Below, one piece after another: positions 1 to 64,000 of a stretch of DNA of 64,000 nt. The DNA is from Nesterenkonia sandarakina (lineage in GTDB: Bacteria > Actinomycetota > Actinomycetes > Actinomycetales > Micrococcaceae), in contig NZ_JACCFQ010000001.1 of the NCBI RefSeq assembly GCF_013410215.1, forward strand, positions 1,302,001-1,366,000, written 5' to 3'. Each line of letters opens with the position of its first letter. Within the stretch, counting starts at the first letter, position 1. The translations under genes were made by a program, and so were the position numbers. The notes beneath the pieces are model-generated. The model searched no databases, was not told the DNA's origin, and worked only from the letters and a program-made list of their open reading frames with translations.

Positions 1-1668
1 TTCAAGGGTCCGGTGCCCCGGGTCTTCCTGGCCGCCCCGATGATCCTCGCCAGCGCCACACTGGTCCTCGCGCTTCTCCCGCAGCCGGCGCAGGCGCTGG
101 TCGAACCGTTCTCCACGCTGTTCGACCCGGTGGCTCCGGAGGTCGAGCCGACCTACCTCGCGCTCTGGCACGGACTGACCCCGGTGCTGGGGCTCTCCGT
201 GCTGACCTGGGTCCTGGGCTACCTGCTCTTCCGTGCCCGGGAGCCCTTCGCCCGGTGGCAGGCCAAGGTGCCCCCGGTGTTCGACGCCGAGCGCGGCTAC
301 CGCGCCACCGTGCGTGGAGTGGACATGCTCTCCTCCTGGGTCACGGCCCGCACCCAGCGCGGCGCGCTGGGCTGGTACCTGTTCATCATCCTGGCCGTGG
401 CGACCCTGGTGCCGCTCTCGGTGGTCATCTTCGGCGCCCCCGGTGGGTCCGGGGTCACCGACCGTTGGGCGCTGGATTCCTACATCATCGCGGAGCAGCC
501 GCTGCAGGTGGTCCTGGCGCTGGTCATCCTCGCCGGAGCCAGCGGGGCGATCTGGGCGCCGAAGCGTTTCATGGCGGTGCTGATGGTCTCGCTGTGCGGC
601 TGGGGGATCGCCGGGATCTTCGCGCTGCAGGGTGCCCCGGACCTGGCCCTGACCCTGCTGCTGGTGGAGTCGATCGTCCTGGTGGTCTTCGTGCTCGCGC
701 TGCGCAGCCTGCCGGCCGGGATCTGGACCCAGAGCCCCACCCGGTTCAAGTTCGGCCGGGCCGCTCTGGGCGTCGGCTTCGGTCTGGTCATGATGGCCGT
801 GGCGGTGATGTCGATGAACGCCCGCACCGCGGAACCGGTCTCGGTGGAGTACCCCTGGATGGCCTATGAGGTCGGGCAGGGTGCGAACATCGTCAACGTC
901 ACCCTGGTGGACCTGCGCGTCTGGGACACCTTCGGTGAGATCACCGTGCTCGCCGCCGCGGCCACCGGCGTCGCCTCGCTGATCTTCGTCAAGCGCCGTG
1001 ATGTGCAGCGCCGCGAGCTCCACGAGGTGCCCAGCGGCTCCGTCGGGCGGGTGCTCTCGGACAAGGCGCTCTCCCCGCGTCAGGTCCGCGAGATCAAGGT
1101 GGCCCGCTCCTTCGCCACCGTGGCGCGGGAGGCGTGGCTGGTGGCCGGGCGCACCGTGGCTCCGGAGCATCGCAGCATCGTCTTCGAGGTGATCACTCGA
1201 CTGATGTTCCACGGGATCATCATGATCTCGCTCTACCTGCTGCTGGCCGGGCACAATTTGCCCGGCGGCGGGTTCGCCGGCGGACTGCTCGCGGGACTGG
1301 CCTTCGTGCTGCGCTACCTGGCGGGTGGACGCTACGAGCTGGAGGCTGCGATCCCGTTCTCCGCCGGCGCCCTGATGGGCTGGGGCCTGGCGATCGCCTG
1401 CTTCACCGGACTGGCACCGCTGATCGCCGGTGGACAGGCCTTCCAGTCCTTCGACTTCTACCTCACGCTCCCGATCCTCGGCGAGCACCACTTCGTCTCC
1501 GCGATCCTCTTCGACGTCGGGGTCTACCTGGTCGTGATCGGCCTGATCGTGGACATCCTGCGCAGCCTGGGCTCGGAGATCGATGTGCGCAGCGAACGTG
1601 AAGGTCAGCGCGCGTCCACCACCGCCCACGGCATCCACGGCGAGACCTCCGCGGGGGTGGCACGATGA
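1..1668 (+). CDS. mrpA: Na+/H+ antiporter subunit A (MrpA/MnhA), C-terminal part, cut by window start
   Basis: The frame is open from base 1, so the start lies outside the window; the internal ATG/GTG codons near base 13 are not the start. About 555 residues are visible. They are mostly hydrophobic and carry the end of the MrpA antiporter-like domain. From about residue 390 a fused MrpB-like domain follows, with the segment AGHNLPGGGFAGG typical of MnhB. MrpA is the largest subunit of the multisubunit Mrp complex, which exchanges cytoplasmic Na+ for external protons and supports salt and alkali tolerance. No separate mrpB follows, as expected for the A+B fusion common in actinobacteria. The stop overlaps the next start (ATGA at 1665), so the operon is translationally coupled. 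Confidence 0.95.
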   Translation, partial: FKGPVPRVFLAAPMILASATLVLALLPQPAQALVEPFSTLFDPVAPEVEPTYLALWHGLTPVLGLSVLTWVLGYLLFRAREPFARWQAKVPPVFDAERGYRATVRGVDMLSSWVTARTQRGALGWYLFIILAVATLVPLSVVIFGAPGGSGVTDRWALDSYIIAEQPLQVVLALVILAGASGAIWAPKRFMAVLMVSLCGWGIAGIFALQGAPDLALTLLLVESIVLVVFVLALRSLPAGIWTQSPTRFKFGRAALGVGFGLVMMAVAVMSMNARTAEPVSVEYPWMAYEVGQGANIVNVTLVDLRVWDTFGEITVLAAAATGVASLIFVKRRDVQRRELHEVPSGSVGRVLSDKALSPRQVREIKVARSFATVAREAWLVAGRTVAPEHRSIVFEVITRLMFHGIIMISLYLLLAGHNLPGGGFAGGLLAGLAFVLRYLAGGRYELEAAIPFSAGALMGWGLAIACFTGLAPLIAGGQAFQSFDFYLTLPILGEHHFVSAILFDVGVYLVVIGLIVDILRSLGSEIDVRSEREGQRASTTAHGIHGETSAGVAR

Positions 1669-2477
1669 CCATCAACCTGACGCTGCTGGTGCTCATGGGC
1701 GCGCTCTTCGCCATCGGCATCTACCTGCTCCTGGAGCGTTCCCTGACCCGGGTGCTGCTGGGGATCATCCTGATCTCCAACGGGGTGAACCTGCTGCTGC
1801 TGCACACCGCCGGCCGCGCCGGCCTGGCCCCGATCTACGATCCTGAGATCGCCGCCGAGGAATACCTCGACCCGCTGCCTCAGGCGCTGCTGCTCACCGC
1901 CATCGTGATCGCCTTCGCCCTGGTCAGCATCATGCTGGCGCTGATCTACCGGTCTTGGGTGTTGGCGCGTCAGGACGAGCTCGCCGATGACGAGGAGGAC
2001 CGGCGCATCGCCTCCTACGCCAACGTCCACGACGTGGAGGAGGACGCCGAGCTGGCCACCGAGACCACCGAGTTCACCGACGAGACCGATGCCGCGGGCC
2101 GACAGCTGCTCAACCCACGCCGCGGATCAGACGCCGCCGAGACCGCCGAGGTCACCGGGGCCACGAGGGTCACAAGCACCGCGGGGGCCACGAGGACCAC
2201 GCAGGCCACTGAGGTCAGCGACACCACGGAGGCCGCCGATGCGACCGATGCGGTGCGCGACGGCGGGACGCACCCTGATCAGCTCGATGTCACCCTCGGC
2301 GCCGGACGCGCCGACGGCCCGCCGCGGAAGGCCGCTGTCGACCCCGACGCCGATCCCACCGACGATGGTGCCCACACCGACCTCACCGAGAACCCTGAGG
2401 CCGGCGGATCGGCTTCCGAGACCCCGACCAGCGATCCCGACGACGGACCGGACCCGAGCGAAGGAGGTCTGCGCTGA
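1665..2477 (+). CDS. mrpC: Na+/H+ antiporter subunit C (MrpC/MnhC) with long acidic tail
   Basis: The first ~100 residues hold three hydrophobic segments and the NuoK-like motif ISNGVNLLLL, which identify MrpC. The family is usually about 110-180 residues long; this protein has 270. Residues ~105-270 form a hydrophilic tail rich in Thr, Glu, Asp and Ala with low-complexity T/E/A stretches and no membrane segment. The start overlaps mrpA (ATGA) and the stop overlaps mrpD (TGATG). MrpC is part of the membrane core of the antiporter. The tail is probably cytoplasmic and disordered; its role is unknown. Confidence 0.93.
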   Translation: MTINLTLLVLMGALFAIGIYLLLERSLTRVLLGIILISNGVNLLLLHTAGRAGLAPIYDPEIAAEEYLDPLPQALLLTAIVIAFALVSIMLALIYRSWVLARQDELADDEEDRRIASYANVHDVEEDAELATETTEFTDETDAAGRQLLNPRRGSDAAETAEVTGATRVTSTAGATRTTQATEVSDTTEAADATDAVRDGGTHPDQLDVTLGAGRADGPPRKAAVDPDADPTDDGAHTDLTENPEAGGSASETPTSDPDDGPDPSEGGLR

Positions 2478-4207
2478 TGAACGCCGAGCTGCTCAGCTTC
2501 ACACCCCTGGCCGTGCTGGTCCCGTTCTTCGGCGCCGGATTCGCCTTCGCCTTCTACCGCAGCAAGTCGGCCCAGCGCGCGATCACCATCGGAGCGCTGG
2601 TGATCACTGTGATCCTGGAGATCACGCTGCTCAGCCAGGTCTGGAACGGCGGTGCCCACGCCATCCACCTGGCCGGCTGGCCCGCGCCGTTCGGCATCGT
2701 GATGGTCATCGACCGGTTCGCGGCGCTGATGCTGCTGGTCTCCTCGATCATCACCCTGTGCGTGCTGCTCTACGCGGTGGGCCAGGGCGCCGCGGAGGAG
2801 AAGGATGACTCCGGCCCGGTCTCGATCTTCTATCCCACCTATCTGATCCTGGTCGCCGGGGTCTCCAACGCATTCCTCGCCGGTGACCTGTTCAACCTCT
2901 ATGTGGGCTTCGAGATCTTCCTGACCGCCTCCTATGTGCTGCTGACCCTGGGCGGAGGTGAGTCCCGGATCCGCGCGGGCGTGACCTATGTGGTGGTCTC
3001 GATCGTCTCCTCGATGCTGTTCCTGATCACCATCGGGATGATCTACGCCGCCACCGGCACCGTGAACTTGGCCGATCTCGCGCTGAAGCTGGGCGATCTT
3101 GACCCGAGCATGCAGCTGACCCTGCACGTGATGCTGCTGGTGGCCTTCGGCATCAAGGCGGCAGTCTTCCCGCTGGCCTTCTGGCTGCCGGACTCCTACC
3201 CCACGGCTCCGGCTCCGGTCACCGCGGTGTTCGCCGGCCTGCTCACCAAGGTGGGCATCTATGCGATCATCCGCACCGAGACGCTGCTCTTCCCGGGGGA
3301 GCGGATCAACACGGCGCTGATGATCGTCGCGGCGCTGACCATGATCGTGGGCATCCTCGGTGCCCTGGCCCAGGCGGACATCAAGCGGATGCTCTCCTTC
3401 ACCTTGATCAGCCACATCGGCTATCTGGTCTTCGGACTGGCGCTGAGCTCGATCATCGGGATGGCCGCGACCATCTACTACGTGGCTCACCACATCACCA
3501 TCCAGACCACCTTGTTCCTGGTCACCGGGCTGATCGAACGCCGCTCTGGGACCTCGAACGTGCTGCGCCTGGGCGGACTGGCGAAGATCTCCCCGGTGCT
3601 GGGGCTGCTGTTCTTCATCCCAGCGATGAACCTGGCCGGGATTCCGCCGTTCTCCGGCTTCGTCGGCAAGCTGGGCATGATGCAGGGCGGAATCGCGGAG
3701 AACACCTGGATCACCTGGACGCTGGTGATCGCCTCGGTGGTGACCTCGCTGCTGACCCTGATGGCGGTGGCCAGGATCTGGACCCGCGGCTTCTGGCGCA
3801 AGCCTGAGGACGCCGACGAGACCCCGGAGCGCCAGCTGATGTCCAAGACGCTGGCCCACTCGCGTGCCGCGAACAAGCGCTTCCTGCCGATGTCCATGGT
3901 GGCGCCCACGGCGGCGCTGGTGGCGCTGTCGCTGGCCTTCACCGTCTTCGCCGGACCTCTGATGGACTTCTCGCGGGCCGCCGCCCAGGACATGTATGAG
4001 CGCACCCCGTACCTGGAGGCGGTCTTCGGACCCGAGCGCACCGAGGGCGTCCGCGATGAGCTTCAGGACTACGCCGCCACCTTCCTGATCGACTATGAGC
4101 TCGACGACGACGGCGCCGCCGAGCACGCCCCCGTGGAGACCTCGCTGCAGCCCGATGACGAAGAGGCCGAGGTTGTCCCGGAGATCACAGACGAGGATGA
4201 TCAGTGA
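2477..4207 (+). CDS. mrpD: Na+/H+ antiporter subunit D (MrpD/MnhD)
   Basis: The 576-residue polytopic membrane protein belongs to the NuoM/NuoN/MrpD proton-translocating family. Visible family features are the charged segments around AFGIKAAVFPLAFWLP (residues ~220-240) and the loop FSGFVGKLGMM near residue 395. Homologues are usually about 500 residues; here an extra ~70-residue Asp/Glu-rich C-terminus follows the last membrane helix. MrpD is one of the two antiporter-like subunits needed for cation/proton exchange. The ATG overlaps the mrpC stop by one base. Confidence 0.95.
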   Translation: MNAELLSFTPLAVLVPFFGAGFAFAFYRSKSAQRAITIGALVITVILEITLLSQVWNGGAHAIHLAGWPAPFGIVMVIDRFAALMLLVSSIITLCVLLYAVGQGAAEEKDDSGPVSIFYPTYLILVAGVSNAFLAGDLFNLYVGFEIFLTASYVLLTLGGGESRIRAGVTYVVVSIVSSMLFLITIGMIYAATGTVNLADLALKLGDLDPSMQLTLHVMLLVAFGIKAAVFPLAFWLPDSYPTAPAPVTAVFAGLLTKVGIYAIIRTETLLFPGERINTALMIVAALTMIVGILGALAQADIKRMLSFTLISHIGYLVFGLALSSIIGMAATIYYVAHHITIQTTLFLVTGLIERRSGTSNVLRLGGLAKISPVLGLLFFIPAMNLAGIPPFSGFVGKLGMMQGGIAENTWITWTLVIASVVTSLLTLMAVARIWTRGFWRKPEDADETPERQLMSKTLAHSRAANKRFLPMSMVAPTAALVALSLAFTVFAGPLMDFSRAAAQDMYERTPYLEAVFGPERTEGVRDELQDYAATFLIDYELDDDGAAEHAPVETSLQPDDEEAEVVPEITDEDDQ

Positions 4208-4926
4208 TGAAGAGACCTAAGACGCCGCTGAAGTTGGAGCTGCCGCTGATCGCGTTCCTCGGCTTCTTCTGGATGGCCATCTGGCAGGACTTCACCCTTG
4301 GGACGCTGATCATCGGTGTGGTCTATGCCACGATCATCGTGCGGGTGTTCTATCTGCCCCCGCTGCGCGGCAGCGGACGGCTCAACCCGCTGTGGGGTCT
4401 GGTGTTCACCGTGCGCTTCCTGATGAAGATGGTCGCGGCCTCCTTCCAGGTGTCTTGGATCGCGATCGTCGTCGGGCCCAGGGTGAAGAACTCGATCATC
4501 TCCGTGCAGCTGCGCAGCCACGATGACCTGATCGTCACCCTCACCGGGCACGCCCTGGCCCTGGTGCCAGGCTCGTTGGTCCTCGACGTGGACCGGACGA
4601 CGGCGACGCTCTACCTCCACGCCCTGGACGTGAACTCTGATGAGGACGCCGAGAAGATCCGCCAGGATGCGCTGAAGACCGAGGCGCTGCTCATCCTGAC
4701 CTGCGGGAACCGCTCGGATGTGGCGGTGGTCAAGGCGGAGAAGCGACTGGGCAGGATGTCGGGCTTCTCCAAGACCGAGCGCGACACCCCGTTCATCCAC
4801 CGCGGAGATGCTCCGCGCGGGGCTGACCGGGATGCCGAACGCTCCACCTGGGACTCCGCCGCGACCCGGACCCCCGGCGGTCCCGTCCCGTCCGAGCGGA
4901 CCACGATCGAGGAGGTGGAGCACTGA
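4204..4926 (+). CDS. mrpE: Na+/H+ antiporter subunit E (MrpE/MnhE)
   Basis: The 240-residue protein has two or three N-terminal hydrophobic segments followed by the MrpE family region, including SWIAIVVGPRVKNSIISV and ALALVPGSLVLDVD. The start is either GTG 4204 or the adjacent ATG 4207; both overlap the mrpD stop. Residues ~185-240 are a hydrophilic extension beyond the usual ~160-170-residue length. MrpE is an accessory membrane subunit of the Mrp antiporter complex. Confidence 0.92.
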   Translation: MMKRPKTPLKLELPLIAFLGFFWMAIWQDFTLGTLIIGVVYATIIVRVFYLPPLRGSGRLNPLWGLVFTVRFLMKMVAASFQVSWIAIVVGPRVKNSIISVQLRSHDDLIVTLTGHALALVPGSLVLDVDRTTATLYLHALDVNSDEDAEKIRQDALKTEALLILTCGNRSDVAVVKAEKRLGRMSGFSKTERDTPFIHRGDAPRGADRDAERSTWDSAATRTPGGPVPSERTTIEEVEH

Positions 4927-5513
4927 TGCTGGAGATCGCGGTGCCCATCACCCAGGTCCTGCTCGCCGTGGGCGCCCTCGGCAGCGTCTACCGGGTCTAT
5001 AAGGGCCCCTCCGTGCTGGACCGGGTGATCAGTCTGGACGTCATGCTCATCATCGTGGCCTCGATGATGATCCTGGACATGGTGGTCAACGACCACCAGG
5101 ACTTCATCATGTTCGTCGTGATCACCGCCGTGATCGGGTTCCTCGGCGCCGTGGCCATCGCCCGCTACGTGGTCGTGCGCTCTCCGGAGGAGGTGGCGAG
5201 CCAGACTCCTGAGCAGGACCCATACCCCGCCCCGCCGGTCGCGCCGGCCATCCCGGGTGTCGCCGCGGAGAACGAACCGGAGGCCCCCCATGATCCGGTG
5301 AGCACGCCTCGGATGCCTGGCCTGGCAGCCGAGGAGGGCGAGGACGAGTCCACCTCGTGGTTCTCCGCGCTGACCCGCTCCGGGTTCACTCCGCGCCGGC
5401 ACGATGATCCGACCCCTCCTGCGCGCACCTCAGGCGAGACCGAGTCCGGTGCTGATCCTGCCTCGGGCCGGACCCCAGGCAGGTCTTCGACCCAGGAGGG
5501 GCACGATGCTTGA
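4926..5513 (+). CDS. mrpF: Na+/H+ antiporter subunit F (MrpF/MnhF) with extended tail
   Basis: Residues 1-85 contain three membrane segments and the MrpF signature around RVYKGPSVLDRVISLD. The usual family length is about 90 residues, but this protein has 195. The extra ~110 residues are rich in Pro, Glu, Ser and Thr and look disordered. The ATG overlaps the mrpE stop (TGATG). The 3' end overlaps mrpG by 8 bases, so the tail is encoded inside the operon and is not a read-through artefact of an isolated ORF. Confidence 0.92.
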   Translation: MLEIAVPITQVLLAVGALGSVYRVYKGPSVLDRVISLDVMLIIVASMMILDMVVNDHQDFIMFVVITAVIGFLGAVAIARYVVVRSPEEVASQTPEQDPYPAPPVAPAIPGVAAENEPEAPHDPVSTPRMPGLAAEEGEDESTSWFSALTRSGFTPRRHDDPTPPARTSGETESGADPASGRTPGRSSTQEGHDA

Positions 5514-5892
5514 CGCTCTCGACACGGACCTGATCCTCGACGCCGTGGCCTCGGTCCTGCTGCTCATCGGCGGTCTGATGTCCCTGGCCGCGGGCGTCGG
5601 GCTGGTCCGGCTGCCTGACCTGCACTCGCGGATGCACGCCGCCACCAAACCCCAGGTGCTCGGCCTGCTGTCCCTGCTGCTGGCCGCCGCCATCACCTGG
5701 CGATCCTGGGAGTGGGTGGCGATCGTGCTGCTGGCCTGGGGGCTGCAGCTGCTCACCGCCCCGGTCAGCGCGCATGTGGTGGGCCGCTCCGGCTACCGCA
5801 CCAAACACATGCGCCGGGACCTGCTCACCCACGACGAGCTCGCCAGCGCAGTGGAGCGGATCAGCCGGGACATCCCACCCTCCCGCGGCTGA
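5506..5892 (+). CDS. mrpG: Na+/H+ antiporter subunit G (MrpG/MnhG)
   Basis: The 128-residue protein has three membrane segments and the MrpG motif RLPDLHSRMHAATKPQ. ATG 5506 is chosen because it has a good ribosome binding site (AGGAGGGG at 5493-5500) and gives a normal N-terminus; the frame is open further upstream to 5404, but that part lies in mrpF sequence. This is the last gene of the operon. The gene order A-C-D-E-F-G is complete. Confidence 0.94.
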   Translation: MLDALDTDLILDAVASVLLLIGGLMSLAAGVGLVRLPDLHSRMHAATKPQVLGLLSLLLAAAITWRSWEWVAIVLLAWGLQLLTAPVSAHVVGRSGYRTKHMRRDLLTHDELASAVERISRDIPPSRG

Positions 5893-5930
5893 GCCGCCGG
5901 TTCACCGAGGACCGGCGAGGGTCCGCCGTA

Positions 5931-5972
5931 GGCAGGTCGGCGCAGGCAGGTCGGCGCAGGCAGGTCGGCTTA
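5931..5972. repeat. Three tandem 14-bp repeats
   Basis: The unit GGCAGGTCGGCGCA occurs three times head to tail between the convergent ends of mrpG and the ECF transporter gene; the third copy ends in TTA instead of GCA. No gene is present here. It is probably a slippage product and a possible strain-variable locus. Confidence 0.85.
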
Positions 5973-5983
5973 GGCGGGGCGGC

Positions 5984-8506
5984 TCAGGTCCAGACCAGGT
6001 TCCAGGTGCCGCTGAGGATAGCCGCGCCCACGGCCAGCGCCCCGATCGCGGCGCCGGAGAGGATCACCGGGGCATCGGCCAGGCTGAATCGTGCCGGACG
6101 GGCCCAGCTGCGCGCTCCGGCGCCGAACCCGCGCGACTCCATGGTCACCGCGAGCCGGGTGGCCAGTCGGATGGCCTGGACCAGCAGCCCGAACCCTTGC
6201 GAGGCCGTGCTGCGCATGCGCCGGAAGAGACCTCCCTGCGCGGTGACTCCGCGGGCCCGTCGGGCGTGCCCGAGAGTGGTCCAATGCTCGGCGAGAAGCC
6301 CCAGCAGCCGCATCGCCGCCAGCGCCCCGAGCACGAATCGAGCCGGCAGTCGCAGCTGCTGCGCCAGGGAGTCCGCGAGGTCTGTCGGGTCTGTGGTGGA
6401 GAAGACGATCACCGAGGGCAGCACGATCGCGAAGGCGCGCGCCCCCAGTGCAAGCCCCAGGGCGATCGAACCCTCGCTGATCGTGGTGAACCCGAGATCA
6501 GCGACCACCGGCCCGGACTCCTCTGAGGCGATCGCAGTGCCCCAGGCCGCCACCAGCGCGCCGAGAGCAAAGGGCCAGATCCGCCGCAGGAAGCCCGCCG
6601 GTCGGATCCCGGCCAGCGGCAGCAGCGCGAGGCTCGCCAGGATGACGACGCCGGAGCTGACCACATCGATGGTCATCACCAGTGCCGCAGTGATCAGGAA
6701 GACCGCCAGAAGCTTCGCCAGCGCGTTGCGCCGCCCCAGCCAGGACAGCGAGCGCTGCGCCCCGAAGAGCTCCCCACCGGGGGCCTCGGAACGCGGAGGG
6801 TCTGCCGGCCCGCCCGAGTCAGGGGCCTGGATGTTCAGCTCTCTGGCGTCGACCCCGCGCAGGAAGGCCGCATCATGGGTGACTGCCAACACCGTCCCCC
6901 CGGAGTTGAGATGCTCGCGCAGCAGCAAGATCAGCTCGGCGAAGGTGCGGGCATCCTGACCGAAGGTGGGCTCATCGAGCATCAGCACCTCCGGTCCCGC
7001 CGAGAGCACCGTGCCGACCGAGAGTCGCCGCTTCTCCCCGCCGGAAAGGGTGAACGGATTGGCCTCGGCGAGCTCGGTGAGTCCCAGCCTCTCCAGCAGC
7101 TCAGCGACCCGCTCCTGGACCTGCTGCTCGGAGAAGAGCCGATCCGTGCCGCCGGGGACTCGTGCCTGCTCGGCCCCCAGGGCGAGCTCCTCGCGCACGG
7201 TGCTGCGCACGAACTGGTGCTCCGGCTCTTGGAAGACCACTCCGATCCGGGCGATCAGCTCGGCCGAGCGCCACTGGTGCGGGTCCGGGGTGCCCAGCGC
7301 ACCGGGTCCGCTGCCGGTGAGTTCCGTCGTGGCGGAGACACCGCCGGCATGTGCTGGGAGCAGGCCCGCCAGGGTCAGCAGCAGCGTGGACTTTCCCGCG
7401 CCGTTCGCGCCGGTGATGCCCACGCTCTGACCCCGGCGGATCACCAGGTCGAGATCCGTCAACGTCGGTGGAGCGGGGTGCGCCCGCCGCCAGCCGGCCT
7501 TGGGGGAGTGGCGCCCGACCGCGAGCCCCTGAGCCAGCAGCAGCGGCTCGCCCTCCGCTGCGGCGCTCGGCTCAGCTCGATGCTCCATGCCGGGTGCTGC
7601 GTCGTGCTGACCTGCGCCGTCGTGGTGGTCGCGGGATCCCTGCCGCCACGGGGGCAGCCCCTGCAGCGGGTCCCGGCCGGGCACCCAGAGCCCCATCTCG
7701 CCCAGCTCCTCGCGCAGCGGCGCATCGGTGAAGATGTCACCGGCGCGTCGTTGTCCTCGGATGCCGCCTCCGGTCTCCAGGATGAGCAGGGTGTCCATAT
7801 GCTCCGCCCAGACCTCGAGCCGATGCTCCACCAGGATCACGGTGGCCCCGGTGGCGGCAGCGGCGGCGAGCACCGCGTCACGGACCTGCCGCACACCCTC
7901 GGGATCCAGGTTCGCAGTGGGTTCGTCCAGCAGCAGCAGACCTGGACGCATGGCCAGGATCCCGGCCAGGGCCAGCCGCTGCTTCTGGCCCCCGGAGAGC
8001 TTCGCGCTGGGATGATCCAGTCCGAACTCCTGCAGGCCGACATCGCTGAGCGCGGCCTGGACCCGCTGCCAGATCTGCTCCCTGGGCACCGAGAGGTTCT
8101 CGGCGGCGAAGGCCACGTCGTCGCCGAGCCGGGAGAGCACGACCTGAGACTCTGGGTCCTGCTGCATCAGACCGGCCCTGCCTCGGGCCTTCTCGGGAGG
8201 AACCCCGTCGAGCAGGAGCGTGCCGTGGGCCTCAGCCTCCTCGTCGTGGAGCACCCCGGCCAGCGCGTGGAGCAGCGTGGACTTCCCAGCACCCGAGGGT
8301 CCGGCCAGAAGCACCTTCTCGCCTGGCTGGATGCGCAGGTCCAGGTCCTTCACCGCGGGATGCGGGCGTTCGGAATGCGTCCAGGACCAACGCTGCGCGG
8401 TGACGTCCACCCCGCGTTCCCGGTGCCCCGGGGATGTCGCCGTCAGCCCCGGTGCAACCTCGGGGACCGGATGGTCACGGACACGGCGGCCTGCGGGCTC
8501 ACCCAC
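5984..8506 (-). CDS. Fused ECF transporter: two ATPase domains plus T component (YkoD-YkoC type)
   Basis: The 840-residue protein has three parts. The first ABC ATPase has Walker A GPSGAGKST at ~69-77, signature LSGGQKQ at ~170-176 and Walker B ending LLLDEPTANLD at ~191-201. The second has GANGAGKST at ~366-374, LSGGEKRR at ~487-494 and LMLDEPTFGQD at ~508-518. A membrane EcfT/CbiQ-like domain follows from ~590 to the end. It energises uptake of a vitamin captured by the S component next to it. The GTG start at 8506 overlaps the S-component stop by 8 bases. The YkoE partner and the TPP riboswitch upstream point to hydroxymethylpyrimidine or thiamine as substrate. In Bacillus the same functions are separate proteins, YkoD and YkoC. 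Confidence 0.9.
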   Translation of the reverse strand: MGEPAGRRVRDHPVPEVAPGLTATSPGHRERGVDVTAQRWSWTHSERPHPAVKDLDLRIQPGEKVLLAGPSGAGKSTLLHALAGVLHDEEAEAHGTLLLDGVPPEKARGRAGLMQQDPESQVVLSRLGDDVAFAAENLSVPREQIWQRVQAALSDVGLQEFGLDHPSAKLSGGQKQRLALAGILAMRPGLLLLDEPTANLDPEGVRQVRDAVLAAAAATGATVILVEHRLEVWAEHMDTLLILETGGGIRGQRRAGDIFTDAPLREELGEMGLWVPGRDPLQGLPPWRQGSRDHHDGAGQHDAAPGMEHRAEPSAAAEGEPLLLAQGLAVGRHSPKAGWRRAHPAPPTLTDLDLVIRRGQSVGITGANGAGKSTLLLTLAGLLPAHAGGVSATTELTGSGPGALGTPDPHQWRSAELIARIGVVFQEPEHQFVRSTVREELALGAEQARVPGGTDRLFSEQQVQERVAELLERLGLTELAEANPFTLSGGEKRRLSVGTVLSAGPEVLMLDEPTFGQDARTFAELILLLREHLNSGGTVLAVTHDAAFLRGVDARELNIQAPDSGGPADPPRSEAPGGELFGAQRSLSWLGRRNALAKLLAVFLITAALVMTIDVVSSGVVILASLALLPLAGIRPAGFLRRIWPFALGALVAAWGTAIASEESGPVVADLGFTTISEGSIALGLALGARAFAIVLPSVIVFSTTDPTDLADSLAQQLRLPARFVLGALAAMRLLGLLAEHWTTLGHARRARGVTAQGGLFRRMRSTASQGFGLLVQAIRLATRLAVTMESRGFGAGARSWARPARFSLADAPVILSGAAIGALAVGAAILSGTWNLVWT

Positions 8507-9164
8507 GGGAGCGCCCGAGGCTCAGCCGCGGCTCCCGGTGGGCTCGGCGAGAGGCCAGCGGTCCCAGCACCGAGGCTGCCGCGAGCCCGCGGGTGGCGAG
8601 CCAGGGGATGATCCCGGCGATGATCGCTCCGGAGAGCGCGAAGCAGCTGATGTGGATGGCCGTCTCGACCGGTGCGTAGGCGTACATCGGCACGATCCAG
8701 TGATAGGTGATCCCACCGGTCAGCCCGGAGGCGGCGCCGGCGAGCATCGCGAACTCCAGCGAGAACCGGCGGTAGGCCACCGCCAGGAAGATCAGCTCCG
8801 CGCCGAGGCCCTGCATGAAGCCGGAGGAGAGCACCGTGAGTCCCCACTGCGAGCCGAGCAGCGCCGAGACCGCCGCGGCGACCATCTCGCAGTAGATCGC
8901 GGCACCGGGCTTGCGGATCACCAGGGCACCCAGGACGGCGGGAAACAGCCACATCCCGTGGACCAGGGTCTCCACCGGCGGGTAGAAGACGAAGAGGTTG
9001 CCGATCAGGTGGTAGCTGAGGTTCCAGCCCCAGAAGATCACCCCGGAGGCGACGGCGAGCACCGAGGCGACCACGATGTCAGAGACCGACCAGCGCCAGG
9101 ACCGGGCGGGGGAGTGGGCGGTGCCGCTGCGGGCGGAGGAGGTTGCGTGCTGGCTGCTGCTCAT
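8499..9164 (-). CDS. ykoE: ECF transporter substrate-binding S component, YkoE family
   Basis: The 221-residue membrane protein has about six hydrophobic segments after a short hydrophilic N-terminus. Segments such as VASGVIFWGWN, VLSSGFMQGLGAELIF and GLTGGITYHWI resemble the YkoE family of thiamine-related S components. It would bind hydroxymethylpyrimidine/thiamine in the membrane and dock on the fused ATPase-T protein encoded directly downstream (8-base overlap). The ATG at 9164 has a ribosome binding site (AGGGAG) about 8 bases upstream on the minus strand. A TPP riboswitch in the leader indicates repression when thiamine pyrophosphate is plentiful. Confidence 0.9.
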   Translation of the reverse strand: MSSSQHATSSARSGTAHSPARSWRWSVSDIVVASVLAVASGVIFWGWNLSYHLIGNLFVFYPPVETLVHGMWLFPAVLGALVIRKPGAAIYCEMVAAAVSALLGSQWGLTVLSSGFMQGLGAELIFLAVAYRRFSLEFAMLAGAASGLTGGITYHWIVPMYAYAPVETAIHISCFALSGAIIAGIIPWLATRGLAAASVLGPLASRRAHREPRLSLGRSRG

Positions 9165-9249
9165 GATGCTTCTCCCTGAGTGGGGGGTGGACCAAGAGCA
9201 CGCAGGAGGGAGGCTCGCGCCGCAGCATGAGCATCCGAGTGAAGATTCT

Positions 9250-9323
9250 CGACTTCCTTCGCAGGTCCTAACCTGATCAGGTGCGAGGGTCTGGGCCTTC
9301 AGCCCACTCTCAGCACCCTGCCG
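9250..9323 (-). promoter_or_regulatory. TPP (THI-box) riboswitch
   Basis: Read on the minus strand, the leader contains AGGGTGCTGAGAGTGGG, a GGGC/GCCC hairpin, ACCCTCGCACCTGATC, then AGGACCTGCGAAGGAAGTC. These match the conserved cores of the THI element: GGGTGC-CTGAGA paired with ACCC, the CCTGATC bulge and the GCGAAGGAA segment. Short P1 arms CGGC/GTCG close the structure. It lies about 85 bases upstream of the ykoE start and is expected to shut the transporter operon down when TPP binds. I see no strong run of T after it, so control may act on translation initiation. Confidence 0.92.
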
Positions 9324-9439
9324 ACGCGGTGCTGGCCTTCCGGCCAGGCATTCCGTCGAGGGGTGCTCCCCTGTCGTGTCTCAAATGACGTGCACTAGAG
9401 TAACACCAGGACACCGACCCACCACCTGAGGAGAACCCC

Positions 9440-9709
9440 GTGGACAAGCTTCTGGACAAGGGCATGGCCCTTGGCATCTCACTGGCCGGCGGCTTCGTCG
9501 CGACCCGCATCTTCGACTTCGTGTGGAAGCAGGCCACCGGCGACGACGCTCCGCGGGTGGCCAACGATGAGATGACGCTCAAGCGCGCACTGGCCTTCTC
9601 GATCGGCTCAGCCGCCGTCTCGGCCACCGTGCAGGTGCTCTCCCAGCGCGGCGCGAGCTCCACGGTGAAGAAGCTGCGCAAGAAGGTCGGGGACCGCGCG
9701 GAGGTCTGA
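9440..9709 (+). CDS. DUF4235 family small membrane protein
   Basis: The 89-residue protein has two hydrophobic segments (around residues 9-27 and 50-66) and a basic C-terminus (VKKLRKKVGDR). The layout and length match the DUF4235 family of actinobacteria, whose function is unknown. GTG 9440 has a GAGGAGA ribosome binding site. A possible -10 (TAGAGT, 9396-9401) lies upstream. The next gene begins 3 bases after its stop, so the two are probably co-transcribed. Confidence 0.8.
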   Translation: MDKLLDKGMALGISLAGGFVATRIFDFVWKQATGDDAPRVANDEMTLKRALAFSIGSAAVSATVQVLSQRGASSTVKKLRKKVGDRAEV

Positions 9710-9712
9710 TCG

Positions 9713-10537
9713 ATGCTCTTAGCTGCTGCGCAGGTCACCACCGGCCCGGACCCGGACGCCAATCTCGAGCTGATCCGCGACTACGCGCAGCGCGCCGCGC
9801 AGGCCGGGGCGCGCGTCGTGGTCTTCCCCGAGGCCGCTCAGCGCGCCTTCGGGCATTCGCTCGCCGAGGTCGCGGAGCCGGTCACCGGCCCCTGGGCCGA
9901 GCAGGTCCGCGCCATCGCGCGGGAGTCGCAGATCGTGATCGTCGCAGGGATGTTCACCCCGGGAGTGCCCAGCGCCGATGGCCGCCCCCGGGTGGCCAAC
10001 ACGCTGATCGCGGTGGGCCCGGCCGGCTCCGAGATGGAGGTCGACGTCGCCTACGACAAGATCCACCTCTACGACGCCTTCGGCTTCAAGGAGTCCGACG
10101 GCGTCCAGCCGGGCCGCAGTCCGGCGCAGTTCCAGGTCGACGGGGTCACCTTCGGGCTGGCGACCTGCTATGACATCCGCTTCCCGAACCTGTTCACCGC
10201 CCACGCCCGTTCGGGCGCCCATGTGACCCTGGTGCCGGCCTCCTGGGGCGCCGGGGAGGGCAAGCTCGCGCAGTGGCGGCTGCTTGCCCAGGCCAGGGCG
10301 CTGGACTCCACCCAGTACATCCTTGCCTGCGGGCAGGCAGATCCTGCTGCCGCCGGCGTGGATGCGGTGCCGGGAGCTCCTACCGGGGTGGGGCATTCCA
10401 TGATCGTCTCACCGCTGGGAGTTCCGCTGAGCGAGGCCCAGGCGGCGCCGGAGCTGCTGCTCGCGGAGGTGGACGTGGACGTGGTCAGCCGGACCCGAGA
10501 GCTGGTTCCGGTGCTGCAGAACGCCCGCCCGCTCTGA
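9713..10537 (+). CDS. Carbon-nitrogen hydrolase (nitrilase superfamily amidase)
   Basis: The 274-residue protein carries the Glu-Lys-Cys triad of the nitrilase superfamily: Glu40 in VVVFPEA, Lys116 in AYDKIHLYD and Cys152 in LATCYDIRFPNL. The length fits the NIT2/omega-amidase-like branch, which hydrolyses small amides, for example deaminated glutamine or deaminated glutathione. The exact substrate cannot be told from sequence. It follows the DUF4235 gene with a 3-base gap. Confidence 0.88.
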   Translation: MLLAAAQVTTGPDPDANLELIRDYAQRAAQAGARVVVFPEAAQRAFGHSLAEVAEPVTGPWAEQVRAIARESQIVIVAGMFTPGVPSADGRPRVANTLIAVGPAGSEMEVDVAYDKIHLYDAFGFKESDGVQPGRSPAQFQVDGVTFGLATCYDIRFPNLFTAHARSGAHVTLVPASWGAGEGKLAQWRLLAQARALDSTQYILACGQADPAAAGVDAVPGAPTGVGHSMIVSPLGVPLSEAQAAPELLLAEVDVDVVSRTRELVPVLQNARPL

Positions 10538-10621
10538 GCCGACGCCCGCCCGCTCTATGCTGACGCATGCGCGGTCTGCGCCTGCGCCCGCACAGTCTGC
10601 GCATGCGCACGAACCGGGACG

Positions 10622-11578
10622 TCAGTCCGTCGGGTGGTTCACCGGGAGGTCCTGGTCCAGGAAGCTGTTCAGCTGCGCGGTGAGCTCCGGGTCCACGGCG
10701 AGCTCGTGCTCATCGATCCGATTCACCGGGGCGGCGAGTCGGACCGAGGAGAGCAGCCAGACGTGGTCTGCTGCCCGCAGGTCTTCCGGGGTCAGCGGGC
10801 CGTAGCCGAGCTTCCACCCGGCTCGTTCCGCGGCGGTGAAGATGGCGCCCTGTGTGGTGCCGGGCAGGATGCCGGTCTCCAGCACCGGGGTGATCAGGGT
10901 CGGGGGCTCGCCCTCGCCCCCCGCCCGGGCGATCAGCACGGTGGAAGTGGGGCCCTCAAGGACCTGGCCGTCGGAGGTGGTGAAGATGACGTCGTCGAAA
11001 CCTCCGGCCTCGGCGTGACGCAGCGCCGCCATGTTCACCGCGTAGCTCAACGTCTTGGCGCCGAGCACCAGCCAGGGCGCGCGCTCTGCGGCCGTGGAGT
11101 CGTAGCCGCGGTCCAGCAGCGTCACGGCCAGCGGCTTCCCGCGGTTGGCGCGAATGCTCTCGGCCACCGGGGTCAGCATCAGCCAATAGGTGCCGGCGAA
11201 GGCCGGGTCCTCAGAGGCTGGTTCGTTCTCCACCCCACGGGTGGCCACCAGCTTGATCGCCAGCTCCTCGGGCACCCCGCCCCGGGCACGGTATTCCTCA
11301 AGGCCCAGTCCGACCGCCGCCTCCCAGGATTCCGCAGGGGGGACGCCGATGTCGAGGATGGCCGCGGAGCGACGCAGCCGTGCCAGGTGGGCATCGAGCT
11401 TTCGTGGCGTCCCATTGACGGCGAACATGGTCTCGAATATCCCATCCCCGCGAATGGCACCGAGGTCGGTGATCCGCAGTTGGGGCTGGTGCGGGTCAAA
11501 GACCGCACCGTGGGGGTGTTCGGCGTCGATCCGTACGGCGACGGCGGCCACAGAGTCATCACGAAAGTGCTCAGCCAT
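10622..11578 (-). CDS. pabC: Aminodeoxychorismate lyase-like class IV aminotransferase
   Basis: The 318-residue PLP fold-type IV protein has the N-terminal segment GDGIFETMF, a catalytic lysine in LGAKTLSYAVNM and the cofactor-binding segment EGPTSTVL. The family includes 4-amino-4-deoxychorismate lyase, which makes p-aminobenzoate for folate, as well as branched-chain and D-amino acid aminotransferases. The presence of pabB 3 kb away on the same strand supports the PabC reading. The ATG is at 11578. The gene converges with the amidohydrolase gene. Confidence 0.8.
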   Translation of the reverse strand: MAEHFRDDSVAAVAVRIDAEHPHGAVFDPHQPQLRITDLGAIRGDGIFETMFAVNGTPRKLDAHLARLRRSAAILDIGVPPAESWEAAVGLGLEEYRARGGVPEELAIKLVATRGVENEPASEDPAFAGTYWLMLTPVAESIRANRGKPLAVTLLDRGYDSTAAERAPWLVLGAKTLSYAVNMAALRHAEAGGFDDVIFTTSDGQVLEGPTSTVLIARAGGEGEPPTLITPVLETGILPGTTQGAIFTAAERAGWKLGYGPLTPEDLRAADHVWLLSSVRLAAPVNRIDEHELAVDPELTAQLNSFLDQDLPVNHPTD

Positions 11579-11667
11579 GGCTACAGCCTAGCCGCTGTGC
11601 GGCGCACCGGGTGCGAGGGTGCGGGACGGACCAAGTAGGCTTAAGCCGGGAAGGACGGGGGGATGCG

Positions 11668-13158
11668 GTGCTGTGGCCATTCAGCGGGTTGGGACTCGAC
11701 GACCTCCCGCAGTGGATCTTCCTGATCATCCTGGTGTTCGAGGTCGGCGTCCGGGTGGCAGTGATCGGGATCATCCCGTCGAACAGACGCCCCAACACGG
11801 CCATGGCCTGGCTGCTGGCGATCTTCTTCATCCCCGCGGTGGGCCTGCCGCTCTTCCTGCTCCTGGGCCGCAGCAAGCTCTCCTCACGTCGCCAGGAGCG
11901 GCAGCGCAGGATGAACGAGGCGCTGCTGGAGGCGACCAGCCAGATGGAGCTCTCGGACCAGCTGCGCGAGCATGAACAGCTCAGCGCCACCGTCGTGCTC
12001 AACCGCAATCTCGGAGCCTTCCCCATCCAGGAGGGCAACCAGCTCACGCTGATCACGGACTACCGGGCAACCTTCACCTGGCTGGTCGATCAGATCGATG
12101 AGGCTCGGGAATACGTCCACGTGCTCTTCTACATCGTCGGCGATGACCCCGAGTTCAGCGGACCGGTCCTGGATGCGATGGAGCGCGCCGCGGAGCGCGG
12201 GGTCAAGGTGCGCTTCCTCTACGACCACCTCGGGACGTCCCGGGTCAAGGGCTACCGCCGGCTCAAGCGCAGGCTGCGCCGGTCCAAGATCGAATGGCAC
12301 CGGGTGCTGCCGATCCGCCCGCTGCGTCGTCGCTTCTCCCGGCTTGACCTGCGCAATCACCGCAAGATCGTCGTCATCGACGGTCTCACCGCGCTGACCG
12401 GCTCCACGAACCTGATCGAACCGCACTACCAGCGCCCGGCGGCGGTGCGCATGGGTCGCCACTGGGTGGAGCTCAACGTCGTGCTCACCGGTCCGGCGGT
12501 GACCGGGCTCGACATCGTCTTCGCCTCGGACTGGTATGCCGAGACCAACGAGAATCTCGGAGAGAAGCTGCTGGTGGACCTGGAGGCCGACGAAGCCTCA
12601 TCCGGGGGCTCCCTGGTCCAGGTGGTCCCCTCCGGACCGGGGTTCCCGGATGAGAACAATCTGCGGCTCTTCAACGATCTGATCTATCAGGCCACGGACC
12701 GGATCATCATCTCCACGCCGTATCTGGTCCCCGACGACTCGCTGCTCTACGCGCTGACCAATGCCGCGCACCGCGACGTGGAGGTGATGGTGCTGGTCTC
12801 GAAGAAGGCCGACCAGTTCACCGTCCAACATGCTCAGCAGTCCTACTACCAGATCCTGCTCGAAGCGGGGGTGCGCATCTTCCGCTACCCGGACCCTGAT
12901 GTGCTCCACGCCAAATTCATGATCATCGACGAGCACGTCGCGGTGCTGGGCTCCTCGAACATGGATATGCGCTCGTTCTCGCTGAACCTCGAAGTCACCC
13001 TGATGATCGTCGACGTCGCCAAGGTCGCCGAGATCGAAGAGGTCTTCACCCGATACCTGCTGCTCTCCACCGAGCTGGACCAGGAGGAGTGGGCGCGCAG
13101 GCCCTGGCACGTGCGGTACCTCGACAATACGTTCCGGCTGACCTCGGGCCTGCAGTAG
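11668..13158 (+). CDS. cls: Cardiolipin synthase
   Basis: Two N-terminal membrane segments (residues ~10-60 from the chosen start) are followed by two phospholipase-D-type HKD motifs: NHRKIVVIDG with GSTN, and LHAKFMIIDE with GSSNMD. The ~496-residue length is normal for bacterial cardiolipin synthase, which joins two phosphatidylglycerol molecules at the membrane. GTG 11668 is chosen because a purine-rich site (AAGGACGGGGGG) lies just upstream and it gives a normal N-terminus; the frame also has an earlier GTG at 11611. Confidence 0.92.
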   Translation: MLWPFSGLGLDDLPQWIFLIILVFEVGVRVAVIGIIPSNRRPNTAMAWLLAIFFIPAVGLPLFLLLGRSKLSSRRQERQRRMNEALLEATSQMELSDQLREHEQLSATVVLNRNLGAFPIQEGNQLTLITDYRATFTWLVDQIDEAREYVHVLFYIVGDDPEFSGPVLDAMERAAERGVKVRFLYDHLGTSRVKGYRRLKRRLRRSKIEWHRVLPIRPLRRRFSRLDLRNHRKIVVIDGLTALTGSTNLIEPHYQRPAAVRMGRHWVELNVVLTGPAVTGLDIVFASDWYAETNENLGEKLLVDLEADEASSGGSLVQVVPSGPGFPDENNLRLFNDLIYQATDRIIISTPYLVPDDSLLYALTNAAHRDVEVMVLVSKKADQFTVQHAQQSYYQILLEAGVRIFRYPDPDVLHAKFMIIDEHVAVLGSSNMDMRSFSLNLEVTLMIVDVAKVAEIEEVFTRYLLLSTELDQEEWARRPWHVRYLDNTFRLTSGLQ

Positions 13159-13250
13159 AGCCCTCCGCCAGGAGGCTATATACTCTCTGCCCAGGATCCC
13201 GGAGCGCTGGCTTCGGCCCGTTCACCTGTGCCGATGAGACCTGAGGAAAC

Positions 13251-14141
13251 ATGATCGGATTGCGTTCGAGCTCCCGCCGAGCCGCGCCCTCCGCGACCCG
13301 AACCACGCGTCTCCTGGCCGTCCTCGCCGCCGCGACCCTGACCATGACCGCGTGCTCGCCCGGCGCCGAGGATCCGCAGCCCGCACAGGATGCCGCCGCA
13401 GCGAGCTCCCTGCCAGCCGAGAGTCCTGAATCCGGGAGTCCTGGGTCTGCGAGTCCTGAGTCCGGAAGTGCCCCGGAAGGCGGCGACGACGCAGACCAGG
13501 ACGAATCGGGCACCGAGGCCTCGGCCGATCCGGAGCCCCAGGAGCTGCTCACCCAGCGTGAGATCTCACAGATCCTGCTCACCCAGTCGGAGCTGCCGTT
13601 CACCCCGGACAGCCACTCCACGCTCACCGGGCTGGACTTCTTCCAGAACCAGCTCGGAGTCGCCGCCGAGGTGTACACCGAGAGCTTCGGCGAGGGGGAG
13701 TGTGCCTCCGCCATGGACCGGATCAATGCCGATCTGATCGGGGAGCGGCCAGAGCTCGGCGTCGTCCAGGAGTACCAGCACGAGCACGATGATCGCACCG
13801 AGAGCCTCTACGTCTGGATGCTCGGTCTTGAGGAGTCGCCGGACTCGGGGGCCATCTGGGACCGGGTCGTCGAGGCCTGCACCGCGCAGCCGCTGCGCGG
13901 CGAGACCGATTCGGTGGACTTCGAAGCCTACGAGGCCCACGATTTCCGAGGCCTGGAGCTGGACATGGAGGTCCACGACGGGGAGTCCGTGGTGGAGGTC
14001 CTCGGGTTCTCGGCAAGCATGGACTACGGCAGGCACCTGCTGATGGTCAGCGCCGCGAATATGGACGCGGAGACCTTCGATGCCATCGTGGAGCTGCAGG
14101 CGAAGAAGCTCGCCACCTTTGACCACCAGCGCGGGGAGTAA
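13251..14141 (+). CDS. Putative lipoprotein of unknown function
   Basis: The 296-residue protein has a basic N-terminus, a hydrophobic stretch and a lipobox (LTMTAC, Cys ~35), so it is exported and lipid-anchored. A low-complexity segment rich in Pro/Glu/Ser/Gly (repeated ESGSPGS-like units) follows, then a ~200-residue domain I do not recognise, beginning LLTQREISQILLTQSEL. It has the look of a sensor or antigen-like lipoprotein. Start ATG 13251 has a GAGGAA site. It converges with pabB. Confidence 0.75.
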   Translation: MIGLRSSSRRAAPSATRTTRLLAVLAAATLTMTACSPGAEDPQPAQDAAAASSLPAESPESGSPGSASPESGSAPEGGDDADQDESGTEASADPEPQELLTQREISQILLTQSELPFTPDSHSTLTGLDFFQNQLGVAAEVYTESFGEGECASAMDRINADLIGERPELGVVQEYQHEHDDRTESLYVWMLGLEESPDSGAIWDRVVEACTAQPLRGETDSVDFEAYEAHDFRGLELDMEVHDGESVVEVLGFSASMDYGRHLLMVSAANMDAETFDAIVELQAKKLATFDHQRGE

Positions 14142-14181
14142 CACCGGGGCGACGAGCAGCACCAGCGCGGCAACCTCGACC

Positions 14182-14209
14182 GGCCGCGCTGAACAGCGCC
14201 GGCGCGGCC
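14182..14209. terminator. Possible bidirectional hairpin terminator
   Basis: GGCCGCGC and GCGCGGCC form an 8-bp stem with a 12-base loop between the convergent lipoprotein and pabB genes. No T run follows, so the call rests on position and stem only. Confidence 0.4.
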
Positions 14210-14217
14210 AGCGCGTC

Positions 14218-15840
14218 TCACCCCTCCCGGTGGGCGGCGGCAGGCTCGGGGAACGGCGCCCCGAGGGCCTGCAGCACACCGCGTGACTTGGTGCGCACCT
14301 CTTCCCATTCCTCGGCGGGCTCCGAATCGGCGGTGATCGCCCCGCCCAGCCCCAGGTGGAAGCGGCGAGCCTCCGGTGAGCCGCTGAGCACGACCGTGCG
14401 GATGAGCACCGCCAGGTCCGCAGCGCCGTTGAGGCTGAAGTACCCTGCCACTCCCGAATAGGGCCCGCGGGCCCCGGTCTCCAGCCGCTGCAGGATCTCC
14501 ATCGTGGAGATCTTCGGCGCCCCGGTCATCGAGCCCGGGGGGAAGGCATCGGCCACGACCCGCGCCCGGGAGGTGTGCTTCGGGATCTGTGCGCTGATCG
14601 TGGAGACCAGCTGGTGCACCGTGGGATAGGTCTCCACGGCGCAGAGCCGCTCTGTGCGCAGACTCCCGGGCACGGCGTGGATCGAGAGATCGTTGCGGAC
14701 CAGGTCTGCGATCATCACGTTCTCGGCACGATCCTTCGGGTGGGTGCGCAGATCCTTCACCAGCGCCTGGTCCTGCGCCTCGGTGGACCCGCGCGGTCTG
14801 GTGCCCTTGATCGGCTCCGAACGCACCCTGCCGGTGGAGCTGATGCTCAGGAAACGCTCCGGTGAGGTGGAGAGGATCTCGGTCTCCCCGATGCTCAGGA
14901 ACGCCGTGAAGGGCGCCCGGTTCCGAGCGCGCAGCGCCGAGAACACCTCGACGCCGCGCGCGCTGCCCGGCGTCAGGGTCCCAGTGATCGCGGTGGTCAG
15001 GCAGATCTCGTAGCTGTTCCCGGCGGTGATCTCCCGCTTGGCCTGCGCGATCGCGGCAAGGTAGGCGCTGCGGGAATCCCGGACCGCAGCCTCGCGGAGA
15101 ACATCGCGCTGCTCTGACGCTGCGCCCCCGGCGTCGGGGTCCTCCGACCCATCCGACCCATCCGACCCATCCGGTGCTGCGGGGCGGCGCGGGAGTCCTG
15201 CCAGGGACCCGGTCACCCGTTCCTCCCAGTCGCCCATCGTGTCCGCCTCCAGGCACTGCAGCTCCAGCTGCCCCCGGTGATGATGAATGACCACGGCGTG
15301 GGTGGCGCGGAACAGGCTGGCCTCCTCCGAGGGGAGATCTCCGGACCGGGAGGCGCTCTCGGTCGGCTCGGCGGGATCCTCGATCGGGTCGGGGGAGCCT
15401 GCTTCGCGCTTGAGCTCATAGCCCAGCCAGCCCACCCAGCCCAGCGCGAACCGAGGAGCGTCGGCCTGCGCTGGGTCGCCGAACCCCTGACCAATCTGCC
15501 AGTTCTCCGCGAGCCAGTCGAAGAAGGACTGCCGGTGCCGGGTGGCTCCGCCGTCGTCCCGCACGCTCATCTGCCCCCGCGAGTGGCTCACCGTCGCCGC
15601 CTGAGGCCCGAAGGAGAAGGCCAAGATGCTGTATGCGCTGCGGGCTGGCTGCGTGGTCCGGGCGTGATCGCTGCTCTCCAGCAGTGCGGCCGGGACACCC
15701 GGCAGCTGGGAGGTCAGGGCAGCGAAGAGCCGTGCCGCAAGGTCCTCGGCGACGCCGTCCGGGACTCCGCCGGCGCTGCCCCCGGCTCGGGCGAGCAGCT
15801 CGTCAAGGTCCAGCAGCCGGCTTCTCGGCGCAGCCCTCAT
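14218..15840 (-). CDS. pabB: Aminodeoxychorismate synthase component I
   Basis: The C-terminal ~270 residues are a chorismate-binding domain with ITAGNSYEICLT, PIKGTRPRG, NVMIADLVRNDLS and SMTGAPKIST. The lysine in PIKGT is the PabB hallmark; anthranilate synthase TrpE has PIAGT there. The enzyme aminates chorismate for p-aminobenzoate/folate synthesis. A less conserved N-terminal region of ~240 residues precedes it and contains a Ser/Asp/Gly low-complexity insert (around 15120-15180). ATG 15840 is preferred (about 540 residues); a GTG 13 codons upstream (15879) is possible. No glutaminase component (PabA) lies adjacent. Confidence 0.9.
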   Translation of the reverse strand: MRAAPRSRLLDLDELLARAGGSAGGVPDGVAEDLAARLFAALTSQLPGVPAALLESSDHARTTQPARSAYSILAFSFGPQAATVSHSRGQMSVRDDGGATRHRQSFFDWLAENWQIGQGFGDPAQADAPRFALGWVGWLGYELKREAGSPDPIEDPAEPTESASRSGDLPSEEASLFRATHAVVIHHHRGQLELQCLEADTMGDWEERVTGSLAGLPRRPAAPDGSDGSDGSEDPDAGGAASEQRDVLREAAVRDSRSAYLAAIAQAKREITAGNSYEICLTTAITGTLTPGSARGVEVFSALRARNRAPFTAFLSIGETEILSTSPERFLSISSTGRVRSEPIKGTRPRGSTEAQDQALVKDLRTHPKDRAENVMIADLVRNDLSIHAVPGSLRTERLCAVETYPTVHQLVSTISAQIPKHTSRARVVADAFPPGSMTGAPKISTMEILQRLETGARGPYSGVAGYFSLNGAADLAVLIRTVVLSGSPEARRFHLGLGGAITADSEPAEEWEEVRTKSRGVLQALGAPFPEPAAAHREG

Positions 15841-15908
15841 GGAGTCCCCGGTGCAGCGGTCATGGATCAAGGATGGCACAGGCCCGGGGCGCGTCTCGGC
15901 GCGCTACG

Positions 15909-16553
15909 ATGTCGCCCATGGCATCTGAGGCACAGCGGTCCGAGATCGTAGAACCGCGACGGGGGCGTCCGCGCAGCGAAGCCTCCCACCAGGCGGTCCT
16001 GGACGCCACGGCACGGCTGCTCCGTGCGAGCCCCTACGAGGAGCTCACGGTGGAGGCCATCGCCTCGGAGGCGGGGGTGAGCAAGCAGACCATCTATCGC
16101 TGGTGGAAGTCCAAGGCGGCCGTGGTGCTGGAGGTGATGCTCACCGGGGACGCCGAGATCGAGCTGGTCCCCATGCCCTCCACCGGTGACCTGCGCGCGG
16201 ACTGCCTGACCTGGATCCGCGGCATGATCGTCGAAGCCTTCCGGGAGACCCATGTCGGGATGGCGCGCAGCCTCGTGGTGGCCGGGCTCCAGGGTGATCC
16301 TGGAACGGAGCGCCTGCTGCAGCAGGCGAGCATGTGGGATCACGGGCTGCTCGCGGAGCGGCTCCGCGAGGCCGAGCGGGCCGGGGAGCTTCGCGAGGGC
16401 GTGGACGTCGCCGCGGCGGCCTCCGCGATCGGAGATCCGCTGATCTTCCGGATGCTCATCGGCTCCGCCCCCAGCCGGGGCTGGGCGGAGAGCCTGGTCG
16501 ACGTCGTCCTGACCGGGCTGCTGCGTCCCGAGGCGGGAACCGACCGCCCCTGA
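15909..16553 (+). CDS. TetR family transcriptional regulator
   Basis: The 214-residue protein begins with a short arm and RRGRPRSEA, followed by a TetR helix-turn-helix: VEAIASEAGVSKQTIYRWW (residues ~42-60). The rest is a helical TetR_C ligand domain. ATG 15909 and ATG 15918 are both possible starts. It lies directly upstream of, and on the same strand as, the MMPL exporter gene, a common regulator/exporter pairing, so it probably represses that gene. The inducer is unknown. Confidence 0.88.
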   Translation: MSPMASEAQRSEIVEPRRGRPRSEASHQAVLDATARLLRASPYEELTVEAIASEAGVSKQTIYRWWKSKAAVVLEVMLTGDAEIELVPMPSTGDLRADCLTWIRGMIVEAFRETHVGMARSLVVAGLQGDPGTERLLQQASMWDHGLLAERLREAERAGELREGVDVAAAASAIGDPLIFRMLIGSAPSRGWAESLVDVVLTGLLRPEAGTDRP

Positions 16554-16612
16554 TCCGCTGAGCCTGGTCGCAGACCTGCTTTACAAGCCCGCTTCACAAA
16601 CCCGGCAGAGAA

Positions 16613-16640
16613 TTTCGAGACGCCGCGTTCCGTTTATGAT
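16613..16640 (+). promoter_or_regulatory. Promoter of the MMPL gene, apparently leaderless
   Basis: TTTCGA (16613-16618) and TATGAT (16635-16640) are spaced 16 bases apart. The predicted transcription start, about 7 bases after the -10, falls on or next to the ATG at 16647, and there is no Shine-Dalgarno sequence in between. Leaderless mRNAs of this kind are common in actinobacteria. Confidence 0.65.
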
Positions 16641-16646
16641 CGTGTC

Positions 16647-19250
16647 ATGGCAAAGCTCCTTTATCGCCTCGGCCTGCTCTCCGCGCGCCGAGCCAAGACC
16701 GTCGTGGCAGCCTGGTTCGCCATGCTCGCCCTCGCCGTCAGCTCCTTCCTCGCCTTCGGCGGACAGCTGACGGATCAGATCACGCTTCCTGACCTGGAGA
16801 CCACCGCGGTCGCCGATCGCCTGGCCGAGGAGATGCCGGACTCCGGCGGCGGCAACGCCTCGGCGCTGCTCCGCACCGAGGACGGCGAGCCGTTCACCGC
16901 GGAGCAGGAGGAGCAGGTCGCGCAGTTCATCGAGGAGCTCGAGACCGAGGACATCGTCAGCGGCGTCACCGATCCCTTCGCCACCGAGGACCAGATCGCT
17001 GACGCGCGCAGCGAGATCTCCTCGGGTGAGGAGGAGCTTGAGTCCGGCCGCCAGGAGCTCGAGACCAACCGCGAAGAGCTGGACTCCGGCCGCGAGGAGA
17101 TCGAGTCCGGGCTCGAGCAGGTCGATGCGGGCCAGGAGCAGCTCGACGCGGCCATCGCCGATGCTCAGGAGCAGGGCATCTATGACGCCGCCGTGGCCCA
17201 GTTCGACGCGCAGCAGGCAGAGCTCGACGCCAGCCGCGCCGAGCTTGAGGCCGCGCAGCAGGAGCTCGAGGCCGGGGAGGAGGAGCTGAACTCCGGCGAG
17301 GACGAGCTCACCGCCGCCGCCGAGGAGCTCGAGCGCGGCGCCGCGCTGCTGGAGCTCTCCTCCGGGGCCCAGGTGGTCTCTGAGGACGGCGACGTCGCGG
17401 TGCTGATGATCAACTTCACCGAGCCCATGGAGAGCATCGGGACCGAGGACCTGGCGACCGTCTCCGAGGCGATCACCGAGGCAGAGATCGGCGGCGTCGA
17501 GGCGCTGCCCGGCGGGGACCTGGACTTCGAGCTCCCGCACCTGTTCTCCATCGCCGAGCTGATCGGTCTGATGATCGCCGCAGCGGTGCTGCTGATCATG
17601 CTCGGCACACTCATCGGCGCAGGACTGCCGCTGCTCAACGCCCTGATCGGCGTCGGTGTCGGCGTCGCCGGCGCACTGGCGCTCTCCGGCGTCGTCGAGA
17701 TGATGTCGATGACCCCGATCCTGGGGCTCATGCTGGGTCTGGCCGTGGGCATCGACTACTCGCTGTTCATCATCCACCGGCACCGCCGGCAGCTGAAGGA
17801 CGGCATGGCGATCCCCAAGTCGATCGCGCTGGCCACCGGCACCGCGGGCAACGCCGTGGTCTTCGCCGGGGCCACTGTGGTGATCGCGCTGCTGGCGCTG
17901 AACGTCACCGGGCTGCCGTTCCTGGCCCTGATGGGCAGCGTCGCCGCCGCCTGTGTGGCCATCGCGGTGCTCATGGCGGTGACCATGACCCCGGCCATGC
18001 TTGCCCTGGTGGGCCGTCGGATCCTCGCCCGCAAGGAACGCCGCCGCATCGGTGAGCGTCGCAGCAAGGAGATCACCACTCAGATGGGCCATGGCAAGGC
18101 GATCGGCATCGCCGCTGCGGCGCTGATCGGACTCGGCGTGCTCTCCATCCCGACCTTCGATCTGCGCCTGGGGCTTCCCGATGCCAGCTCCAATGCCGAA
18201 GACTCGGCCTCCTACCAGGCCTACACCGCCACCGAGGAGGCCTTCGGCCAGGGGGTCAACGGACCGCTCCTGGTCCTCGCCGATCTGCCCGAAGGTCTCG
18301 ACGAGACCCAGGCGCAGGAGTATCAGATCGAGATCGGCACCGCGCTGCTGGAGAATCAGAACATCGCCGCAGCCGTGCCCGCCGCGCTGAACGAGGACAA
18401 CACGCTCGGGGTCTTCCAGGTCATTCCCGAGGAAGGGCCCGCCGCGGAGTCCACCGAGAACCTGGTGCATGAGTTCCGCGACGGCAACCCGCTCGCCGGC
18501 ACGGATGCTGCCGATGTCCAGCTCTCTGTGGCGGGGATGACGGCGGCGCAGATCGACATGTCAGATGTCATCTCCGATGCGCTGCCGCTGTACCTGGCCC
18601 TGGTCATCGGGCTCTCGCTGCTGCTGATGATCATGGTGTTCCGCTCGATCCTGCTCCCGGTGATCGCGACGCTGGGCTTCGTCGGGTCCTTTGCGGCCGC
18701 GGTGGGCATCGTGGTCGCGGTGTTCCAGTGGGGCTGGCTCAGTGACGTCTTCGGCGTCACGACGCCGGGCCCGGTCCTGACCTTCCTGCCGGTGCTGATG
18801 GTCGGCATCCTGTTCGGGCTGGCGATGGATTATCAGCTCTTCACCGCCTCCGGGATGCGCGAGGCCTACGCCCACGGCTCCGCGCCGCGGCTGGCCGTGC
18901 GCCAGGGCCTGCATGCCGGACGCTCGGTGGTCACCGCAGCAGCCCTGATCATGGCCTCGGTGTTCGCCGGCTTCGTGTTCACCGATGATCCGATGATCGC
19001 CTCGATGGGCCTGGGGCTCTCCGTGGGAGTGCTGCTGGATGCCTTTGTGGTGCGACTGCTGCTGGTGCCGGCGCTGCTCCACCTGGCTGGGCCCGCCGCC
19101 TGGTGGCTGCCCAGGTGGCTGGATCGCCTGATCCCAGACGTCGACGTCGAAGGCGCTCAGCTTGAGCGCGAGGTCGTCAGTGATCCCGCCAGCTCCTCTG
19201 ATGGGATCGAGCCGCTGGGGGACAGGAGGCAGCCTGCGCACACGCGCTGA
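16647..19250 (+). CDS. MMPL/RND family exporter
   Basis: The 867-residue protein has the two-halved MMPL/RND layout. One membrane helix (~18-36) is followed by a large outside loop, five or six helices with GIDYSLF (~368-374), a second large loop and six more helices with AMDYQLF (~728-734). The Asp-Tyr pairs in TM4 and TM10 are the proton-relay positions of this family. The first loop holds a long charged coiled coil (residues ~115-235) built of ELESGxxEL-like heptads. The family exports lipids or drugs using the proton gradient; the substrate is unknown. The upstream TetR gene is the likely regulator. Confidence 0.9.
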   Translation: MAKLLYRLGLLSARRAKTVVAAWFAMLALAVSSFLAFGGQLTDQITLPDLETTAVADRLAEEMPDSGGGNASALLRTEDGEPFTAEQEEQVAQFIEELETEDIVSGVTDPFATEDQIADARSEISSGEEELESGRQELETNREELDSGREEIESGLEQVDAGQEQLDAAIADAQEQGIYDAAVAQFDAQQAELDASRAELEAAQQELEAGEEELNSGEDELTAAAEELERGAALLELSSGAQVVSEDGDVAVLMINFTEPMESIGTEDLATVSEAITEAEIGGVEALPGGDLDFELPHLFSIAELIGLMIAAAVLLIMLGTLIGAGLPLLNALIGVGVGVAGALALSGVVEMMSMTPILGLMLGLAVGIDYSLFIIHRHRRQLKDGMAIPKSIALATGTAGNAVVFAGATVVIALLALNVTGLPFLALMGSVAAACVAIAVLMAVTMTPAMLALVGRRILARKERRRIGERRSKEITTQMGHGKAIGIAAAALIGLGVLSIPTFDLRLGLPDASSNAEDSASYQAYTATEEAFGQGVNGPLLVLADLPEGLDETQAQEYQIEIGTALLENQNIAAAVPAALNEDNTLGVFQVIPEEGPAAESTENLVHEFRDGNPLAGTDAADVQLSVAGMTAAQIDMSDVISDALPLYLALVIGLSLLLMIMVFRSILLPVIATLGFVGSFAAAVGIVVAVFQWGWLSDVFGVTTPGPVLTFLPVLMVGILFGLAMDYQLFTASGMREAYAHGSAPRLAVRQGLHAGRSVVTAAALIMASVFAGFVFTDDPMIASMGLGLSVGVLLDAFVVRLLLVPALLHLAGPAAWWLPRWLDRLIPDVDVEGAQLEREVVSDPASSSDGIEPLGDRRQPAHTR

Positions 19251-19261
19251 TCGATCCGCAT

Positions 19262-19304
19262 ATAGAGTCGCCCGGCACCGCAATGAGGTGCCGGGCGACT
19301 CTAT
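19262..19304. terminator. Strong bidirectional terminator hairpin
   Basis: An 18-bp perfect inverted repeat (19262-19279 and 19287-19304, arms starting ATAGAGTCGCCC) with a 7-base loop lies between the convergent MMPL and HAD genes. It would serve both strands. Confidence 0.88.
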
Positions 19305-19354
19305 GTGATCGCCTGTCCGGTCCTGGCAGGGCCAGGCGGTCCTGTGCGAGGGAT

Positions 19355-20170
19355 CTACTGGGCGTCGTCGTCCTGGTCCACGGGGTCCTCGAGCAGCTCG
19401 TAGACGCCGTCGATGATTTGGTTCGGACGGAACGGGAAGTCCGCGATGCTGGCGCGGCTGGAGAGCCCGGTCATCACCAGGATCGTGTGCATCCCGGCCT
19501 CCATGCCGGCCACGATATCGGTGTCCATCCGGTCCCCGATCATCGCGGTCTCCATGGAATGCGCACCGAGATGATTCAGCGCCGATCGGAACATCATCGG
19601 GTTGGGCTTGCCGACCACATACGGGACCCGCCCGGTGGCCTTGGTGATCAGTGAGGCGATGGCGCCGGTGGCTGGCAGCACGCCCTCCGGGCTCGGCCCG
19701 GTCGCGTCGGGGTTGGTGAGGATGAACCGTGCGCCGTCGTTGATCAGCCGGACGGCCTTGGTGATGGCCTCGAAGCTGTAGTTCCTGGTCTCACCGACGA
19801 CCACGTAGTCCGGATTGGTCTCGGTCATGATGAAGCCTGCCGCGTGGACCGCAGTGGTGAGTCCGGCCTCGCCGATGACGTAGCAGCTGCCCTGAGCGTT
19901 GGACTCCGGGTCGATCTGGTTCGCCAGGAACGTGGCAGAGGCCAGCGCTGAGGTCCAGATGCGCTCCTCCGGCACGACCAGTCCGGAATGTCGCAGCCGG
20001 GCGCTGAGATCCCGCGCGGTGAAGATCGAGTTGTTCGTCAGCACCAGGTAGGGGAGATCCTTGCGCCGCCACTGCTCCAGCAGCTCTGCGGCACCCGGAA
20101 GCGCCTCCTGCTCCCGGACGAGCACCCCGTCCATATCGGTCAGCCAGCATTCGATGTTCTCACCGTTCAT
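19355..20170 (-). CDS. HAD-superfamily phosphatase, NagD-like
   Basis: The 271-residue protein has the HAD motifs in order: DMDGVL (nucleophile Asp ~12), LTNNS, a lysine in VVGKPNPMMF and GDRMDTDI. A C2-type cap lies between motifs II and III. This is the layout of NagD/p-nitrophenyl-phosphatase-like enzymes that dephosphorylate small metabolites such as nucleotides or 2-phosphoglycolate. The substrate cannot be assigned. The ATG at 20170 faces away from the GntR operon. Confidence 0.88.
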   Translation of the reverse strand: MNGENIECWLTDMDGVLVREQEALPGAAELLEQWRRKDLPYLVLTNNSIFTARDLSARLRHSGLVVPEERIWTSALASATFLANQIDPESNAQGSCYVIGEAGLTTAVHAAGFIMTETNPDYVVVGETRNYSFEAITKAVRLINDGARFILTNPDATGPSPEGVLPATGAIASLITKATGRVPYVVGKPNPMMFRSALNHLGAHSMETAMIGDRMDTDIVAGMEAGMHTILVMTGLSSRASIADFPFRPNQIIDGVYELLEDPVDQDDDAQ

Positions 20171-20260
20171 GACCTGATCCTATGTCCTCCGGCCACAGGG
20201 CTACCAGCAATCAGCCCTGGGACCTGGGACACAGCCGCGATGCAGACCCTTGACGCGGCA

Positions 20261-20304
20261 CTACCTCTATGGTTCATTAGTAGAGTAACTAACCATAGAG
20301 GTAG
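20261..20304. promoter_or_regulatory. 14-bp inverted-repeat operator of the GntR/ABC operon
   Basis: CTACCTCTATGGTT (20261-20274) and AACCATAGAGGTAG (20291-20304) are perfect inverted repeats separated by 16 bases, about 50 bases upstream of the GntR gene. A -35-like TTGACG is at 20250-20255 and a -10-like TAGAGT at 20281-20286 lies between the arms. Long inverted repeats are typical targets of YtrA-type GntR regulators, so autoregulation is likely. Confidence 0.75.
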
Positions 20305-20351
20305 CGCACCGGGTATTGTCGAGGTGATCTCAAGGAGAGGCGGGTCAGGTC

Positions 20352-20702
20352 GTGGAAGAGGGTCGGGCACTCTTCGTGCAGATCGCCGAGCAGCTGGAGG
20401 CCTCCGTCCTTGACGGTTCCCTGGCTGAAGGCGAGCGTGCCCCCTCGACCAATGAGCTGGCATCCTTCCACCGGATCAATCCGGCCACGGCCGCCAAAGG
20501 CATCAACCTGCTGGTGGACCGCGGGATCCTGCTCAAGCGCCGAGGGCTGGGCATGTTCGTGGCTCCCGGCGCCCGGGAGATCCTCACTGCCCAGCGTCGT
20601 GCGCAGTTCGCCGCGAACTACCTCGACCCGGTCATCACCGAGGGCCGCGCCGTCGGACTCTCGGTGGACTCCATCATTGAGATGCTCCGCGCCAGGGCGT
20701 GA
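20352..20702 (+). CDS. GntR family regulator, YtrA subfamily
   Basis: The 116-residue protein consists of a GntR winged helix (residues ~5-72, with ERAPSTNELASFHRINPATAAKG split over the helix-turn-helix and RRGLGMFV in the wing) and only ~40 residues after it. That short C-terminus is the mark of the YtrA subfamily, which typically controls an ABC transporter in its own operon. An ATPase and a permease gene do follow. GTG 20352 is the start. It probably binds the inverted repeat at 20261-20304. Confidence 0.88.
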   Translation: MEEGRALFVQIAEQLEASVLDGSLAEGERAPSTNELASFHRINPATAAKGINLLVDRGILLKRRGLGMFVAPGAREILTAQRRAQFAANYLDPVITEGRAVGLSVDSIIEMLRARA

Positions 20703-20736
20703 ACAGCGCGCAGGGCGCCGAAGGAAGGAGTCGGTC

Positions 20737-21654
20737 ATGAGCACCGCCATAGAACTGATCCGAGTCTCGCGCAGATATCGCAGTGCCACGGCGCTGCAGG
20801 AGATCTCGCTGCGGCTCGAGAAGGACGTCATCCACGGGCTGCTCGGTCGCAACGGTGCCGGGAAGACCACGCTGATGTCCATCGCCACAGCTCAGGACTG
20901 GCCCTCGAGCGGAGAGGTGCGGGTCCTGGGGGAGCGCCCGCATGAGAACGAGCAGGTGCTTCCGAAGATCTGCTTCGTCCGCGAGGAACAGCGCTACGTC
21001 GACGACGCGCTGGCCAAGCACGCCTTCGCAGCTGCAGGCCGGGCGTTTCCGAATTGGGACGCTGAGCTGGCCGCTCAGCTGGCCCGCGAATTCAGAGTCC
21101 CGGAGAAGACCCGGATCAAGAAGATGTCCCGAGGTCAGCGCTCCGCCGTCGGTGTCATCATCGGGATCGCCTCGCGAGCCGAGGTGACCTTCTTCGACGA
21201 GCCATACATGGGGCTTGATGCCGTGGCCCGCCAGCTGTTCTACGACCGGCTGCTCGAGGACTATGCCGAGCATCCGCGCACCGTCGTGATCTCCTCCCAC
21301 CTGATCGATGAGATCGCGCACCTGATAGAGACCGTCGTGTTGATCGACCAGGGCCAGATCCTGCTCCAGGAGCCGGTGGAGCAGCTGCGCGACCGCGCCG
21401 TCACCCTGGTTGGCCGAGCAGACGCCGTGGCAGAGATTGCCGGCGCCAGAGAGGTGCTGCACCACGAAGCGATGGGGCGGATCGTGCGGACCACCGTCCT
21501 GGGCGCCCTCGACGAGACACAACGTCGGGCGTTGCAGGAGCGGGATGTGGATGTCGCCCCCGTCTCCCTGCAGCAGCTCATCGTGCGCCTCACGGCACGG
21601 GAGCATTCGATTCACCAGACCGTTGCGGATCCGACCGAGGAGGTGGCCCGATGA
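20737..21654 (+). CDS. ABC transporter ATP-binding protein
   Basis: The 305-residue protein has Walker A GRNGAGKTT (~37-45), a degenerate signature MSRGQRSAV in place of LSGGQ, Walker B VTFFDEPYMGLD and the switch histidine in VISSHLIDE. ATG 20737 is chosen for its AAGGAAGGA site and for the normal N-terminus MSTAIELI; the frame is open upstream, but that part lies in the regulator gene. It pairs with the permease that overlaps it by 4 bases (ATGA). YtrA-linked exporters are often induced by cell-wall-active compounds; that role here is inference. Confidence 0.88.
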   Translation: MSTAIELIRVSRRYRSATALQEISLRLEKDVIHGLLGRNGAGKTTLMSIATAQDWPSSGEVRVLGERPHENEQVLPKICFVREEQRYVDDALAKHAFAAAGRAFPNWDAELAAQLAREFRVPEKTRIKKMSRGQRSAVGVIIGIASRAEVTFFDEPYMGLDAVARQLFYDRLLEDYAEHPRTVVISSHLIDEIAHLIETVVLIDQGQILLQEPVEQLRDRAVTLVGRADAVAEIAGAREVLHHEAMGRIVRTTVLGALDETQRRALQERDVDVAPVSLQQLIVRLTAREHSIHQTVADPTEEVAR

Positions 21655-22424
21655 GCATCACCCTTGACCCCACGACTCCGGAGGCTCAGGGGGTGGGAAC
21701 GAGGCGCTCCAGCTTCGCCCGAGTTCCCGCAGCCTTCAGGCTGCAGTTCACGGTGCCTTCGGCCATGATCGGAGTCCCGCTGGTCGTGTTCTTCGGTGCC
21801 TGGGCCGTGGCCGTCGGCATCGGCCACTGGGTGCGCTACCTGGCAGGCGGCGATCCGGGGCCCGGGTATACCGGGGCTGCACAGGCCACGGTCTGGGCAC
21901 TGGCCTTCATGGCCGCCTACTCGGCCTCGCACACCTTCCCTTTCGCCATGGCGCTGAGCTACAGCAGAAGGGTCTTCGTGCTCGGGGCGTTCCTGGCCTT
22001 CGCGGCGGTGTCTGCCGGTTTCGGTGCACTCTTCTCGATCGCCATCCTCCTTGAACGTGCGACCAATGGGTTCTGGGCCGAGAGCTACAGCTTCGATCTG
22101 CCCTTCATGACTCAGAACGCCGGGGTACCAGGTGCTGGGCTTCTCGCGGGGGCACTGTGTCTGGCGGCCATGATGGTCGGGTTCTTCTGGTCGATCCTGT
22201 ATCGGCGCGTCAGCCTGCTTCTCCTCTGGGTCATCATCCTGGGTCTCGTGGCGCTGTTGGCGGTCGTGGTCATGGTCACGACGCAGAACGAGTGGTGGCC
22301 CCATGTGGGGGACTGGTTGGCGGCGCAGAGCGCGTACTCCTTCGCCGGGTGGGTGTTGTTGCTGGTCCTGGGGGTGACCGCGCTGAACTATGGGGTGATC
22401 CGGCGAGCGGTGCCCACCGTCTGA
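21651..22424 (+). CDS. ABC transporter permease
   Basis: The 257-residue protein has about six hydrophobic segments (~35-60, 80-100, 110-135, 160-185, 190-215, 230-250) and no recognisable soluble domain. Its ATGA overlap with the ATPase gene shows that it is the membrane partner. The operon (regulator, ATPase, permease) resembles minimal YtrA-type exporters. The substrate is unknown. Confidence 0.8.
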   Translation: MSITLDPTTPEAQGVGTRRSSFARVPAAFRLQFTVPSAMIGVPLVVFFGAWAVAVGIGHWVRYLAGGDPGPGYTGAAQATVWALAFMAAYSASHTFPFAMALSYSRRVFVLGAFLAFAAVSAGFGALFSIAILLERATNGFWAESYSFDLPFMTQNAGVPGAGLLAGALCLAAMMVGFFWSILYRRVSLLLLWVIILGLVALLAVVVMVTTQNEWWPHVGDWLAAQSAYSFAGWVLLLVLGVTALNYGVIRRAVPTV

Positions 22425-22452
22425 ACCGCCCCGGCCGCCAGGGCCGGGAAGC

Positions 22453-22542
22453 AGAAAGAAGGAAGCCCCAGATCGGCCAGCGTGAGGGGGACGCTTCATG
22501 GGCCGATCCGGGGCTTCCGAATCACTCGCACCTTGATGAGGT
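22453..22542 (-). ncRNA. Structured small RNA element, copy A
   Basis: Read on the minus strand: -10-like TAGATT (22555-22550), a 7-base spacer, then a short hairpin ACCT-CATCA-AGGT. The segment GTGCGAGTGATT follows, then a long stem (arms 22501-22518 and 22461-22478, 17 of 18 positions Watson-Crick plus one G.U on this strand). It carries an inner AGCG/CGCT stem with loop TCCCCCTCA. The descending arm is followed by TTCTTTC, as at a terminator. Two more copies lie at 22625-22711 and 23668-23757. There is no open reading frame. Transcript limits are inferred. Confidence 0.72.
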
Positions 22543-22624
22543 AGTCACTAATCTAAGGGGATTCCATGAACGGACACTTGCCGTTGGCTGGTGATCTACT
22601 GGGAATCCAGAACCTCGCGCTGGG

Positions 22625-22711
22625 CATGAGAAGAGCCCCGAGTCAGCCTGCGTGAGGGGACGCATCTATTGGCTGGCTCGGGGCTCTTAATCACTCGCAC
22701 CTTGATGAGGT
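22625..22711 (-). ncRNA. Structured small RNA element, copy B
   Basis: It has the same plan as copy A: TAGAGT (22724-22719), 7 bases, ACCT-CATCA-AGGT, GTGCGAGTGATT, and a long stem (arms 22671-22688 and 22631-22648) with inner TGCG/CGCA and loop TCCCCTCA. The long-stem sequence differs from copy A at many positions but remains paired, except for one A.C on this strand (G.U on the plus strand). The tail after the stem is not T-rich. It lies about 100 bases downstream of the Rieske gene, on the same strand. Confidence 0.7.
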
Positions 22712-22811
22712 AATTAATACTCTAGGTGCCATTCTTGACGATTTCCCGTGCAGTTCCTGGGAGATCCCTGGGACTCTCTGTAGTCCAGGTCTTCGCCCAG
22801 CTGCGGGCGGT

Positions 22812-23171
22812 CTACTGATCCGGTCGCGGGGTGCCGGGGTGCAGCATCAGATGATCCCCGGAGATGGTGATCTGGTGCGTCCTCACCGGACGCAGCGCGG
22901 GGAGGGTCTCCGGGACGCCCGTACGCAGGCAGAACGCGGAGGCATGCATGGGGCATTCCAGGGTGTCCTCTTCGACGTATCCGTCGGAGAGTGACACTGC
23001 CTCATGGGAGCAGGTGTCGTCCAAGGCGTAGAAGCCGCCGTCTTCGGCGTGGACCACAGCGATGTCGTCGCTCCACCCAGTGTCCTGGGCGGAGACCCGG
23101 AAGACCTCACCCTCCGGGAACTTATCGGCCGGACCGAGGTCGAGCGGCGGGAGTGCATCGGTGGTGGACAT
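22812..23171 (-). CDS. Rieske [2Fe-2S] protein, non-haem oxygenase ferredoxin type
   Basis: The 119-residue protein carries the Rieske cluster motif: Cys-Ser-His in DDTCSHEAV and Cys-Pro-Met-His in ECPMHASAF, 16 residues between the two pairs. It is a small soluble electron carrier of the NirD/BphF/NdoA type. ATG 23171 is preferred because AGAGAGG lies 9 bases upstream; an upstream GTG at 23228 overlaps the S4 gene stop (GTGA) and would add 19 residues. No oxygenase partner is nearby. Confidence 0.88.
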   Translation of the reverse strand: MSTTDALPPLDLGPADKFPEGEVFRVSAQDTGWSDDIAVVHAEDGGFYALDDTCSHEAVSLSDGYVEEDTLECPMHASAFCLRTGVPETLPALRPVRTHQITISGDHLMLHPGTPRPDQ

Positions 23172-23224
23172 CGGTACTGCCTCTCTGCGAAGAACTGTGT
23201 GCGCCTGCATTCTTTCAGACACGG

Positions 23225-23623
23225 TCACTCCGGGAGCTTGCCGCGCAGCTCCTCGAGCTTTCTGCGCTCCCGTTTGGTGGGACGCCCCGATCCACGCGCG
23301 CGCACCGGCAGTCCGACGTCGCGGGGCCGGACCCGTTCTGGCGAGTGGTCCCGATAGGCCTCCCTGGCAACAGGGGGTCCCACTCGTTTGGAGAGCGTGT
23401 GGACCACGTCCAGGATCAGCTCATGCCCGGGGCGACGGATATGAATCCGGGTTCCCGGCGCGATGCGCAGAGATGCCTTCGCCGGATTGCCGTCGATGGT
23501 GATGTGGCCGGCGCGGCAGGCCGCTGTCGCAGCGGAGCGGGTCTTGAAGAGCCGGACGGACCAGAGCCATGCATCGATGCGGACCGGACCGGTGGGGCCG
23601 GGGGTGGCGGCGGTCTCTGTCAT
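23225..23623 (-). CDS. S4-domain RNA-binding protein (Hsp15-like)
   Basis: The 132-residue protein opens with an S4 RNA-binding domain: RIDAWLWSVRLFKTRSAA at ~15-32, then CRAGHITIDGNPAKAS. A basic C-terminal tail (RPTKRERRKLEEL) follows. The layout and length match Hsp15/HslR, which binds stalled 50S subunits carrying nascent chains. Its stop abuts the Rieske gene, so the two may be one transcription unit. RNA element copy C ends about 45 bases upstream of its start. Confidence 0.87.
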   Translation of the reverse strand: MTETAATPGPTGPVRIDAWLWSVRLFKTRSAATAACRAGHITIDGNPAKASLRIAPGTRIHIRRPGHELILDVVHTLSKRVGPPVAREAYRDHSPERVRPRDVGLPVRARGSGRPTKRERRKLEELRGKLPE

Positions 23624-23667
23624 GGGCTTAGTCTAGAGATTCATCTCCTGCGCTGCCCGGGGGCAGC

Positions 23668-23757
23668 TGGCGAACACACAGACCCCGCGTCCGGAAGTGT
23701 GAGGGGACACTGTTCCGAAACGCGGGGTCTGCTGAATCACTCGCACCTTCAAGAGGC
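23668..23757 (-). ncRNA. Structured small RNA element, copy C
   Basis: Minus strand: TAGGTT (23770-23765), 7 bases, CCT-CTTGA-AGG hairpin, GTGCGAGTGATT, and a long stem (arms 23713-23731 and 23679-23696, one bulge) with inner AGTG/CACT and loop TCCCCTCA. The stem arms are different in sequence from copies A and B but pair equally well. It lies between a lipoprotein gene and the S4-domain gene on the same strand, so for this copy a cis role is possible as well. Confidence 0.7.
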
Positions 23758-23843
23758 ACTCTCCAACCTAGGAGGCCTTCTTGGGTGTCCGGTGTTTGTG
23801 GGCTGGGAACTCTCTGAGGACAGGGAGTCGCGACGCCCGGAGG

Positions 23844-24506
23844 CTAGGCATCGTCCCCGGGGGTCTGGTTGTGATACTCCCCATCGCAGAATTCCACGGT
23901 CAGCCAGCCTGCGACCGGCTCGGCGGCCACCAGGACCGATTCCTCGTCGAGAGTCTCCACGTCGGTGTCGAGCAGAGTGAGAATGTTGCGCAGCGGCTCA
24001 CGAAGCTCCTCGGGCACGAGGATGTAGTTCTGCTCGACGGCAGAATATATGTCGTCTAGAACGTCTTGTTCTTCAATCCCGGAATTCATATCTGATTCCA
24101 GTCCATCGATCATTGATCCGACGGACATGCAGGCTTCTTCTTCTGAGAAGTAAGCCCCAAGTTCCTCGGTCCTTTCGAGGTCGAGCGAGTCGGGATCCTG
24201 CAGCTCCCCACTGGGTCCTTCGGGCGAGGGAATCTCGCCGAGGTCTTCGCTGGGTGTGTCCTCGTCGGGGGTGTCTGTCTCGTCGGAATTCGGCGTTCCA
24301 TCGGGCTGTGGGGACTCCGGCGCCTGGGAGCCGGGGGCCTCGGGGGCGTCGCTGGTCTCACTGCCGGTATTGGACTCGTCCTCTGCCATGCATCCCAGGA
24401 GCAGCAACGGTGCCATCGCCACCAGGGCAAGCGCGCCGCGGGCGCGAGTCCGCGGGGTCCCGACGCTTCGCTCCGGAGTGGTCTTCGAGGGGATGATCGA
24501 TGTCAT
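23844..24506 (-). CDS. Putative lipoprotein of unknown function
   Basis: The 220-residue protein has a basic N-terminus, a hydrophobic segment and a lipobox LLLGC (Cys ~39). A Pro/Glu/Asp/Ser-rich linker (~45-100) leads to a ~110-residue domain I do not recognise, with EEEACMSVGSMIDGLESD near its start. It is probably anchored on the outer face of the membrane. The domain is predicted helical and acidic. It is the first gene of a minus-strand run. Confidence 0.7.
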   Translation of the reverse strand: MTSIIPSKTTPERSVGTPRTRARGALALVAMAPLLLLGCMAEDESNTGSETSDAPEAPGSQAPESPQPDGTPNSDETDTPDEDTPSEDLGEIPSPEGPSGELQDPDSLDLERTEELGAYFSEEEACMSVGSMIDGLESDMNSGIEEQDVLDDIYSAVEQNYILVPEELREPLRNILTLLDTDVETLDEESVLVAAEPVAGWLTVEFCDGEYHNQTPGDDA

Positions 24507-25109
24507 GCGTCCAGTGTTGCACGCGCTTCACACGGCCGGTCACGTTCTCATCACAATGGCTCCGAACCCTGGCGCAGTGAGCCTTCATTCGTCGCGGCAG
24601 TGGGATACTTTTCCGGCGGGGCAGTGCAGCGCCACGCGAGCGTCCTGCGGTAGTGACGTTCGTCAGCTGCGCTGCCCTTCCCTCGTTCCACCCGCGGCCA
24701 GGCGGCTGCGTGTGTTGACTCCCGCGCGCAGTCTTCGCTGATTCCCCTCGTTCACCTGCGCATCGTGTTCTGTTCGTTTCCACGATCACAGGCTGGTTAA
24801 AGTCACGCTGGAAGCTTTTCGAAAAACTCTTGTCGCAGACAACTAATCATGGGTTACAGTAGTCACGACTCGGCAGGCTGTACGCGCAGACTTCCCATCA
24901 TCAAGTACAGTTCGCTGCTTCCCCAGTCGCCATATCTGCTCACGAATACTCTGCATGCACGTGCCTTGGCGTGCTGGCCCTCACCCACCCCGCAAGGGGC
25001 TTCCCGGTCTCCCAGCCGGCGATGAAAGAGGCCTCCAGCCGCTTGCCGCAGGTGCTGCCCCGGTGTTCGTGGAGCCGTTCTGATCTGAACGACTAGTGAG
25101 GAAGCACCC
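24507..25109. other. 603-bp gene-free stretch: divergent promoters and a structured leader
   Basis: No credible coding frame is present. A promoter-like pair TTGTCG (24830-24835) and TACAGT (24855-24860, spacing 19) would start a leader of about 240 bases for the large hydrolase gene. The leader can fold: GCACG/CGTGC near 24956-24974, an arm GCTGG/CCAGC (24973-24977 with 25012-25016) enclosing a CCCC-GCAA-GGGG hairpin (24988-24999). A GTGAGGAAG site precedes the GTG start at 25110. In 24507-24820 I see only AT-richer patches and nothing assignable. Confidence 0.5.
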
Positions 25110-28100
25110 GTGCCGAAGAAACTCTCGTCTGCCGTCGTCGGCACTCTGGCCGTTGGCCTGACCATGCCGCTGACCGCGAATGCCGCCGCTGCGGACACCG
25201 CGCCGCTGAACGCGATGCCGCTGCCCGCGACCGGGGTGGATGCCCCCGCGATGAACGCCTCCGGGCTGAGCACCGTCGACATCTCCGCCACCCGAAATGC
25301 CACCCAGTTCAGGTTCCCGCTGGCTCAGCGCTCCTACAGCTACACCTCCCCCTACGGTCCACGCTGCATGCCAGCTCCGGGCGCCTCGACATGGCATCTG
25401 GGGCAGGACCTCGGGGCTGCTGATGGCAGTCCGATCTACTCGGTGGCCGAGGGCACCGTGGTGCGGACCTTCAACGGCAACCGGTACAACGCCGGCTACG
25501 TCGTCATAGAGCATCGGGTGGACGGCAAGACCTTCCACAGCGCGTATTACCACATGTGGGATGCGAACTCCCACGTCAGAGTTGGTCAGAGTGTCCAGGC
25601 CGGTCAGACGATCGCTCGGATCGGCAACTCGGGCCCGTCCACCGGCCCCCACCTGCACCTGGAGATCTGGGAAGGCGCCTGGATCAACGGCACCTCGCAT
25701 GATCCGACCACCTGGCTGGCTCAGCGCGGCGTCAACCTGCGCGCCGGAGCTACCACGGTGCTCAACATCTCAACACCGTCCTCCTGCGACTACTACACCT
25801 CGACCTCCACCGCGCTGCGCTCCACGGCGAGCAGCTCCGGGGCGGTCATCACGCAGCTTGGAGCTGGCACAGCGCTGACAGCGGCGCCAGGGGCCATCAG
25901 CAACTCGATGCTGCGGGTGACGGCCAACGGCCGCACCGGCTGGGTGGCGCACTCGGCTGTGACGCCGAACCGCCCCGCAGGCACCGTGCCCGCCTCGAGC
26001 GCCCCGCAGGGCACCTCGATCACCCCCACCAAGTACCGGACCACCGCCTCGCTGAACGCCCGCAGCGGACCCGGAACCAACTACGCCGTCCAGCAGGGCC
26101 TGGCGTCAGGGACCGAGGTCACTGTCATCGCCACCCACGGCAGCTGGCTGAAGTTCAGCCGCAACGGCCAGACAGTCTGGTCCCACAGCGACTTCATGAC
26201 GAAGGTGGCGACAACCCCGACGACGCCGACCACGGCGGCCAGCGGCACCTATAAGGTCCAGGCCGGTGTGAGTCTGCGGGCGCGCAGCGGCCCAGGCACC
26301 TCGAACTCGATCGTGAAGGTTCTCGACCCCGGCACCACCGTGAGCGTGACCGGGAAGAACGGTGACTGGTTCAGCTACCGCGATGGATCTCGGACGCTGT
26401 GGCTGCAGGGCAGCTTCCTGGAACAGGTGATGACGACTCCGACGACGCCGACCACGGCGGCCAGCGGCACCTATAAGGTCCAGGCCGGGGTGAGTCTGCG
26501 GGCGCGCAGCGGTCCAGGCACCTCGAACTCGATCGTGAAGGTGCTCGACCCGGGCACCACGGTGAGCGTGACCGGGAGGAACGGTGAGTGGTTCAGCTAC
26601 CGCGACGGATCTCGGACCCTGTGGCTGCAGGCCACCTGGTTGGACCAGGTCACCACCCCGACGACGGCGGCCAGCGGCACCTATCAGGTCCAGTCCGGGG
26701 TGAGCCTGCGGGCGCGCAGCGGCCCAGGGACCTCCAATTCTATTGTGAAGGTGCTCAACCCGGGCACCACGGTGAGCGTGACCGGGAGGAACGGTGAGTG
26801 GTTCAGCTACCGCGACGGATCCCGGACCCTGTGGCTGCAGGCCACCTGGTTGGACCAGGTCAGCGCGTCGTCGGGCAGCTCGTCGAACACCGGGTCGACC
26901 ACGGCGGCCAGCGGCACCTATAAGGTCCAGTCCGGGGTGAGTCTGCGGGCGCGCAGCGGTCCAGGCACCTCGAACTCGATCGTGAAGGTGCTCAACCCGG
27001 GCACCACGGTGAGTGTGACCGGGAGGAACGGTGAGTGGTTCAGCTACCGCGACGGATCCCGGACGCTGTGGCTGCAGGCCACCTGGTTGGACCAGGTCAC
27101 CACCCCGACGACGGCGGCCAGCGGCACCTATCAGGTCCAGTCCGGGGTGAGTCTGCGGGCGCGCAGCGGCCCAGGGACCTCCAATTCGATCGTGAAGGTG
27201 CTCAACCCGGGCACCACGGTGAGTGTGACCGGGAGGAACGGTGAGTGGTTCAGCTACCGCGACGGATCCCGGACCCTGTGGCTGCAGGCCACCTGGCTGG
27301 ACCGGGTCACCACCTCGACCGGTGCCGGTTCGGGCACCGAGACGATCCCCGGTGGCCCAGAGTCCTCCAGCTCCACGCCCACCACGAGCAGCGGCCAGTA
27401 CACCGTGAAGAGTGGAGTGAACCTCAACGCGCGCACGGGAGCGAGCACCTCAAGCTCCAGCGCCAAGGTGCTTGCACCCGGCACAAGGATCTCCATCACC
27501 GGTGAGCAGAACGAATGGGTCAGCTTCAAGGACGGGTCACGGACCCTCTGGGTGCATTCTGGATACCTGGACCAGGCATCGGCTAACCAGGACGCCGAGC
27601 GCACCAGCGCCGCCAGCGGCGCATACCGGGTCAAGAACGGCGTGAGCCTGCGCGCACGCAGCGGCGCCAGCACCTCGAGCTCGATCGTGAAGGTTCTGAA
27701 TCCGGGCACCACCGTGGAGATCACGGGAAAGAACGGAGCGTGGTTCAGCTACAAGGACGGCTCACAGACGCTGTGGGTGCAGGCAAGCTTCCTTGATCAG
27801 GTCACAGGTTCCACCGGCAACGGCTCCTCCTCCAACACGGGCTCAAACGCGGGCTCGAACACCGGGTCCTCCTCGACCAGCGCGGCCAGTGGCACGTTCC
27901 AGGTCAAGTCCGGTGTGAACCTCAACGCTCGGACCGGCGCATCGGCGACCAGCTCCAGCGCGAAGGTGCTGGCCCCGGGGACGAAGATCTCCATCACTGG
28001 CAAGCAGGGCGACTGGGTCAGCTATAAGGATGGCTCCCGGACGCTGTGGGTGCACTCGGGCTACCTGACCCAGGCGTCGGGATCCAGCTCGAACGGTTCC

Positions 28101-29591
28101 GGCAGCGGCTCCTCCTCGAACACGGGCTCGAACACCGGGTCCTCCTCGACCAGCGCGGCCAGTGGCACGTTCCAGGTCAAGTCCGGTGTGAACCTCAACG
28201 CTCGGACCGGCGCCTCGGCGACCAGCTCCAGCGTGAAGGTGCTGGCCCCGGGCACGAGGATCTCCATCACCGGCAAGCAGGGCGACTGGGTCAGCTATAA
28301 GGATGGCTCCCGGACGCTGTGGGTGCACTCGGACTATCTGACCCAGGCGTCGGGATCCAGCTCGAACGGTTCCGGCAACGGCTCCTCCAACACGGGGTCG
28401 AACTCCGGGTCCTCCTCGAACACGGGGTCGAACTCAGGGTCCTCTTCAGGGTCCACGGGTTCGACCACCTCGGCGAGCGGGAAGTACCACGTCAAGAACA
28501 ACGTCTACCTGAACGCGCGCAGCGGCCCCGCCACCTCGCACCCGATCGTGTTGAACCTCAACCCCAAGCGGGAGTTCGAGATCACCGGTCGCAGCGGCAA
28601 CTGGGTGAGCTTCGTGTTCAGCGGCAAGACCGTCTGGGTGGACTCCACCTACATCAACTCCGGTCCCGCCAGCAGCTCCGGGTCCAGCAGCTCCGGGTCC
28701 AGCAGCTCCGGGTCCAGCAACAGCGGATCCAGCAGCTCCACCCCCACCCTGGCCAACTCGACGAACAGCAAAAGCAAGGTCGTCGGAACCGCCTACGCCA
28801 CGGCCCAGGTCAACGTCCGGATGGGCCCGAGCACACAGAACAGCGCGATGTTCTCCGTGCGCACCGGCACCAAGGTCGAGCTGCTTGAGAAGAAGTCCAA
28901 CGGCTGGCAGGAGATCAAGGTCAACGGCGCCACCGGCTGGATGTCGGCGCAGTACCTCTCCACCTCCGCCCCGGCGACCTCCGGCTCGAACAACTCCGGT
29001 TCGAATTCCGGGTCCTCCGGCAGCGGCTCCTCCACCGCTCCGTCGACCGCGAGCATGCACAAGAAGAGCGCCAACGGACCGTACAGCTCGGCCTGGGACA
29101 AGCTGGCCCAGTGCGAATCCGGTGGGAACTGGAAGATCAACACCGGCAACGGCTTCTACGGCGGCATCCAGTTCAGCCCCGAGTCCTGGAAAGAGGTGGG
29201 CGGCTCCGGCTTCCCGCACCAGGCGAGCAAGGAGGAGCAGATCAAACGGGCCTACATGCTCTGGAAGAAGCAGGGCTGGAAGGCCTGGCCCCACTGCACC
29301 TCCCAGCTGGGCCTCAAGGGCGACCCCGGTGGCTACGGGGACGACTACTACAAGGTCCACCCCAGCGCGAAGACCGCCTCATCGGTCTCCTCCGCCGGAA
29401 CCTGGACCTCCTCCCACAGTGTGCCGCTGCGCGAGACCGCCGCCACTTCGAGTGACAAGCTCGTCCAGATCCCGCGCGGCGCTCAGCTCGAGCAGCTCCA
29501 GCGCGAAGGATCCTGGCTGAAGGTGCGCTTCACGCAGGGTGGGGACACCCACACCGGCTGGGTCAACACCAGCTACATCCTGCAGGCCTGA
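25110..29591 (+). CDS. Secreted modular peptidoglycan hydrolase: M23 peptidase, SH3 repeats, Rpf-like domain
   Basis: The 1493-residue protein starts with a signal peptide (MPKKLSSAVVG..., cleavage near residue 28). A lysostaphin-type M23 peptidase follows, with zinc ligands in HLGQD (His96, Asp100) and HLHLE (His181/183). About 13 SH3b-type repeats come next (~residues 215-1300), each with R(S/T)Gx(G/S)T and W(F/V)S(Y/F) segments joined by Thr/Pro or Ser/Gly/Asn linkers. Then comes an Rpf/lysozyme-like domain (~1325-1410, catalytic Glu1336 in CESGGNW, paired Cys) and a last SH3-like domain. It should bind the wall through the SH3 repeats and cut both peptide and glycan. Fragments of the family are common, but this combination and repeat number are unusual. 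GTG start with a GTGAGGAAG site. Confidence 0.9.
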   Translation: MPKKLSSAVVGTLAVGLTMPLTANAAAADTAPLNAMPLPATGVDAPAMNASGLSTVDISATRNATQFRFPLAQRSYSYTSPYGPRCMPAPGASTWHLGQDLGAADGSPIYSVAEGTVVRTFNGNRYNAGYVVIEHRVDGKTFHSAYYHMWDANSHVRVGQSVQAGQTIARIGNSGPSTGPHLHLEIWEGAWINGTSHDPTTWLAQRGVNLRAGATTVLNISTPSSCDYYTSTSTALRSTASSSGAVITQLGAGTALTAAPGAISNSMLRVTANGRTGWVAHSAVTPNRPAGTVPASSAPQGTSITPTKYRTTASLNARSGPGTNYAVQQGLASGTEVTVIATHGSWLKFSRNGQTVWSHSDFMTKVATTPTTPTTAASGTYKVQAGVSLRARSGPGTSNSIVKVLDPGTTVSVTGKNGDWFSYRDGSRTLWLQGSFLEQVMTTPTTPTTAASGTYKVQAGVSLRARSGPGTSNSIVKVLDPGTTVSVTGRNGEWFSYRDGSRTLWLQATWLDQVTTPTTAASGTYQVQSGVSLRARSGPGTSNSIVKVLNPGTTVSVTGRNGEWFSYRDGSRTLWLQATWLDQVSASSGSSSNTGSTTAASGTYKVQSGVSLRARSGPGTSNSIVKVLNPGTTVSVTGRNGEWFSYRDGSRTLWLQATWLDQVTTPTTAASGTYQVQSGVSLRARSGPGTSNSIVKVLNPGTTVSVTGRNGEWFSYRDGSRTLWLQATWLDRVTTSTGAGSGTETIPGGPESSSSTPTTSSGQYTVKSGVNLNARTGASTSSSSAKVLAPGTRISITGEQNEWVSFKDGSRTLWVHSGYLDQASANQDAERTSAASGAYRVKNGVSLRARSGASTSSSIVKVLNPGTTVEITGKNGAWFSYKDGSQTLWVQASFLDQVTGSTGNGSSSNTGSNAGSNTGSSSTSAASGTFQVKSGVNLNARTGASATSSSAKVLAPGTKISITGKQGDWVSYKDGSRTLWVHSGYLTQASGSSSNGSGSGSSSNTGSNTGSSSTSAASGTFQVKSGVNLNARTGASATSSSVKVLAPGTRISITGKQGDWVSYKDGSRTLWVHSDYLTQASGSSSNGSGNGSSNTGSNSGSSSNTGSNSGSSSGSTGSTTSASGKYHVKNNVYLNARSGPATSHPIVLNLNPKREFEITGRSGNWVSFVFSGKTVWVDSTYINSGPASSSGSSSSGSSSSGSSNSGSSSSTPTLANSTNSKSKVVGTAYATAQVNVRMGPSTQNSAMFSVRTGTKVELLEKKSNGWQEIKVNGATGWMSAQYLSTSAPATSGSNNSGSNSGSSGSGSSTAPSTASMHKKSANGPYSSAWDKLAQCESGGNWKINTGNGFYGGIQFSPESWKEVGGSGFPHQASKEEQIKRAYMLWKKQGWKAWPHCTSQLGLKGDPGGYGDDYYKVHPSAKTASSVSSAGTWTSSHSVPLRETAATSSDKLVQIPRGAQLEQLQREGSWLKVRFTQGGDTHTGWVNTSYILQA
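26461..27354 (+). repeat. Near-identical 447-bp tandem duplication inside the hydrolase gene
   Basis: The segment 26461-26907 is repeated at 26908-27354 with very few base changes until near the end of the second copy. Each unit carries two SH3b repeats. A further related repeat begins at about 26233. Another pair of near-identical repeats, offset 273 bases, lies at about 27870-28360. The offsets are multiples of three, so copy-number changes keep the frame. Confidence 0.88.
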
Positions 29592-29640
29592 GCCCCCGGT
29601 TCAGTCCCTCGGTGCCCAGCACCGGCAGAACCCTCCAGGA

Positions 29641-29682
29641 CTGTTCAGGAAGCGGCACCACCAGGTGCCGCTTCCTGAACAG
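29641..29682. terminator. Terminator hairpin after the hydrolase gene
   Basis: A 19-bp perfect inverted repeat (29641-29659 and 29664-29682, arm CTGTTCAGGAAGCGGCACC) with a 4-base loop lies 50 bases after the stop codon. No T run follows, but the stem is very stable. Confidence 0.85.
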
Positions 29683-29703
29683 CCGCGCTGCGCGCGGGCA
29701 ACC

Positions 29704-29781
29704 TGATCACGCACGACGACGGCGGGCTCGACTCCCTGATTCGCGGGAGAGTCGCGCCCGCCGTCGTCGTCTCGGTGATCA
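29704..29781. terminator. Long second hairpin, probably the hisD terminator
   Basis: A 15-bp perfect stem (29713-29727 with 29756-29770) is extended outward by TGATCAC/GTGATCA and inward by CGACTCCC/GGGAGAGTCG with a two-base bulge. It sits 30 bases beyond the hisD stop on the minus strand. Confidence 0.7.
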
Positions 29782-29810
29782 GCAGTCCCGAGGAGCGGCA
29801 GTGCGCCGTG

Positions 29811-31118
29811 TCAGCGGAAGCGGGCCTGCACGGCGTCGCCGTGTGCTGGGAGGCCTTCGGTCTGCGCCAAGGCCGAGACGTGGTCTGCCACCGCGCGCAG
29901 TCCTTCACGTCCATAGTGGATGACCTGCTGGGAGCGCAGGAAGCTGGAGGCGTTGAGCCCCGAGGAGTAAGCGCTGGCGCCCCCGGTGGGCAGCACATGG
30001 TTCGATCCGGCGCAGTAGTCGCCCAGAGACACCGGGGTGTGGGCCCCGACGAACACCGCCCCGGCATTGTGGATCCGCTCCACGATTCCGGCATCATCGC
30101 GCGTCATCAGCTCCAGGTGCTCCGCGCCGTAGGCATTGGCGATCTCCACGCCCTGGTCCATGGTGTCCACCACGAGCACCGCAGACTGGGTGCCGCTCAG
30201 CGCCTGCTTCACCCGGTCCACATGCCGAGTCTCCTGCGCCTGCTGCTCGACCTGGGTCAACACGGCCTCGGCCAATGACATCGAAGGGGTCACGAGCACC
30301 GCTGCCGCCAGTGCGTCGTGCTCGGCCTGGGAGATCAGATCCGCCGCGATCAGCTCCGCGGGAGCCTCCTCGTCAGCGAGCACCATGATCTCGGTGGGTC
30401 CGGCCTCGGAGTCGATGCCCACCACCCCCTGGACCGCGCGCTTGGCGGTGGCCACGAAGATGTTCCCGGGCCCGGTGATCAGCGAGACCGGCGGGCACAC
30501 CTGCTGGCCAGCCTCGTCCTTGGCGCCATAGGCGAACATCGCCACCGCCTGCGCGCCGCCGACCGCGTAGACCTCCTCGATCCCCAGCAGGTGCGCGGCG
30601 CCGAGGATGCTCGGGTGCGGCAGCCCGCCGAAGTCGGCCTGCGGCGGAGACGCGATGGCCAGCGAGCTGACCCCTGCCACCTGCGCCGGAACCACGTTCA
30701 TCACCACCGAGGAGGGATAGACCGCCTGGCCACCGGGCACGTAGAGCCCCACCCGGCGGATCGGGACCCAGCGGTTGAGCACCCGGGCGTCCGGTCCGGG
30801 GGAGACCTTGGAGGATTCGGGGAGCTGCGCGTCATGGACCTGCCTGGCACGCAGGATCAGCTCCTGAAGTGCGGCGCGGACCTCGGGCTGCAGCTGCTCG
30901 GCCGCCTCCCGGAGCTTCTCCGCCGGGACCCGCAGCGAGGGCGGACGCACGCCGTCGAACTTCTCGGAGTATTCGAACAGGGCGGAGACGCCATCGCGCC
31001 GCACGTTCTGAAGGATCGGGGCCACGGTCTCGATGGTGGTCGAGATGTCCTGCGAGGCGCGGGGCAGCACGGCGGCGGCGTCGATCGTGCGCCCGCGCAG
31101 ATCCTTGAGGGTGAGCAT
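29811..31118 (-). CDS. hisD: Histidinol dehydrogenase
   Basis: The 435-residue protein aligns along its whole length with HisD, which oxidises L-histidinol to L-histidine in two NAD+-dependent steps. Recognisable segments are VGLYVPGGQAVYPSSV, GPGNIFVATAKRAVQG, GPTEIMVLADEEA, QAEHD and GDYCAGSNHVLPTGG, with the zinc and catalytic His/Glu residues. ATG 31118. No other his gene is in the window; in this group hisD often heads a his operon, but here the neighbours are unrelated and the gene is followed by terminators. Confidence 0.95.
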   Translation of the reverse strand: MLTLKDLRGRTIDAAAVLPRASQDISTTIETVAPILQNVRRDGVSALFEYSEKFDGVRPPSLRVPAEKLREAAEQLQPEVRAALQELILRARQVHDAQLPESSKVSPGPDARVLNRWVPIRRVGLYVPGGQAVYPSSVVMNVVPAQVAGVSSLAIASPPQADFGGLPHPSILGAAHLLGIEEVYAVGGAQAVAMFAYGAKDEAGQQVCPPVSLITGPGNIFVATAKRAVQGVVGIDSEAGPTEIMVLADEEAPAELIAADLISQAEHDALAAAVLVTPSMSLAEAVLTQVEQQAQETRHVDRVKQALSGTQSAVLVVDTMDQGVEIANAYGAEHLELMTRDDAGIVERIHNAGAVFVGAHTPVSLGDYCAGSNHVLPTGGASAYSSGLNASSFLRSQQVIHYGREGLRAVADHVSALAQTEGLPAHGDAVQARFR

Positions 31119-31279
31119 GGGTCTCCTAGTGGGTGCGGTCAGTGTTCACCCGCGGGCTCGCAGGTGGACACCCCTCCATTGTCTCCATACCGGCCGCCTT
31201 GCGCCCACTTCGTGACGTGAGAGCCCACACACCGGATGTTCCGCGGTGTTCCAGTGCCCGTTCAGAACGCCATGGCAAG

Positions 31280-32899
31280 ATGCTGGCCATGGTCTTTTCC
31301 CGGATGGATTCTTCACCGAGCTCACCTGCCTTCACCGCGGCAGACACCACGGACGTCACCCCGGAGGAGCCGACCCCCACCGAGGGGGTCGGTGACGTCG
31401 TCGAAGAGAGCGTCCCGGAGGGACTGGAGTCCCTGATCGTCGAGCAGGGCCCCTTCTTCGGGATCATCACCGGCCTGGTCATCGCGCTGCTGGTCGCCCT
31501 GGTGGTCACGGTGATGTCCTCGATGCTGCTCAAGCAGATCTTCCGGCACCACGACGGGGTCAAGCAGGCGGTGAACCGCACCCGGACCCCGCTGTTCATC
31601 ACGCTGGTGCTCATCGGCGCCTGGTTCACGCTGAACATCACGCTCAGCGCCGCCACCTGGTTCCAGCCGGTCTCCTTCGTGCTGCTGGTCGCCGTGGTGA
31701 TCGGTCTCGCCTGGTGGGCGCTGCGGATCGTGCGCATCGTCGAGGCGATGATCTACTCCCGGTACATCGGCTACTCCGAGGGGGAGCTGGACGTGGAGGA
31801 CCGGCGCGGGCGCCGCCTGGCCACCCAGGTCTCGCTGATCCGACGCATCCTCACCGCAGTCATCATCACCCTGGCCGTGGCGGCGATCCTGCTGATGATC
31901 CCGCAGGTGCGTGCGCTCGGCGCGGGGCTGCTCGCCTCCGCCGGTGTGGCCTCGGTGGTGGTGGGCCTGGCCATGCAGTCGGTGCTCACCAACGTCTTCG
32001 CCGGCATCCAGCTGGCCTTCACCGATTCCATCCGCGCCGGAGACGTCGTCGTGGTCGAGGGCAACTTCGGCACGGTGGAGGACATCACGCTGACCGCCGT
32101 GGTCATCAAGTCCTGGGATGAGCGGCGCTTCATCTACCCCTCCAGCTACTTCGTGGCCACCCCGTTCGAGAACTGGACCCGGGTGGGCACCGACATCCTG
32201 GGCACCGTGGAGCTCGACGTCGACTGGCGGGTCCCAATGGACCCGCTGCGCGCCCGGCTGAAGCGGCTGCTGGACTCCGCCGAGCTCTGGGACGGCCGGG
32301 ACTACTCGTTGCAGGTCACCGACGCGGTGGGCGGCATGGTCAAGGCCCGCGTGGTGGTCTCCGCGCGGAACTCCGGGGAGCTCTGGGATCTGCGCTGCCT
32401 GATCCGCGAGGACCTGGTGAACTACCTGCGCGCCGAACATCCGTATGCGGTGTTCACCCAGCGGATGCTGCTGACCAACGAAGAAGCCCTGGCGCGGTCC
32501 TCGGACCCGGTGCGCACCGGCCAGGTCGGCGTGGTGGACTCCGGGGCCGACTCCCAGCCGGTCACCCAGGCGGGGGAGGGAGCATCGGTCTTCACCGGCT
32601 CCATCGCCGCGGTCCAGCGCAACCGCGAGTTCTCCGGCCCCGGTGCCGATGCCTACCGGGAGCGGCTGGAGCGCCAGGAGGAACGCCAGGACGGTCAGGA
32701 GCTCGACGCCGACGGCACCGCCTACCCCGAGGATGTCGCCGCCACGCAGGCGATCCAGGTGCCCGAGGGTGAAGCAGCGCGGGCAGAGGCCACGCAGACG
32801 CGCGAGGTCTCAGCCAGTCAGGACGCCACTGAGGAGACCTTCGGGGCCGCCGCCAAGCGTCGTCCTGGTACGCCGCCGCGCCCGGGTTCCCAGCGCTGA
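31280..32899 (+). CDS. MscS-family mechanosensitive channel
   Basis: After an acidic N-terminus there are four or five membrane helices. The last contains a Gly/Ala-rich pore helix (GAGLLASAGVASVVVGLAMQ split by residue ~230). The beta domain follows, with FAGIQLAFTDSIRAGD and VVVEGNFGTVEDI, the most conserved MscS region. The channel opens under membrane tension to release solutes after osmotic downshift. The last ~130 residues are a hydrophilic, Glu/Gln-rich extension. The start is ATG 31280 or ATG 31289; the frame is open upstream, but that part lacks membrane-protein character. The osmotic role matches the BCCT and Mrp genes elsewhere in the window. Confidence 0.88.
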   Translation: MLAMVFSRMDSSPSSPAFTAADTTDVTPEEPTPTEGVGDVVEESVPEGLESLIVEQGPFFGIITGLVIALLVALVVTVMSSMLLKQIFRHHDGVKQAVNRTRTPLFITLVLIGAWFTLNITLSAATWFQPVSFVLLVAVVIGLAWWALRIVRIVEAMIYSRYIGYSEGELDVEDRRGRRLATQVSLIRRILTAVIITLAVAAILLMIPQVRALGAGLLASAGVASVVVGLAMQSVLTNVFAGIQLAFTDSIRAGDVVVVEGNFGTVEDITLTAVVIKSWDERRFIYPSSYFVATPFENWTRVGTDILGTVELDVDWRVPMDPLRARLKRLLDSAELWDGRDYSLQVTDAVGGMVKARVVVSARNSGELWDLRCLIREDLVNYLRAEHPYAVFTQRMLLTNEEALARSSDPVRTGQVGVVDSGADSQPVTQAGEGASVFTGSIAAVQRNREFSGPGADAYRERLERQEERQDGQELDADGTAYPEDVAATQAIQVPEGEAARAEATQTREVSASQDATEETFGAAAKRRPGTPPRPGSQR

Positions 32900-32981
32900 G
32901 CCCAGCCCGCGCTCAGGGCCCTGTCCGCGCGCTGACCCGAGCCCGAGCACTGCCTGCGGGTGCTCCGCCGTGCGAGCTGGC

Positions 32982-33932
32982 TCAGTCCTCCGGCGGACGT
33001 GCCGCCCGGGCTGCGCTGGCCTTGGCGGAGCTCTTCGCCTTGGCCGACTTATAGGCGTCCACGGTGTTGATCGCCTCGGTGGTGGGTTCCGCGGTGCCGT
33101 CGCCGCCGCCGTACTCCGCCACTGCCGCGTCCGCGCCGACGCGCTGCTCCGCAGCGTCCTCATCCGGGGAGCCGGTGCGCTTGTCCACGGCCCACTGCAC
33201 CATCGAATCAGGCATGAAGCGCAGCCCGGCGGTGAGCACCTGGTAGCTGCGCGCCGGCACGCAGGTCGCCGCGCCCTGGGCGTTGGCCGTCAGGGCCTGG
33301 CGCACGACGTCGTCGGCGTCCAGCCACATCCAGCGCTTCGCCGATTTGATCGTGATGCCAGAGCGCTGATGAAACTCGGTGCGCACCAGCCCGGGGACCA
33401 GGGCGGTCACCGTCACCCCGCGAGAGCGCAGCTGAGAGTGCAGCCCCTTGGAGAAGTTGATCACCCAGGACTTCGCCGCCGAGTAGGTCCCGGTGGGGGT
33501 GTACCCCGCCACGGAGGCCACATTGATGATCCGCCCGCCACGACGGCGTGCCATCGCGTTCGCGGCGGTGTGGGAGAGCTCCATGGTGGTCTGAACATGA
33601 AGTCGCAGCAGGTCGCGCTCGGCCTGGAGATCCGAGTCGATGAAATCTGTGGCCAGCCCGTGCCCGGCGTTGTTCACCAACAGGTGCACCGGGTGGGTGC
33701 GATCGGCGAGTCGCTCCTGGACCGCGGCCACGCCATCGTCGGTGACCAGGTCGGCAACGATGACCGAGGTCTTCACCCCGTATTGGGAAGCCATGGATTC
33801 CGCCTGCATTCGCAGGCGCTTCCCATCGCGGGCCACCAGGACGAGGTCGTAGCCCTGGGCGGCCAGCTGGCGAGCAAATGCTGCGCCCAGGCCGGCGGTG
33901 GAACCGGTGATGACGGCCGTGTGGTTGCTCAT
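32982..33932 (-). CDS. Short-chain dehydrogenase/reductase
   Basis: The 316-residue protein has the SDR NAD(P) motif TGSTAGLG (~9-16), NNAG (~87-90), the catalytic Ser (VASVAG), and Tyr-x-x-x-Lys (YSAAK, ~153-157). The R in VARDGKR suggests NADP preference. Classical SDRs have ~250 residues; the extra ~60 C-terminal residues are Ala/Lys/Glu-rich. The substrate is not predictable. ATG 33932. Confidence 0.88.
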   Translation of the reverse strand: MSNHTAVITGSTAGLGAAFARQLAAQGYDLVLVARDGKRLRMQAESMASQYGVKTSVIVADLVTDDGVAAVQERLADRTHPVHLLVNNAGHGLATDFIDSDLQAERDLLRLHVQTTMELSHTAANAMARRRGGRIINVASVAGYTPTGTYSAAKSWVINFSKGLHSQLRSRGVTVTALVPGLVRTEFHQRSGITIKSAKRWMWLDADDVVRQALTANAQGAATCVPARSYQVLTAGLRFMPDSMVQWAVDKRTGSPDEDAAEQRVGADAAVAEYGGGDGTAEPTTEAINTVDAYKSAKAKSSAKASAARAARPPED

Positions 33933-34026
33933 GCTGGCTATCCTAGAGGGCAGAGATGGGCGCTGCGATCAGCGTTCTGTCAGGAGCGTCGGGTCCTGAG
34001 CCTGAATCCACACACCAGGAGGGTCA

Positions 34027-34434
34027 TTGCGCTGGAAGAGACGTGCCGCATGGGGACACCGCCCCCTGGCGGCCGATGAATGGGCGGTGCTGCATGCCGA
34101 GATCGTCGCCGAGGACCTGATCGCCGTGGATGACGCGGTGGAGGAGCTCACCGGCTTCATGGACCCCTTCCGCGCCGACATCGCAGAGGGACCGCTGGTG
34201 GGGGTCACCGATGGCCAGCTGGCCGTGGCGAAGGCCGAGTTCCACGAGCCGCGAGGCCGGCGCGGGCTGAAGCTGAGCTTCTACGCCGCGGGACCGGCCG
34301 ACGGACCCGCCGAGGACGCCTTCGCCCGGCTGAACTCCGCCGCCTCGGCGTTTCTGGACCACCTCACGGCCGAGGGGATCGCGGTGGAGTCGATCCGCTG
34401 GATCGAGGCCGACCACATCCCGCGACCCTTCTGA
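34027..34434 (+). CDS. Hypothetical protein, TTG start
   Basis: The 135-residue soluble protein has no motif I recognise. Between the upstream in-frame stop (34003) and the body of the frame, TTG 34027 is the only standard start codon; AGGAGGG lies just 3 bases upstream, a short spacing. The length, codon usage and the terminator beyond it support a real gene. It converges with the MBL hydrolase gene. Confidence 0.65.
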   Translation: MRWKRRAAWGHRPLAADEWAVLHAEIVAEDLIAVDDAVEELTGFMDPFRADIAEGPLVGVTDGQLAVAKAEFHEPRGRRGLKLSFYAAGPADGPAEDAFARLNSAASAFLDHLTAEGIAVESIRWIEADHIPRPF

Positions 34435-34461
34435 GGGCCCCTGCCGGTGCGCATCTGAGCG

Positions 34462-34489
34462 CCCGGGCCGGTGCGCTCACCGGCCCGGG
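34462..34489. terminator. Bidirectional terminator hairpin
   Basis: CCCGGGCCGGTG and CACCGGCCCGGG form a perfect 12-bp stem with loop CGCT. It lies exactly between the convergent hypothetical and MBL hydrolase genes and ends one base before the latter's stop. Confidence 0.8.
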
Positions 34490-35299
34490 TCACCGCTCGC
34501 CGAGGTGTTCCAGATGCTTCAGCTGCGCGGCAGCGATCTTGGTGGTGATCCCTGCCGGCAGCCCCGCCCGCTCGCCGTAGATCAGCCTGCCCAGCGCCGC
34601 CGCGTCCAAAGCGACTCCCCGCTGCGCCGCGTCGTCCAAGAGGGAGCGCACCTGGTCCAGGCGTTCCTGGCGGTGGGTGAGATAGCGCCGCGCCGCAGCG
34701 GCGACACTGGGCTGGGCCGGCCCGTGGGCCGGCAGGAGCCGCGCGTGGACGTACTGTTCCAGGCGTTGAAGGCTGTGCAGGAAGTCGGTCAGTGTCCCGT
34801 CAGGGTGATCCAGCATCGTGGTGCCTTCGCCCAGGATGGTGTCCCCGGTGAACATGGCCTGTTCAGCACCTTCCGCAGCGCCCTGGAGCCAGAAGCAGAC
34901 CGAATCCGAGGTGTGTCCCGGGGTGTGCAGCACGCTGAGCCGGAGCTGAGCGAGCTCGAGCACCTCACCGTCGGTCAGCGCCGCGGCGGGCCGGCCGGGC
35001 GCATCGATGCACTGCTGCGGGCCGTGTCCGCGCACCGGCGCCGCGAAGGCCGCACCGAAGCTCGCAGCCGCCCCGGAGTGGTCGGCATGACGGTGGGTGA
35101 GCAGGATCTGCGCCACCTCACGGTCGCCGACGACGGCGCGCACGCGATCCAGGTGATCCGGATGGTCGGCCGGCCCGGGATCGATGATGATCAGCTGCCG
35201 CGCCTGATCGCCGCCCAGGACGTAGGTGTTGGTCCCCTGAAGCGTCATCGGGGAGGGGTTCTCGCAGGTGATCGAGTGCACCAGGCTGGCCTGTGACAT
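34490..35299 (-). CDS. Metallo-beta-lactamase-fold hydrolase
   Basis: The 269-residue protein has the MBL metal motifs THRHADHSG (~68-76), HTPGHTSDS, FTGDTI and LPAHG. The C-terminal ~70 residues contain a helical LACTB2-like winged region (RQERLDQVRSLL). Members hydrolyse thioesters, RNA or small lactones; substrate unknown. ATG 35299. It diverges from the next gene with a 38-base gap, so the promoters must overlap. Confidence 0.87.
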   Translation of the reverse strand: MSQASLVHSITCENPSPMTLQGTNTYVLGGDQARQLIIIDPGPADHPDHLDRVRAVVGDREVAQILLTHRHADHSGAAASFGAAFAAPVRGHGPQQCIDAPGRPAAALTDGEVLELAQLRLSVLHTPGHTSDSVCFWLQGAAEGAEQAMFTGDTILGEGTTMLDHPDGTLTDFLHSLQRLEQYVHARLLPAHGPAQPSVAAAARRYLTHRQERLDQVRSLLDDAAQRGVALDAAALGRLIYGERAGLPAGITTKIAAAQLKHLEHLGER

Positions 35300-35337
35300 G
35301 AAATCAGCCTACCGAGGTTCACGCGTAGGCTGGGCCC

Positions 35338-36489
35338 ATGGCCCAGAACAGTGAAGCTCAGCCCACCACCGAACCGCAGAAGACCGCAGGCACGGAGCAC
35401 TCCACCAAGGGTGCCTACGTGACCGGCGGCGAGTTCACCCGTGACACCAACTACATCGAGGATCGCGTCGTCGCAGATCCGCAGGCGGTGCGCTCGGCTC
35501 CGCAGGAGGAGCCCTCCTCCATCGGTGATCCGCGCATGGCGGGTCTGACCGAGGGGGGACAGGCCTGGCCGGTCGAGCCCGACCGTTACCGACTCGTCGC
35601 GGCCCGCGCCTGCCCCTGGGCCCACCGCTCCATCATCATCCGCCGCCTGCTCGGCCTCGAGGACGTCATCTCACTGGGAACCCCCGGGCCGACCCACGAC
35701 GCGCGGTCCTGGACCTTCGACCTGGACTCCGGCGGAGTCGACCCGGTGCTCGGCACCGAGCGGCTCCAGCAGAACTACTTCGCCCGGTTCCCGGACTACC
35801 CGCGGGGCATCACCGTCCCGGCTCTGGTGGACATCCCCTCCGGGGGTGTGGTCACCAACAACTATCCGCAGCTGACCTATGACCTCTCCACCCAGTGGAG
35901 CGCCCATCATCGGAGCGGGGCACCCGACCTGCTTCCCGAGGACAAGCTCGATGAGATGCTCCCGGTGATCAAGCGGATCTTCACCGAGGTCAACAACGGC
36001 GTCTACCGGGCGGGCTTCGCAGGCTCCCAGAGCGCCTACCAGGATGCCTACGACCGTCTCTTCACCGCGATGGACTGGCTGGAGGATCGGCTCGCCGGCA
36101 GCCGCTACCTGATGGGAGAGCACATCAGCGAGGCTGATGTGCGGCTGTTCACCACCTTGGTCCGCTTCGACCCGGTCTACCACGGACACTTCAAGTGCAA
36201 TCGGAACAAGCTCTCCGAGATGCCGAACCTCTGGGCCTACGCCAGGGACCTGTTCCAGACCCCGGGCTTCGGCGACACCGTGGACTTCGACCAGATCAAA
36301 CGGCACTACTACGAGGTCCACGAGGACATCAACCCCACTCAGATCGTCCCGGTGGGCCCGGACCTGCAGAACTGGCTGAGCGATCACGGGCGCGAGGCAC
36401 TGGGCGGATCGCCCTTCGGCGCCGGCACGGCTCCCGGCCCGGTGGCACCCTCGGAGCGGTCGGCCGGAGCCAACCCGCTCTACGGCTGA
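35338..36489 (+). CDS. Glutathionyl-hydroquinone-reductase-like GST (Omega/Xi class)
   Basis: The 383-residue protein has an N-terminal thioredoxin fold with the active-site cysteine in ARACPWAHRSIIIRR and a helical C-domain containing SEADVRLFTTLVRFD and YHGHFKCN. These are hallmarks of S-glutathionyl-(chloro)hydroquinone reductases (YqjG/ECM4). Actinobacteria usually use mycothiol rather than glutathione, so the natural thiol is open. ATG 35338. Confidence 0.9.
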   Translation: MAQNSEAQPTTEPQKTAGTEHSTKGAYVTGGEFTRDTNYIEDRVVADPQAVRSAPQEEPSSIGDPRMAGLTEGGQAWPVEPDRYRLVAARACPWAHRSIIIRRLLGLEDVISLGTPGPTHDARSWTFDLDSGGVDPVLGTERLQQNYFARFPDYPRGITVPALVDIPSGGVVTNNYPQLTYDLSTQWSAHHRSGAPDLLPEDKLDEMLPVIKRIFTEVNNGVYRAGFAGSQSAYQDAYDRLFTAMDWLEDRLAGSRYLMGEHISEADVRLFTTLVRFDPVYHGHFKCNRNKLSEMPNLWAYARDLFQTPGFGDTVDFDQIKRHYYEVHEDINPTQIVPVGPDLQNWLSDHGREALGGSPFGAGTAPGPVAPSERSAGANPLYG

Positions 36490-37376
36490 TAGGTGACGAT
36501 CACCTGGGAGTCGTCGTGCCGGGTCAGACCGGCGTCGGCGGCTTCCAGGTACTTCGCGCGCGCGGCCTCGAGCATCGGGGCCTGGAAGCCATGCGCGCTG
36601 GCAATCTCGCTCACCAGTGACGAGTCCTTCACAAAAATTCCCACTGCACTGGCCACCTGTGCATCCTGGCCCTGCAGCATCCTCGGCCCCCGGTCGCTGA
36701 GCATGAATGAGCCCGCCGCGCCTTCGGCCACCGCCTCGAGCACCTGGGCCTGATCGAGTCCCAGCCGATCCGCCAGGGCCAGCGCCTCGGCGGCGGCCAC
36801 GATGTGCACCGAGCACAGCAGCTGGTTGATCGCCTTGAAGGACTGGCCGTCGCCGATCTCGGTCCCGCATTCCACGATGCCGCCCATCGACTCCAGCAGG
36901 GTCCGGTTCTGCTCCACCGCGGTGGGTTCGGCGGAGACAAACAGGCGCAGCGAGCCCTCGGCGGCGCGGGCGATCCCGCCCGTGACCGGTGCGTCGATCA
37001 GCGTGATCCCGCGCTCGGTGGCGGGGATGCTCAGCTGCTGCACCGCCTCGGGGCCCACCGTGCTCATCACGATCAGACTCGAGCCCGGCCGCATCGCGCT
37101 GAGCAGACCGGCTGATCCCTGATCCGGGGATCCCAGGGCGGCGCTGCGCAGCTGATCCCCGGTGGCCACCATGACGATCACCGCGTCGGCCGTGGCGGCA
37201 GAGGCCGCCGAGTCCTCGGCTCGCAGGCCCTGCTGTGCGGCCGCCGCCCGCTGCTCCGCCGAGAAGTCGACGGTGGTCAGCTCGAATCCCGCGCTCGCGA
37301 CCCGGGCGGCCATCGGCAGGCCGATGGCGCCGATGCCGACGAAGGTTACCTGCTGCGTGGTCGAGTGCTGGCTCAT
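36480..37376 (-). CDS. ltnD: L-threonate dehydrogenase-like (beta-hydroxyacid dehydrogenase family)
   Basis: The 298-residue protein begins with the Rossmann motif VGIGAIGLPMA and has the family segments DAPVTGG and the catalytic lysine in SFKAINQLLC. The family includes 3-hydroxyisobutyrate and tartronate semialdehyde dehydrogenases. Its place beside otnK, otnI, denD and otnC indicates LtnD, which oxidises L-threonate at C2 with NAD+. ATG 37376 is chosen for its GAGGACC site; the frame upstream is spurious. The gene diverges from the otnK operon over a shared 133-base promoter region. Its 3' end overlaps the previous gene by 10 bases. Confidence 0.82.
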   Translation of the reverse strand: MSQHSTTQQVTFVGIGAIGLPMAARVASAGFELTTVDFSAEQRAAAAQQGLRAEDSAASAATADAVIVMVATGDQLRSAALGSPDQGSAGLLSAMRPGSSLIVMSTVGPEAVQQLSIPATERGITLIDAPVTGGIARAAEGSLRLFVSAEPTAVEQNRTLLESMGGIVECGTEIGDGQSFKAINQLLCSVHIVAAAEALALADRLGLDQAQVLEAVAEGAAGSFMLSDRGPRMLQGQDAQVASAVGIFVKDSSLVSEIASAHGFQAPMLEAARAKYLEAADAGLTRHDDSQVIVTYQP

Positions 37377-37401
37377 CTGTGGTCCTCGTCTCGTGATTGG
37401 C

Positions 37402-37457
37402 TTCACATTCTGATTCCGCCATGTTAGCTTATGTGAACTTGCTTGTGAATATTCACA
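37402..37457. promoter_or_regulatory. Operator region of the four-carbon acid sugar cluster
   Basis: Between ltnD and otnK lie TTCACAT (37402-37408), ATGTGAA (37431-37437) and the perfect palindrome TGTGAATATTCACA (37444-37457). All are versions of one half-site, spaced so that both divergent promoters could be covered. The DeoR-type regulator encoded in the cluster is the likely ligand. The palindrome has a 4-base centre between TGTGA and TCACA, so it is not a standard CRP site. Confidence 0.65.
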
Positions 37458-37509
37458 CAAAGGGACGGGCCGGTCCTCGCACCGGCGGAACACGAGAGGG
37501 AGGGACCTC

Positions 37510-38895
37510 ATGGCGCTGCGCATAGGCGTGCTGGCGGACGATTTCACCGGAGCCACCGACATCGCCGGGTTCCTGGTCTCGGCCGGGATGACCACCGTCC
37601 AGTTCACCAGCCCCGAGGGCCTGCCGGAACAGCTCGACGATCGCGTGGACGCCGCGGTGATCAGCATGAAGACCCGCTCCATCGCACCCGGCGACGCCGT
37701 GGCGCAGAGCCTTCAGGCGCTGAACGCACTGCGAGCTCACGGCGCCGAGCAGATCATCTTCAAATACTGCTCCACCTTCGACAGCACCGGTGAGGGCAAC
37801 ATCGGCCCGGTCACCGACGCCCTCCTCGACGCCATGGGGGAGACCTTCACCGTGCTCGCCCCGGCGCTGCCGGTCAACGGGCGCACCGTGTATCAGGGGC
37901 ACCTCTTCGTCCATGACCAGCCGCTGGATGAATCCGGGATGCGCGACCACCCGGTCACCCCGATGACCGACTCCAGCCTGGTTCGACTCATCCAGGCACA
38001 GGCCCAGGGCAGCGCCGTCGTCATTCCCTATGCCACGGTCCAGGCCGGACCGGAGGCCGTGCAGCAGGCCCTGCAGGATGCCCGGTCCTCCGGCGCGCGC
38101 TACGCCGTGCCCGACACCCTGGACATGCGCCACCTCGAGACCCTGGGAGCGGCGCTCACCGACATGCCGCTGATCACCGGGGGCTCCGGGATCGGCTACG
38201 GACTGGCCCGCGCAGTGACCCAGACCCGCGCAGTGACCCAGACCCGCGCAGTGACCCAGACCCGCGAGACAGGGCAGGACGCCGGGGCTTCCCGCTCTGC
38301 CGACGCGGACTGGACCTTCACCTCCGGGCCCGCCGTGGTGCTCTCCGGATCCAGCTCCCAGATGACCAATGCTCAGGTGCGCGACTACCGCGGCCGCGCC
38401 GCGGCCCTGCCCCTGGAGATCAGCTCGGTGCTCGCGGACGCGGAGGGCTATTGCACCGAGGTCGTGAGCTGGGTGATGGAGCAGCAGTCCGCGGACACGC
38501 CGGCCCCACTGGTCTACGCCACCGCCTCTCCCGAGGAGGTCCGCGCCGCCCAGCGGGAACACGGCGCCCAGGAGCTCTCCGCGGCGATCGAGAAGTTCTT
38601 CGCCCGGCTTGCCCGCGCCCTGCGCGAACACGGCACCCGCCGCTTCATCGTCGCCGGCGGGGAGACCTCCGGGGCCGTCACCCAGGGGCTTGGAGTGCGC
38701 GGATTCGAAGTTGGGCCGCAGATCGCGCCGGGAGTCCCGTGGACCCGTACCCTGCCCGGCGAGCATCCGCAGCCCGCCGGCGAGGAGACCCTCGATCTCG
38801 CGCTGAAATCCGGGAACTTCGGCGAGGAGGACTTCTTCGCCGCCGCCCAGCAGCTGGTCTCCCAGCAGCCCTCGACCCAGGAAGGTCGAGCCTGA
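37510..38895 (+). CDS. otnK: Four-carbon acid sugar kinase (DUF1537 family), 3-oxo-tetronate kinase
   Basis: The 461-residue protein shows the two-domain DUF1537/NBD_C layout: N-terminal LADDFTGATDIAGFL (~8-22), GMTTVQ and KYCSTFDSTGEGNIGP (~90-105). The C-terminal nucleotide-binding domain has VLSGSSSQMTNAQ and FIVAGGETSGAV. It phosphorylates 3-oxo-tetronate to its 4-phosphate. An in-frame 18-base triplication inserts RAVTQT three times at ~235-252, just between the domains. It starts the plus-strand operon and its stop overlaps otnI (TGATG). Confidence 0.9.
   Translation: MALRIGVLADDFTGATDIAGFLVSAGMTTVQFTSPEGLPEQLDDRVDAAVISMKTRSIAPGDAVAQSLQALNALRAHGAEQIIFKYCSTFDSTGEGNIGPVTDALLDAMGETFTVLAPALPVNGRTVYQGHLFVHDQPLDESGMRDHPVTPMTDSSLVRLIQAQAQGSAVVIPYATVQAGPEAVQQALQDARSSGARYAVPDTLDMRHLETLGAALTDMPLITGGSGIGYGLARAVTQTRAVTQTRAVTQTRETGQDAGASRSADADWTFTSGPAVVLSGSSSQMTNAQVRDYRGRAAALPLEISSVLADAEGYCTEVVSWVMEQQSADTPAPLVYATASPEEVRAAQREHGAQELSAAIEKFFARLARALREHGTRRFIVAGGETSGAVTQGLGVRGFEVGPQIAPGVPWTRTLPGEHPQPAGEETLDLALKSGNFGEEDFFAAAQQLVSQQPSTQEGRA
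38212..38265 (+). repeat. Three 18-bp tandem repeats within otnK
   Basis: The unit GCAGTGACCCAGACCCGC occurs three times without change, adding 18 residues (AVTQTR x3) in the linker before the C-terminal domain of the kinase. The repeats keep the reading frame. Confidence 0.95.
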
Positions 38896-39761
38896 TGCCC
38901 CAGTTCGCCGCCAACCTCACCCTGATGTTCACCGAGCGTGACTTCCTGGATCGCTTCTCCGCCGCCTCCGAGGCCGGATTCCGCGCCGTGGAGTACCTCT
39001 TCCCCTATGAGCATTCGGCCGAGGACGTCGCGGCCGCGCTGCACGGCGCCGGTCTGACCCAGGCGCTGTTCAACGCTCCGGCCGGGGACTGGGCCGCAGG
39101 GGAGCGCGGCATCGCTTCACTGCCCGGGCGCGACGACGAGTTTGCCGCCGGTCTGCTGACCGCCATGGACTACGCCCAGGCGCTGGACTGCCGGCAGATC
39201 CATGTGATGGCAGGGATCCCGGGAGCCGATCCGGACGCTCGCACCCGCTATGTCCGACGACTCCGGGAGGCCGCCGAGGTGGCCGCCGCCCACGGGGTGC
39301 GCGTGCTCGTCGAGCCGATCAACCCGGTGGACATGCCGGGATACTTCGTGGACAGCGTGCGTGCGGGCGTGGAGCTGCTGGAGGAGATCGATCACCCCAA
39401 CACCGGCCTGCAGCTGGACCTGTACCACGCGCAGATCACCGATGGGGATCTCACCCGGCTGATCAAGCGCGTCGCCCCGGTGACCGATCACATCCAGATC
39501 GCCTCCGTGCCGGAGCGGCACGAACCCGACTCCGGCGAGCTCAACCATCCCTACCTCTTCGAGCTGCTGGATGCCGCGGGGTACACCGGCTGGGTCGGCT
39601 GCGAATACCGTCCCGCCGGAAGCACCGAGGACGGCCTCGGCTGGTTCGCCCGCCATCGAGAGACCCAGACCGGTGCCGCCCGGCCCGGATTCACCAGGCC
39701 TGGATTCACCCAGCCTGGATCTTCGCAGTCCGGTCATCTTCCCGCCGGGGACCAGCCGTGA
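38895..39761 (+). CDS. otnI: 2-oxo-tetronate isomerase (hydroxypyruvate isomerase-like TIM barrel)
   Basis: The 288-residue protein is an AP-endonuclease-2-like TIM barrel with EYLFPYE, LVEPINPVDMPGY, LQLDLYHAQ and CEYRP, the metal-binding Glu/Asp/His positions of Hyi/OtnI. OtnI interconverts 2-oxo- and 3-oxo-tetronate. The chosen ATG 38895 overlaps the otnK stop by one base; the upstream open frame is inside otnK. The C-terminal ~30 residues contain short RPGFT/QPGxx repeats not expected in the family. The end overlaps the DeoR gene (GTGA). Confidence 0.88.
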   Translation: MPQFAANLTLMFTERDFLDRFSAASEAGFRAVEYLFPYEHSAEDVAAALHGAGLTQALFNAPAGDWAAGERGIASLPGRDDEFAAGLLTAMDYAQALDCRQIHVMAGIPGADPDARTRYVRRLREAAEVAAAHGVRVLVEPINPVDMPGYFVDSVRAGVELLEEIDHPNTGLQLDLYHAQITDGDLTRLIKRVAPVTDHIQIASVPERHEPDSGELNHPYLFELLDAAGYTGWVGCEYRPAGSTEDGLGWFARHRETQTGAARPGFTRPGFTQPGSSQSGHLPAGDQP

Positions 39762-40558
39762 TCCCGGACGAGCGCCGTCGTCGACTGGTGCACATGGTCG
39801 CGGAGCAGGGCGCGGTGAGCATCGCCGCGCTCACCGAGGTCCTGGGCGTCTCGCATATGACCATCCGCCGCGACATCAAGATGCTCGAAGACGCCGGCCG
39901 CCTGGTCTCGGTCAGCGGGGGAGTCACCATGCCCTCCCGGATCCAGCTCGACGCCACCCACCAGGCGAAGCTGGACATCCGCCCCGGCGAGAAGGACTCC
40001 ATCGCCGCCCGCGCCGCGGACCTGGTCTCCGCCGGGGACCTGGTCTACCTCGACGCCGGCACCACCATGCTCGCGCTGGCGCGCACCCTGGTGGCGCGGG
40101 CCGGGACCGAGGGCCTCGACGTCGTGACCAACGATCTGCTCGTCGCGGCGGCCGTCGGCGAGCACCCGCAGGCCCGGGTCCATGTCCTGGGCGGACGGCT
40201 GGACTCCAGGAACATGTCCACCGACGGTCCGCTCACCGCCGCGGAGCTCGCCGAGTTCAACATCGACCTGGCCTTCGTCTCTGCCTCCAGCTTCGATCTG
40301 CGCGGACTCTCGGTGCACAGCCAGGCCAAGGTCATCGTCAAACGCGCGATCATCGAGAACTCCCGGCGCGCCTATCTGGCCACCGACAGCTCGAAATATG
40401 GGCGGGTGGCCGCCTTCAAGGCCATCCCCTTCGAGGCGTTCGAGGGCATCATCACCGATCCAGCCCTCCCCGAGCCTGCCCGCGAGCGCGCGGCGGAGCT
40501 CGGCGTGGACCTGATCACGGCAACTGCTTCCACCCGAAAGGACACCACTGCGCCATGA
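39758..40558 (+). CDS. DeoR/GlpR family transcriptional regulator
   Basis: The 266-residue protein has an N-terminal DeoR winged helix (RRLVHMVAEQGAVSIAALT, MTIRRDIKMLED at ~27-45). A DeoR_C sugar-phosphate-binding domain with YLDAGTTMLAL follows. GTG 39758 overlaps the otnI stop. Lying inside the catabolic operon, it probably represses it and responds to a phosphorylated intermediate such as 3-oxo-tetronate 4-phosphate (inference). The half-sites at 37402-37457 are the obvious candidate targets. Confidence 0.9.
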   Translation: MIPDERRRRLVHMVAEQGAVSIAALTEVLGVSHMTIRRDIKMLEDAGRLVSVSGGVTMPSRIQLDATHQAKLDIRPGEKDSIAARAADLVSAGDLVYLDAGTTMLALARTLVARAGTEGLDVVTNDLLVAAAVGEHPQARVHVLGGRLDSRNMSTDGPLTAAELAEFNIDLAFVSASSFDLRGLSVHSQAKVIVKRAIIENSRRAYLATDSSKYGRVAAFKAIPFEAFEGIITDPALPEPARERAAELGVDLITATASTRKDTTAP

Positions 40559-41514
40559 ACATCGTCGTCACCGGAGGTGCCGGCTTCCTCGGCAGCCGGG
40601 TCATCACCGAACTGCTCGCCGCCGCCGACGCCGGGAAGCTCCCGCACCCGCTCACCAAGGTGATCTCGCTGGACCTGGCGGCCTGCCCGATCCAGGACCC
40701 ACGCGTGGTCTCGCTCACCGGGGACTTCGCCGACCCGGCTCTGCTGCGGCAGGCCGTCGACGCCGACACCGCGGGGATCTACCACCTCGCGGCGGTGCTC
40801 TCCGGCGGATCGGCCGAGGACTTCGACCTCTCGCACCGGGTCAACGTCGAGGCGACGCATCGGCTGCTCGAAGCAGCCCGCGCCATCGGCTCCCGGCCGA
40901 CCTTCGTCTTCACCAGCTCGCTGGCGGTCTTCGGCGGAGCCATGCCCGAGGTCGTCCCGGGCAATCTCGCGACCCAGCCGGAATCCACCTACGGCGCGTT
41001 CAAGGCCATGGGTGAGCTGCTGGTCAATGAGTACTCGCGCAAGGGCTGGGTCGACGCACGGATCGCCCGGCTGCCCACCATCTCGGTGCGCCCGGGCAGG
41101 CCGAACTCCGCGGCCTCCTCCTTCGCCAGCGGGATCATCCGCGAACCGCTTCAGGGGATCCCGGCGGTGTGCCCGGTGCCGCTGGACACCCGGATGTGGC
41201 TCTCCTCCCCGAACACCGCCGTGGCCAACCTGGTCCACGCCTACCTGGTGCCCGCCGCCGAGCTTCCCGCCTGGCGGGTGCTCGACATCCCCGGTGTCAG
41301 CGTCACCGTGGGCGAGATGCTCCACGCCCTGGAGGCCGTCGGCGGCGCCGAGGCCCGTGCCCTGGTCAGCGAGGTCCCCGACGAATCGATCATGGAGATC
41401 GTCTGCTCCTGGCCCGGCGTCTTCGACATCGAGCGGACCCTCGCCCTGGGCTTCGCCCCGGACCACAGCTTCGAATCCGCAGTGCGGCAGTTCCACGCCG
41501 AATTCATCGCCTGA
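40555..41514 (+). CDS. denD: D-erythronate dehydrogenase (NAD-dependent epimerase family)
   Basis: The 319-residue extended SDR has the NAD motif TGGAGFLG (~7-14), YHLAAVLSGG, FTSSLAVFG and the catalytic pair YGAFK. The AVLSGGSAEDFDL region and the absence of sugar-nucleotide motifs match DenD, which oxidises D-erythronate at C2. ATG 40555 overlaps the regulator's stop (ATGA). The long open frame upstream of this ATG is a shadow of the otnI and deoR genes. Confidence 0.87.
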   Translation: MNIVVTGGAGFLGSRVITELLAAADAGKLPHPLTKVISLDLAACPIQDPRVVSLTGDFADPALLRQAVDADTAGIYHLAAVLSGGSAEDFDLSHRVNVEATHRLLEAARAIGSRPTFVFTSSLAVFGGAMPEVVPGNLATQPESTYGAFKAMGELLVNEYSRKGWVDARIARLPTISVRPGRPNSAASSFASGIIREPLQGIPAVCPVPLDTRMWLSSPNTAVANLVHAYLVPAAELPAWRVLDIPGVSVTVGEMLHALEAVGGAEARALVSEVPDESIMEIVCSWPGVFDIERTLALGFAPDHSFESAVRQFHAEFIA

Positions 41515-41557
41515 CCTGCAGACCTGCAGACCCGCATGACGTGTCAAGGAGGACACT

Positions 41558-42958
41558 ATGACTGAAACGATGGGCTCCTCGGAGCTCGCGGCCATCATCG
41601 GCCTGGCGGCCGCGGTGGCGCTGCTGATCTTCTTCGTGCTGCGGACGAAGATCCACGCGGTGCTGGCGCTGATCATCGCGGCCTCCATCGCCGGGCTCGC
41701 CGCGGGCATGGCCCCGGATGAGGTGATCGACTCGATCACCACCGGCTTCGGCTCCACGCTGGCCACCATCGGCCTGGTCATCGGCCTGGGCGTGATGATG
41801 GGCCGGATCTTGGAGGTCTCCGGAGCTGCCGAGAAGCTCGCCTACACGTTGATCCGCTGGTTGGGGAAGAAGAAGGAGGAGTGGGCGCTCGCCGGCGCCG
41901 GCTTCATCATCTCGATCCCGATCTTCGTGGACAGCGCCTATGTGATCCTCTCGCCACTGGTGAAGTCGCTCAGCCGCACCACCGGGCGTTCGATCCTGAC
42001 GCTGGGCATCTCGCTGGCCGGCGGTCTGATCCTGACCCATCACGCCGTGCCGCCCACACCAGGTCCGCTCGGTGCCGCCGGGATCTTCGGCGTCAGCATC
42101 GGGGAGATGATCCTCTGGGGCATCATCCTGACCCTGCCCGCGCTGTTCTTGATCGTGCTCTACGCCAAGATCATGGGACCACGCATCGAGGCGATGATCG
42201 AGGCCGACACCGGAGAGGCGCTGACCCCCACCGAGGCCTTCGACGAGTTCCAGGTCCGCGCCGAGGAGCGTGAGAAGCAGCTGCCCTCGCTGTTCCTCGC
42301 GATCCTGCCGATCCTGCTGCCGATCGTGCTGATCTTCTTCAACACCCTCTCTGCCTACATCGCCGATGCCGGGATCCTCGACCTCCCAGCGACCCTGGTC
42401 TCGATCGCGGCCTTCATCGGCAACCCGGTGATCGCGCTGCTCGCCGGCGTGCTGGTGGCCATCTACGGCCTGACCCGCAGGCAGAGCCGGCAGGGAACCC
42501 TGGATGACATGGAGCACGGCGTCCAGGCGGCGGGCATCATCCTGCTGGTCACCGGCGCCGGCGGAGCGCTCGGCGCGGTGCTGCGTGACAGCGGCACCGG
42601 TGACTCCATCGGCGCCTGGGTCGCAGGACTGCCGCTTCCCACCATCATGATCCCGTTCCTGATCGCCACCGTGGTGCGCATCATCCAGGGCTCCGGCACC
42701 GTCGCGATCATCACCGCAGCCTCGATCTCCGCCCCGATCCTCGCCCAGGTGCCCGATGTGAACATGGTGCTCGCCGCGCAGGCCGCCGCACTGGGCTCGC
42801 TGTTCTTCGGCTACTTCAACGACAGCTTCTTCTGGGTGGTCAACCGGATGCTCGGGGTGAAGAACGCCAAGCACCAGATGCTGGTCTGGTCCATCCCGAC
42901 CACCATCGGCTGGGCCACGACCCTGGTGATGCTGCTCATCGCCAGTGCGATCTTCTAG
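41558..42958 (+). CDS. GntP family permease, probable threonate/erythronate importer
   Basis: The 466-residue protein has 12-14 membrane helices. It has GntP family segments such as LTHHAVPPTPGPLGAAG (~160-176) and QGSGTVAIITAASI (~375-388). The family imports sugar acids by proton symport. The position within the catabolic cluster implies tetronates as substrate. ATG 41558 has an excellent AAGGAGGAC site. A 9-bp repeat (CTGCAGACC) precedes it. Confidence 0.9.
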   Translation: MTETMGSSELAAIIGLAAAVALLIFFVLRTKIHAVLALIIAASIAGLAAGMAPDEVIDSITTGFGSTLATIGLVIGLGVMMGRILEVSGAAEKLAYTLIRWLGKKKEEWALAGAGFIISIPIFVDSAYVILSPLVKSLSRTTGRSILTLGISLAGGLILTHHAVPPTPGPLGAAGIFGVSIGEMILWGIILTLPALFLIVLYAKIMGPRIEAMIEADTGEALTPTEAFDEFQVRAEEREKQLPSLFLAILPILLPIVLIFFNTLSAYIADAGILDLPATLVSIAAFIGNPVIALLAGVLVAIYGLTRRQSRQGTLDDMEHGVQAAGIILLVTGAGGALGAVLRDSGTGDSIGAWVAGLPLPTIMIPFLIATVVRIIQGSGTVAIITAASISAPILAQVPDVNMVLAAQAAALGSLFFGYFNDSFFWVVNRMLGVKNAKHQMLVWSIPTTIGWATTLVMLLIASAIF

Positions 42959-43073
42959 AGCCGCACATGAGAATCTGGCCTGTGCGAAGCCCCTGCCCAT
43001 CCCTTCTGCCACGCATCCCATCCGCTGCGCCTGCGCAGCCCGACTCGGCGCCCGCCGGGGGAGGACGTCACCG

Positions 43074-43703
43074 ATGACATCACCAGCTGAGAACGAGTCG
43101 GCGCTGCGCGAGCGCATCGTGGCCCTGGGGGCAAGCCTGTTCGACCGCGGCTTCTCCGTGGGCAGCGCCGGGAACATCAGTGTGCGCACCCAGGACGGTT
43201 TCCTGATGACCCCCACGAACTCCTCCCTGGGACGCCTGGACCCGGAGGCGCTCTCGGTCTTGGACCCGCAGTGGGTGCACACCGCAGGGCCCAAACCCTC
43301 CAAGGAGGTGGTGATGCACCAGGCGATGTATCAGGCCCGACCCCAGGCCGCCGCCGTCGTGCACCTGCACTCCACCTACGTGACCGCGCTCAGCTGCCTC
43401 GAGACAGAGCCGGCGATCCCGCCGCTGACCCCGTACTTCATCATGCGGCTGGGTCGAGATGTGCCGACGGTGCCCTACTACAAGCCGGGCTCACCAGCGG
43501 TCCTGGCGGATCTTCAGGCGGCGGGGGAGCGCGGCCCGGCGGTGATCCTGGCCAACCACGGCTCGATCGTGGCGGGCGGATCGCTGGAGGATGCGGTCAA
43601 CGCCGCCGAGGAGCTTGAAGTCTCGGCGCAGCTGGCCTTCCTGCTCGAGGGCAGGGCCACCCGGCCATTGAATCAGGAGCAGATTCAGCACCTGCTCGGC
43701 TGA
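43074..43703 (+). CDS. otnC: 3-oxo-tetronate 4-phosphate decarboxylase (class II aldolase family)
   Basis: The 209-residue protein is a class II aldolase/adducin domain: GNISVR, TPTNSSLG, a catalytic Glu in PSKEVVMH, the zinc histidines in VHLHSTY and a third in ANHGSIV. OtnC converts 3-oxo-tetronate 4-phosphate to dihydroxyacetone phosphate and CO2, the last step of the pathway. ATG 43074 is preferred, with a GGGGGAGGA site; the upstream frame is open to 42945 but is low-quality coding. The usual length of the family is ~210. Confidence 0.88.
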   Translation: MTSPAENESALRERIVALGASLFDRGFSVGSAGNISVRTQDGFLMTPTNSSLGRLDPEALSVLDPQWVHTAGPKPSKEVVMHQAMYQARPQAAAVVHLHSTYVTALSCLETEPAIPPLTPYFIMRLGRDVPTVPYYKPGSPAVLADLQAAGERGPAVILANHGSIVAGGSLEDAVNAAEELEVSAQLAFLLEGRATRPLNQEQIQHLLG

Positions 43704-43798
43704 TCGCGGGCCCTTCCGGCTCCAGGTTCAGTCCTGGCCTGGCCACCGGTAGGGTTGCAGCAGATAGTACGCCAGCCGCATGCGAACGGGAGGGCTCA

Positions 43799-44590
43799 AT
43801 GTCCGCATCAGATCAACTCGACGGTCCTTTTCAGAAACGCTTCGTCGCCCTGGGGGACTCGTTCACCGAGGGCGTGGCGGATATCGACCCGTCCAGCCCC
43901 AACGGGGTGCGCGGATGGGCCGACCGGGTGGCCGGCCAGCTGATCTCCAACGACTCCTCCTGGGGCTACGCGAACCTCGCGGTGCGCGGGAAGAAGCTCC
44001 AGCAGGTGCTCGACGAGCAGCTGGACCCCGCGATCGGGCTCGGCCCCACCCTGGTGACGGTCTACGCCGGGGGCAACGACATCCTGCGCCCCACGGTGAA
44101 CATCGACGCCCTGATGGAGCGCTACCGCTGGGGCGTGGAGAAGCTGCTCGCCAGCGGCGCCCGCGTGGTGCTGTTCACCGGATTCGACTCCGGCCAGGCC
44201 CCACTGTTCAAGGCCACCCGCGGCCGGACCGCGATCTACAACGAGCACGTGCGCAAGATCGCCGCCGACTTCGACCTGGATCTGGTCGACTTCTGGCACA
44301 TGCGTGAGTTCCAGGACTGGCGCTACTGGGACGAGGACCGGATGCACCTGGGCATCGCCGGGCACATGATGATGGCCAAGGAGGTGCTCAAGGTCCTCGG
44401 CGAGAAGGACGAGATCGAGGACCCCGAGGTCGACGACGCACCGCTGGCCTCCCTGCCCGAGCGCCTGATCAGCGAGCTGACCTGGACCAAGGACTACCTC
44501 TACCCCTGGGTCCGGCGGCGGGTCACCCGCACCTCCTCAGGCGATGACATGTCCCCGAAGTACCCGCAGCTGACCTCCCGGGTCTGGTAG
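43799..44590 (+). CDS. SGNH/GDSL-family hydrolase
   Basis: The 263-residue protein has block I VALGDSFTEGV (nucleophile Ser), block III YAGGNDI and block V DEDRMHLGIAGH with the Asp-His pair. No signal peptide is seen, so it acts in the cytoplasm. Actinobacterial homologues are annotated as esterases of unknown substrate. ATG 43799 has a GGGAGGG site. A weak hairpin (44614-44630, CCGGCG/CGCCGG) lies between it and gabT. Confidence 0.88.
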   Translation: MSASDQLDGPFQKRFVALGDSFTEGVADIDPSSPNGVRGWADRVAGQLISNDSSWGYANLAVRGKKLQQVLDEQLDPAIGLGPTLVTVYAGGNDILRPTVNIDALMERYRWGVEKLLASGARVVLFTGFDSGQAPLFKATRGRTAIYNEHVRKIAADFDLDLVDFWHMREFQDWRYWDEDRMHLGIAGHMMMAKEVLKVLGEKDEIEDPEVDDAPLASLPERLISELTWTKDYLYPWVRRRVTRTSSGDDMSPKYPQLTSRVW

Positions 44591-44638
44591 CCGGGGCCGG
44601 CTGACGCACCGGACCGGCGTCGACCGCCGGCCCGCCGC

Positions 44639-45934
44639 TCAGGCGAGGACGGCGGCCACCGCCTCGGACCACATCGCGACCGCCTGGTCCACCTCGGACT
44701 CCGAGACCACCAGCGCCGGGATGAACCGGACCACCTCACCCCAGGAGCCGCAGATCAGCAGCAGCAGCCCGCGACGGGCAGCCTCCTGCTGCACGGCGGT
44801 GGCGGTGGCGGGGTCCGGCGCTCCGTGGGCGTCGCGGAACTCATTGCCCACCATCAGACCCAGGCCGCGCACCTCGGCGATGCGCTGCGCACCGGCGCGG
44901 GCGTTGGCCTGCGCGGCGACCTCGCGCAGCCCGGCGCGCAGCTGCTCGCCGCGCTCCGCACTGTTCTCCACGAGCCCCTCTTGGGCGATCACCTCCAGGG
45001 TGGCCACCGCCGCGGCGCAGGCCACCGCGTTCGCGCCGTAGGTCCCGCCCTGGGACCCCGGCCAGGCCTTGCCCATCAGCTCGGCGGAGGCCGCGATCCC
45101 CGAGATCGGGAACCCGGAGGCGATCCCCTTGGCGAACATCATGATGTCGGGCAGTCGTGCAGCGCCCTCGGAGACGAAGTGGTCATGGCCCCAGAACTTT
45201 CCGGTGCGCCCGAAGCCTGTCTGGACCTCGTCGATGATCACCAGGATCCCGTGCCGGTCCGCGCGCTCGCGCAGCCCGGCGAAGAAGCGCTCATTGCCCG
45301 GGACGTACCCGCCCTCGCCGAGCACCGGCTCGACCAGGAACGCCGCAGTGTCCGCCGGGTTGGACTGGGTCTGCAGCAGCAGGTCCAGCTCCTTGAGCGC
45401 GAAGTCGGTGGCCTGCTCCGCGTCCCAGCCGTAGTCGCGATAGTGGCTCGGATTGGGGAACGGCGCGACCACCACGCCTGACATCAACGGGCTGAACCCG
45501 GCCCGGAACTTGGTGCCGGAGGTGGTCATCGACGCCGCCGCGACGGTGCGGCCGTGGAAGCCGCCCTGGAAGACCACGATGTTCGGGCGCCCCGTCGCCT
45601 GCCGCGCCAGGCGCAGCGCGGCCTCCGCGGCCTCGGAGCCGGAGTTGGAGAAGAAGACCGAGTCCAGGCCCGCCGGCAGCACCTCGGAGAGCCGCTCGGT
45701 GAGCGCCAACAGCGGCTGGTGCATGATCGTGGTGTATTGGCCGTGGATCAGGCTGCCCACCTGGGCCTGGGCAGCTGCGACCACATGGGGGTGACAGTGG
45801 CCGGTGCTGGTGACCCCGATGCCGGCGGTGAAGTCCAGATGCGGCTGGCCCGCCTCGTCGTAGAGCCACACGCCCTCTCCACGGGTCGCCACCACGGGGG
45901 TCGCCTGCTTCAGCTGGGGAGACAGCGTCGCCAT
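44639..45934 (-). CDS. gabT: 4-aminobutyrate aminotransferase-like class III aminotransferase
   Basis: The 431-residue class III PLP aminotransferase has SNSGSEAAEAALRLAR (~100-115), IIDEVQTGFGRTG (~238-250) and the PLP lysine in MMFAKGIASG. It is divergent from a succinate-semialdehyde dehydrogenase gene, so together they form a GABA shunt: GABA to succinic semialdehyde, then succinate. ATG 45934 has an AAAGGTG site. Ornithine or other omega-amino acids are alternative substrates. Confidence 0.85.
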   Translation of the reverse strand: MATLSPQLKQATPVVATRGEGVWLYDEAGQPHLDFTAGIGVTSTGHCHPHVVAAAQAQVGSLIHGQYTTIMHQPLLALTERLSEVLPAGLDSVFFSNSGSEAAEAALRLARQATGRPNIVVFQGGFHGRTVAAASMTTSGTKFRAGFSPLMSGVVVAPFPNPSHYRDYGWDAEQATDFALKELDLLLQTQSNPADTAAFLVEPVLGEGGYVPGNERFFAGLRERADRHGILVIIDEVQTGFGRTGKFWGHDHFVSEGAARLPDIMMFAKGIASGFPISGIAASAELMGKAWPGSQGGTYGANAVACAAAVATLEVIAQEGLVENSAERGEQLRAGLREVAAQANARAGAQRIAEVRGLGLMVGNEFRDAHGAPDPATATAVQQEAARRGLLLLICGSWGEVVRFIPALVVSESEVDQAVAMWSEAVAAVLA

Positions 45935-45950
45935 CGAAATACACCTTTCG

Positions 45951-45964
45951 GATTGTTGACAATC
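45951..45964. promoter_or_regulatory. Palindromic operator-like site between gabT and gabD
   Basis: GATTGTTGACAATC is a perfect 14-bp palindrome (two central bases) 17 bases upstream of the gabT ATG. The TTGT..ACAA core resembles sites of FadR-type GntR regulators. No regulator gene is adjacent. Confidence 0.5.
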
Positions 45965-46115
45965 TTCTTGGGCTCCAGATTAGCGGTCATCGCGGCGCAA
46001 GGCCAGAACCATACCCAGGACTCCCGCAGCACCCAGCGACGGCGGCCGCAGGACCGGCGTAGGCTGGCCCTCGAAGGCCCACGTCACGTCCATCGCACCC
46101 TCTCAAGGAGGACCC

Positions 46116-47594
46116 ATGGCAGAGCAGAGCATCACCGCAGAGCGCGAATCCAGCCTGATCCAGGCGACGCCCAAGCGCCTCTACATCAACGGGGAATGGG
46201 TGGACGCCGAGGGCGGAGCCACCCTGGAGGTCCACGATCCCTCCACCGGCAGGCTGCTCTGCACCGTGGCCGACGCCTCCGAGCGCGATGGCTGGAACGC
46301 GCTGAAGGCCGCCGAGGTCGCGCAGCCCGGGCTCGCCGCCATGCCCCCGCGGGAGCGGGCGAACATCCTGATGCGCGCCTTCGAGCTGATGCATGAGCGC
46401 AAGGACGACCTCGCACTGTTGATGACCCTGGAGATGGGCAAGCCGCTGGCAGATTCCTATGGCGAGGTCACCTATGCCGCGGAGTTCTTCCGGCACTTCG
46501 CCGAGGAGGCCACCCGGATCAGCGGCAGCTACCAGACCGCGCCCGCCGGAGGTGCCCGCTTCCTGGTGGCCAAGCAGCCGGTGGGCCCCACGATCCTGAT
46601 CACCCCGTGGAACTTCCCGCTGGCCATGGGCACCCGGAAGCTCGGCCCGGCCATCGCCGCGGGCTGCACCTCGGTGCTCAAGCCTGCCGAGCTGACCCCG
46701 CTGTCCATGCTGGCCCTGGCGGACATCCTGCATGAGGCCGGGCTGCCCGCCGGCGCGGTGAACATCCTGGTCACCTCCACCGCAGGCAAGGTGATGGAGC
46801 CGCTGATCCGCTCCGGGATCGCGCGCAAGCTCTCCTTCACCGGGTCCACCGGGGTCGGCCGCAAGCTGCTGGAGCAGGCCTCCGAGCGGGTGCTGCGGAC
46901 CTCCATGGAGCTCGGCGGCAACGCCGGGTTCGTGGTCTTCGAGGACGCCGACATCGACGCCGCCGTGGCCGGTGCGCTGCTGGCGAAGATGCGCAACACC
47001 GGCGAGGCCTGCACCGCTGCCAACCGGATCTTCGTCCATCGCAGCGTGATCGATGAGTTCGCGGCCAAGCTGGCCGCGGAGATGGAGCAGCTGCCCCTGG
47101 GCCGTGGAGTCCAGGAGGGCGTGCGCGTCGGGCCGCTGGTCGACGCGAAGCAGCTGGCCAAGGTCGATGAGCTGGTCACCGACGCGGTCGACGGCGGCGC
47201 CAGGGTCCTGCTCGGCGGTGCGCCGGTGGACCGCGAGGGCTACTTCTACCCGCCCACCGTGCTCACCGACATCCCCTCCAACGCCCGGATGCGTCAGGAG
47301 GAGATCTTCGGGCCCGTCGCGCCGCTGACCCCCTTCGACGCCGAGGAGGAGGTCATCGAATGGATCAACGCCACTGAATACGGCCTGGTCAACTACGTCT
47401 ACACCGAGAATCTGCGTCGCGGCATCCGGGTCGCCGAGGCCGTGGAGTCCGGCATGGTGGGGCTGAACCAGGGCGCGGTCTCCAACCCGGCCGCACCCTT
47501 CGGTGGAATCAAGGAATCGGGGCTGGGTCGCGAGGGCGGGGACACCGGCATCGAGGAGTTCCTGGAGACCAAGTACATCGGCATTGCCATGTGA
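46116..47594 (+). CDS. gabD: NAD(P)-dependent succinate-semialdehyde dehydrogenase
   Basis: The 492-residue aldehyde dehydrogenase has LITPWNFPLAMG (~162-173), the Glu in MELGGNAGFVV (~265) and the catalytic cysteine in NTGEACTAANR (~300), all intact. FTGSTGVGRKLL marks the coenzyme region. The sequence and divergent partner fit GabD of the GABA shunt. ATG 46116 has an AAGGAGGA site. Confidence 0.88.
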   Translation: MAEQSITAERESSLIQATPKRLYINGEWVDAEGGATLEVHDPSTGRLLCTVADASERDGWNALKAAEVAQPGLAAMPPRERANILMRAFELMHERKDDLALLMTLEMGKPLADSYGEVTYAAEFFRHFAEEATRISGSYQTAPAGGARFLVAKQPVGPTILITPWNFPLAMGTRKLGPAIAAGCTSVLKPAELTPLSMLALADILHEAGLPAGAVNILVTSTAGKVMEPLIRSGIARKLSFTGSTGVGRKLLEQASERVLRTSMELGGNAGFVVFEDADIDAAVAGALLAKMRNTGEACTAANRIFVHRSVIDEFAAKLAAEMEQLPLGRGVQEGVRVGPLVDAKQLAKVDELVTDAVDGGARVLLGGAPVDREGYFYPPTVLTDIPSNARMRQEEIFGPVAPLTPFDAEEEVIEWINATEYGLVNYVYTENLRRGIRVAEAVESGMVGLNQGAVSNPAAPFGGIKESGLGREGGDTGIEEFLETKYIGIAM

Positions 47595-47672
47595 ACTCGA
47601 TCTCACCCAGCCGCGGCCTGCGGGCTGGAGGGAATGGAATCCGCAGAGCCGCGGTTGGACCGGGAGTAGAAA

Positions 47673-47693
47673 GTTGAGTCACCTGCACTCAAG
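47673..47693. promoter_or_regulatory. HAIR operator 1 (HspR binding site)
   Basis: GTTGAGT-N7-ACTCAAG differs from the HAIR consensus CTTGAGT-N7-ACTCAAG at one base. It lies just upstream of a TTGACA -35 box (47699-47704) of the dnaK operon. Confidence 0.92.
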
Positions 47694-47698
47694 TCAGT

Positions 47699-47727
47699 TT
47701 GACACCACGTCGAGCGAGTACAAGACT
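47699..47727 (+). promoter_or_regulatory. dnaK operon promoter
   Basis: TTGACA (47699-47704) lies 17 bases from AAGACT (47722-47727), which overlaps the second HAIR site. The two operators therefore flank and cover the promoter. Confidence 0.6.
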
Positions 47728-47746
47728 TGAGCGCAGTTCACTCAAC
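47726..47746. promoter_or_regulatory. HAIR operator 2 (HspR binding site)
   Basis: CTTGAGC-N7-ACTCAAC matches the HAIR consensus at 12 of 14 fixed positions and begins in the -10 region, so HspR bound here would block transcription start. Confidence 0.88.
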
Positions 47747-47769
47747 ACCGCTCTCGAGAAGGAGATCGC

Positions 47770-49626
<1,857 letters not shown>

Positions 49627-49639
49627 GGGGGCCGCACAC

Positions 49640-50506
49640 ATGGCAGATCACAAGAACCCTGAGGTTCCCAGCGGCGAAGAGCCCGAGGAGCAGGACCCGG
49701 TGCAGGATCCCTTGGCCCGGGCCGAGAAGATCCTGCAGGACCTCCCGGTGGAGGACGCCCAGGACACCGAGACCCTCGGTGCCCAGGGACAGTCCGAGAG
49801 CTACGGCGCGGCCGGGGACCCGGTCACCGAGGAGGAGGTCGCAGGCGTGGCCTCCGACGAGGCCGACCCCCTGATCGCCGAGGAGCCCGAGCTCTCCGAG
49901 GTCTCCGCGGAGGACGGGATCACCGGCGGCACCGAGACCGAGCCCGAGGAACGGATTCAGGCGGCCGACGACTTCCTCCGCGGCACGGAGGAGGAGACGA
50001 TCGCCGAGGCCGCCATGGCGATGGACCCCGAGGCCATCCTGGCCGAGGACAGCATCCGCGAGGATGCTCCCGCTCAGGAAGGGGTGCGCGAGGCTGAGCT
50101 GCAGGCTGACCTGCAGCGACTCCAGGCCGAGTACATCAACTACCGGCGTCGGGTGGAGCGTGACCGGGCGACCGAACGTGATCGCACCAAGGGTCAGCTG
50201 ATCACCGAGCTCATGCCGGTGCTCGATGACATCTCCTCGGCCCGCCAGGCCGGAGACCTGCAGGAGGGGCCCTTCGCGCACATCGCGACCCGCCTGGAGT
50301 CGGTGCTGCAGAGCCAGGGCCTTGAAGTGCTGGGAGAGATCGGGGAAGCCTTCGATCCCAACCAGCACGAGGCGATCATGACCCAGCCCCATGAGGAGAT
50401 CCCCGCCGACCACGTGGCCATCGTGCTGCGCGCCGGCTATCGCCACGGTGACCGCCTGCTCCGGGCGGCCCAGGTGATGGTCTCCTCCGGCCCCGACCAG
50501 GGCTGA
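49640..50506 (+). CDS. grpE: Nucleotide exchange factor GrpE with long acidic N-terminus
   Basis: The conserved GrpE part lies in residues ~150-288: coiled coil [18 protein letters not shown] and the signature [21 protein letters not shown]. It releases ADP from DnaK. Residues 1-~145 are an unusually long Glu/Asp-rich, low-complexity extension; GrpE is commonly ~180-220 residues and this one has 288. ATG 49640 is chosen 13 bases after dnaK, with AAGGGGG before it; the earlier open frame overlaps dnaK and is not used. Confidence 0.93.
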
Positions 50507-50537
50507 ACCGCAGAGCAGCAGAAAGGAGGGAGGCGCC

Positions 50538-51530
50538 ATGGCCTCACAGGACTGGATCGAAAAAGATTTCTACGCCATCCTTGGCGTCTCCCGCGATGCC
50601 TCCGAGGAGGACATCAAGAAGGCGTACCGAAGACTCGCCCGCAAGCACCACCCCGATAAGAACCCCGGGGATGATGCCGCGGAGCAGAAGTTCAAGGACG
50701 TCGCCGAGGCCCATTCAGTGCTCGCGGACAAGGAACAGCGCGAGCAGTACGACGCCGTGCGCGCCATGGGCTCGGGCGCCCGATTCTCGGGCGGCCCGGG
50801 CCCCGGCGGGGGCGGCGGATTCGAAGACCTCTTCGGCAACCTCTTCAACGGCGGATCCGGCGGCGGACGCGGCGGCTTCGGTCGCGGCGGCAGCGGCGGA
50901 CCCGACCTCTCGGACCTCTTCGGGGGAGCCGGCGGGTTCGGCGGCTCCGGCCGATTCGGCGGGGGAGCCGCCGCCAAGGGCGCGGACCGCACCGCGCGGA
51001 CCACGATCTCCTTCGGAGGTGCCATGCGCGGGACCACCGTGGGGCTGCGTGAGCCCGACGGCGGGGTCATCGACGTGCGGATCCCCGCGGGAATCCGCAC
51101 CGGACAGAAGGTTCGCGTGAAGGGCAAGGGCCAGCGAGGATCCGGCGGAGCTGGGGACCTCCTGGTCGAGGTCGTCGTCTCGGGTCACCAGTTCTTCGAG
51201 CGTGAAGGCGATGACATCCGGATCCATCTTCCTGTCGCCTTCGACGAGGCGGCCCTGGGCACCACGGTGCAGGTCCCGACGGTCCACGGTGAGAAGGTCA
51301 ACATCAAGATCCCCGCCGGAGTGACCTCCGGACGCGTGCTGCGGCTCAAGGGTCACGGCGTGCGCCGGAAGGAGAAGGGCAAGGAGATCGCCGGCGACAT
51401 GCTGGTCACGGTCCAGGTGCAGGTTCCCAAGGACCTCTCGGCCGACGCGGTGGAAGCCGTGAAGGCCTATGCGGAGGCCACCAAGGGGCTGGATCCCCGG
51501 AAAGGCCTCGAGGCGAAGGCGGTGCTGTGA
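50538..51530 (+). CDS. dnaJ: Chaperone protein DnaJ, class II (no zinc finger)
   Basis: The 330-residue protein has a J domain (residues ~8-72) with HPDKNPGDD, then a Gly/Phe-rich region (~85-155) and a two-part C-terminal substrate-binding domain. The CxxCxGxG zinc-finger repeats of class I DnaJ are absent: I find no cysteine in the central region. It stimulates DnaK ATPase and delivers clients. ATG 50538 has an AAAGGAGGGAGG site. Its stop overlaps hspR. Confidence 0.94.
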
Positions 51531-52024
51531 TGGTGGAACCCCGGAGCAGGGAACCCCGCACGACGGGCCCGCGGCTCCTCGATGCGCGGCTCCTGGAGCC
51601 CGAACATCGGCATGCCCCGATGTTCGTGATCTCCGTGGCCGCCGAACTCACCGAGATGCACCCACAGACGCTGCGGCAGTATGACCGGATCGGTCTGGTC
51701 ACCCCGCGGCGCCAGGGTGGACGGCACCGCCGCTACTCGCCGTATAACATCGAGCAGCTGCGCCAGATCCAGCAGTTCTCCCAGGAGGGAGTCTCGCTGG
51801 AAGGCATTCGCCGGATCCTGCAGCTGCAGAACCGGGTCGAGGTGCTCGAGGAGACCGTGGACGCGCTGCGCCAGGAGCTGCGGGAATCCCAGCGTCACTC
51901 CACCAAGCCGCGCTTCTTCGCGGTGGGCCCGCATGGGGACGTGGTCACCGTGGACCGTGGCCGTCGAGCCCGCGCCAACACGCAGGCGCTGGTCCTCTGG
52001 GAGCCCGCCCCGCGACGGCGCTGA
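51530..52024 (+). CDS. hspR: Heat-shock repressor HspR (MerR family)
   Basis: The 164-residue protein has a MerR-type helix-turn-helix: AAELTEMHPQTLRQYDRIGL (~37-56) and GGRHRRYS in the wing. A helical region (VEVLEETVDALRQEL) and a C-terminal tail follow. It binds HAIR sites as a co-repressor with DnaK, giving feedback control of this operon. The ~30-residue N-terminal arm before the MerR core is longer than in many homologues. The start is ATG 51530 (TGATG overlap with dnaJ) or GTG 51527. Confidence 0.94.
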   Translation: MVEPRSREPRTTGPRLLDARLLEPEHRHAPMFVISVAAELTEMHPQTLRQYDRIGLVTPRRQGGRHRRYSPYNIEQLRQIQQFSQEGVSLEGIRRILQLQNRVEVLEETVDALRQELRESQRHSTKPRFFAVGPHGDVVTVDRGRRARANTQALVLWEPAPRRR

Positions 52025-52095
52025 CCTGGGGCCCCTTTGCCCTCACCCCGCGAGTCCTGCCTGTGACGGGTGCGGGGGACCGCGATACTGAGACC

Positions 52096-54039
52096 ATGTC
52101 TGACTCCGCACGCTCCCGGCTGATCCTCCCCGGCGTGGTGTCAGCCGCAGCCCTGATGCTGCTCACCAGCTGCAGCGCCGACCCCTCCGAGACCGTGGAG
52201 GAGGCCGCCGGCGCGCTGGCCTCCGCGGTCTCCAGCGGGGACTTCTCCGGGCTGAGCTTCGACTCCGGGGATCCCGAGACCATGGCGACGGCCGTGGAGA
52301 ACCTGCATGCGCCCCTCGAGGACCTCGCCCCGGAGGTCGAGGTCGGGGAGATCGTGCTCGACGAGCCGCCCGAGGACTCACCGCGACCGGTCACCGCCAC
52401 CGTCCCGCTGCAGCACAGCTGGGACCTCGAAGAGCTCGGCGTCGACGGCGAGGCCTGGACCTATGAGACCTCCGCCGAGCTGGTCTACGACGAAGAGACC
52501 GAGACCTGGGCGGTGGCGGCCGAGCCTGCGATCGTCCTGCCGGACTACACCGGTGCCGAGTCGATCGCCCTGGCCACCACCGCAGCGGACCGCGGCCGGA
52601 TCATGGACGACGACGGACGGGCGATGGTCTATAACCGCGACGTCGTCCGGCTGGGGATCGACAAGTCTCAGCTCGCCCAGGACGGTGAACCCGCCGATGA
52701 GGACACGCTGCGCTCCTCCGCCGAGGCGCTCGCCGAGCTGGTCGGGATCTCTGTGGATCCCTACGTTCAGAGCGTGCTCGGCGGCGGCGAGCTGGCCTTC
52801 GTGGAGGCCATCACGCTGCGCCGCTCCGAGGACGAGGTCACCGCCGACGACGTCGACGCGATCCCGGGTGCGCTGGCCATCGACGATCAGATGTCCCTGG
52901 CCGACTCGCGCGACTTTGCCCCGCTGCTGCTGGGCCGGGTGGGACCGGTGACCGCTGAGGCGTTGGAGGCGGACCCCAGCCTGAGCGTCGGGGACACCAT
53001 CGGCACCTCCGGGATCCAGGCCTCCTACGAGGAGACCCTGCGCGGGGCTCCGGGCCTGGCGATCCAGAAGGACGGGGAGACGCTGTACTCGGTGGAGGCC
53101 GCCGACGGGGGAGACGTGGAGACCACCATGGTCCCGCGGCTGCAGAACCTGGCGCAGGAGATCGTCGACGATCAGGACACCGCTGGCGCCGTCGTCGCGA
53201 TCCGACCCTCCGACGGCGGGGTCCTTGCCGCCGCCAGCCACGACCCTCAGGAGGGCTTCGTGGAGATCGCCACCCAGTCCAGCTATGCGCCCGGGTCCAC
53301 CTTCAAGGTGGTCTCCTCGCTGGCGATGCTGCGCGAGGGGCTCACCCCAGACTCCTCGGTGACCTGCTCGAACCAGACCACTGTGCACGGACAGTCCTTC
53401 GGCAACTACACCGGCTTCCCCTCCGAGTACCTCGGCGAGATTCCGTTCCGCGACGCCGTCGCCGTCTCCTGCAACACCGTCTTCGCCGACGCCTACGACG
53501 ATGTGACCTCCGAGGAGGTCCACCAGGCGGCGGTGGACCTCGGGATTACCGAGGAGACCCACCTCGGGGTGCCTGCCCGGATGGGATCCGTGCCGCAGGA
53601 CTCCGAGCTGAACCTGCATGCCTCCAACCTCTTCGGCCAGGGCGTGGTGGAGGCCTCCACGCTGGGCATGGCCACCGTGGCCGCCTCGATCGCGGCCGGA
53701 GGCACCGTCTCACCGCACCTGGTGGTGCCCTCGGATGAGTCAGAGTCGCAGGCCAGCGGCCTCAGCGAGGAAGAGGCTGAGGACCTGCGCACGCTGATGA
53801 CCGACACCGTGAACTTCGGTTCACTGGAGTCCCTGGTGGAGGTTCCCGGCGAGCCGGTCTACGCCAAGACCGGCACCGCAGAGGCCGGAGAGGGTGACGA
53901 CTCCTACGCCCATACCTGGGTGATCGCCATGCAGGGAGACCTCGCGGTGGCGATCTTCCTGCAGGAGGGCGAGTTCGGCGGCTCCACCAACGGCCCGCTG
54001 CTCCAGGAGTTCCTGGAGGGGGCCTCCGCTATCCTGTAG
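52096..54039 (+). CDS. Penicillin-binding protein with MecA_N domain, lipoprotein type
   Basis: The 647-residue protein has a signal sequence ending in a lipobox LLTSC (Cys ~26). An NTF2-like MecA_N domain (~30-150), a PBP dimer region and a transpeptidase domain follow. The latter has SxxK Ser401 (GSTFK), SCN at 458-460 and KTGT at ~591. It crosslinks peptidoglycan on the outer face. Class B PBPs normally start with an uncleaved helix; the lipobox suggests lipid anchoring instead. The gene is 72 bases after hspR and 2 bases before trmB. ATG 52096 is chosen for the signal sequence. Confidence 0.88.
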   Translation: MSDSARSRLILPGVVSAAALMLLTSCSADPSETVEEAAGALASAVSSGDFSGLSFDSGDPETMATAVENLHAPLEDLAPEVEVGEIVLDEPPEDSPRPVTATVPLQHSWDLEELGVDGEAWTYETSAELVYDEETETWAVAAEPAIVLPDYTGAESIALATTAADRGRIMDDDGRAMVYNRDVVRLGIDKSQLAQDGEPADEDTLRSSAEALAELVGISVDPYVQSVLGGGELAFVEAITLRRSEDEVTADDVDAIPGALAIDDQMSLADSRDFAPLLLGRVGPVTAEALEADPSLSVGDTIGTSGIQASYEETLRGAPGLAIQKDGETLYSVEAADGGDVETTMVPRLQNLAQEIVDDQDTAGAVVAIRPSDGGVLAAASHDPQEGFVEIATQSSYAPGSTFKVVSSLAMLREGLTPDSSVTCSNQTTVHGQSFGNYTGFPSEYLGEIPFRDAVAVSCNTVFADAYDDVTSEEVHQAAVDLGITEETHLGVPARMGSVPQDSELNLHASNLFGQGVVEASTLGMATVAASIAAGGTVSPHLVVPSDESESQASGLSEEEAEDLRTLMTDTVNFGSLESLVEVPGEPVYAKTGTAEAGEGDDSYAHTWVIAMQGDLAVAIFLQEGEFGGSTNGPLLQEFLEGASAIL

Positions 54040-54041
54040 CG

Positions 54042-54950
54042 GTGACTTCCCAGCCCGATCCCGCCCAGCCCGACCTCTCCCAGCCCGAGACCGCCCAGCC
54101 TGATCCCTCCGACTCCGAGACGGTCTCGCCGCCGATGCGCCGCCCGCTCTCCTTTGTGCGGCGCAGCAATCGGCTCAAGCCCAGCTACCAGCGGACCTGG
54201 GATGCAGCTCTGGGGAACGAGCTCCTGGACATACCCCACGGGCAGCGCGACACCTCCGTGGCGGAGGGCTTCCGGATCGACTGGGCTGCAGAGTTCGGCC
54301 GCACCGCACCGATCATCGTCGAGATCGGGTCCGGCTCCGGGGAGGCCGTGGCCCATGCCGCCGCCGAGAACCCCGACACTGACTTCCTGGCCATCGAGGT
54401 CTATAAGCCCGGCGCCGCCCAGCTGGTGAGCCGGATCCGCCGCGAGGGGCTGAGCAACGTCCGGGTGGCCGTGGCCAACGCTCCTGAAGTCCTGGACCAG
54501 CTCTTCGCCCCCGGCCAGCTCGCCGAGGTCTGGATCTTCTTCCCCGACCCCTGGCACAAGAGGAAGCACAACAAGCGCCGACTCGTCGACGAGGACTTCA
54601 TCGCTCGCCTCGCCCGCGTCCTGCCCCCAGGCGGAGTCTGGCGCCTGGCCACCGACTGGTCCGGCTATGCCGAGCAGATGCGAGCCCTGATCGGGGCCTC
54701 CCCGCAGTTCAAGAATCCCCACGCGGGGGAGCGCGCCGGCGCGGATTCCCCGCTCACCGAGGTCCGTCTGCATGATCTTGACGCGATCTCGATGGGCAGG
54801 CAGCCGGCGCCGCTGCCGCTCGAAGAGGCCCTTGACGACGACGGCGGCTGGGCCCCCCGGTTCCCCGGCCGCACCCAGACCGACTTCGAGACCAAGGCGC
54901 TCGCCGTCGGGCGCAGGATCTTTGACCTCACCTATATCCGGGAGCCGTAG
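54042..54950 (+). CDS. trmB: tRNA (guanine-N7-)-methyltransferase
   Basis: The 302-residue protein is a Class I SAM methyltransferase with VEIGSGSGEAVAHAA (motif I) and the TrmB signature FFPDPWHKRKHNKRR followed by LATDW. It makes m7G46 in the variable loop of tRNA. The first ~35 residues are QP-rich repeats (PDPAQP, PDLSQP, PETAQP) not usual in the family. GTG 54042 is 2 bases after the PBP stop; a later start at ATG 54135 would drop the repeats. Translational coupling with the PBP is likely. Confidence 0.93.
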   Translation: MTSQPDPAQPDLSQPETAQPDPSDSETVSPPMRRPLSFVRRSNRLKPSYQRTWDAALGNELLDIPHGQRDTSVAEGFRIDWAAEFGRTAPIIVEIGSGSGEAVAHAAAENPDTDFLAIEVYKPGAAQLVSRIRREGLSNVRVAVANAPEVLDQLFAPGQLAEVWIFFPDPWHKRKHNKRRLVDEDFIARLARVLPPGGVWRLATDWSGYAEQMRALIGASPQFKNPHAGERAGADSPLTEVRLHDLDAISMGRQPAPLPLEEALDDDGGWAPRFPGRTQTDFETKALAVGRRIFDLTYIREP

Positions 54951-54993
54951 CTCGCCGCCGAAGACGAGCGCCACGCGTGCGCCGAGGGACGCA

Positions 54994-55032
54994 CCACTGA
55001 CGCTGACCACTGACTTGCACCACTGACTCGCA
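54994..55032. repeat. Three tandem 13-bp repeats
   Basis: CCACTGACGCTGA, CCACTGACTTGCA and CCACTGACTCGCA run head to tail in the gap between trmB and the BCCT gene, upstream of the likely ribosome binding site. They may be part of the BCCT promoter region; no other signal is clear. Confidence 0.7.
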
Positions 55033-55092
55033 CCTGTACAGATCTTCCGGCGTCAGAGTCGGAAGAGCGACAAAGATAGAGGTACACCACCG

Positions 55093-57138
55093 ATGTCCGA
55101 AGAAGAGCCACGCACCCGCAGCCAGCGGCTCGGTGCCGAGACCCGACGGGTCTCGCGCCAGGCCGGTCAGGCGCTGGGCCAGCTGAACCCGATCTCCCGC
55201 TCGAGCTACCCGCATGACATCCACCCCGCGCTGGTGCCCGGGATCGGCATCGATGAGCAGCGCAGGCGCTACAGCATCGACTGGCTGATCTTCGCGATCA
55301 CCGGTGTGCTCACCGTGGCCTTCGTGATCTGGGGGATCACCAGCCCGGAGAGCGTCGGGACCGTCTCCGGGAGGGCCTACGGCTGGACCATGGAGCATGC
55401 CGGCTGGCTGTTCAACGCGCTGGCCATCGTGGTCCTGGTCTTCCTGCTGATCCTGGCCTTCACCCGCTATGGCAAGATCCCGCTGGGCAAGGACGGGGAG
55501 AAGCCGGAGTACTCCACCTTCGCCTGGATCGCGATGCTCTTCGCCGCGGGCATCGGCATCGGGGTGCTCTTCTGGGGCCCCGCCGAGCCGCTGACCTACT
55601 TCCACAATGTGCCAGCGCCGCTGGATCATGCGCCGGAGTCGGAGCAGGCGCTGCACAGCGCCATGGCCCAGACCTACTTCCACTGGGGACTGCACGCCTG
55701 GGGCATCTATGCCCTGGTCGGCGGCGCAGTGGCCTACGCCGCGTATCGCCGCGGCCGGGTCCCGCTGATGTCAGCGATCTTCGAGAAGCTCTTCGGCAAG
55801 AAGCACTCCGAGGGCTTCGCCGGTCAGATGATCGACATGTTCGCCATCATTGCCACGCTCTTCGGCACCGCCGCGGCGCTGGGCATCGCCGTGATGCAGA
55901 TCGGGCAGGGAGTGGTGATCGTCTCCGGAGCCTCGGAGCTGACCAACGCCATGATGATCGGCATCATCGCCGTGCTGAGCGCCTGCTTCGTGGTCTCCGC
56001 GGTCTCCGGGATCTCGCGCGGGATCCGCTACCTCTCGAGCCTGAACATCGTGCTCACCATCGGTGTCATCGCACTGTTCTTCTTCGCCGGACCCACGCTG
56101 TTCCTGCTGAACCTGCTGCCGTCCTCGCTGATGGAGTACTTCGGGACGATGTTCGAGATGATGGGCCGCTCCGCCTCCTGGGGTCAGGACACCCTGGACT
56201 TCCAGTCGACGTGGACGGTCTATTACTGGGCCTGGTGGATCTCCTGGTCGCCCTTCGTGGGCATCTTCATCGCCCGGGTCTCCCGCGGCCGTACCATCCG
56301 GCAGTTCATCCTGGGCGTCATCCTGGTCCCCTCCTCGCTGCTCTTCGTGGCCTATGGAGTCATGGGCGGAACCTCGATGTGGCTCTCCCGCGAGGGCCAG
56401 GGCGATGTCAGCCCTGATCTGAGTGCCCCGGAGGTGCTCTTCGCGGTGATCGATGCGCTGCCCTTCCTGCAGTGGCTGCCGATCGTCGTCGTGTTGATCC
56501 TCTCGATCTTCTTCATCACCTCCGCGGACTCCGCCTCCGTGGTGATGGGCATCCTGACCACCCGCGGGGACCAGGACCCGAACAAGATCGTGGTGGTCTT
56601 CTGGGGGCTGGTCATGGCCGGTGTGGCCACGGTGATGCTGCTGCTCGGCGATGGGATCGCGCTGGAGGGCCTGCAGTCGCTGGTGATCGTCACCGCGCTG
56701 CCCTTCGCCCTGGTGCTGATCCTGATCATGATCGCCTGGTCACGTGAACTGGCCACCGACCCGCACGCGCTGCGGGAGAGGTACGCCGATCTCGCCATGA
56801 GCAACGCGGTGCTCGACGGCGTCCAGCGCTATGGCGACGACTTCGCCATCGAGGTGGTTCCCACCCACCCCGGTGAGGGCGCCGGGGCCGAGGTGGACTC
56901 CGAGCATGATGACTACACCGAGTGGTACCAGCGCACCGATGAGGACGGAACCCCGGTGGGCTATGACTTCGCCACCGGGGAATGGGCCGACGGCTGGGAC
57001 CCCGAGACCGGAGAGATCGGCACCGTGGTCGCGGAGAACGGCAGCGCGACCGGCGGCGCGGAGAACGGCAGCGCGCGGCCGGGTGACAAGCCGGCCCGCG
57101 GGCCCGATCCTGAGCCGGGTCAGACCACCAGCCGGTAA
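55093..57138 (+). CDS. BCCT family betaine/choline/carnitine transporter
   Basis: The 681-residue protein has 12 membrane helices after a ~60-residue soluble N-terminus. The BCCT signature is in the segment from WTVYYWAWWISWSPFVG to ARVSRGRTIRQF (~375-405), and the Gly-rich AAGIGIGVLFWGPAEP lies at ~150-165. It imports compatible solutes such as glycine betaine with Na+. The C-terminal ~115 residues are acidic with WADGWDPETGEIG-like segments; C-terminal tails sense osmotic stress in BetP. ATG 55093. It overlaps the convergent winged-helix gene by 19 bases. Confidence 0.92.
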   Translation: MSEEEPRTRSQRLGAETRRVSRQAGQALGQLNPISRSSYPHDIHPALVPGIGIDEQRRRYSIDWLIFAITGVLTVAFVIWGITSPESVGTVSGRAYGWTMEHAGWLFNALAIVVLVFLLILAFTRYGKIPLGKDGEKPEYSTFAWIAMLFAAGIGIGVLFWGPAEPLTYFHNVPAPLDHAPESEQALHSAMAQTYFHWGLHAWGIYALVGGAVAYAAYRRGRVPLMSAIFEKLFGKKHSEGFAGQMIDMFAIIATLFGTAAALGIAVMQIGQGVVIVSGASELTNAMMIGIIAVLSACFVVSAVSGISRGIRYLSSLNIVLTIGVIALFFFAGPTLFLLNLLPSSLMEYFGTMFEMMGRSASWGQDTLDFQSTWTVYYWAWWISWSPFVGIFIARVSRGRTIRQFILGVILVPSSLLFVAYGVMGGTSMWLSREGQGDVSPDLSAPEVLFAVIDALPFLQWLPIVVVLILSIFFITSADSASVVMGILTTRGDQDPNKIVVVFWGLVMAGVATVMLLLGDGIALEGLQSLVIVTALPFALVLILIMIAWSRELATDPHALRERYADLAMSNAVLDGVQRYGDDFAIEVVPTHPGEGAGAEVDSEHDDYTEWYQRTDEDGTPVGYDFATGEWADGWDPETGEIGTVVAENGSATGGAENGSARPGDKPARGPDPEPGQTTSR

Positions 57139-57449
57139 CCGCGCTTGACCACGGTCTTGACCATCGAGGGGTCAGGCAGCGCCTGGCGCAGCCGGGAGAC
57201 CCACATCTCCAGGGCGTGCTCTGAGCCGCAGTGCGGCAGCATCGCCAGCAGGTGCTCCCTGGAGAGCACCGCGCCCTGAGCCTTCATCAGCGCTCGCATC
57301 ACCGCGAGCGGCCCCGGCGCCAGCTGGACCGGGGCGGTGTTCGGCGGCGGCAGATGCAGGGTGTCACCGCAGACCTGGATCTCCCCGGAGCTGGTGTGCA
57401 GGCGCAGGGCAGAGTCCGCTTCCGCCGGCGGCTGTGCCGGAATCGTCAT
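57120..57449 (-). CDS. Free-standing OmpR-type winged-helix protein
   Basis: The 109-residue protein is almost entirely a Trans_reg_C winged-helix domain: LAPGPLAVMRALMKAQGAVLSREHLLAML, split by the recognition turn, then ALEMWVSRLRQAL and VKTVVKRGYRLVV. There is no receiver domain and no membrane segment. A similar domain is found at the C-terminus of some actinobacterial uroporphyrinogen-III synthases, but none is here. Its role is unknown. ATG 57449. Confidence 0.85.
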   Translation of the reverse strand: MTIPAQPPAEADSALRLHTSSGEIQVCGDTLHLPPPNTAPVQLAPGPLAVMRALMKAQGAVLSREHLLAMLPHCGSEHALEMWVSRLRQALPDPSMVKTVVKRGYRLVV

Positions 57450-57673
57450 CGCCGTGCCTCCCCGCCCTAGCCTGAGTGCAGACAGCTGCTGGGCTGTCTG
57501 GACTCAGGCTAGAGCGAGGGCGTTTCTCCGCTTTGTCGGCAGTGTGACGCTGATGTGTCCGGGACTTCTCGGCGGGCGTCCAGCACCGGTCGGGCGCCCA
57601 GTGCAGCGCAGCTCCCCCAGCGCAGCTCAGCCACCCAGCGCAGCTCGGGCGTCAAGCACCGCTGTGCGGTTCT

Positions 57674-58738
57674 TCACCGATCGGTGACCTCTCCGAAGGC
57701 GCGACGAGCGAAGACCATCAGGCCCACCAGCAGCAGCCCAGGCAGGATCCACCCGGAGACTCCCTGCAGCGTGGCCTGGCGCAGATCCACCATCTGCCCC
57801 GCCTCGGCGAACCAGAAGTGCAGGATCGCGGCCGCAGAGATCATCGACTGTGCGAAGGCCGCGGGCCAGATCGACCCGGACTGCATCCGCAGCCAGGCCA
57901 GCACGCCTCCGATGATGATCGAGAAGCCCAGCATCAGCGCCAGCGCCTGGAACACCGGAGTCTGGTCATAGAAGAACCCGGCGGCGAGCAGCGGGGCGTA
58001 CCAGATCCCTGAGATCACCCCGGTCACCACGACGGCGGCGCGCGGTCCCCAGCGCAGCGCCAGCCTGGGGAAGAGGTAGCCGCGCCAACCCATCTCGATC
58101 CCGGCGTGCAGGAACACCCCGAGCACCGAGGCGGTGAAGATCAATCCGACCTCCACCAGCACGCCGGTGGCGATGAACTCGGTGGCGTCGCGACCCAGCC
58201 GCGAACTCAGATCCTGGACGAAGAGCGGCATCGACGGGTCGAAGGGGTAGACGCCCAGAGCCCCGCCAAGCGGCAGCGCGGCGAGGCTGAAGGCGAAGAA
58301 GAGCAGCAGTCCGAGCACCGACCAGCTCAACAGTCGGCGCACCGGACGCAGCGGCGTGATGCCCAGGGCATCGGTCACACTCTGTGGCTTCAGCGTCCGG
58401 GCGGGCCGCTCCTGGGGCTGCTCGTCCTGCATCTCCGGCTGCTGGTCCCGGGCAACCTGATGATCCTGGGCAGCCGCTTCGGCGCGGTGGCCATAGAGCA
58501 CATTCAGCGGCTGACGGCGCTCCAGCAGGTACGCGGCCAGCGCGGCCACTGCCGGGGTGAGCATGAACAGGTTGTAGTAGAGATCCAGCGGTGCGGCGCT
58601 GCGCTCCTCGGGGCTCATCAGCACCAGGGGCAGGCCGATCAGCCAGCCCAGTGTCAGCGCCACCAGCACGAAGCTGCTGAGGACGATCAGAGGTGTGCGC
58701 GGCGTCGTCGTCGTCGAGACAGGAGAGGGAACAGTCAC
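57674..58738 (-). CDS. CPBP-family membrane protein lacking catalytic residues
   Basis: The 354-residue protein has about eight membrane helices and the CPBP/Abi family fold (GIEMGWRGYLFPRL ~213-226). In active members the motifs are EExxxR, FxxxH and HxxxN. Here the first Glu is Ile214, the second motif is WYAPL with Tyr in place of His (~247), and the third has Gln297 and Ser301 in place of His and Asn. It is therefore probably an inactive relative with another role. A hydrophilic insert (~85-120) is rich in Gln/Glu. The 3' end is followed by a 224-base gene-free gap. Confidence 0.85.
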   Translation of the reverse strand: MTVPSPVSTTTTPRTPLIVLSSFVLVALTLGWLIGLPLVLMSPEERSAAPLDLYYNLFMLTPAVAALAAYLLERRQPLNVLYGHRAEAAAQDHQVARDQQPEMQDEQPQERPARTLKPQSVTDALGITPLRPVRRLLSWSVLGLLLFFAFSLAALPLGGALGVYPFDPSMPLFVQDLSSRLGRDATEFIATGVLVEVGLIFTASVLGVFLHAGIEMGWRGYLFPRLALRWGPRAAVVVTGVISGIWYAPLLAAGFFYDQTPVFQALALMLGFSIIIGGVLAWLRMQSGSIWPAAFAQSMISAAAILHFWFAEAGQMVDLRQATLQGVSGWILPGLLLVGLMVFARRAFGEVTDR

Positions 58739-58808
58739 GCGATGACCCTACCGGCTCCGGCTCCCGGTTCGGCCTGCGGACCGCGCGTGCGGCGCAGCCG
58801 AGCCCGGT

Positions 58809-59588
58809 TCAGGACCGGCGTGCGATGAAGAAGAGCCGCCGGAACGGCAGGATCGTGCCGATCCGGGTCGCCGGGTAGGCCTCGCGCAGCGCGGCCTTGT
58901 ACTCCGCGGTGAACTCCTCCCGGAGATCCGCCGGCAGCGCCTGGAGCACCGGCCGGGCCGCCGCGGCGGAGATCCAGTCGAAGACCGGGTCCTCGCCGTG
59001 CAGCACGTGGTGGTAGCGGGTCTCCCAGGCCTCGACCTCCCAACCGGGCAGCGAGACGTCGAGCATGTACTCGTGAAGCTCGGAGGTGGGCTGGAGCAGG
59101 GAGTCGGGGTCGATATGAGCCGCGTAACGGGGCGCGGCGGCGAACTCGGCGAGCAGCCGGTGGCTCGGGGCGCCGAAGTTGCCCGGGACCTGCACGGCCA
59201 GCGCACCGCCGGGGGCCACGTTGTCCATGATGCTCGGAAGCAGCTCACGGTGCTCGGGGATCCACTGCAGCGCCGCATTGGAGACGATCAGATCCGCCTT
59301 CTCCTTCAGATGCAGGTCCCGGATGTCGGCCTGCGCGTAGGAGATGCGCTCGTCGTCGGTGGCCGCGTCGGCTCGCTGGAGCATCTCGGCCGAGGAATCG
59401 ATGCCGGTGATCCATGCCGTGGGCCACATCCCTCGCAGCACCGGCATCCCGTTGCCAGGGCCACATCCGAGGTCCACGATCCGATCCGCCTTGGGGGAGC
59501 GCACGCGCTGGAGCAGGTCGATGAAGGGCTGGGTTCGTTCGGAGGCGTAGGTCAGATACGCGCCCGGGTTCCACTGGGTGCTGGGCAT
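58809..59588 (-). CDS. tam: Trans-aconitate 2-methyltransferase
   Basis: The 259-residue SAM methyltransferase begins with the Tam-like MPSTQWNPGAYLTYASERTQ split by residue 20. It has motif I VDLGCGPGN (~38-46), NAALQWIPEH (~104-113) and PGNFGAPSH. Tam methylates trans-aconitate, a spontaneous by-product of the TCA cycle that inhibits aconitase. The length is typical. ATG 59588. It is separated from the AztD-like gene by 170-180 bases holding that gene's promoter. Confidence 0.9.
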   Translation of the reverse strand: MPSTQWNPGAYLTYASERTQPFIDLLQRVRSPKADRIVDLGCGPGNGMPVLRGMWPTAWITGIDSSAEMLQRADAATDDERISYAQADIRDLHLKEKADLIVSNAALQWIPEHRELLPSIMDNVAPGGALAVQVPGNFGAPSHRLLAEFAAAPRYAAHIDPDSLLQPTSELHEYMLDVSLPGWEVEAWETRYHHVLHGEDPVFDWISAAAARPVLQALPADLREEFTAEYKAALREAYPATRIGTILPFRRLFFIARRS

Positions 59589-59719
59589 GGTCTGAGTCTA
59601 AATCGAGGGATTCCGGCACCGCCCGGGGCTCGACATAATCCGACACCAGGTTCTCCCCGCAGCAAAGGTGGTGTAGGCACCCCTGCGGCGCGACGACCAA
59701 GCACCCCGACTCGCTTTAA

Positions 59720-59766
59720 TGCGAACGATTTGCAATTGACGCCGAGATAACTAAGAATGATTCGCA
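59720..59766. promoter_or_regulatory. Paired operator-like sites over the AztD-like promoter
   Basis: TGCGAACGATTTGCA (59720-59734) and, inverted, TGCGAATCATTCTTA (59766-59752) share ATGCGAAnnATT. The first overlaps a -35-like TTGCAA (59730-59735), the second a -10-like AAGAAT (59753-59758) and the start codon. Fur/Zur-type control by zinc is a natural guess given the gene, but the match to published Zur boxes is only approximate. Confidence 0.55.
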
Positions 59767-61211
59767 TGAACACCAAACATCTCACGCTGCCCTCTGTCTT
59801 CATGATCTCCGCGCTCGCGCTGGTCTCCTGTGCTGATTCCGCCGCCGACGGGGACGCCTCCGAGGAGGAGCCCGCCGCCTCCGCCACCCCGACCTCCGAG
59901 AGCAGTGAGGGCGCCGACGGCGGTGGGGACGAGGCGACCTCCGACGCCGCGGCCGTGGAACCCACAGACCGCGAGACCCATGAGGCCGGCGGTCCCAGCC
60001 CCCGTCTGGCGGTCACCTACGACGGCGGAGTCGCCGTACTCGACGGGGCCACTCTGGAGGTGCTCAGCGAGGATGAGGCCGAGGGGTTCGTCCGGGTCAA
60101 CCCTGCGGGGGATGGACGACACTTCTTCCTCACCGAAGGCGAGAGCTTCCGGCTGATCGATGGTGGTACCTGGGGCGAGCCGCATGGGGATCACGATCAC
60201 TTCTACACCACCGATCCCTACGTCAGTGACCTCACCGTGGACGGTCCCGCTCCGGGCCACGTGGTCTCCCACGAGGGCATCGGCACGCTGTTCTTCGACG
60301 GCAACGGTGAGATCCACAGCTATGAGCTCTCCGAGCTTGCAGACCTCGACCTGGGATCCGAGGAGCAGCTCGAGACCGAGGTCGCCGAGACCGAGGAGGC
60401 GCACCACGGAGTCGCGGCAGTCTTCCCTGACGGTGGGCGCTTCGAGACGCTCGGCAACGAGGATGAACGCAACGGGGCCCGGGTGCTCGACGCCGACGGC
60501 GAAGAGGTCGCCCGCAGCGAGGAATGCCCCGGTGTGCACGGTGAAGCTGCAGGGCCCGAAGGCATGCTGGCCGTGGGATGTGAGGACGGTGTGCTGATCT
60601 TCGACGGCACCGAGTTCACCAAGATTCAGGCCGACGAGGAGTATGCCCGGATCGGCAACCTCTTCCCGGCAGAGGACTCCCCGATCTTCCTGGGCGACTA
60701 CAACACCGACTCCGAGGGTGAGGAGCCGATGACCCAGGTCTCCCTGGTGGATGCCGCAAGCGGAGAGATCTCCACCGTGGACCTCGAGGCCGCGTATAAC
60801 TTCCGCTCCCTGGCCCGCGGGCCCGAGGGGGAGGCGCTGGTGCTTGCTGAGGACGGTCAGCTGCACGTGATCGACCCGGAGACCGGCGAGCACACCGATC
60901 ACCTGGAGATCATGGCGGAGTGGACCGAGCCCGAGGAGTGGCAGGAGCCGCGCCCGGCCATCCGGGTGGTCGACGACATCGCCTACATCACCGAGCCTGA
61001 TGCGCAGACCCTGCACATGGTGGACCTCGGCTCCATGGAGATCATCAATTCCGCCGAGCTGGACTTCACCCCGAACGAGATCGCCGCCGTCGACGGCCGG
61101 GCAGCTGAAGGCGCGCAGGAGCACGAGGGCGAGCATGAAGAGGGTGACCACGATGACGATCACTCAGACCACGATCACTCAGACGAGGATCATGAGGATC
61201 ACGATCACTGA
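59766..61211 (+). CDS. AztD-like zinc-binding lipoprotein with His-rich tail
   Basis: The protein has ~481 residues from ATG 59766 (an ATG three codons earlier, 59757, is also possible). A signal sequence ends in lipobox ALVSC, then an acidic linker (~25-75). The body is a WD40-like beta-propeller with repeated DG/VxxPEG segments and GDHDH near residue 140. The C-terminal ~35 residues are a run of His/Asp/Glu (DHSDHDHSDEDHEDHDH). The layout matches the periplasmic zinc chaperone AztD, which passes zinc to a binding protein AztC. No aztABC genes are adjacent. The predicted -10 ends 7 bases before the ATG, so the mRNA may be leaderless. Confidence 0.78.
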   Translation: MNTKHLTLPSVFMISALALVSCADSAADGDASEEEPAASATPTSESSEGADGGGDEATSDAAAVEPTDRETHEAGGPSPRLAVTYDGGVAVLDGATLEVLSEDEAEGFVRVNPAGDGRHFFLTEGESFRLIDGGTWGEPHGDHDHFYTTDPYVSDLTVDGPAPGHVVSHEGIGTLFFDGNGEIHSYELSELADLDLGSEEQLETEVAETEEAHHGVAAVFPDGGRFETLGNEDERNGARVLDADGEEVARSEECPGVHGEAAGPEGMLAVGCEDGVLIFDGTEFTKIQADEEYARIGNLFPAEDSPIFLGDYNTDSEGEEPMTQVSLVDAASGEISTVDLEAAYNFRSLARGPEGEALVLAEDGQLHVIDPETGEHTDHLEIMAEWTEPEEWQEPRPAIRVVDDIAYITEPDAQTLHMVDLGSMEIINSAELDFTPNEIAAVDGRAAEGAQEHEGEHEEGDHDDDHSDHDHSDEDHEDHDH

Positions 61212-61244
61212 TCCGTGCCATGGGCAGTGAGCTGCGCTGAGCTC

Positions 61245-62213
61245 TCAGCGCGGAGAGCGTGAACGGCGACCCGCAGGGTCGTCCACGGGAAGGGTCGGAG
61301 GCACTGCGCCTCCGGCCCTTCTGCGTGCCGCCACCGCGGTCCACCAGGCGCCCCCGATGATCATCGCGCAGCCCACCAGCTGCCAGGCGCTGGGGATGTC
61401 TGCGAAGAGGATGGCGGCGAGCGCCACGGCGAACACCGCCGAGAGCAGCATCAGCGTGCTGGAGGCGGTCTCGGAGATCGCGGTCATGGCGATGTTGAAA
61501 CACAGGTAGGTGAGCACCTGCCCCACGAAGGCCAGTGCGAGCATCGGAGCCCACTCCTGGAGTCCCTGGGGCACCTCGAGCCGACCCAGTCCGGCGGCGG
61601 TCAGCGCCGTCGTCACCCCGGCGGAGAGGCAGACCAGGCTCAGGATGGTGAACGGCGCAGACCGGTGCCGGCGCGGCGCGCGCGGCGCGGTGCGTCGGAT
61701 GATCGCCAGATAGAGCGCATAACCGGTGCCGGCGGCGAGTCCGGCGAGCACGCCGGCCAGCTGCAGGTTCTCCAGGTCCAGCGCCCCGGCGGTCAGCGCG
61801 ACTCCGGCGAGCATCAGCGGGGTGATCAGCGCCAGCTGACGCATCGGGCGCACGCCCTCCAGCGCCCAGGCGATCAGCGGCAGGATCACGACCTGAATGT
61901 TGATCAGCACCGTGGCGATGCCGGGTCCGATCATGGTGATCGAGGTGTTGTAGAAGCTGTAGTCCACACCCAGGGCGACGCCGGCGACCACGGCTCCGAT
62001 CAGGGTGCGAGGCGGGACTCGGGCCGGCCCGGGCCTGCGCAGCAGCTCCCAGGCGGCCAGCGGCAGCAGCATCGGCACCGCGAGCAGGCAGCGCCAGGCA
62101 GCCACGCTGAGCGGTTCGCCGTCGATGGCGGAGATCATCGCCGCCGAGGCGGCCAGGGCCAGGGTGCCCAGCACCATCAGGACGACGCCGCGCGCTGGTG
62201 TCATCACCGGCAC
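61245..62213 (-). CDS. EamA/DMT family transporter
   Basis: The 322-residue protein has ten membrane helices in two EamA halves (DMT superfamily), with VLMVLGTLALAASAAMISA at the start and VGQVLTYLCFNIAM in the second half. Such proteins export or import small metabolites; the substrate is unknown. It starts 2 bases after the csoR stop and so probably belongs to the csoR transcription unit. A copper connection is suggested by this position but not shown by the sequence. Confidence 0.87.
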   Translation of the reverse strand: MPVMTPARGVVLMVLGTLALAASAAMISAIDGEPLSVAAWRCLLAVPMLLPLAAWELLRRPGPARVPPRTLIGAVVAGVALGVDYSFYNTSITMIGPGIATVLINIQVVILPLIAWALEGVRPMRQLALITPLMLAGVALTAGALDLENLQLAGVLAGLAAGTGYALYLAIIRRTAPRAPRRHRSAPFTILSLVCLSAGVTTALTAAGLGRLEVPQGLQEWAPMLALAFVGQVLTYLCFNIAMTAISETASSTLMLLSAVFAVALAAILFADIPSAWQLVGCAMIIGGAWWTAVAARRRAGGAVPPTLPVDDPAGRRSRSPR

Positions 62214-62215
62214 GC

Positions 62216-62560
62216 TCAGGACTTCACGAGGCGACGGATGGCCGCAGTGGCCTCCTTCAGCTTCGCCTCAGCCTCATCGCCGCCGACGGCGACCGCGTCT
62301 GCCACGCAGTGCCGCAGGTGGTCCTCCAGCAGTGCCATCGCCACATTCTCCAGGGCCGAGGTGGTCGCGCTGATCTGGGTGAGGATGTCGATGCAGTAGG
62401 TGTCCTCCTCCACCATCCGGTGGATCCCCCTGGTCTGCCCCTCGATCCGCCGCAGCCGCCCCAGGTATCGGTCCTTCTGCGTCATGTACCCGTGATGCTG
62501 CTCTTCGGTCGAGGTCGGTTCCGGCATGCCGGTCGAGTGCTCGAGCGCTGCGCTGTCCAT
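62216..62560 (-). CDS. csoR: Copper-sensing repressor CsoR
   Basis: The 114-residue all-helical DUF156 protein has the CsoR C-H-C copper ligands: Cys in EEDTYCIDIL, His and Cys in LEDHLRHC. The N-terminal ~25 residues are variable. It represses copper efflux genes until Cu(I) binds. It diverges from copZ-copA over the palindrome at 62611-62635. ATG 62560 has GAGGAGGAC before it. The downstream EamA gene is co-transcribed. Confidence 0.93.
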   Translation of the reverse strand: MDSAALEHSTGMPEPTSTEEQHHGYMTQKDRYLGRLRRIEGQTRGIHRMVEEDTYCIDILTQISATTSALENVAMALLEDHLRHCVADAVAVGGDEAEAKLKEATAAIRRLVKS

Positions 62561-62610
62561 GGGGTCCTCCTCAGATGGCCGAGGCCACCACTATATGAGC
62601 CGTGCTCCAC

Positions 62611-62635
62611 AAATATACCCTTAGGGGGTATATTT
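62611..62635. promoter_or_regulatory. CsoR-type operator
   Basis: AAATATACCC-TTAGG-GGGTATATTT is a 25-bp palindrome with 10-bp perfect arms, resembling known CsoR sites (TACCC...GGGTA). It covers the -35 region expected for a minus-strand -10 TATAGT (62595-62590) and lies upstream of a plus-strand -10 TATGCT (62647-62652). Confidence 0.88.
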
Positions 62636-62677
62636 GGGTGTATTCGTATGCTTTGCCGCACTGCTGAGGAGCCCATC

Positions 62678-62899
62678 ATGACCGAGACTCGCCGTTACCG
62701 CGTCACCGGAATGTCCTGCGGCCACTGTGAGAGCGCGATCCGTTCGGAGGTGGAGCAGCTTCCCGGTGTCCTCGGGGTGGAGGTCAGTGCCCAGAGCGGT
62801 GAGCTGGCGATCACGCTCAGCGAGGACCCGGTGCTGCGCGACGATGCCGTGATCGCCGCGGTGGACGAGGCCGGCTACGACGCGCTGCGCCAGCCGTGA
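62678..62899 (+). CDS. copZ: Copper chaperone CopZ (heavy-metal-associated domain)
   Basis: The 73-residue HMA-domain protein has the metal motif GMSCGHC (~11-17) and a beta-alpha-beta-beta-alpha-beta length. It carries Cu(I) in the cytoplasm and delivers it to CopA. ATG 62678 is chosen with a GAGGA site; the longer open frame upstream runs through csoR and the operator. Its stop overlaps the copA start (GTGA). Confidence 0.93.
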
Positions 62900-64000
62900 A
62901 CGGCCCCCACCCGGCGCATATCGATCTCGAGATCGGTGGGATGACCTGCGCCGCCTGCGCCCAGCGGATCGAGCGCCGGCTGAACAAGCTCGACGGCGTC
63001 ACGGCCACCGTGAACTACGCCACCGAGAAGGCCGCGGTGCAGGTCACGGATCATTCCGAGGCTGTCGTCGCCGAGCTCATCGCAGCAGTGGAGAAGACCG
63101 GGTACAGCGCACAGGAGCCGACGCCGCACACCGAGGAGCCATCCGCTGCGAGCCCGGCCGCCCGGGACCTGGCGGGGCTGCGTCGTCGTCTGCTGATCTC
63201 CGCCGTGCTCACCCTGCCGGTGGTGCTGCTGGCCATGATCCCCGCACTGCAGTTCCCCTGGTGGAACTGGGTCTCGCTGGCGCTGACCCTGCCGGTGGTG
63301 CTCTGGGCTGGCTGGCCCTTCCACCGCGCCGCGGCGCGCAACGCCCGCGCCGGCGCGGCTACCATGGACACGTTGATCTCGCTGGGCACGCTCGCTGCCC
63401 TGCTCTTCTCGCTCTACGCGATGCTCTTCGGCGCCGCCGGGGACCCGCGGCTGCGCCATGACTTCGTGTTCTTCGCCGAACCGCCCTGGGCCCCCGACGC
63501 CGGCCACGCGATGGGGGCCAGCAACATCTACTTCGAGGTGGCCGCCGCGGTCACCGTCTTCCTGCTGCTGGGCAGGTACTTCGAGAAGCGCTCGAAGTCC
63601 CAGGCGGGCCAGGCGCTGCGCTCGCTGCTGAACATGGGAGCCAAGGAGGTGGCGGTGCTGCGCGAGGGCGCCGAGGTGCTCATACCGGTCCGCGAGCTCG
63701 CCGTCGGGGACGAGTTCATCGTGCGCCCCGGGGAGAAGATCGCCACCGACGGCACCGTGGTCACCGGGGCCTCTGCGGTGGACATGTCCATGCTCACCGG
63801 GGAATCGGTGCCGGTGGAGGTCGCTGAGGGGGACAGCGTCACCGGCGCCACGGTGAACTCTTCCGGGCGGCTGATCGTCCGCGCCACACGGGTGGGGGCG
63901 GACACCCAGCTGGCCCAGATGGCTCGGCTCGTGGAGGAGGCGCAGTCGGGCAAGGCTGAGGTCCAACGCCTGGCGGACCGCGTCTCGGGGATCTTCGTAC
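62896..64000 (+). CDS. copA: Copper-exporting P-type ATPase CopA, cut by window end
   Basis: The first 368 residues are visible. GTG 62896 overlaps copZ. There is an HMA domain with [11 protein letters not shown] (~15-25), then membrane helices from ~95 and the actuator domain with MLTGESVPV (~298-306). The frame runs off the right edge before the CPC and DKTGT motifs. It pumps Cu(I) out of the cell using ATP. It belongs with copZ under the CsoR operator. Confidence 0.93.

Follow-up and report, generated by a model that had tools for sequence, protein, structure and literature searches.

Introduction

To our knowledge, networks of base-pairing small RNAs (sRNAs) are little known in actinobacteria. 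The 6C RNA (RF01066), defined by two hairpins with C-rich loops, is one actinobacterial point of comparison, and the Hfq-dependent GcvB of enterobacteria is another from further afield. GcvB is a single sRNA that acts on many nutrient-uptake mRNAs (PMC11878033). The LhrC1-5 RNAs of Listeria monocytogenes form a multicopy system in which the promoters need the two-component system LisRK via an element at about -53 to -59 and UCCC motifs in the loops bind target mRNA (PMC4132741).

Here we analyze three minus-strand elements (A, B, and C) in a 64,000-nucleotide stretch of the Nesterenkonia sandarakina genome (the window, i.e., the whole stretch of DNA that was analyzed), which a first-pass annotation had proposed to be a family of trans-acting sRNAs. 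Like 6C RNA they are actinobacterial and carry C-rich hairpin loops, but the two have no 5′ module in common and are separate genes. With LhrC1-5 they share a multicopy arrangement, UCCC motifs and, putatively, two-component control, whereas LhrC1-5 belong to a low-GC host and pair via redundant CU-rich sites rather than a constant 5′ seed. The likeness to GcvB lies in the many mRNAs for nutrient uptake (predicted targets in the case of the Micrococcaceae sRNAs); sequence and host differ, as does GcvB's amino-acid focus from the mixed uptake and secretion functions here. We think it rather likely that A, B, and C are multicopy trans-acting sRNAs, probably controlled by a response regulator, that repress mRNAs for uptake and secreted proteins. 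No description of this family was found among open-access titles and abstract openings, and one may exist elsewhere, e.g., in subscription journals.

Three Related Elements in the Window

The positions, strand, and anatomy first proposed for the three elements were all borne out, and their features are as follows (window coordinates).

22453..22542, minus strand: sRNA copy A, ~90 nt (sequence, fold, covariance model R1 98.3 bits)
22625..22711, minus strand: sRNA copy B, ~87 nt (sequence, fold, covariance model R1 80.2 bits)
23668..23757, minus strand: sRNA copy C, ~90 nt (sequence, fold, covariance model R1 74.1 bits)
22520..22534, minus strand: constant module of A, AAGGTGCGAGTGATT, its GUGCGAGUGAU part being the proposed seed (exact match, family-wide conservation)
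22689..22703, minus strand: constant module of B, AAGGTGCGAGTGATT (exact match)
23735..23749, minus strand: constant module of C, AAGGTGCGAGTGATT (exact match)
22461..22518, minus strand: long hairpin of A, terminator-like, inner stem-loop GCGU-CCCCCUC-ACGC (sequence, fold)
22631..22688, minus strand: long hairpin of B, terminator-like, inner stem-loop C-rich (sequence, fold)
23679..23731, minus strand: long hairpin of C, terminator-like, inner stem-loop GUGU-CCCCUC-ACAC (sequence, fold)
22550..22555, minus strand: -10-like box of A, TAGATT (sequence)
22719..22724, minus strand: -10-like box of B, TAGAGT (sequence)
23765..23770, minus strand: -10-like box of C, TAGGTT (sequence)
22567..22601, minus strand: directly repeated CAG of A, putative site for an activator (pattern CAG-N8-CAG-N19-CA; periodicity)
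22736..22770, minus strand: directly repeated CAG of B, putative site for an activator (same pattern; periodicity)
23782..23816, minus strand: directly repeated CAG of C, putative site for an activator (same pattern; periodicity)

In each copy, a -10-like box of the annotated TAGNNT type is followed by seven variable bases, the module, and a GC-rich hairpin. The module reads (A/G)CCTC-N4-AAGGTGCGAGTGATT, within which GCGAGUGAUU is the invariant single-stranded stretch common to A, B, and C; AAGGTGCGAGTGATT is exact on the minus strand of all three. The 15-mer AAGGTGCGAGTGATT occurs in the window's genome at three exact places (i.e., A, B, and C), at one with one mismatch and at four with two.

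Copies A and B had both been said to run towards the end of a convergent gene. This is true of A, which adjoins a convergent ORF end at 22424; B instead sits in tandem on the upstream side of A and runs towards it. Downstream of copy C is a small minus-strand gene (23225-23623, ORF start at 23623), apparently with a -10 of its own, a TAGACT read about 7 nt before the ATG. Judged from sequence, the neighboring genes appear to encode a permease of an ABC transporter, a protein of the Rieske type, and one with an S4 domain. Elsewhere in the window, a plus-strand ORF of 1493 aa (25110-29591) appears by eye to contain many near-identical SH3-like repeats and, near its C-terminal third, an Rpf-like domain.

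Structure and Covariation

The folds of A, B, and C are more stable than those of dinucleotide shuffles (z -7.4, -5.5, and -4.7), with 0/200 shuffles as good in each case. The 5′ mini-hairpin assigned to all three copies is present in the anatomy, and the centroid fold of C has it; in the minimum-free-energy folds it forms in A only, the modules of B and C being paired otherwise. Over the family, its stem is kept with a loop of 3, 4, or 5 nt depending on genus, and the constant module is nearly invariant over 30 genera.

That the long arms differ and still pair, as the first-pass annotation had it, was observed across 65 Nesterenkonia-type matches (59 of them distinct; Nesterenkonia loci supplied 63 and other genera two). 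Specifically, in a model-fitted alignment of these matches—an alignment that leans towards structure—96.6% of the hairpin cells are paired, 19 of 25 pairs have changes on both sides, and the covariation score is 0.577 vs. 0.175 in shuffles (0/500 reaching 0.577), with slid controls at or below 0.103. A MAFFT alignment of 50 Nesterenkonia copies scored 0.261 vs. 0.142 in shuffles (0/500 reaching 0.261); sliding the partners by one column still gave 0.244, in our reading because this alignment is one column out for some rows. The inner 4-bp stem GCGU/ACGC, on which the loop with its C run sits as described, itself varies with compensation, e.g., one pair is CG in 46 cases and UA in 13. With covarying homologues in hand and no Rfam match at threshold for A, B, or C in a scan of the window, the proposal of a structure-conserved sRNA family, apparently a hitherto undescribed one, survives two of the three refuting conditions that came with it.

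The window's only Rfam match at threshold is a TPP riboswitch (9237-9382, minus strand, 57.7 bits). F6 TB sRNA (RF01791) was considered and rejected, as its matches (26.2 bits for B on the plus strand, 21.8 bits for A on the minus strand) are below the gathering score of 46, involve the GC-rich hairpin only, and are better on the opposite strand; we put these and the sub-threshold RsmY and miRNA-like matches down to chance or stem composition.

The C-rich loop had been taken for the working part of the RNA, a view that comparison does not favor. When the 3′ half was read in 107 distinct copies outside Nesterenkonia, at least four C were present in the hairpin loop of 68 copies (69 on a longer stretch), against 37/300 base-shuffled controls made from 60 of these copies; the C-rich loop is therefore common, not defining. 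The copies without a four-C loop comprise six with CCUCC (located in the hairpin loop in L086, L247, and L259), 11 with only CCC in the loop, and 22 plain ones. In members of the Arthrobacter type, a further short hairpin and a loop resembling UUUCCCCCAAC are frequent. Complementarity of the loop to ribosome-binding sites is retained as a possible second contact and not as the main pairing part. The element is better read from its 5′ single strand, which is nearly constant and whose complement is enriched at translation starts, with the loop as a second, optional Shine-Dalgarno contact.

Distribution of the Family

R2, a covariance model built on 39 nt at the 5′ end and applied at a threshold of E 0.001, matched 327 of 395 sampled Micrococcaceae genomes from 30 of 32 genera, with 1-9 matches each, the weakest lying near the threshold; the remaining 68/395 had no match at that E value. 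Sampling the order (8/149 genomes matching) and the class (3/296) gave matches in Micrococcaceae exclusively. Genomes hold several paralogous copies (three matches in G000), and the 15-mer with at most one mismatch was found in 33/58 relatives, the reversed pattern in 2/58. Among the exact matches listed, promoter and module are both present in Nesterenkonia, Rothia, Kocuria, Arthrobacter, and Glutamicibacter records, and many other 15-mer rows look like chance matches in coding DNA.

Viral contigs held no exact match (0) to the 21-nt core pattern, and phage copies were rejected. BLAST matches on two Citricoccus plasmids, though weak (E 0.5), proved when read to be copies whose loop is of the CCCCUC type. 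Tandem doubling of the seed AGGTGCGAGTGATG occurs in one of these plasmid copies (L298, on NZ_CP133844.1) and in three copies of G084 (L360, L389, and L390). Separately, a record titled Curtobacterium sp. S6 contains a copy (L093) much like that of Rothia koreensis (L084), and the title may be a misnomer.

Over 31 loci from different genera, the commonest neighbor families are ProC (15), TrkA (13), topoisomerase I (12), TrkH (10), and Ppx/GppA (10), from which we infer an ancestral site near proC-ppx and later spread. The window copies are located elsewhere than this neighborhood; recurring spacings of ~170 nt and 1 kb in other Nesterenkonia suggest the same place as that of the window copies.

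CAG Repeats in the Promoters

Upstream of the -10 box we observed CAG triplets at 11-bp steps. Counted from the first -10 base in 85 promoters—a set that includes two chance matches (L111 and L142) and several sites read in two registers—CAG stands at -46 in 54 and at -35 in 59, and more weakly at -24 (10/85) and -13 (14/85, with CA in 60/85). In the same set, CAG-CAG lags of 11, 22, and 33 bp occur 73, 22, and 13 times (next best lag 6; shuffled means 1.2, 0.9, and 0.7), and the 107 copies outside Nesterenkonia repeat the pattern (64, 38, and 19 times; next best 7). The Rothia copies have no clear CAG repeats by eye.

Direct repeats of 11 bases near -35 are typical of OmpR/PhoB-type response regulators, and the sRNA promoters are probably under the control of such a regulator, for which MtrA is a candidate. 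The MtrA motif of Mycobacterium tuberculosis is given as directly repeated 9-nt units set 2 nt apart (PMC6265350), and GTCACAgcg is quoted for the same protein (PMC2945938). The CAG repeats have the same 11-bp period and overlap this motif at TCACAG, but MtrA sites are direct repeats of the GTnAC type whereas the conserved core here is CAG. The MprA motif of Corynebacterium glutamicum, given as TKTTAAGAAM (PMC12113857), was rejected as it bears no resemblance to the repeats.

A weight-matrix scan of the window gave the three sRNA promoters as best matches, followed by weaker ones overlapping shuffled scores, and a sigma-70 scan found no promoter. Beyond the sRNAs, no gene could be tied to the motif and there was no convincing excess over the reversed pattern in five and 23 genomes: the two-repeat pattern matched 11 times in five genomes (two at sRNA promoters) vs. 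six for its reverse, and the four-repeat pattern three times in 23 genomes (two at sRNA promoters) vs. seven, six of them in one genome. At one permease-amidase neighborhood shared by two Nesterenkonia genomes (L204 and L208) there is a CAG-repeat-like site without an sRNA.

Seed Complements at Translation Starts

Complements of the seed are over-represented at translation starts. With start windows that were fixed after the first sites had been seen and that differ between the two sets, and with a crude gene caller of our own, ATCACTCGC sites in three Nesterenkonia genomes (G000, G022, and G013) fall in the sense start window (-60..+25) in 9/60 cases and in the antisense one once, against 104/3000 (3.5%) and 122 for composition-matched k-mers (p 2e-4). 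The starting set had 73 sites, nine of which are the sRNA copies themselves; of the 64 left, these 60 were examined. For ATCACTCGCA in ten other genera the counts are 9/42 sense (window -70..+25; 8/42 with -60) and two antisense, against 161/3000 (5.4%) and 146 (p 3e-4). Here 68 of 76 sites were examined, the rest being known sRNA copies, duplicates, or off-centre sites; removing 23 sRNA copies left 45, and removing the three in the doubled G084 modules left 42. Both backgrounds were drawn from other DNA of Micrococcaceae. The Nesterenkonia count takes L318, L319, and L325, which are near-identical, as three sites and omits L328, which the gene caller missed; a 9-mer search near starts cannot tell which targets are real. 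The three near-identical stretches, all in G022, probably belong to a mobile element.

A hydrophobic stretch lies within the first 80 residues of 15/18 start-site genes vs. 66/233 nearby genes found by the same caller (p 5e-6). These 15 are predicted to begin with a signal or membrane segment, and many of the genes appear to encode solute-binding proteins and permeases. Seventeen genes (16 of the 18 counted plus L328; L422 was left out) were submitted to Pfam. Matches above cut-off were of the solute-binding type in four (SBP_bac_1 in L307, NMT1 in L338 and L345, ABC_sub_bind in L401) and otherwise to an ammonium transporter (L333), DUF4212 (L310), an SDF symporter (L410), GcvH (L356), an amidase (L357), and a short-chain dehydrogenase (L391). 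SBP_bac_1 in L308 and CstA in L373 fell just below cut-off, L312 and L328 had no match above it, and L364, L395, L413, and L423 gave no match from 80-residue stretches.

The most extensive pairing is with the leader of a solute-binding-protein gene in the window's own genome (L307; start region at G000:C1:1111683). Counting wobbles, this leader can form 21 contiguous bp with the module (-36.7 kcal/mol); among 224 other start regions the best value was -25.9, and shuffled modules reached -26.6 kcal/mol. The duplexes at the other eight Nesterenkonia sites (-19.1 to -26.6 kcal/mol) are no better than this background. Only one start-region site was recognized as common to orthologues in G000, G022, and G013, namely the pair L312/L328 from two species, in which the seed complement lies just after the start codon. 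The annotation's view that the RNAs act in trans is upheld as probable.

A Model for the Elements

These patterns are consistent with A, B, and C being three paralogues in a Micrococcaceae-wide family of ~90-nt trans-acting RNAs, each with its own promoter. An activator, probably a response regulator of the OmpR/PhoB type, would bind TTC(A/C)CAG-like direct repeats spaced 11 bp and reaching to just upstream of the -10 box, so that one regulator may switch on several short RNAs together. The RNA would start ~7 nt past the -10 with a small hairpin (ACCU/AGGU), expose the nearly constant single strand GUGCGAGUGAU(U/G) as a seed, and end in the long GC-rich hairpin as terminator. The seed is predicted to pair with 5′ leaders and start regions, mainly of mRNAs that encode permeases, secreted proteins, and the solute-binding lipoproteins of ABC transporters, and the position of the sites in or near the ribosome-binding region suggests that pairing blocks translation. 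In many members a C run or CCUCC in the terminator loop may add a Shine-Dalgarno contact, and the presence of several siblings could raise the dose and let the hairpins diverge.

Alternative Explanations

The module might instead capture a protein, as in CsrA- or RNA-polymerase-binding RNAs, the seed complements being incidental. The near-invariance of the module over so many genera exceeds the needs of a seed alone, and doubled modules would raise binding valency; the enrichment of complements at starts and the 21-bp match are, however, what such an RNA would leave to coincidence, and we consider this explanation unlikely.

Copy C, just upstream of a same-strand gene, and the terminator-like hairpin that ends each copy would also suit a cis-acting leader or attenuator, i.e., a signal-responsive, riboswitch-like element that ends transcription before the downstream gene. 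This is decidedly unlikely: A heads into the end of a convergent gene and B heads into A, a separate -10 seems to serve the gene that follows C, the downstream genes differ between loci and genera, and signal sensing would rest on a single 24-nt module.

It is very improbable that the elements are no RNA genes at all, being a repeated terminator, a DNA operator, or a short coding leader. A GC-rich hairpin near a gene end (for A) and a GTG preceded by AAGG in the module point that way, but the arms have changed in a compensated way beside an unchanged promoter and module, and the ORF length from the GTG is scattered over the 107 copies, from two codons to beyond the 170-nt stretch, so that a leader peptide was rejected. 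The annotators' denial of a simple mobile repeat is likewise supported.

Membership of or descent from the 6C family, to which the annotation had already preferred a separate identity, is scarcely credible: despite C-rich loops, two of them in some Arthrobacter copies (L010 and L229) vs. one each in the folds of A, B, and C, the 6C model at its gathering score has no match in the window, in 17 module loci or in 30 Nesterenkonia genomes, L010 included among the non-matching copies, while the module is absent from 16 loci with 6C-model matches, four genomes (G061, G090, G113, and G153) have both families, and no intermediate matching both models in one transcript was seen. Four 6C-like RNAs of genus g6 (L159, L235, L237, and L239), from Micrococcaceae genomes without the sRNA module, are a separate observation: each seems to carry a series of three or more hairpins with C-rich loops (four in the case of L159).

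Implications

Returning to the trans-acting sRNAs, a broader generalization, to which we give slightly less than even odds, is a post-transcriptional regulon spanning the family: that one two-component system drives sibling sRNAs with a ~12-nt common seed and freely exchanged 3′ hairpins, and that sites for this seed arise at the starts of genes for solute-binding proteins, permeases, and secreted proteins. What is new here are the CAG direct repeats at 11-bp spacing in the promoters and the over-representation of seed complements at translation starts. The elements would constitute a new family of RNAs present across most of one bacterial family. Its seed is fixed, its promoters bear a signature, hundreds of genomes are open to comparison, and the list of predicted targets is short, so that the model is directly testable in harmless bacteria of soil and salt lakes, e.g., Arthrobacter or Nesterenkonia.
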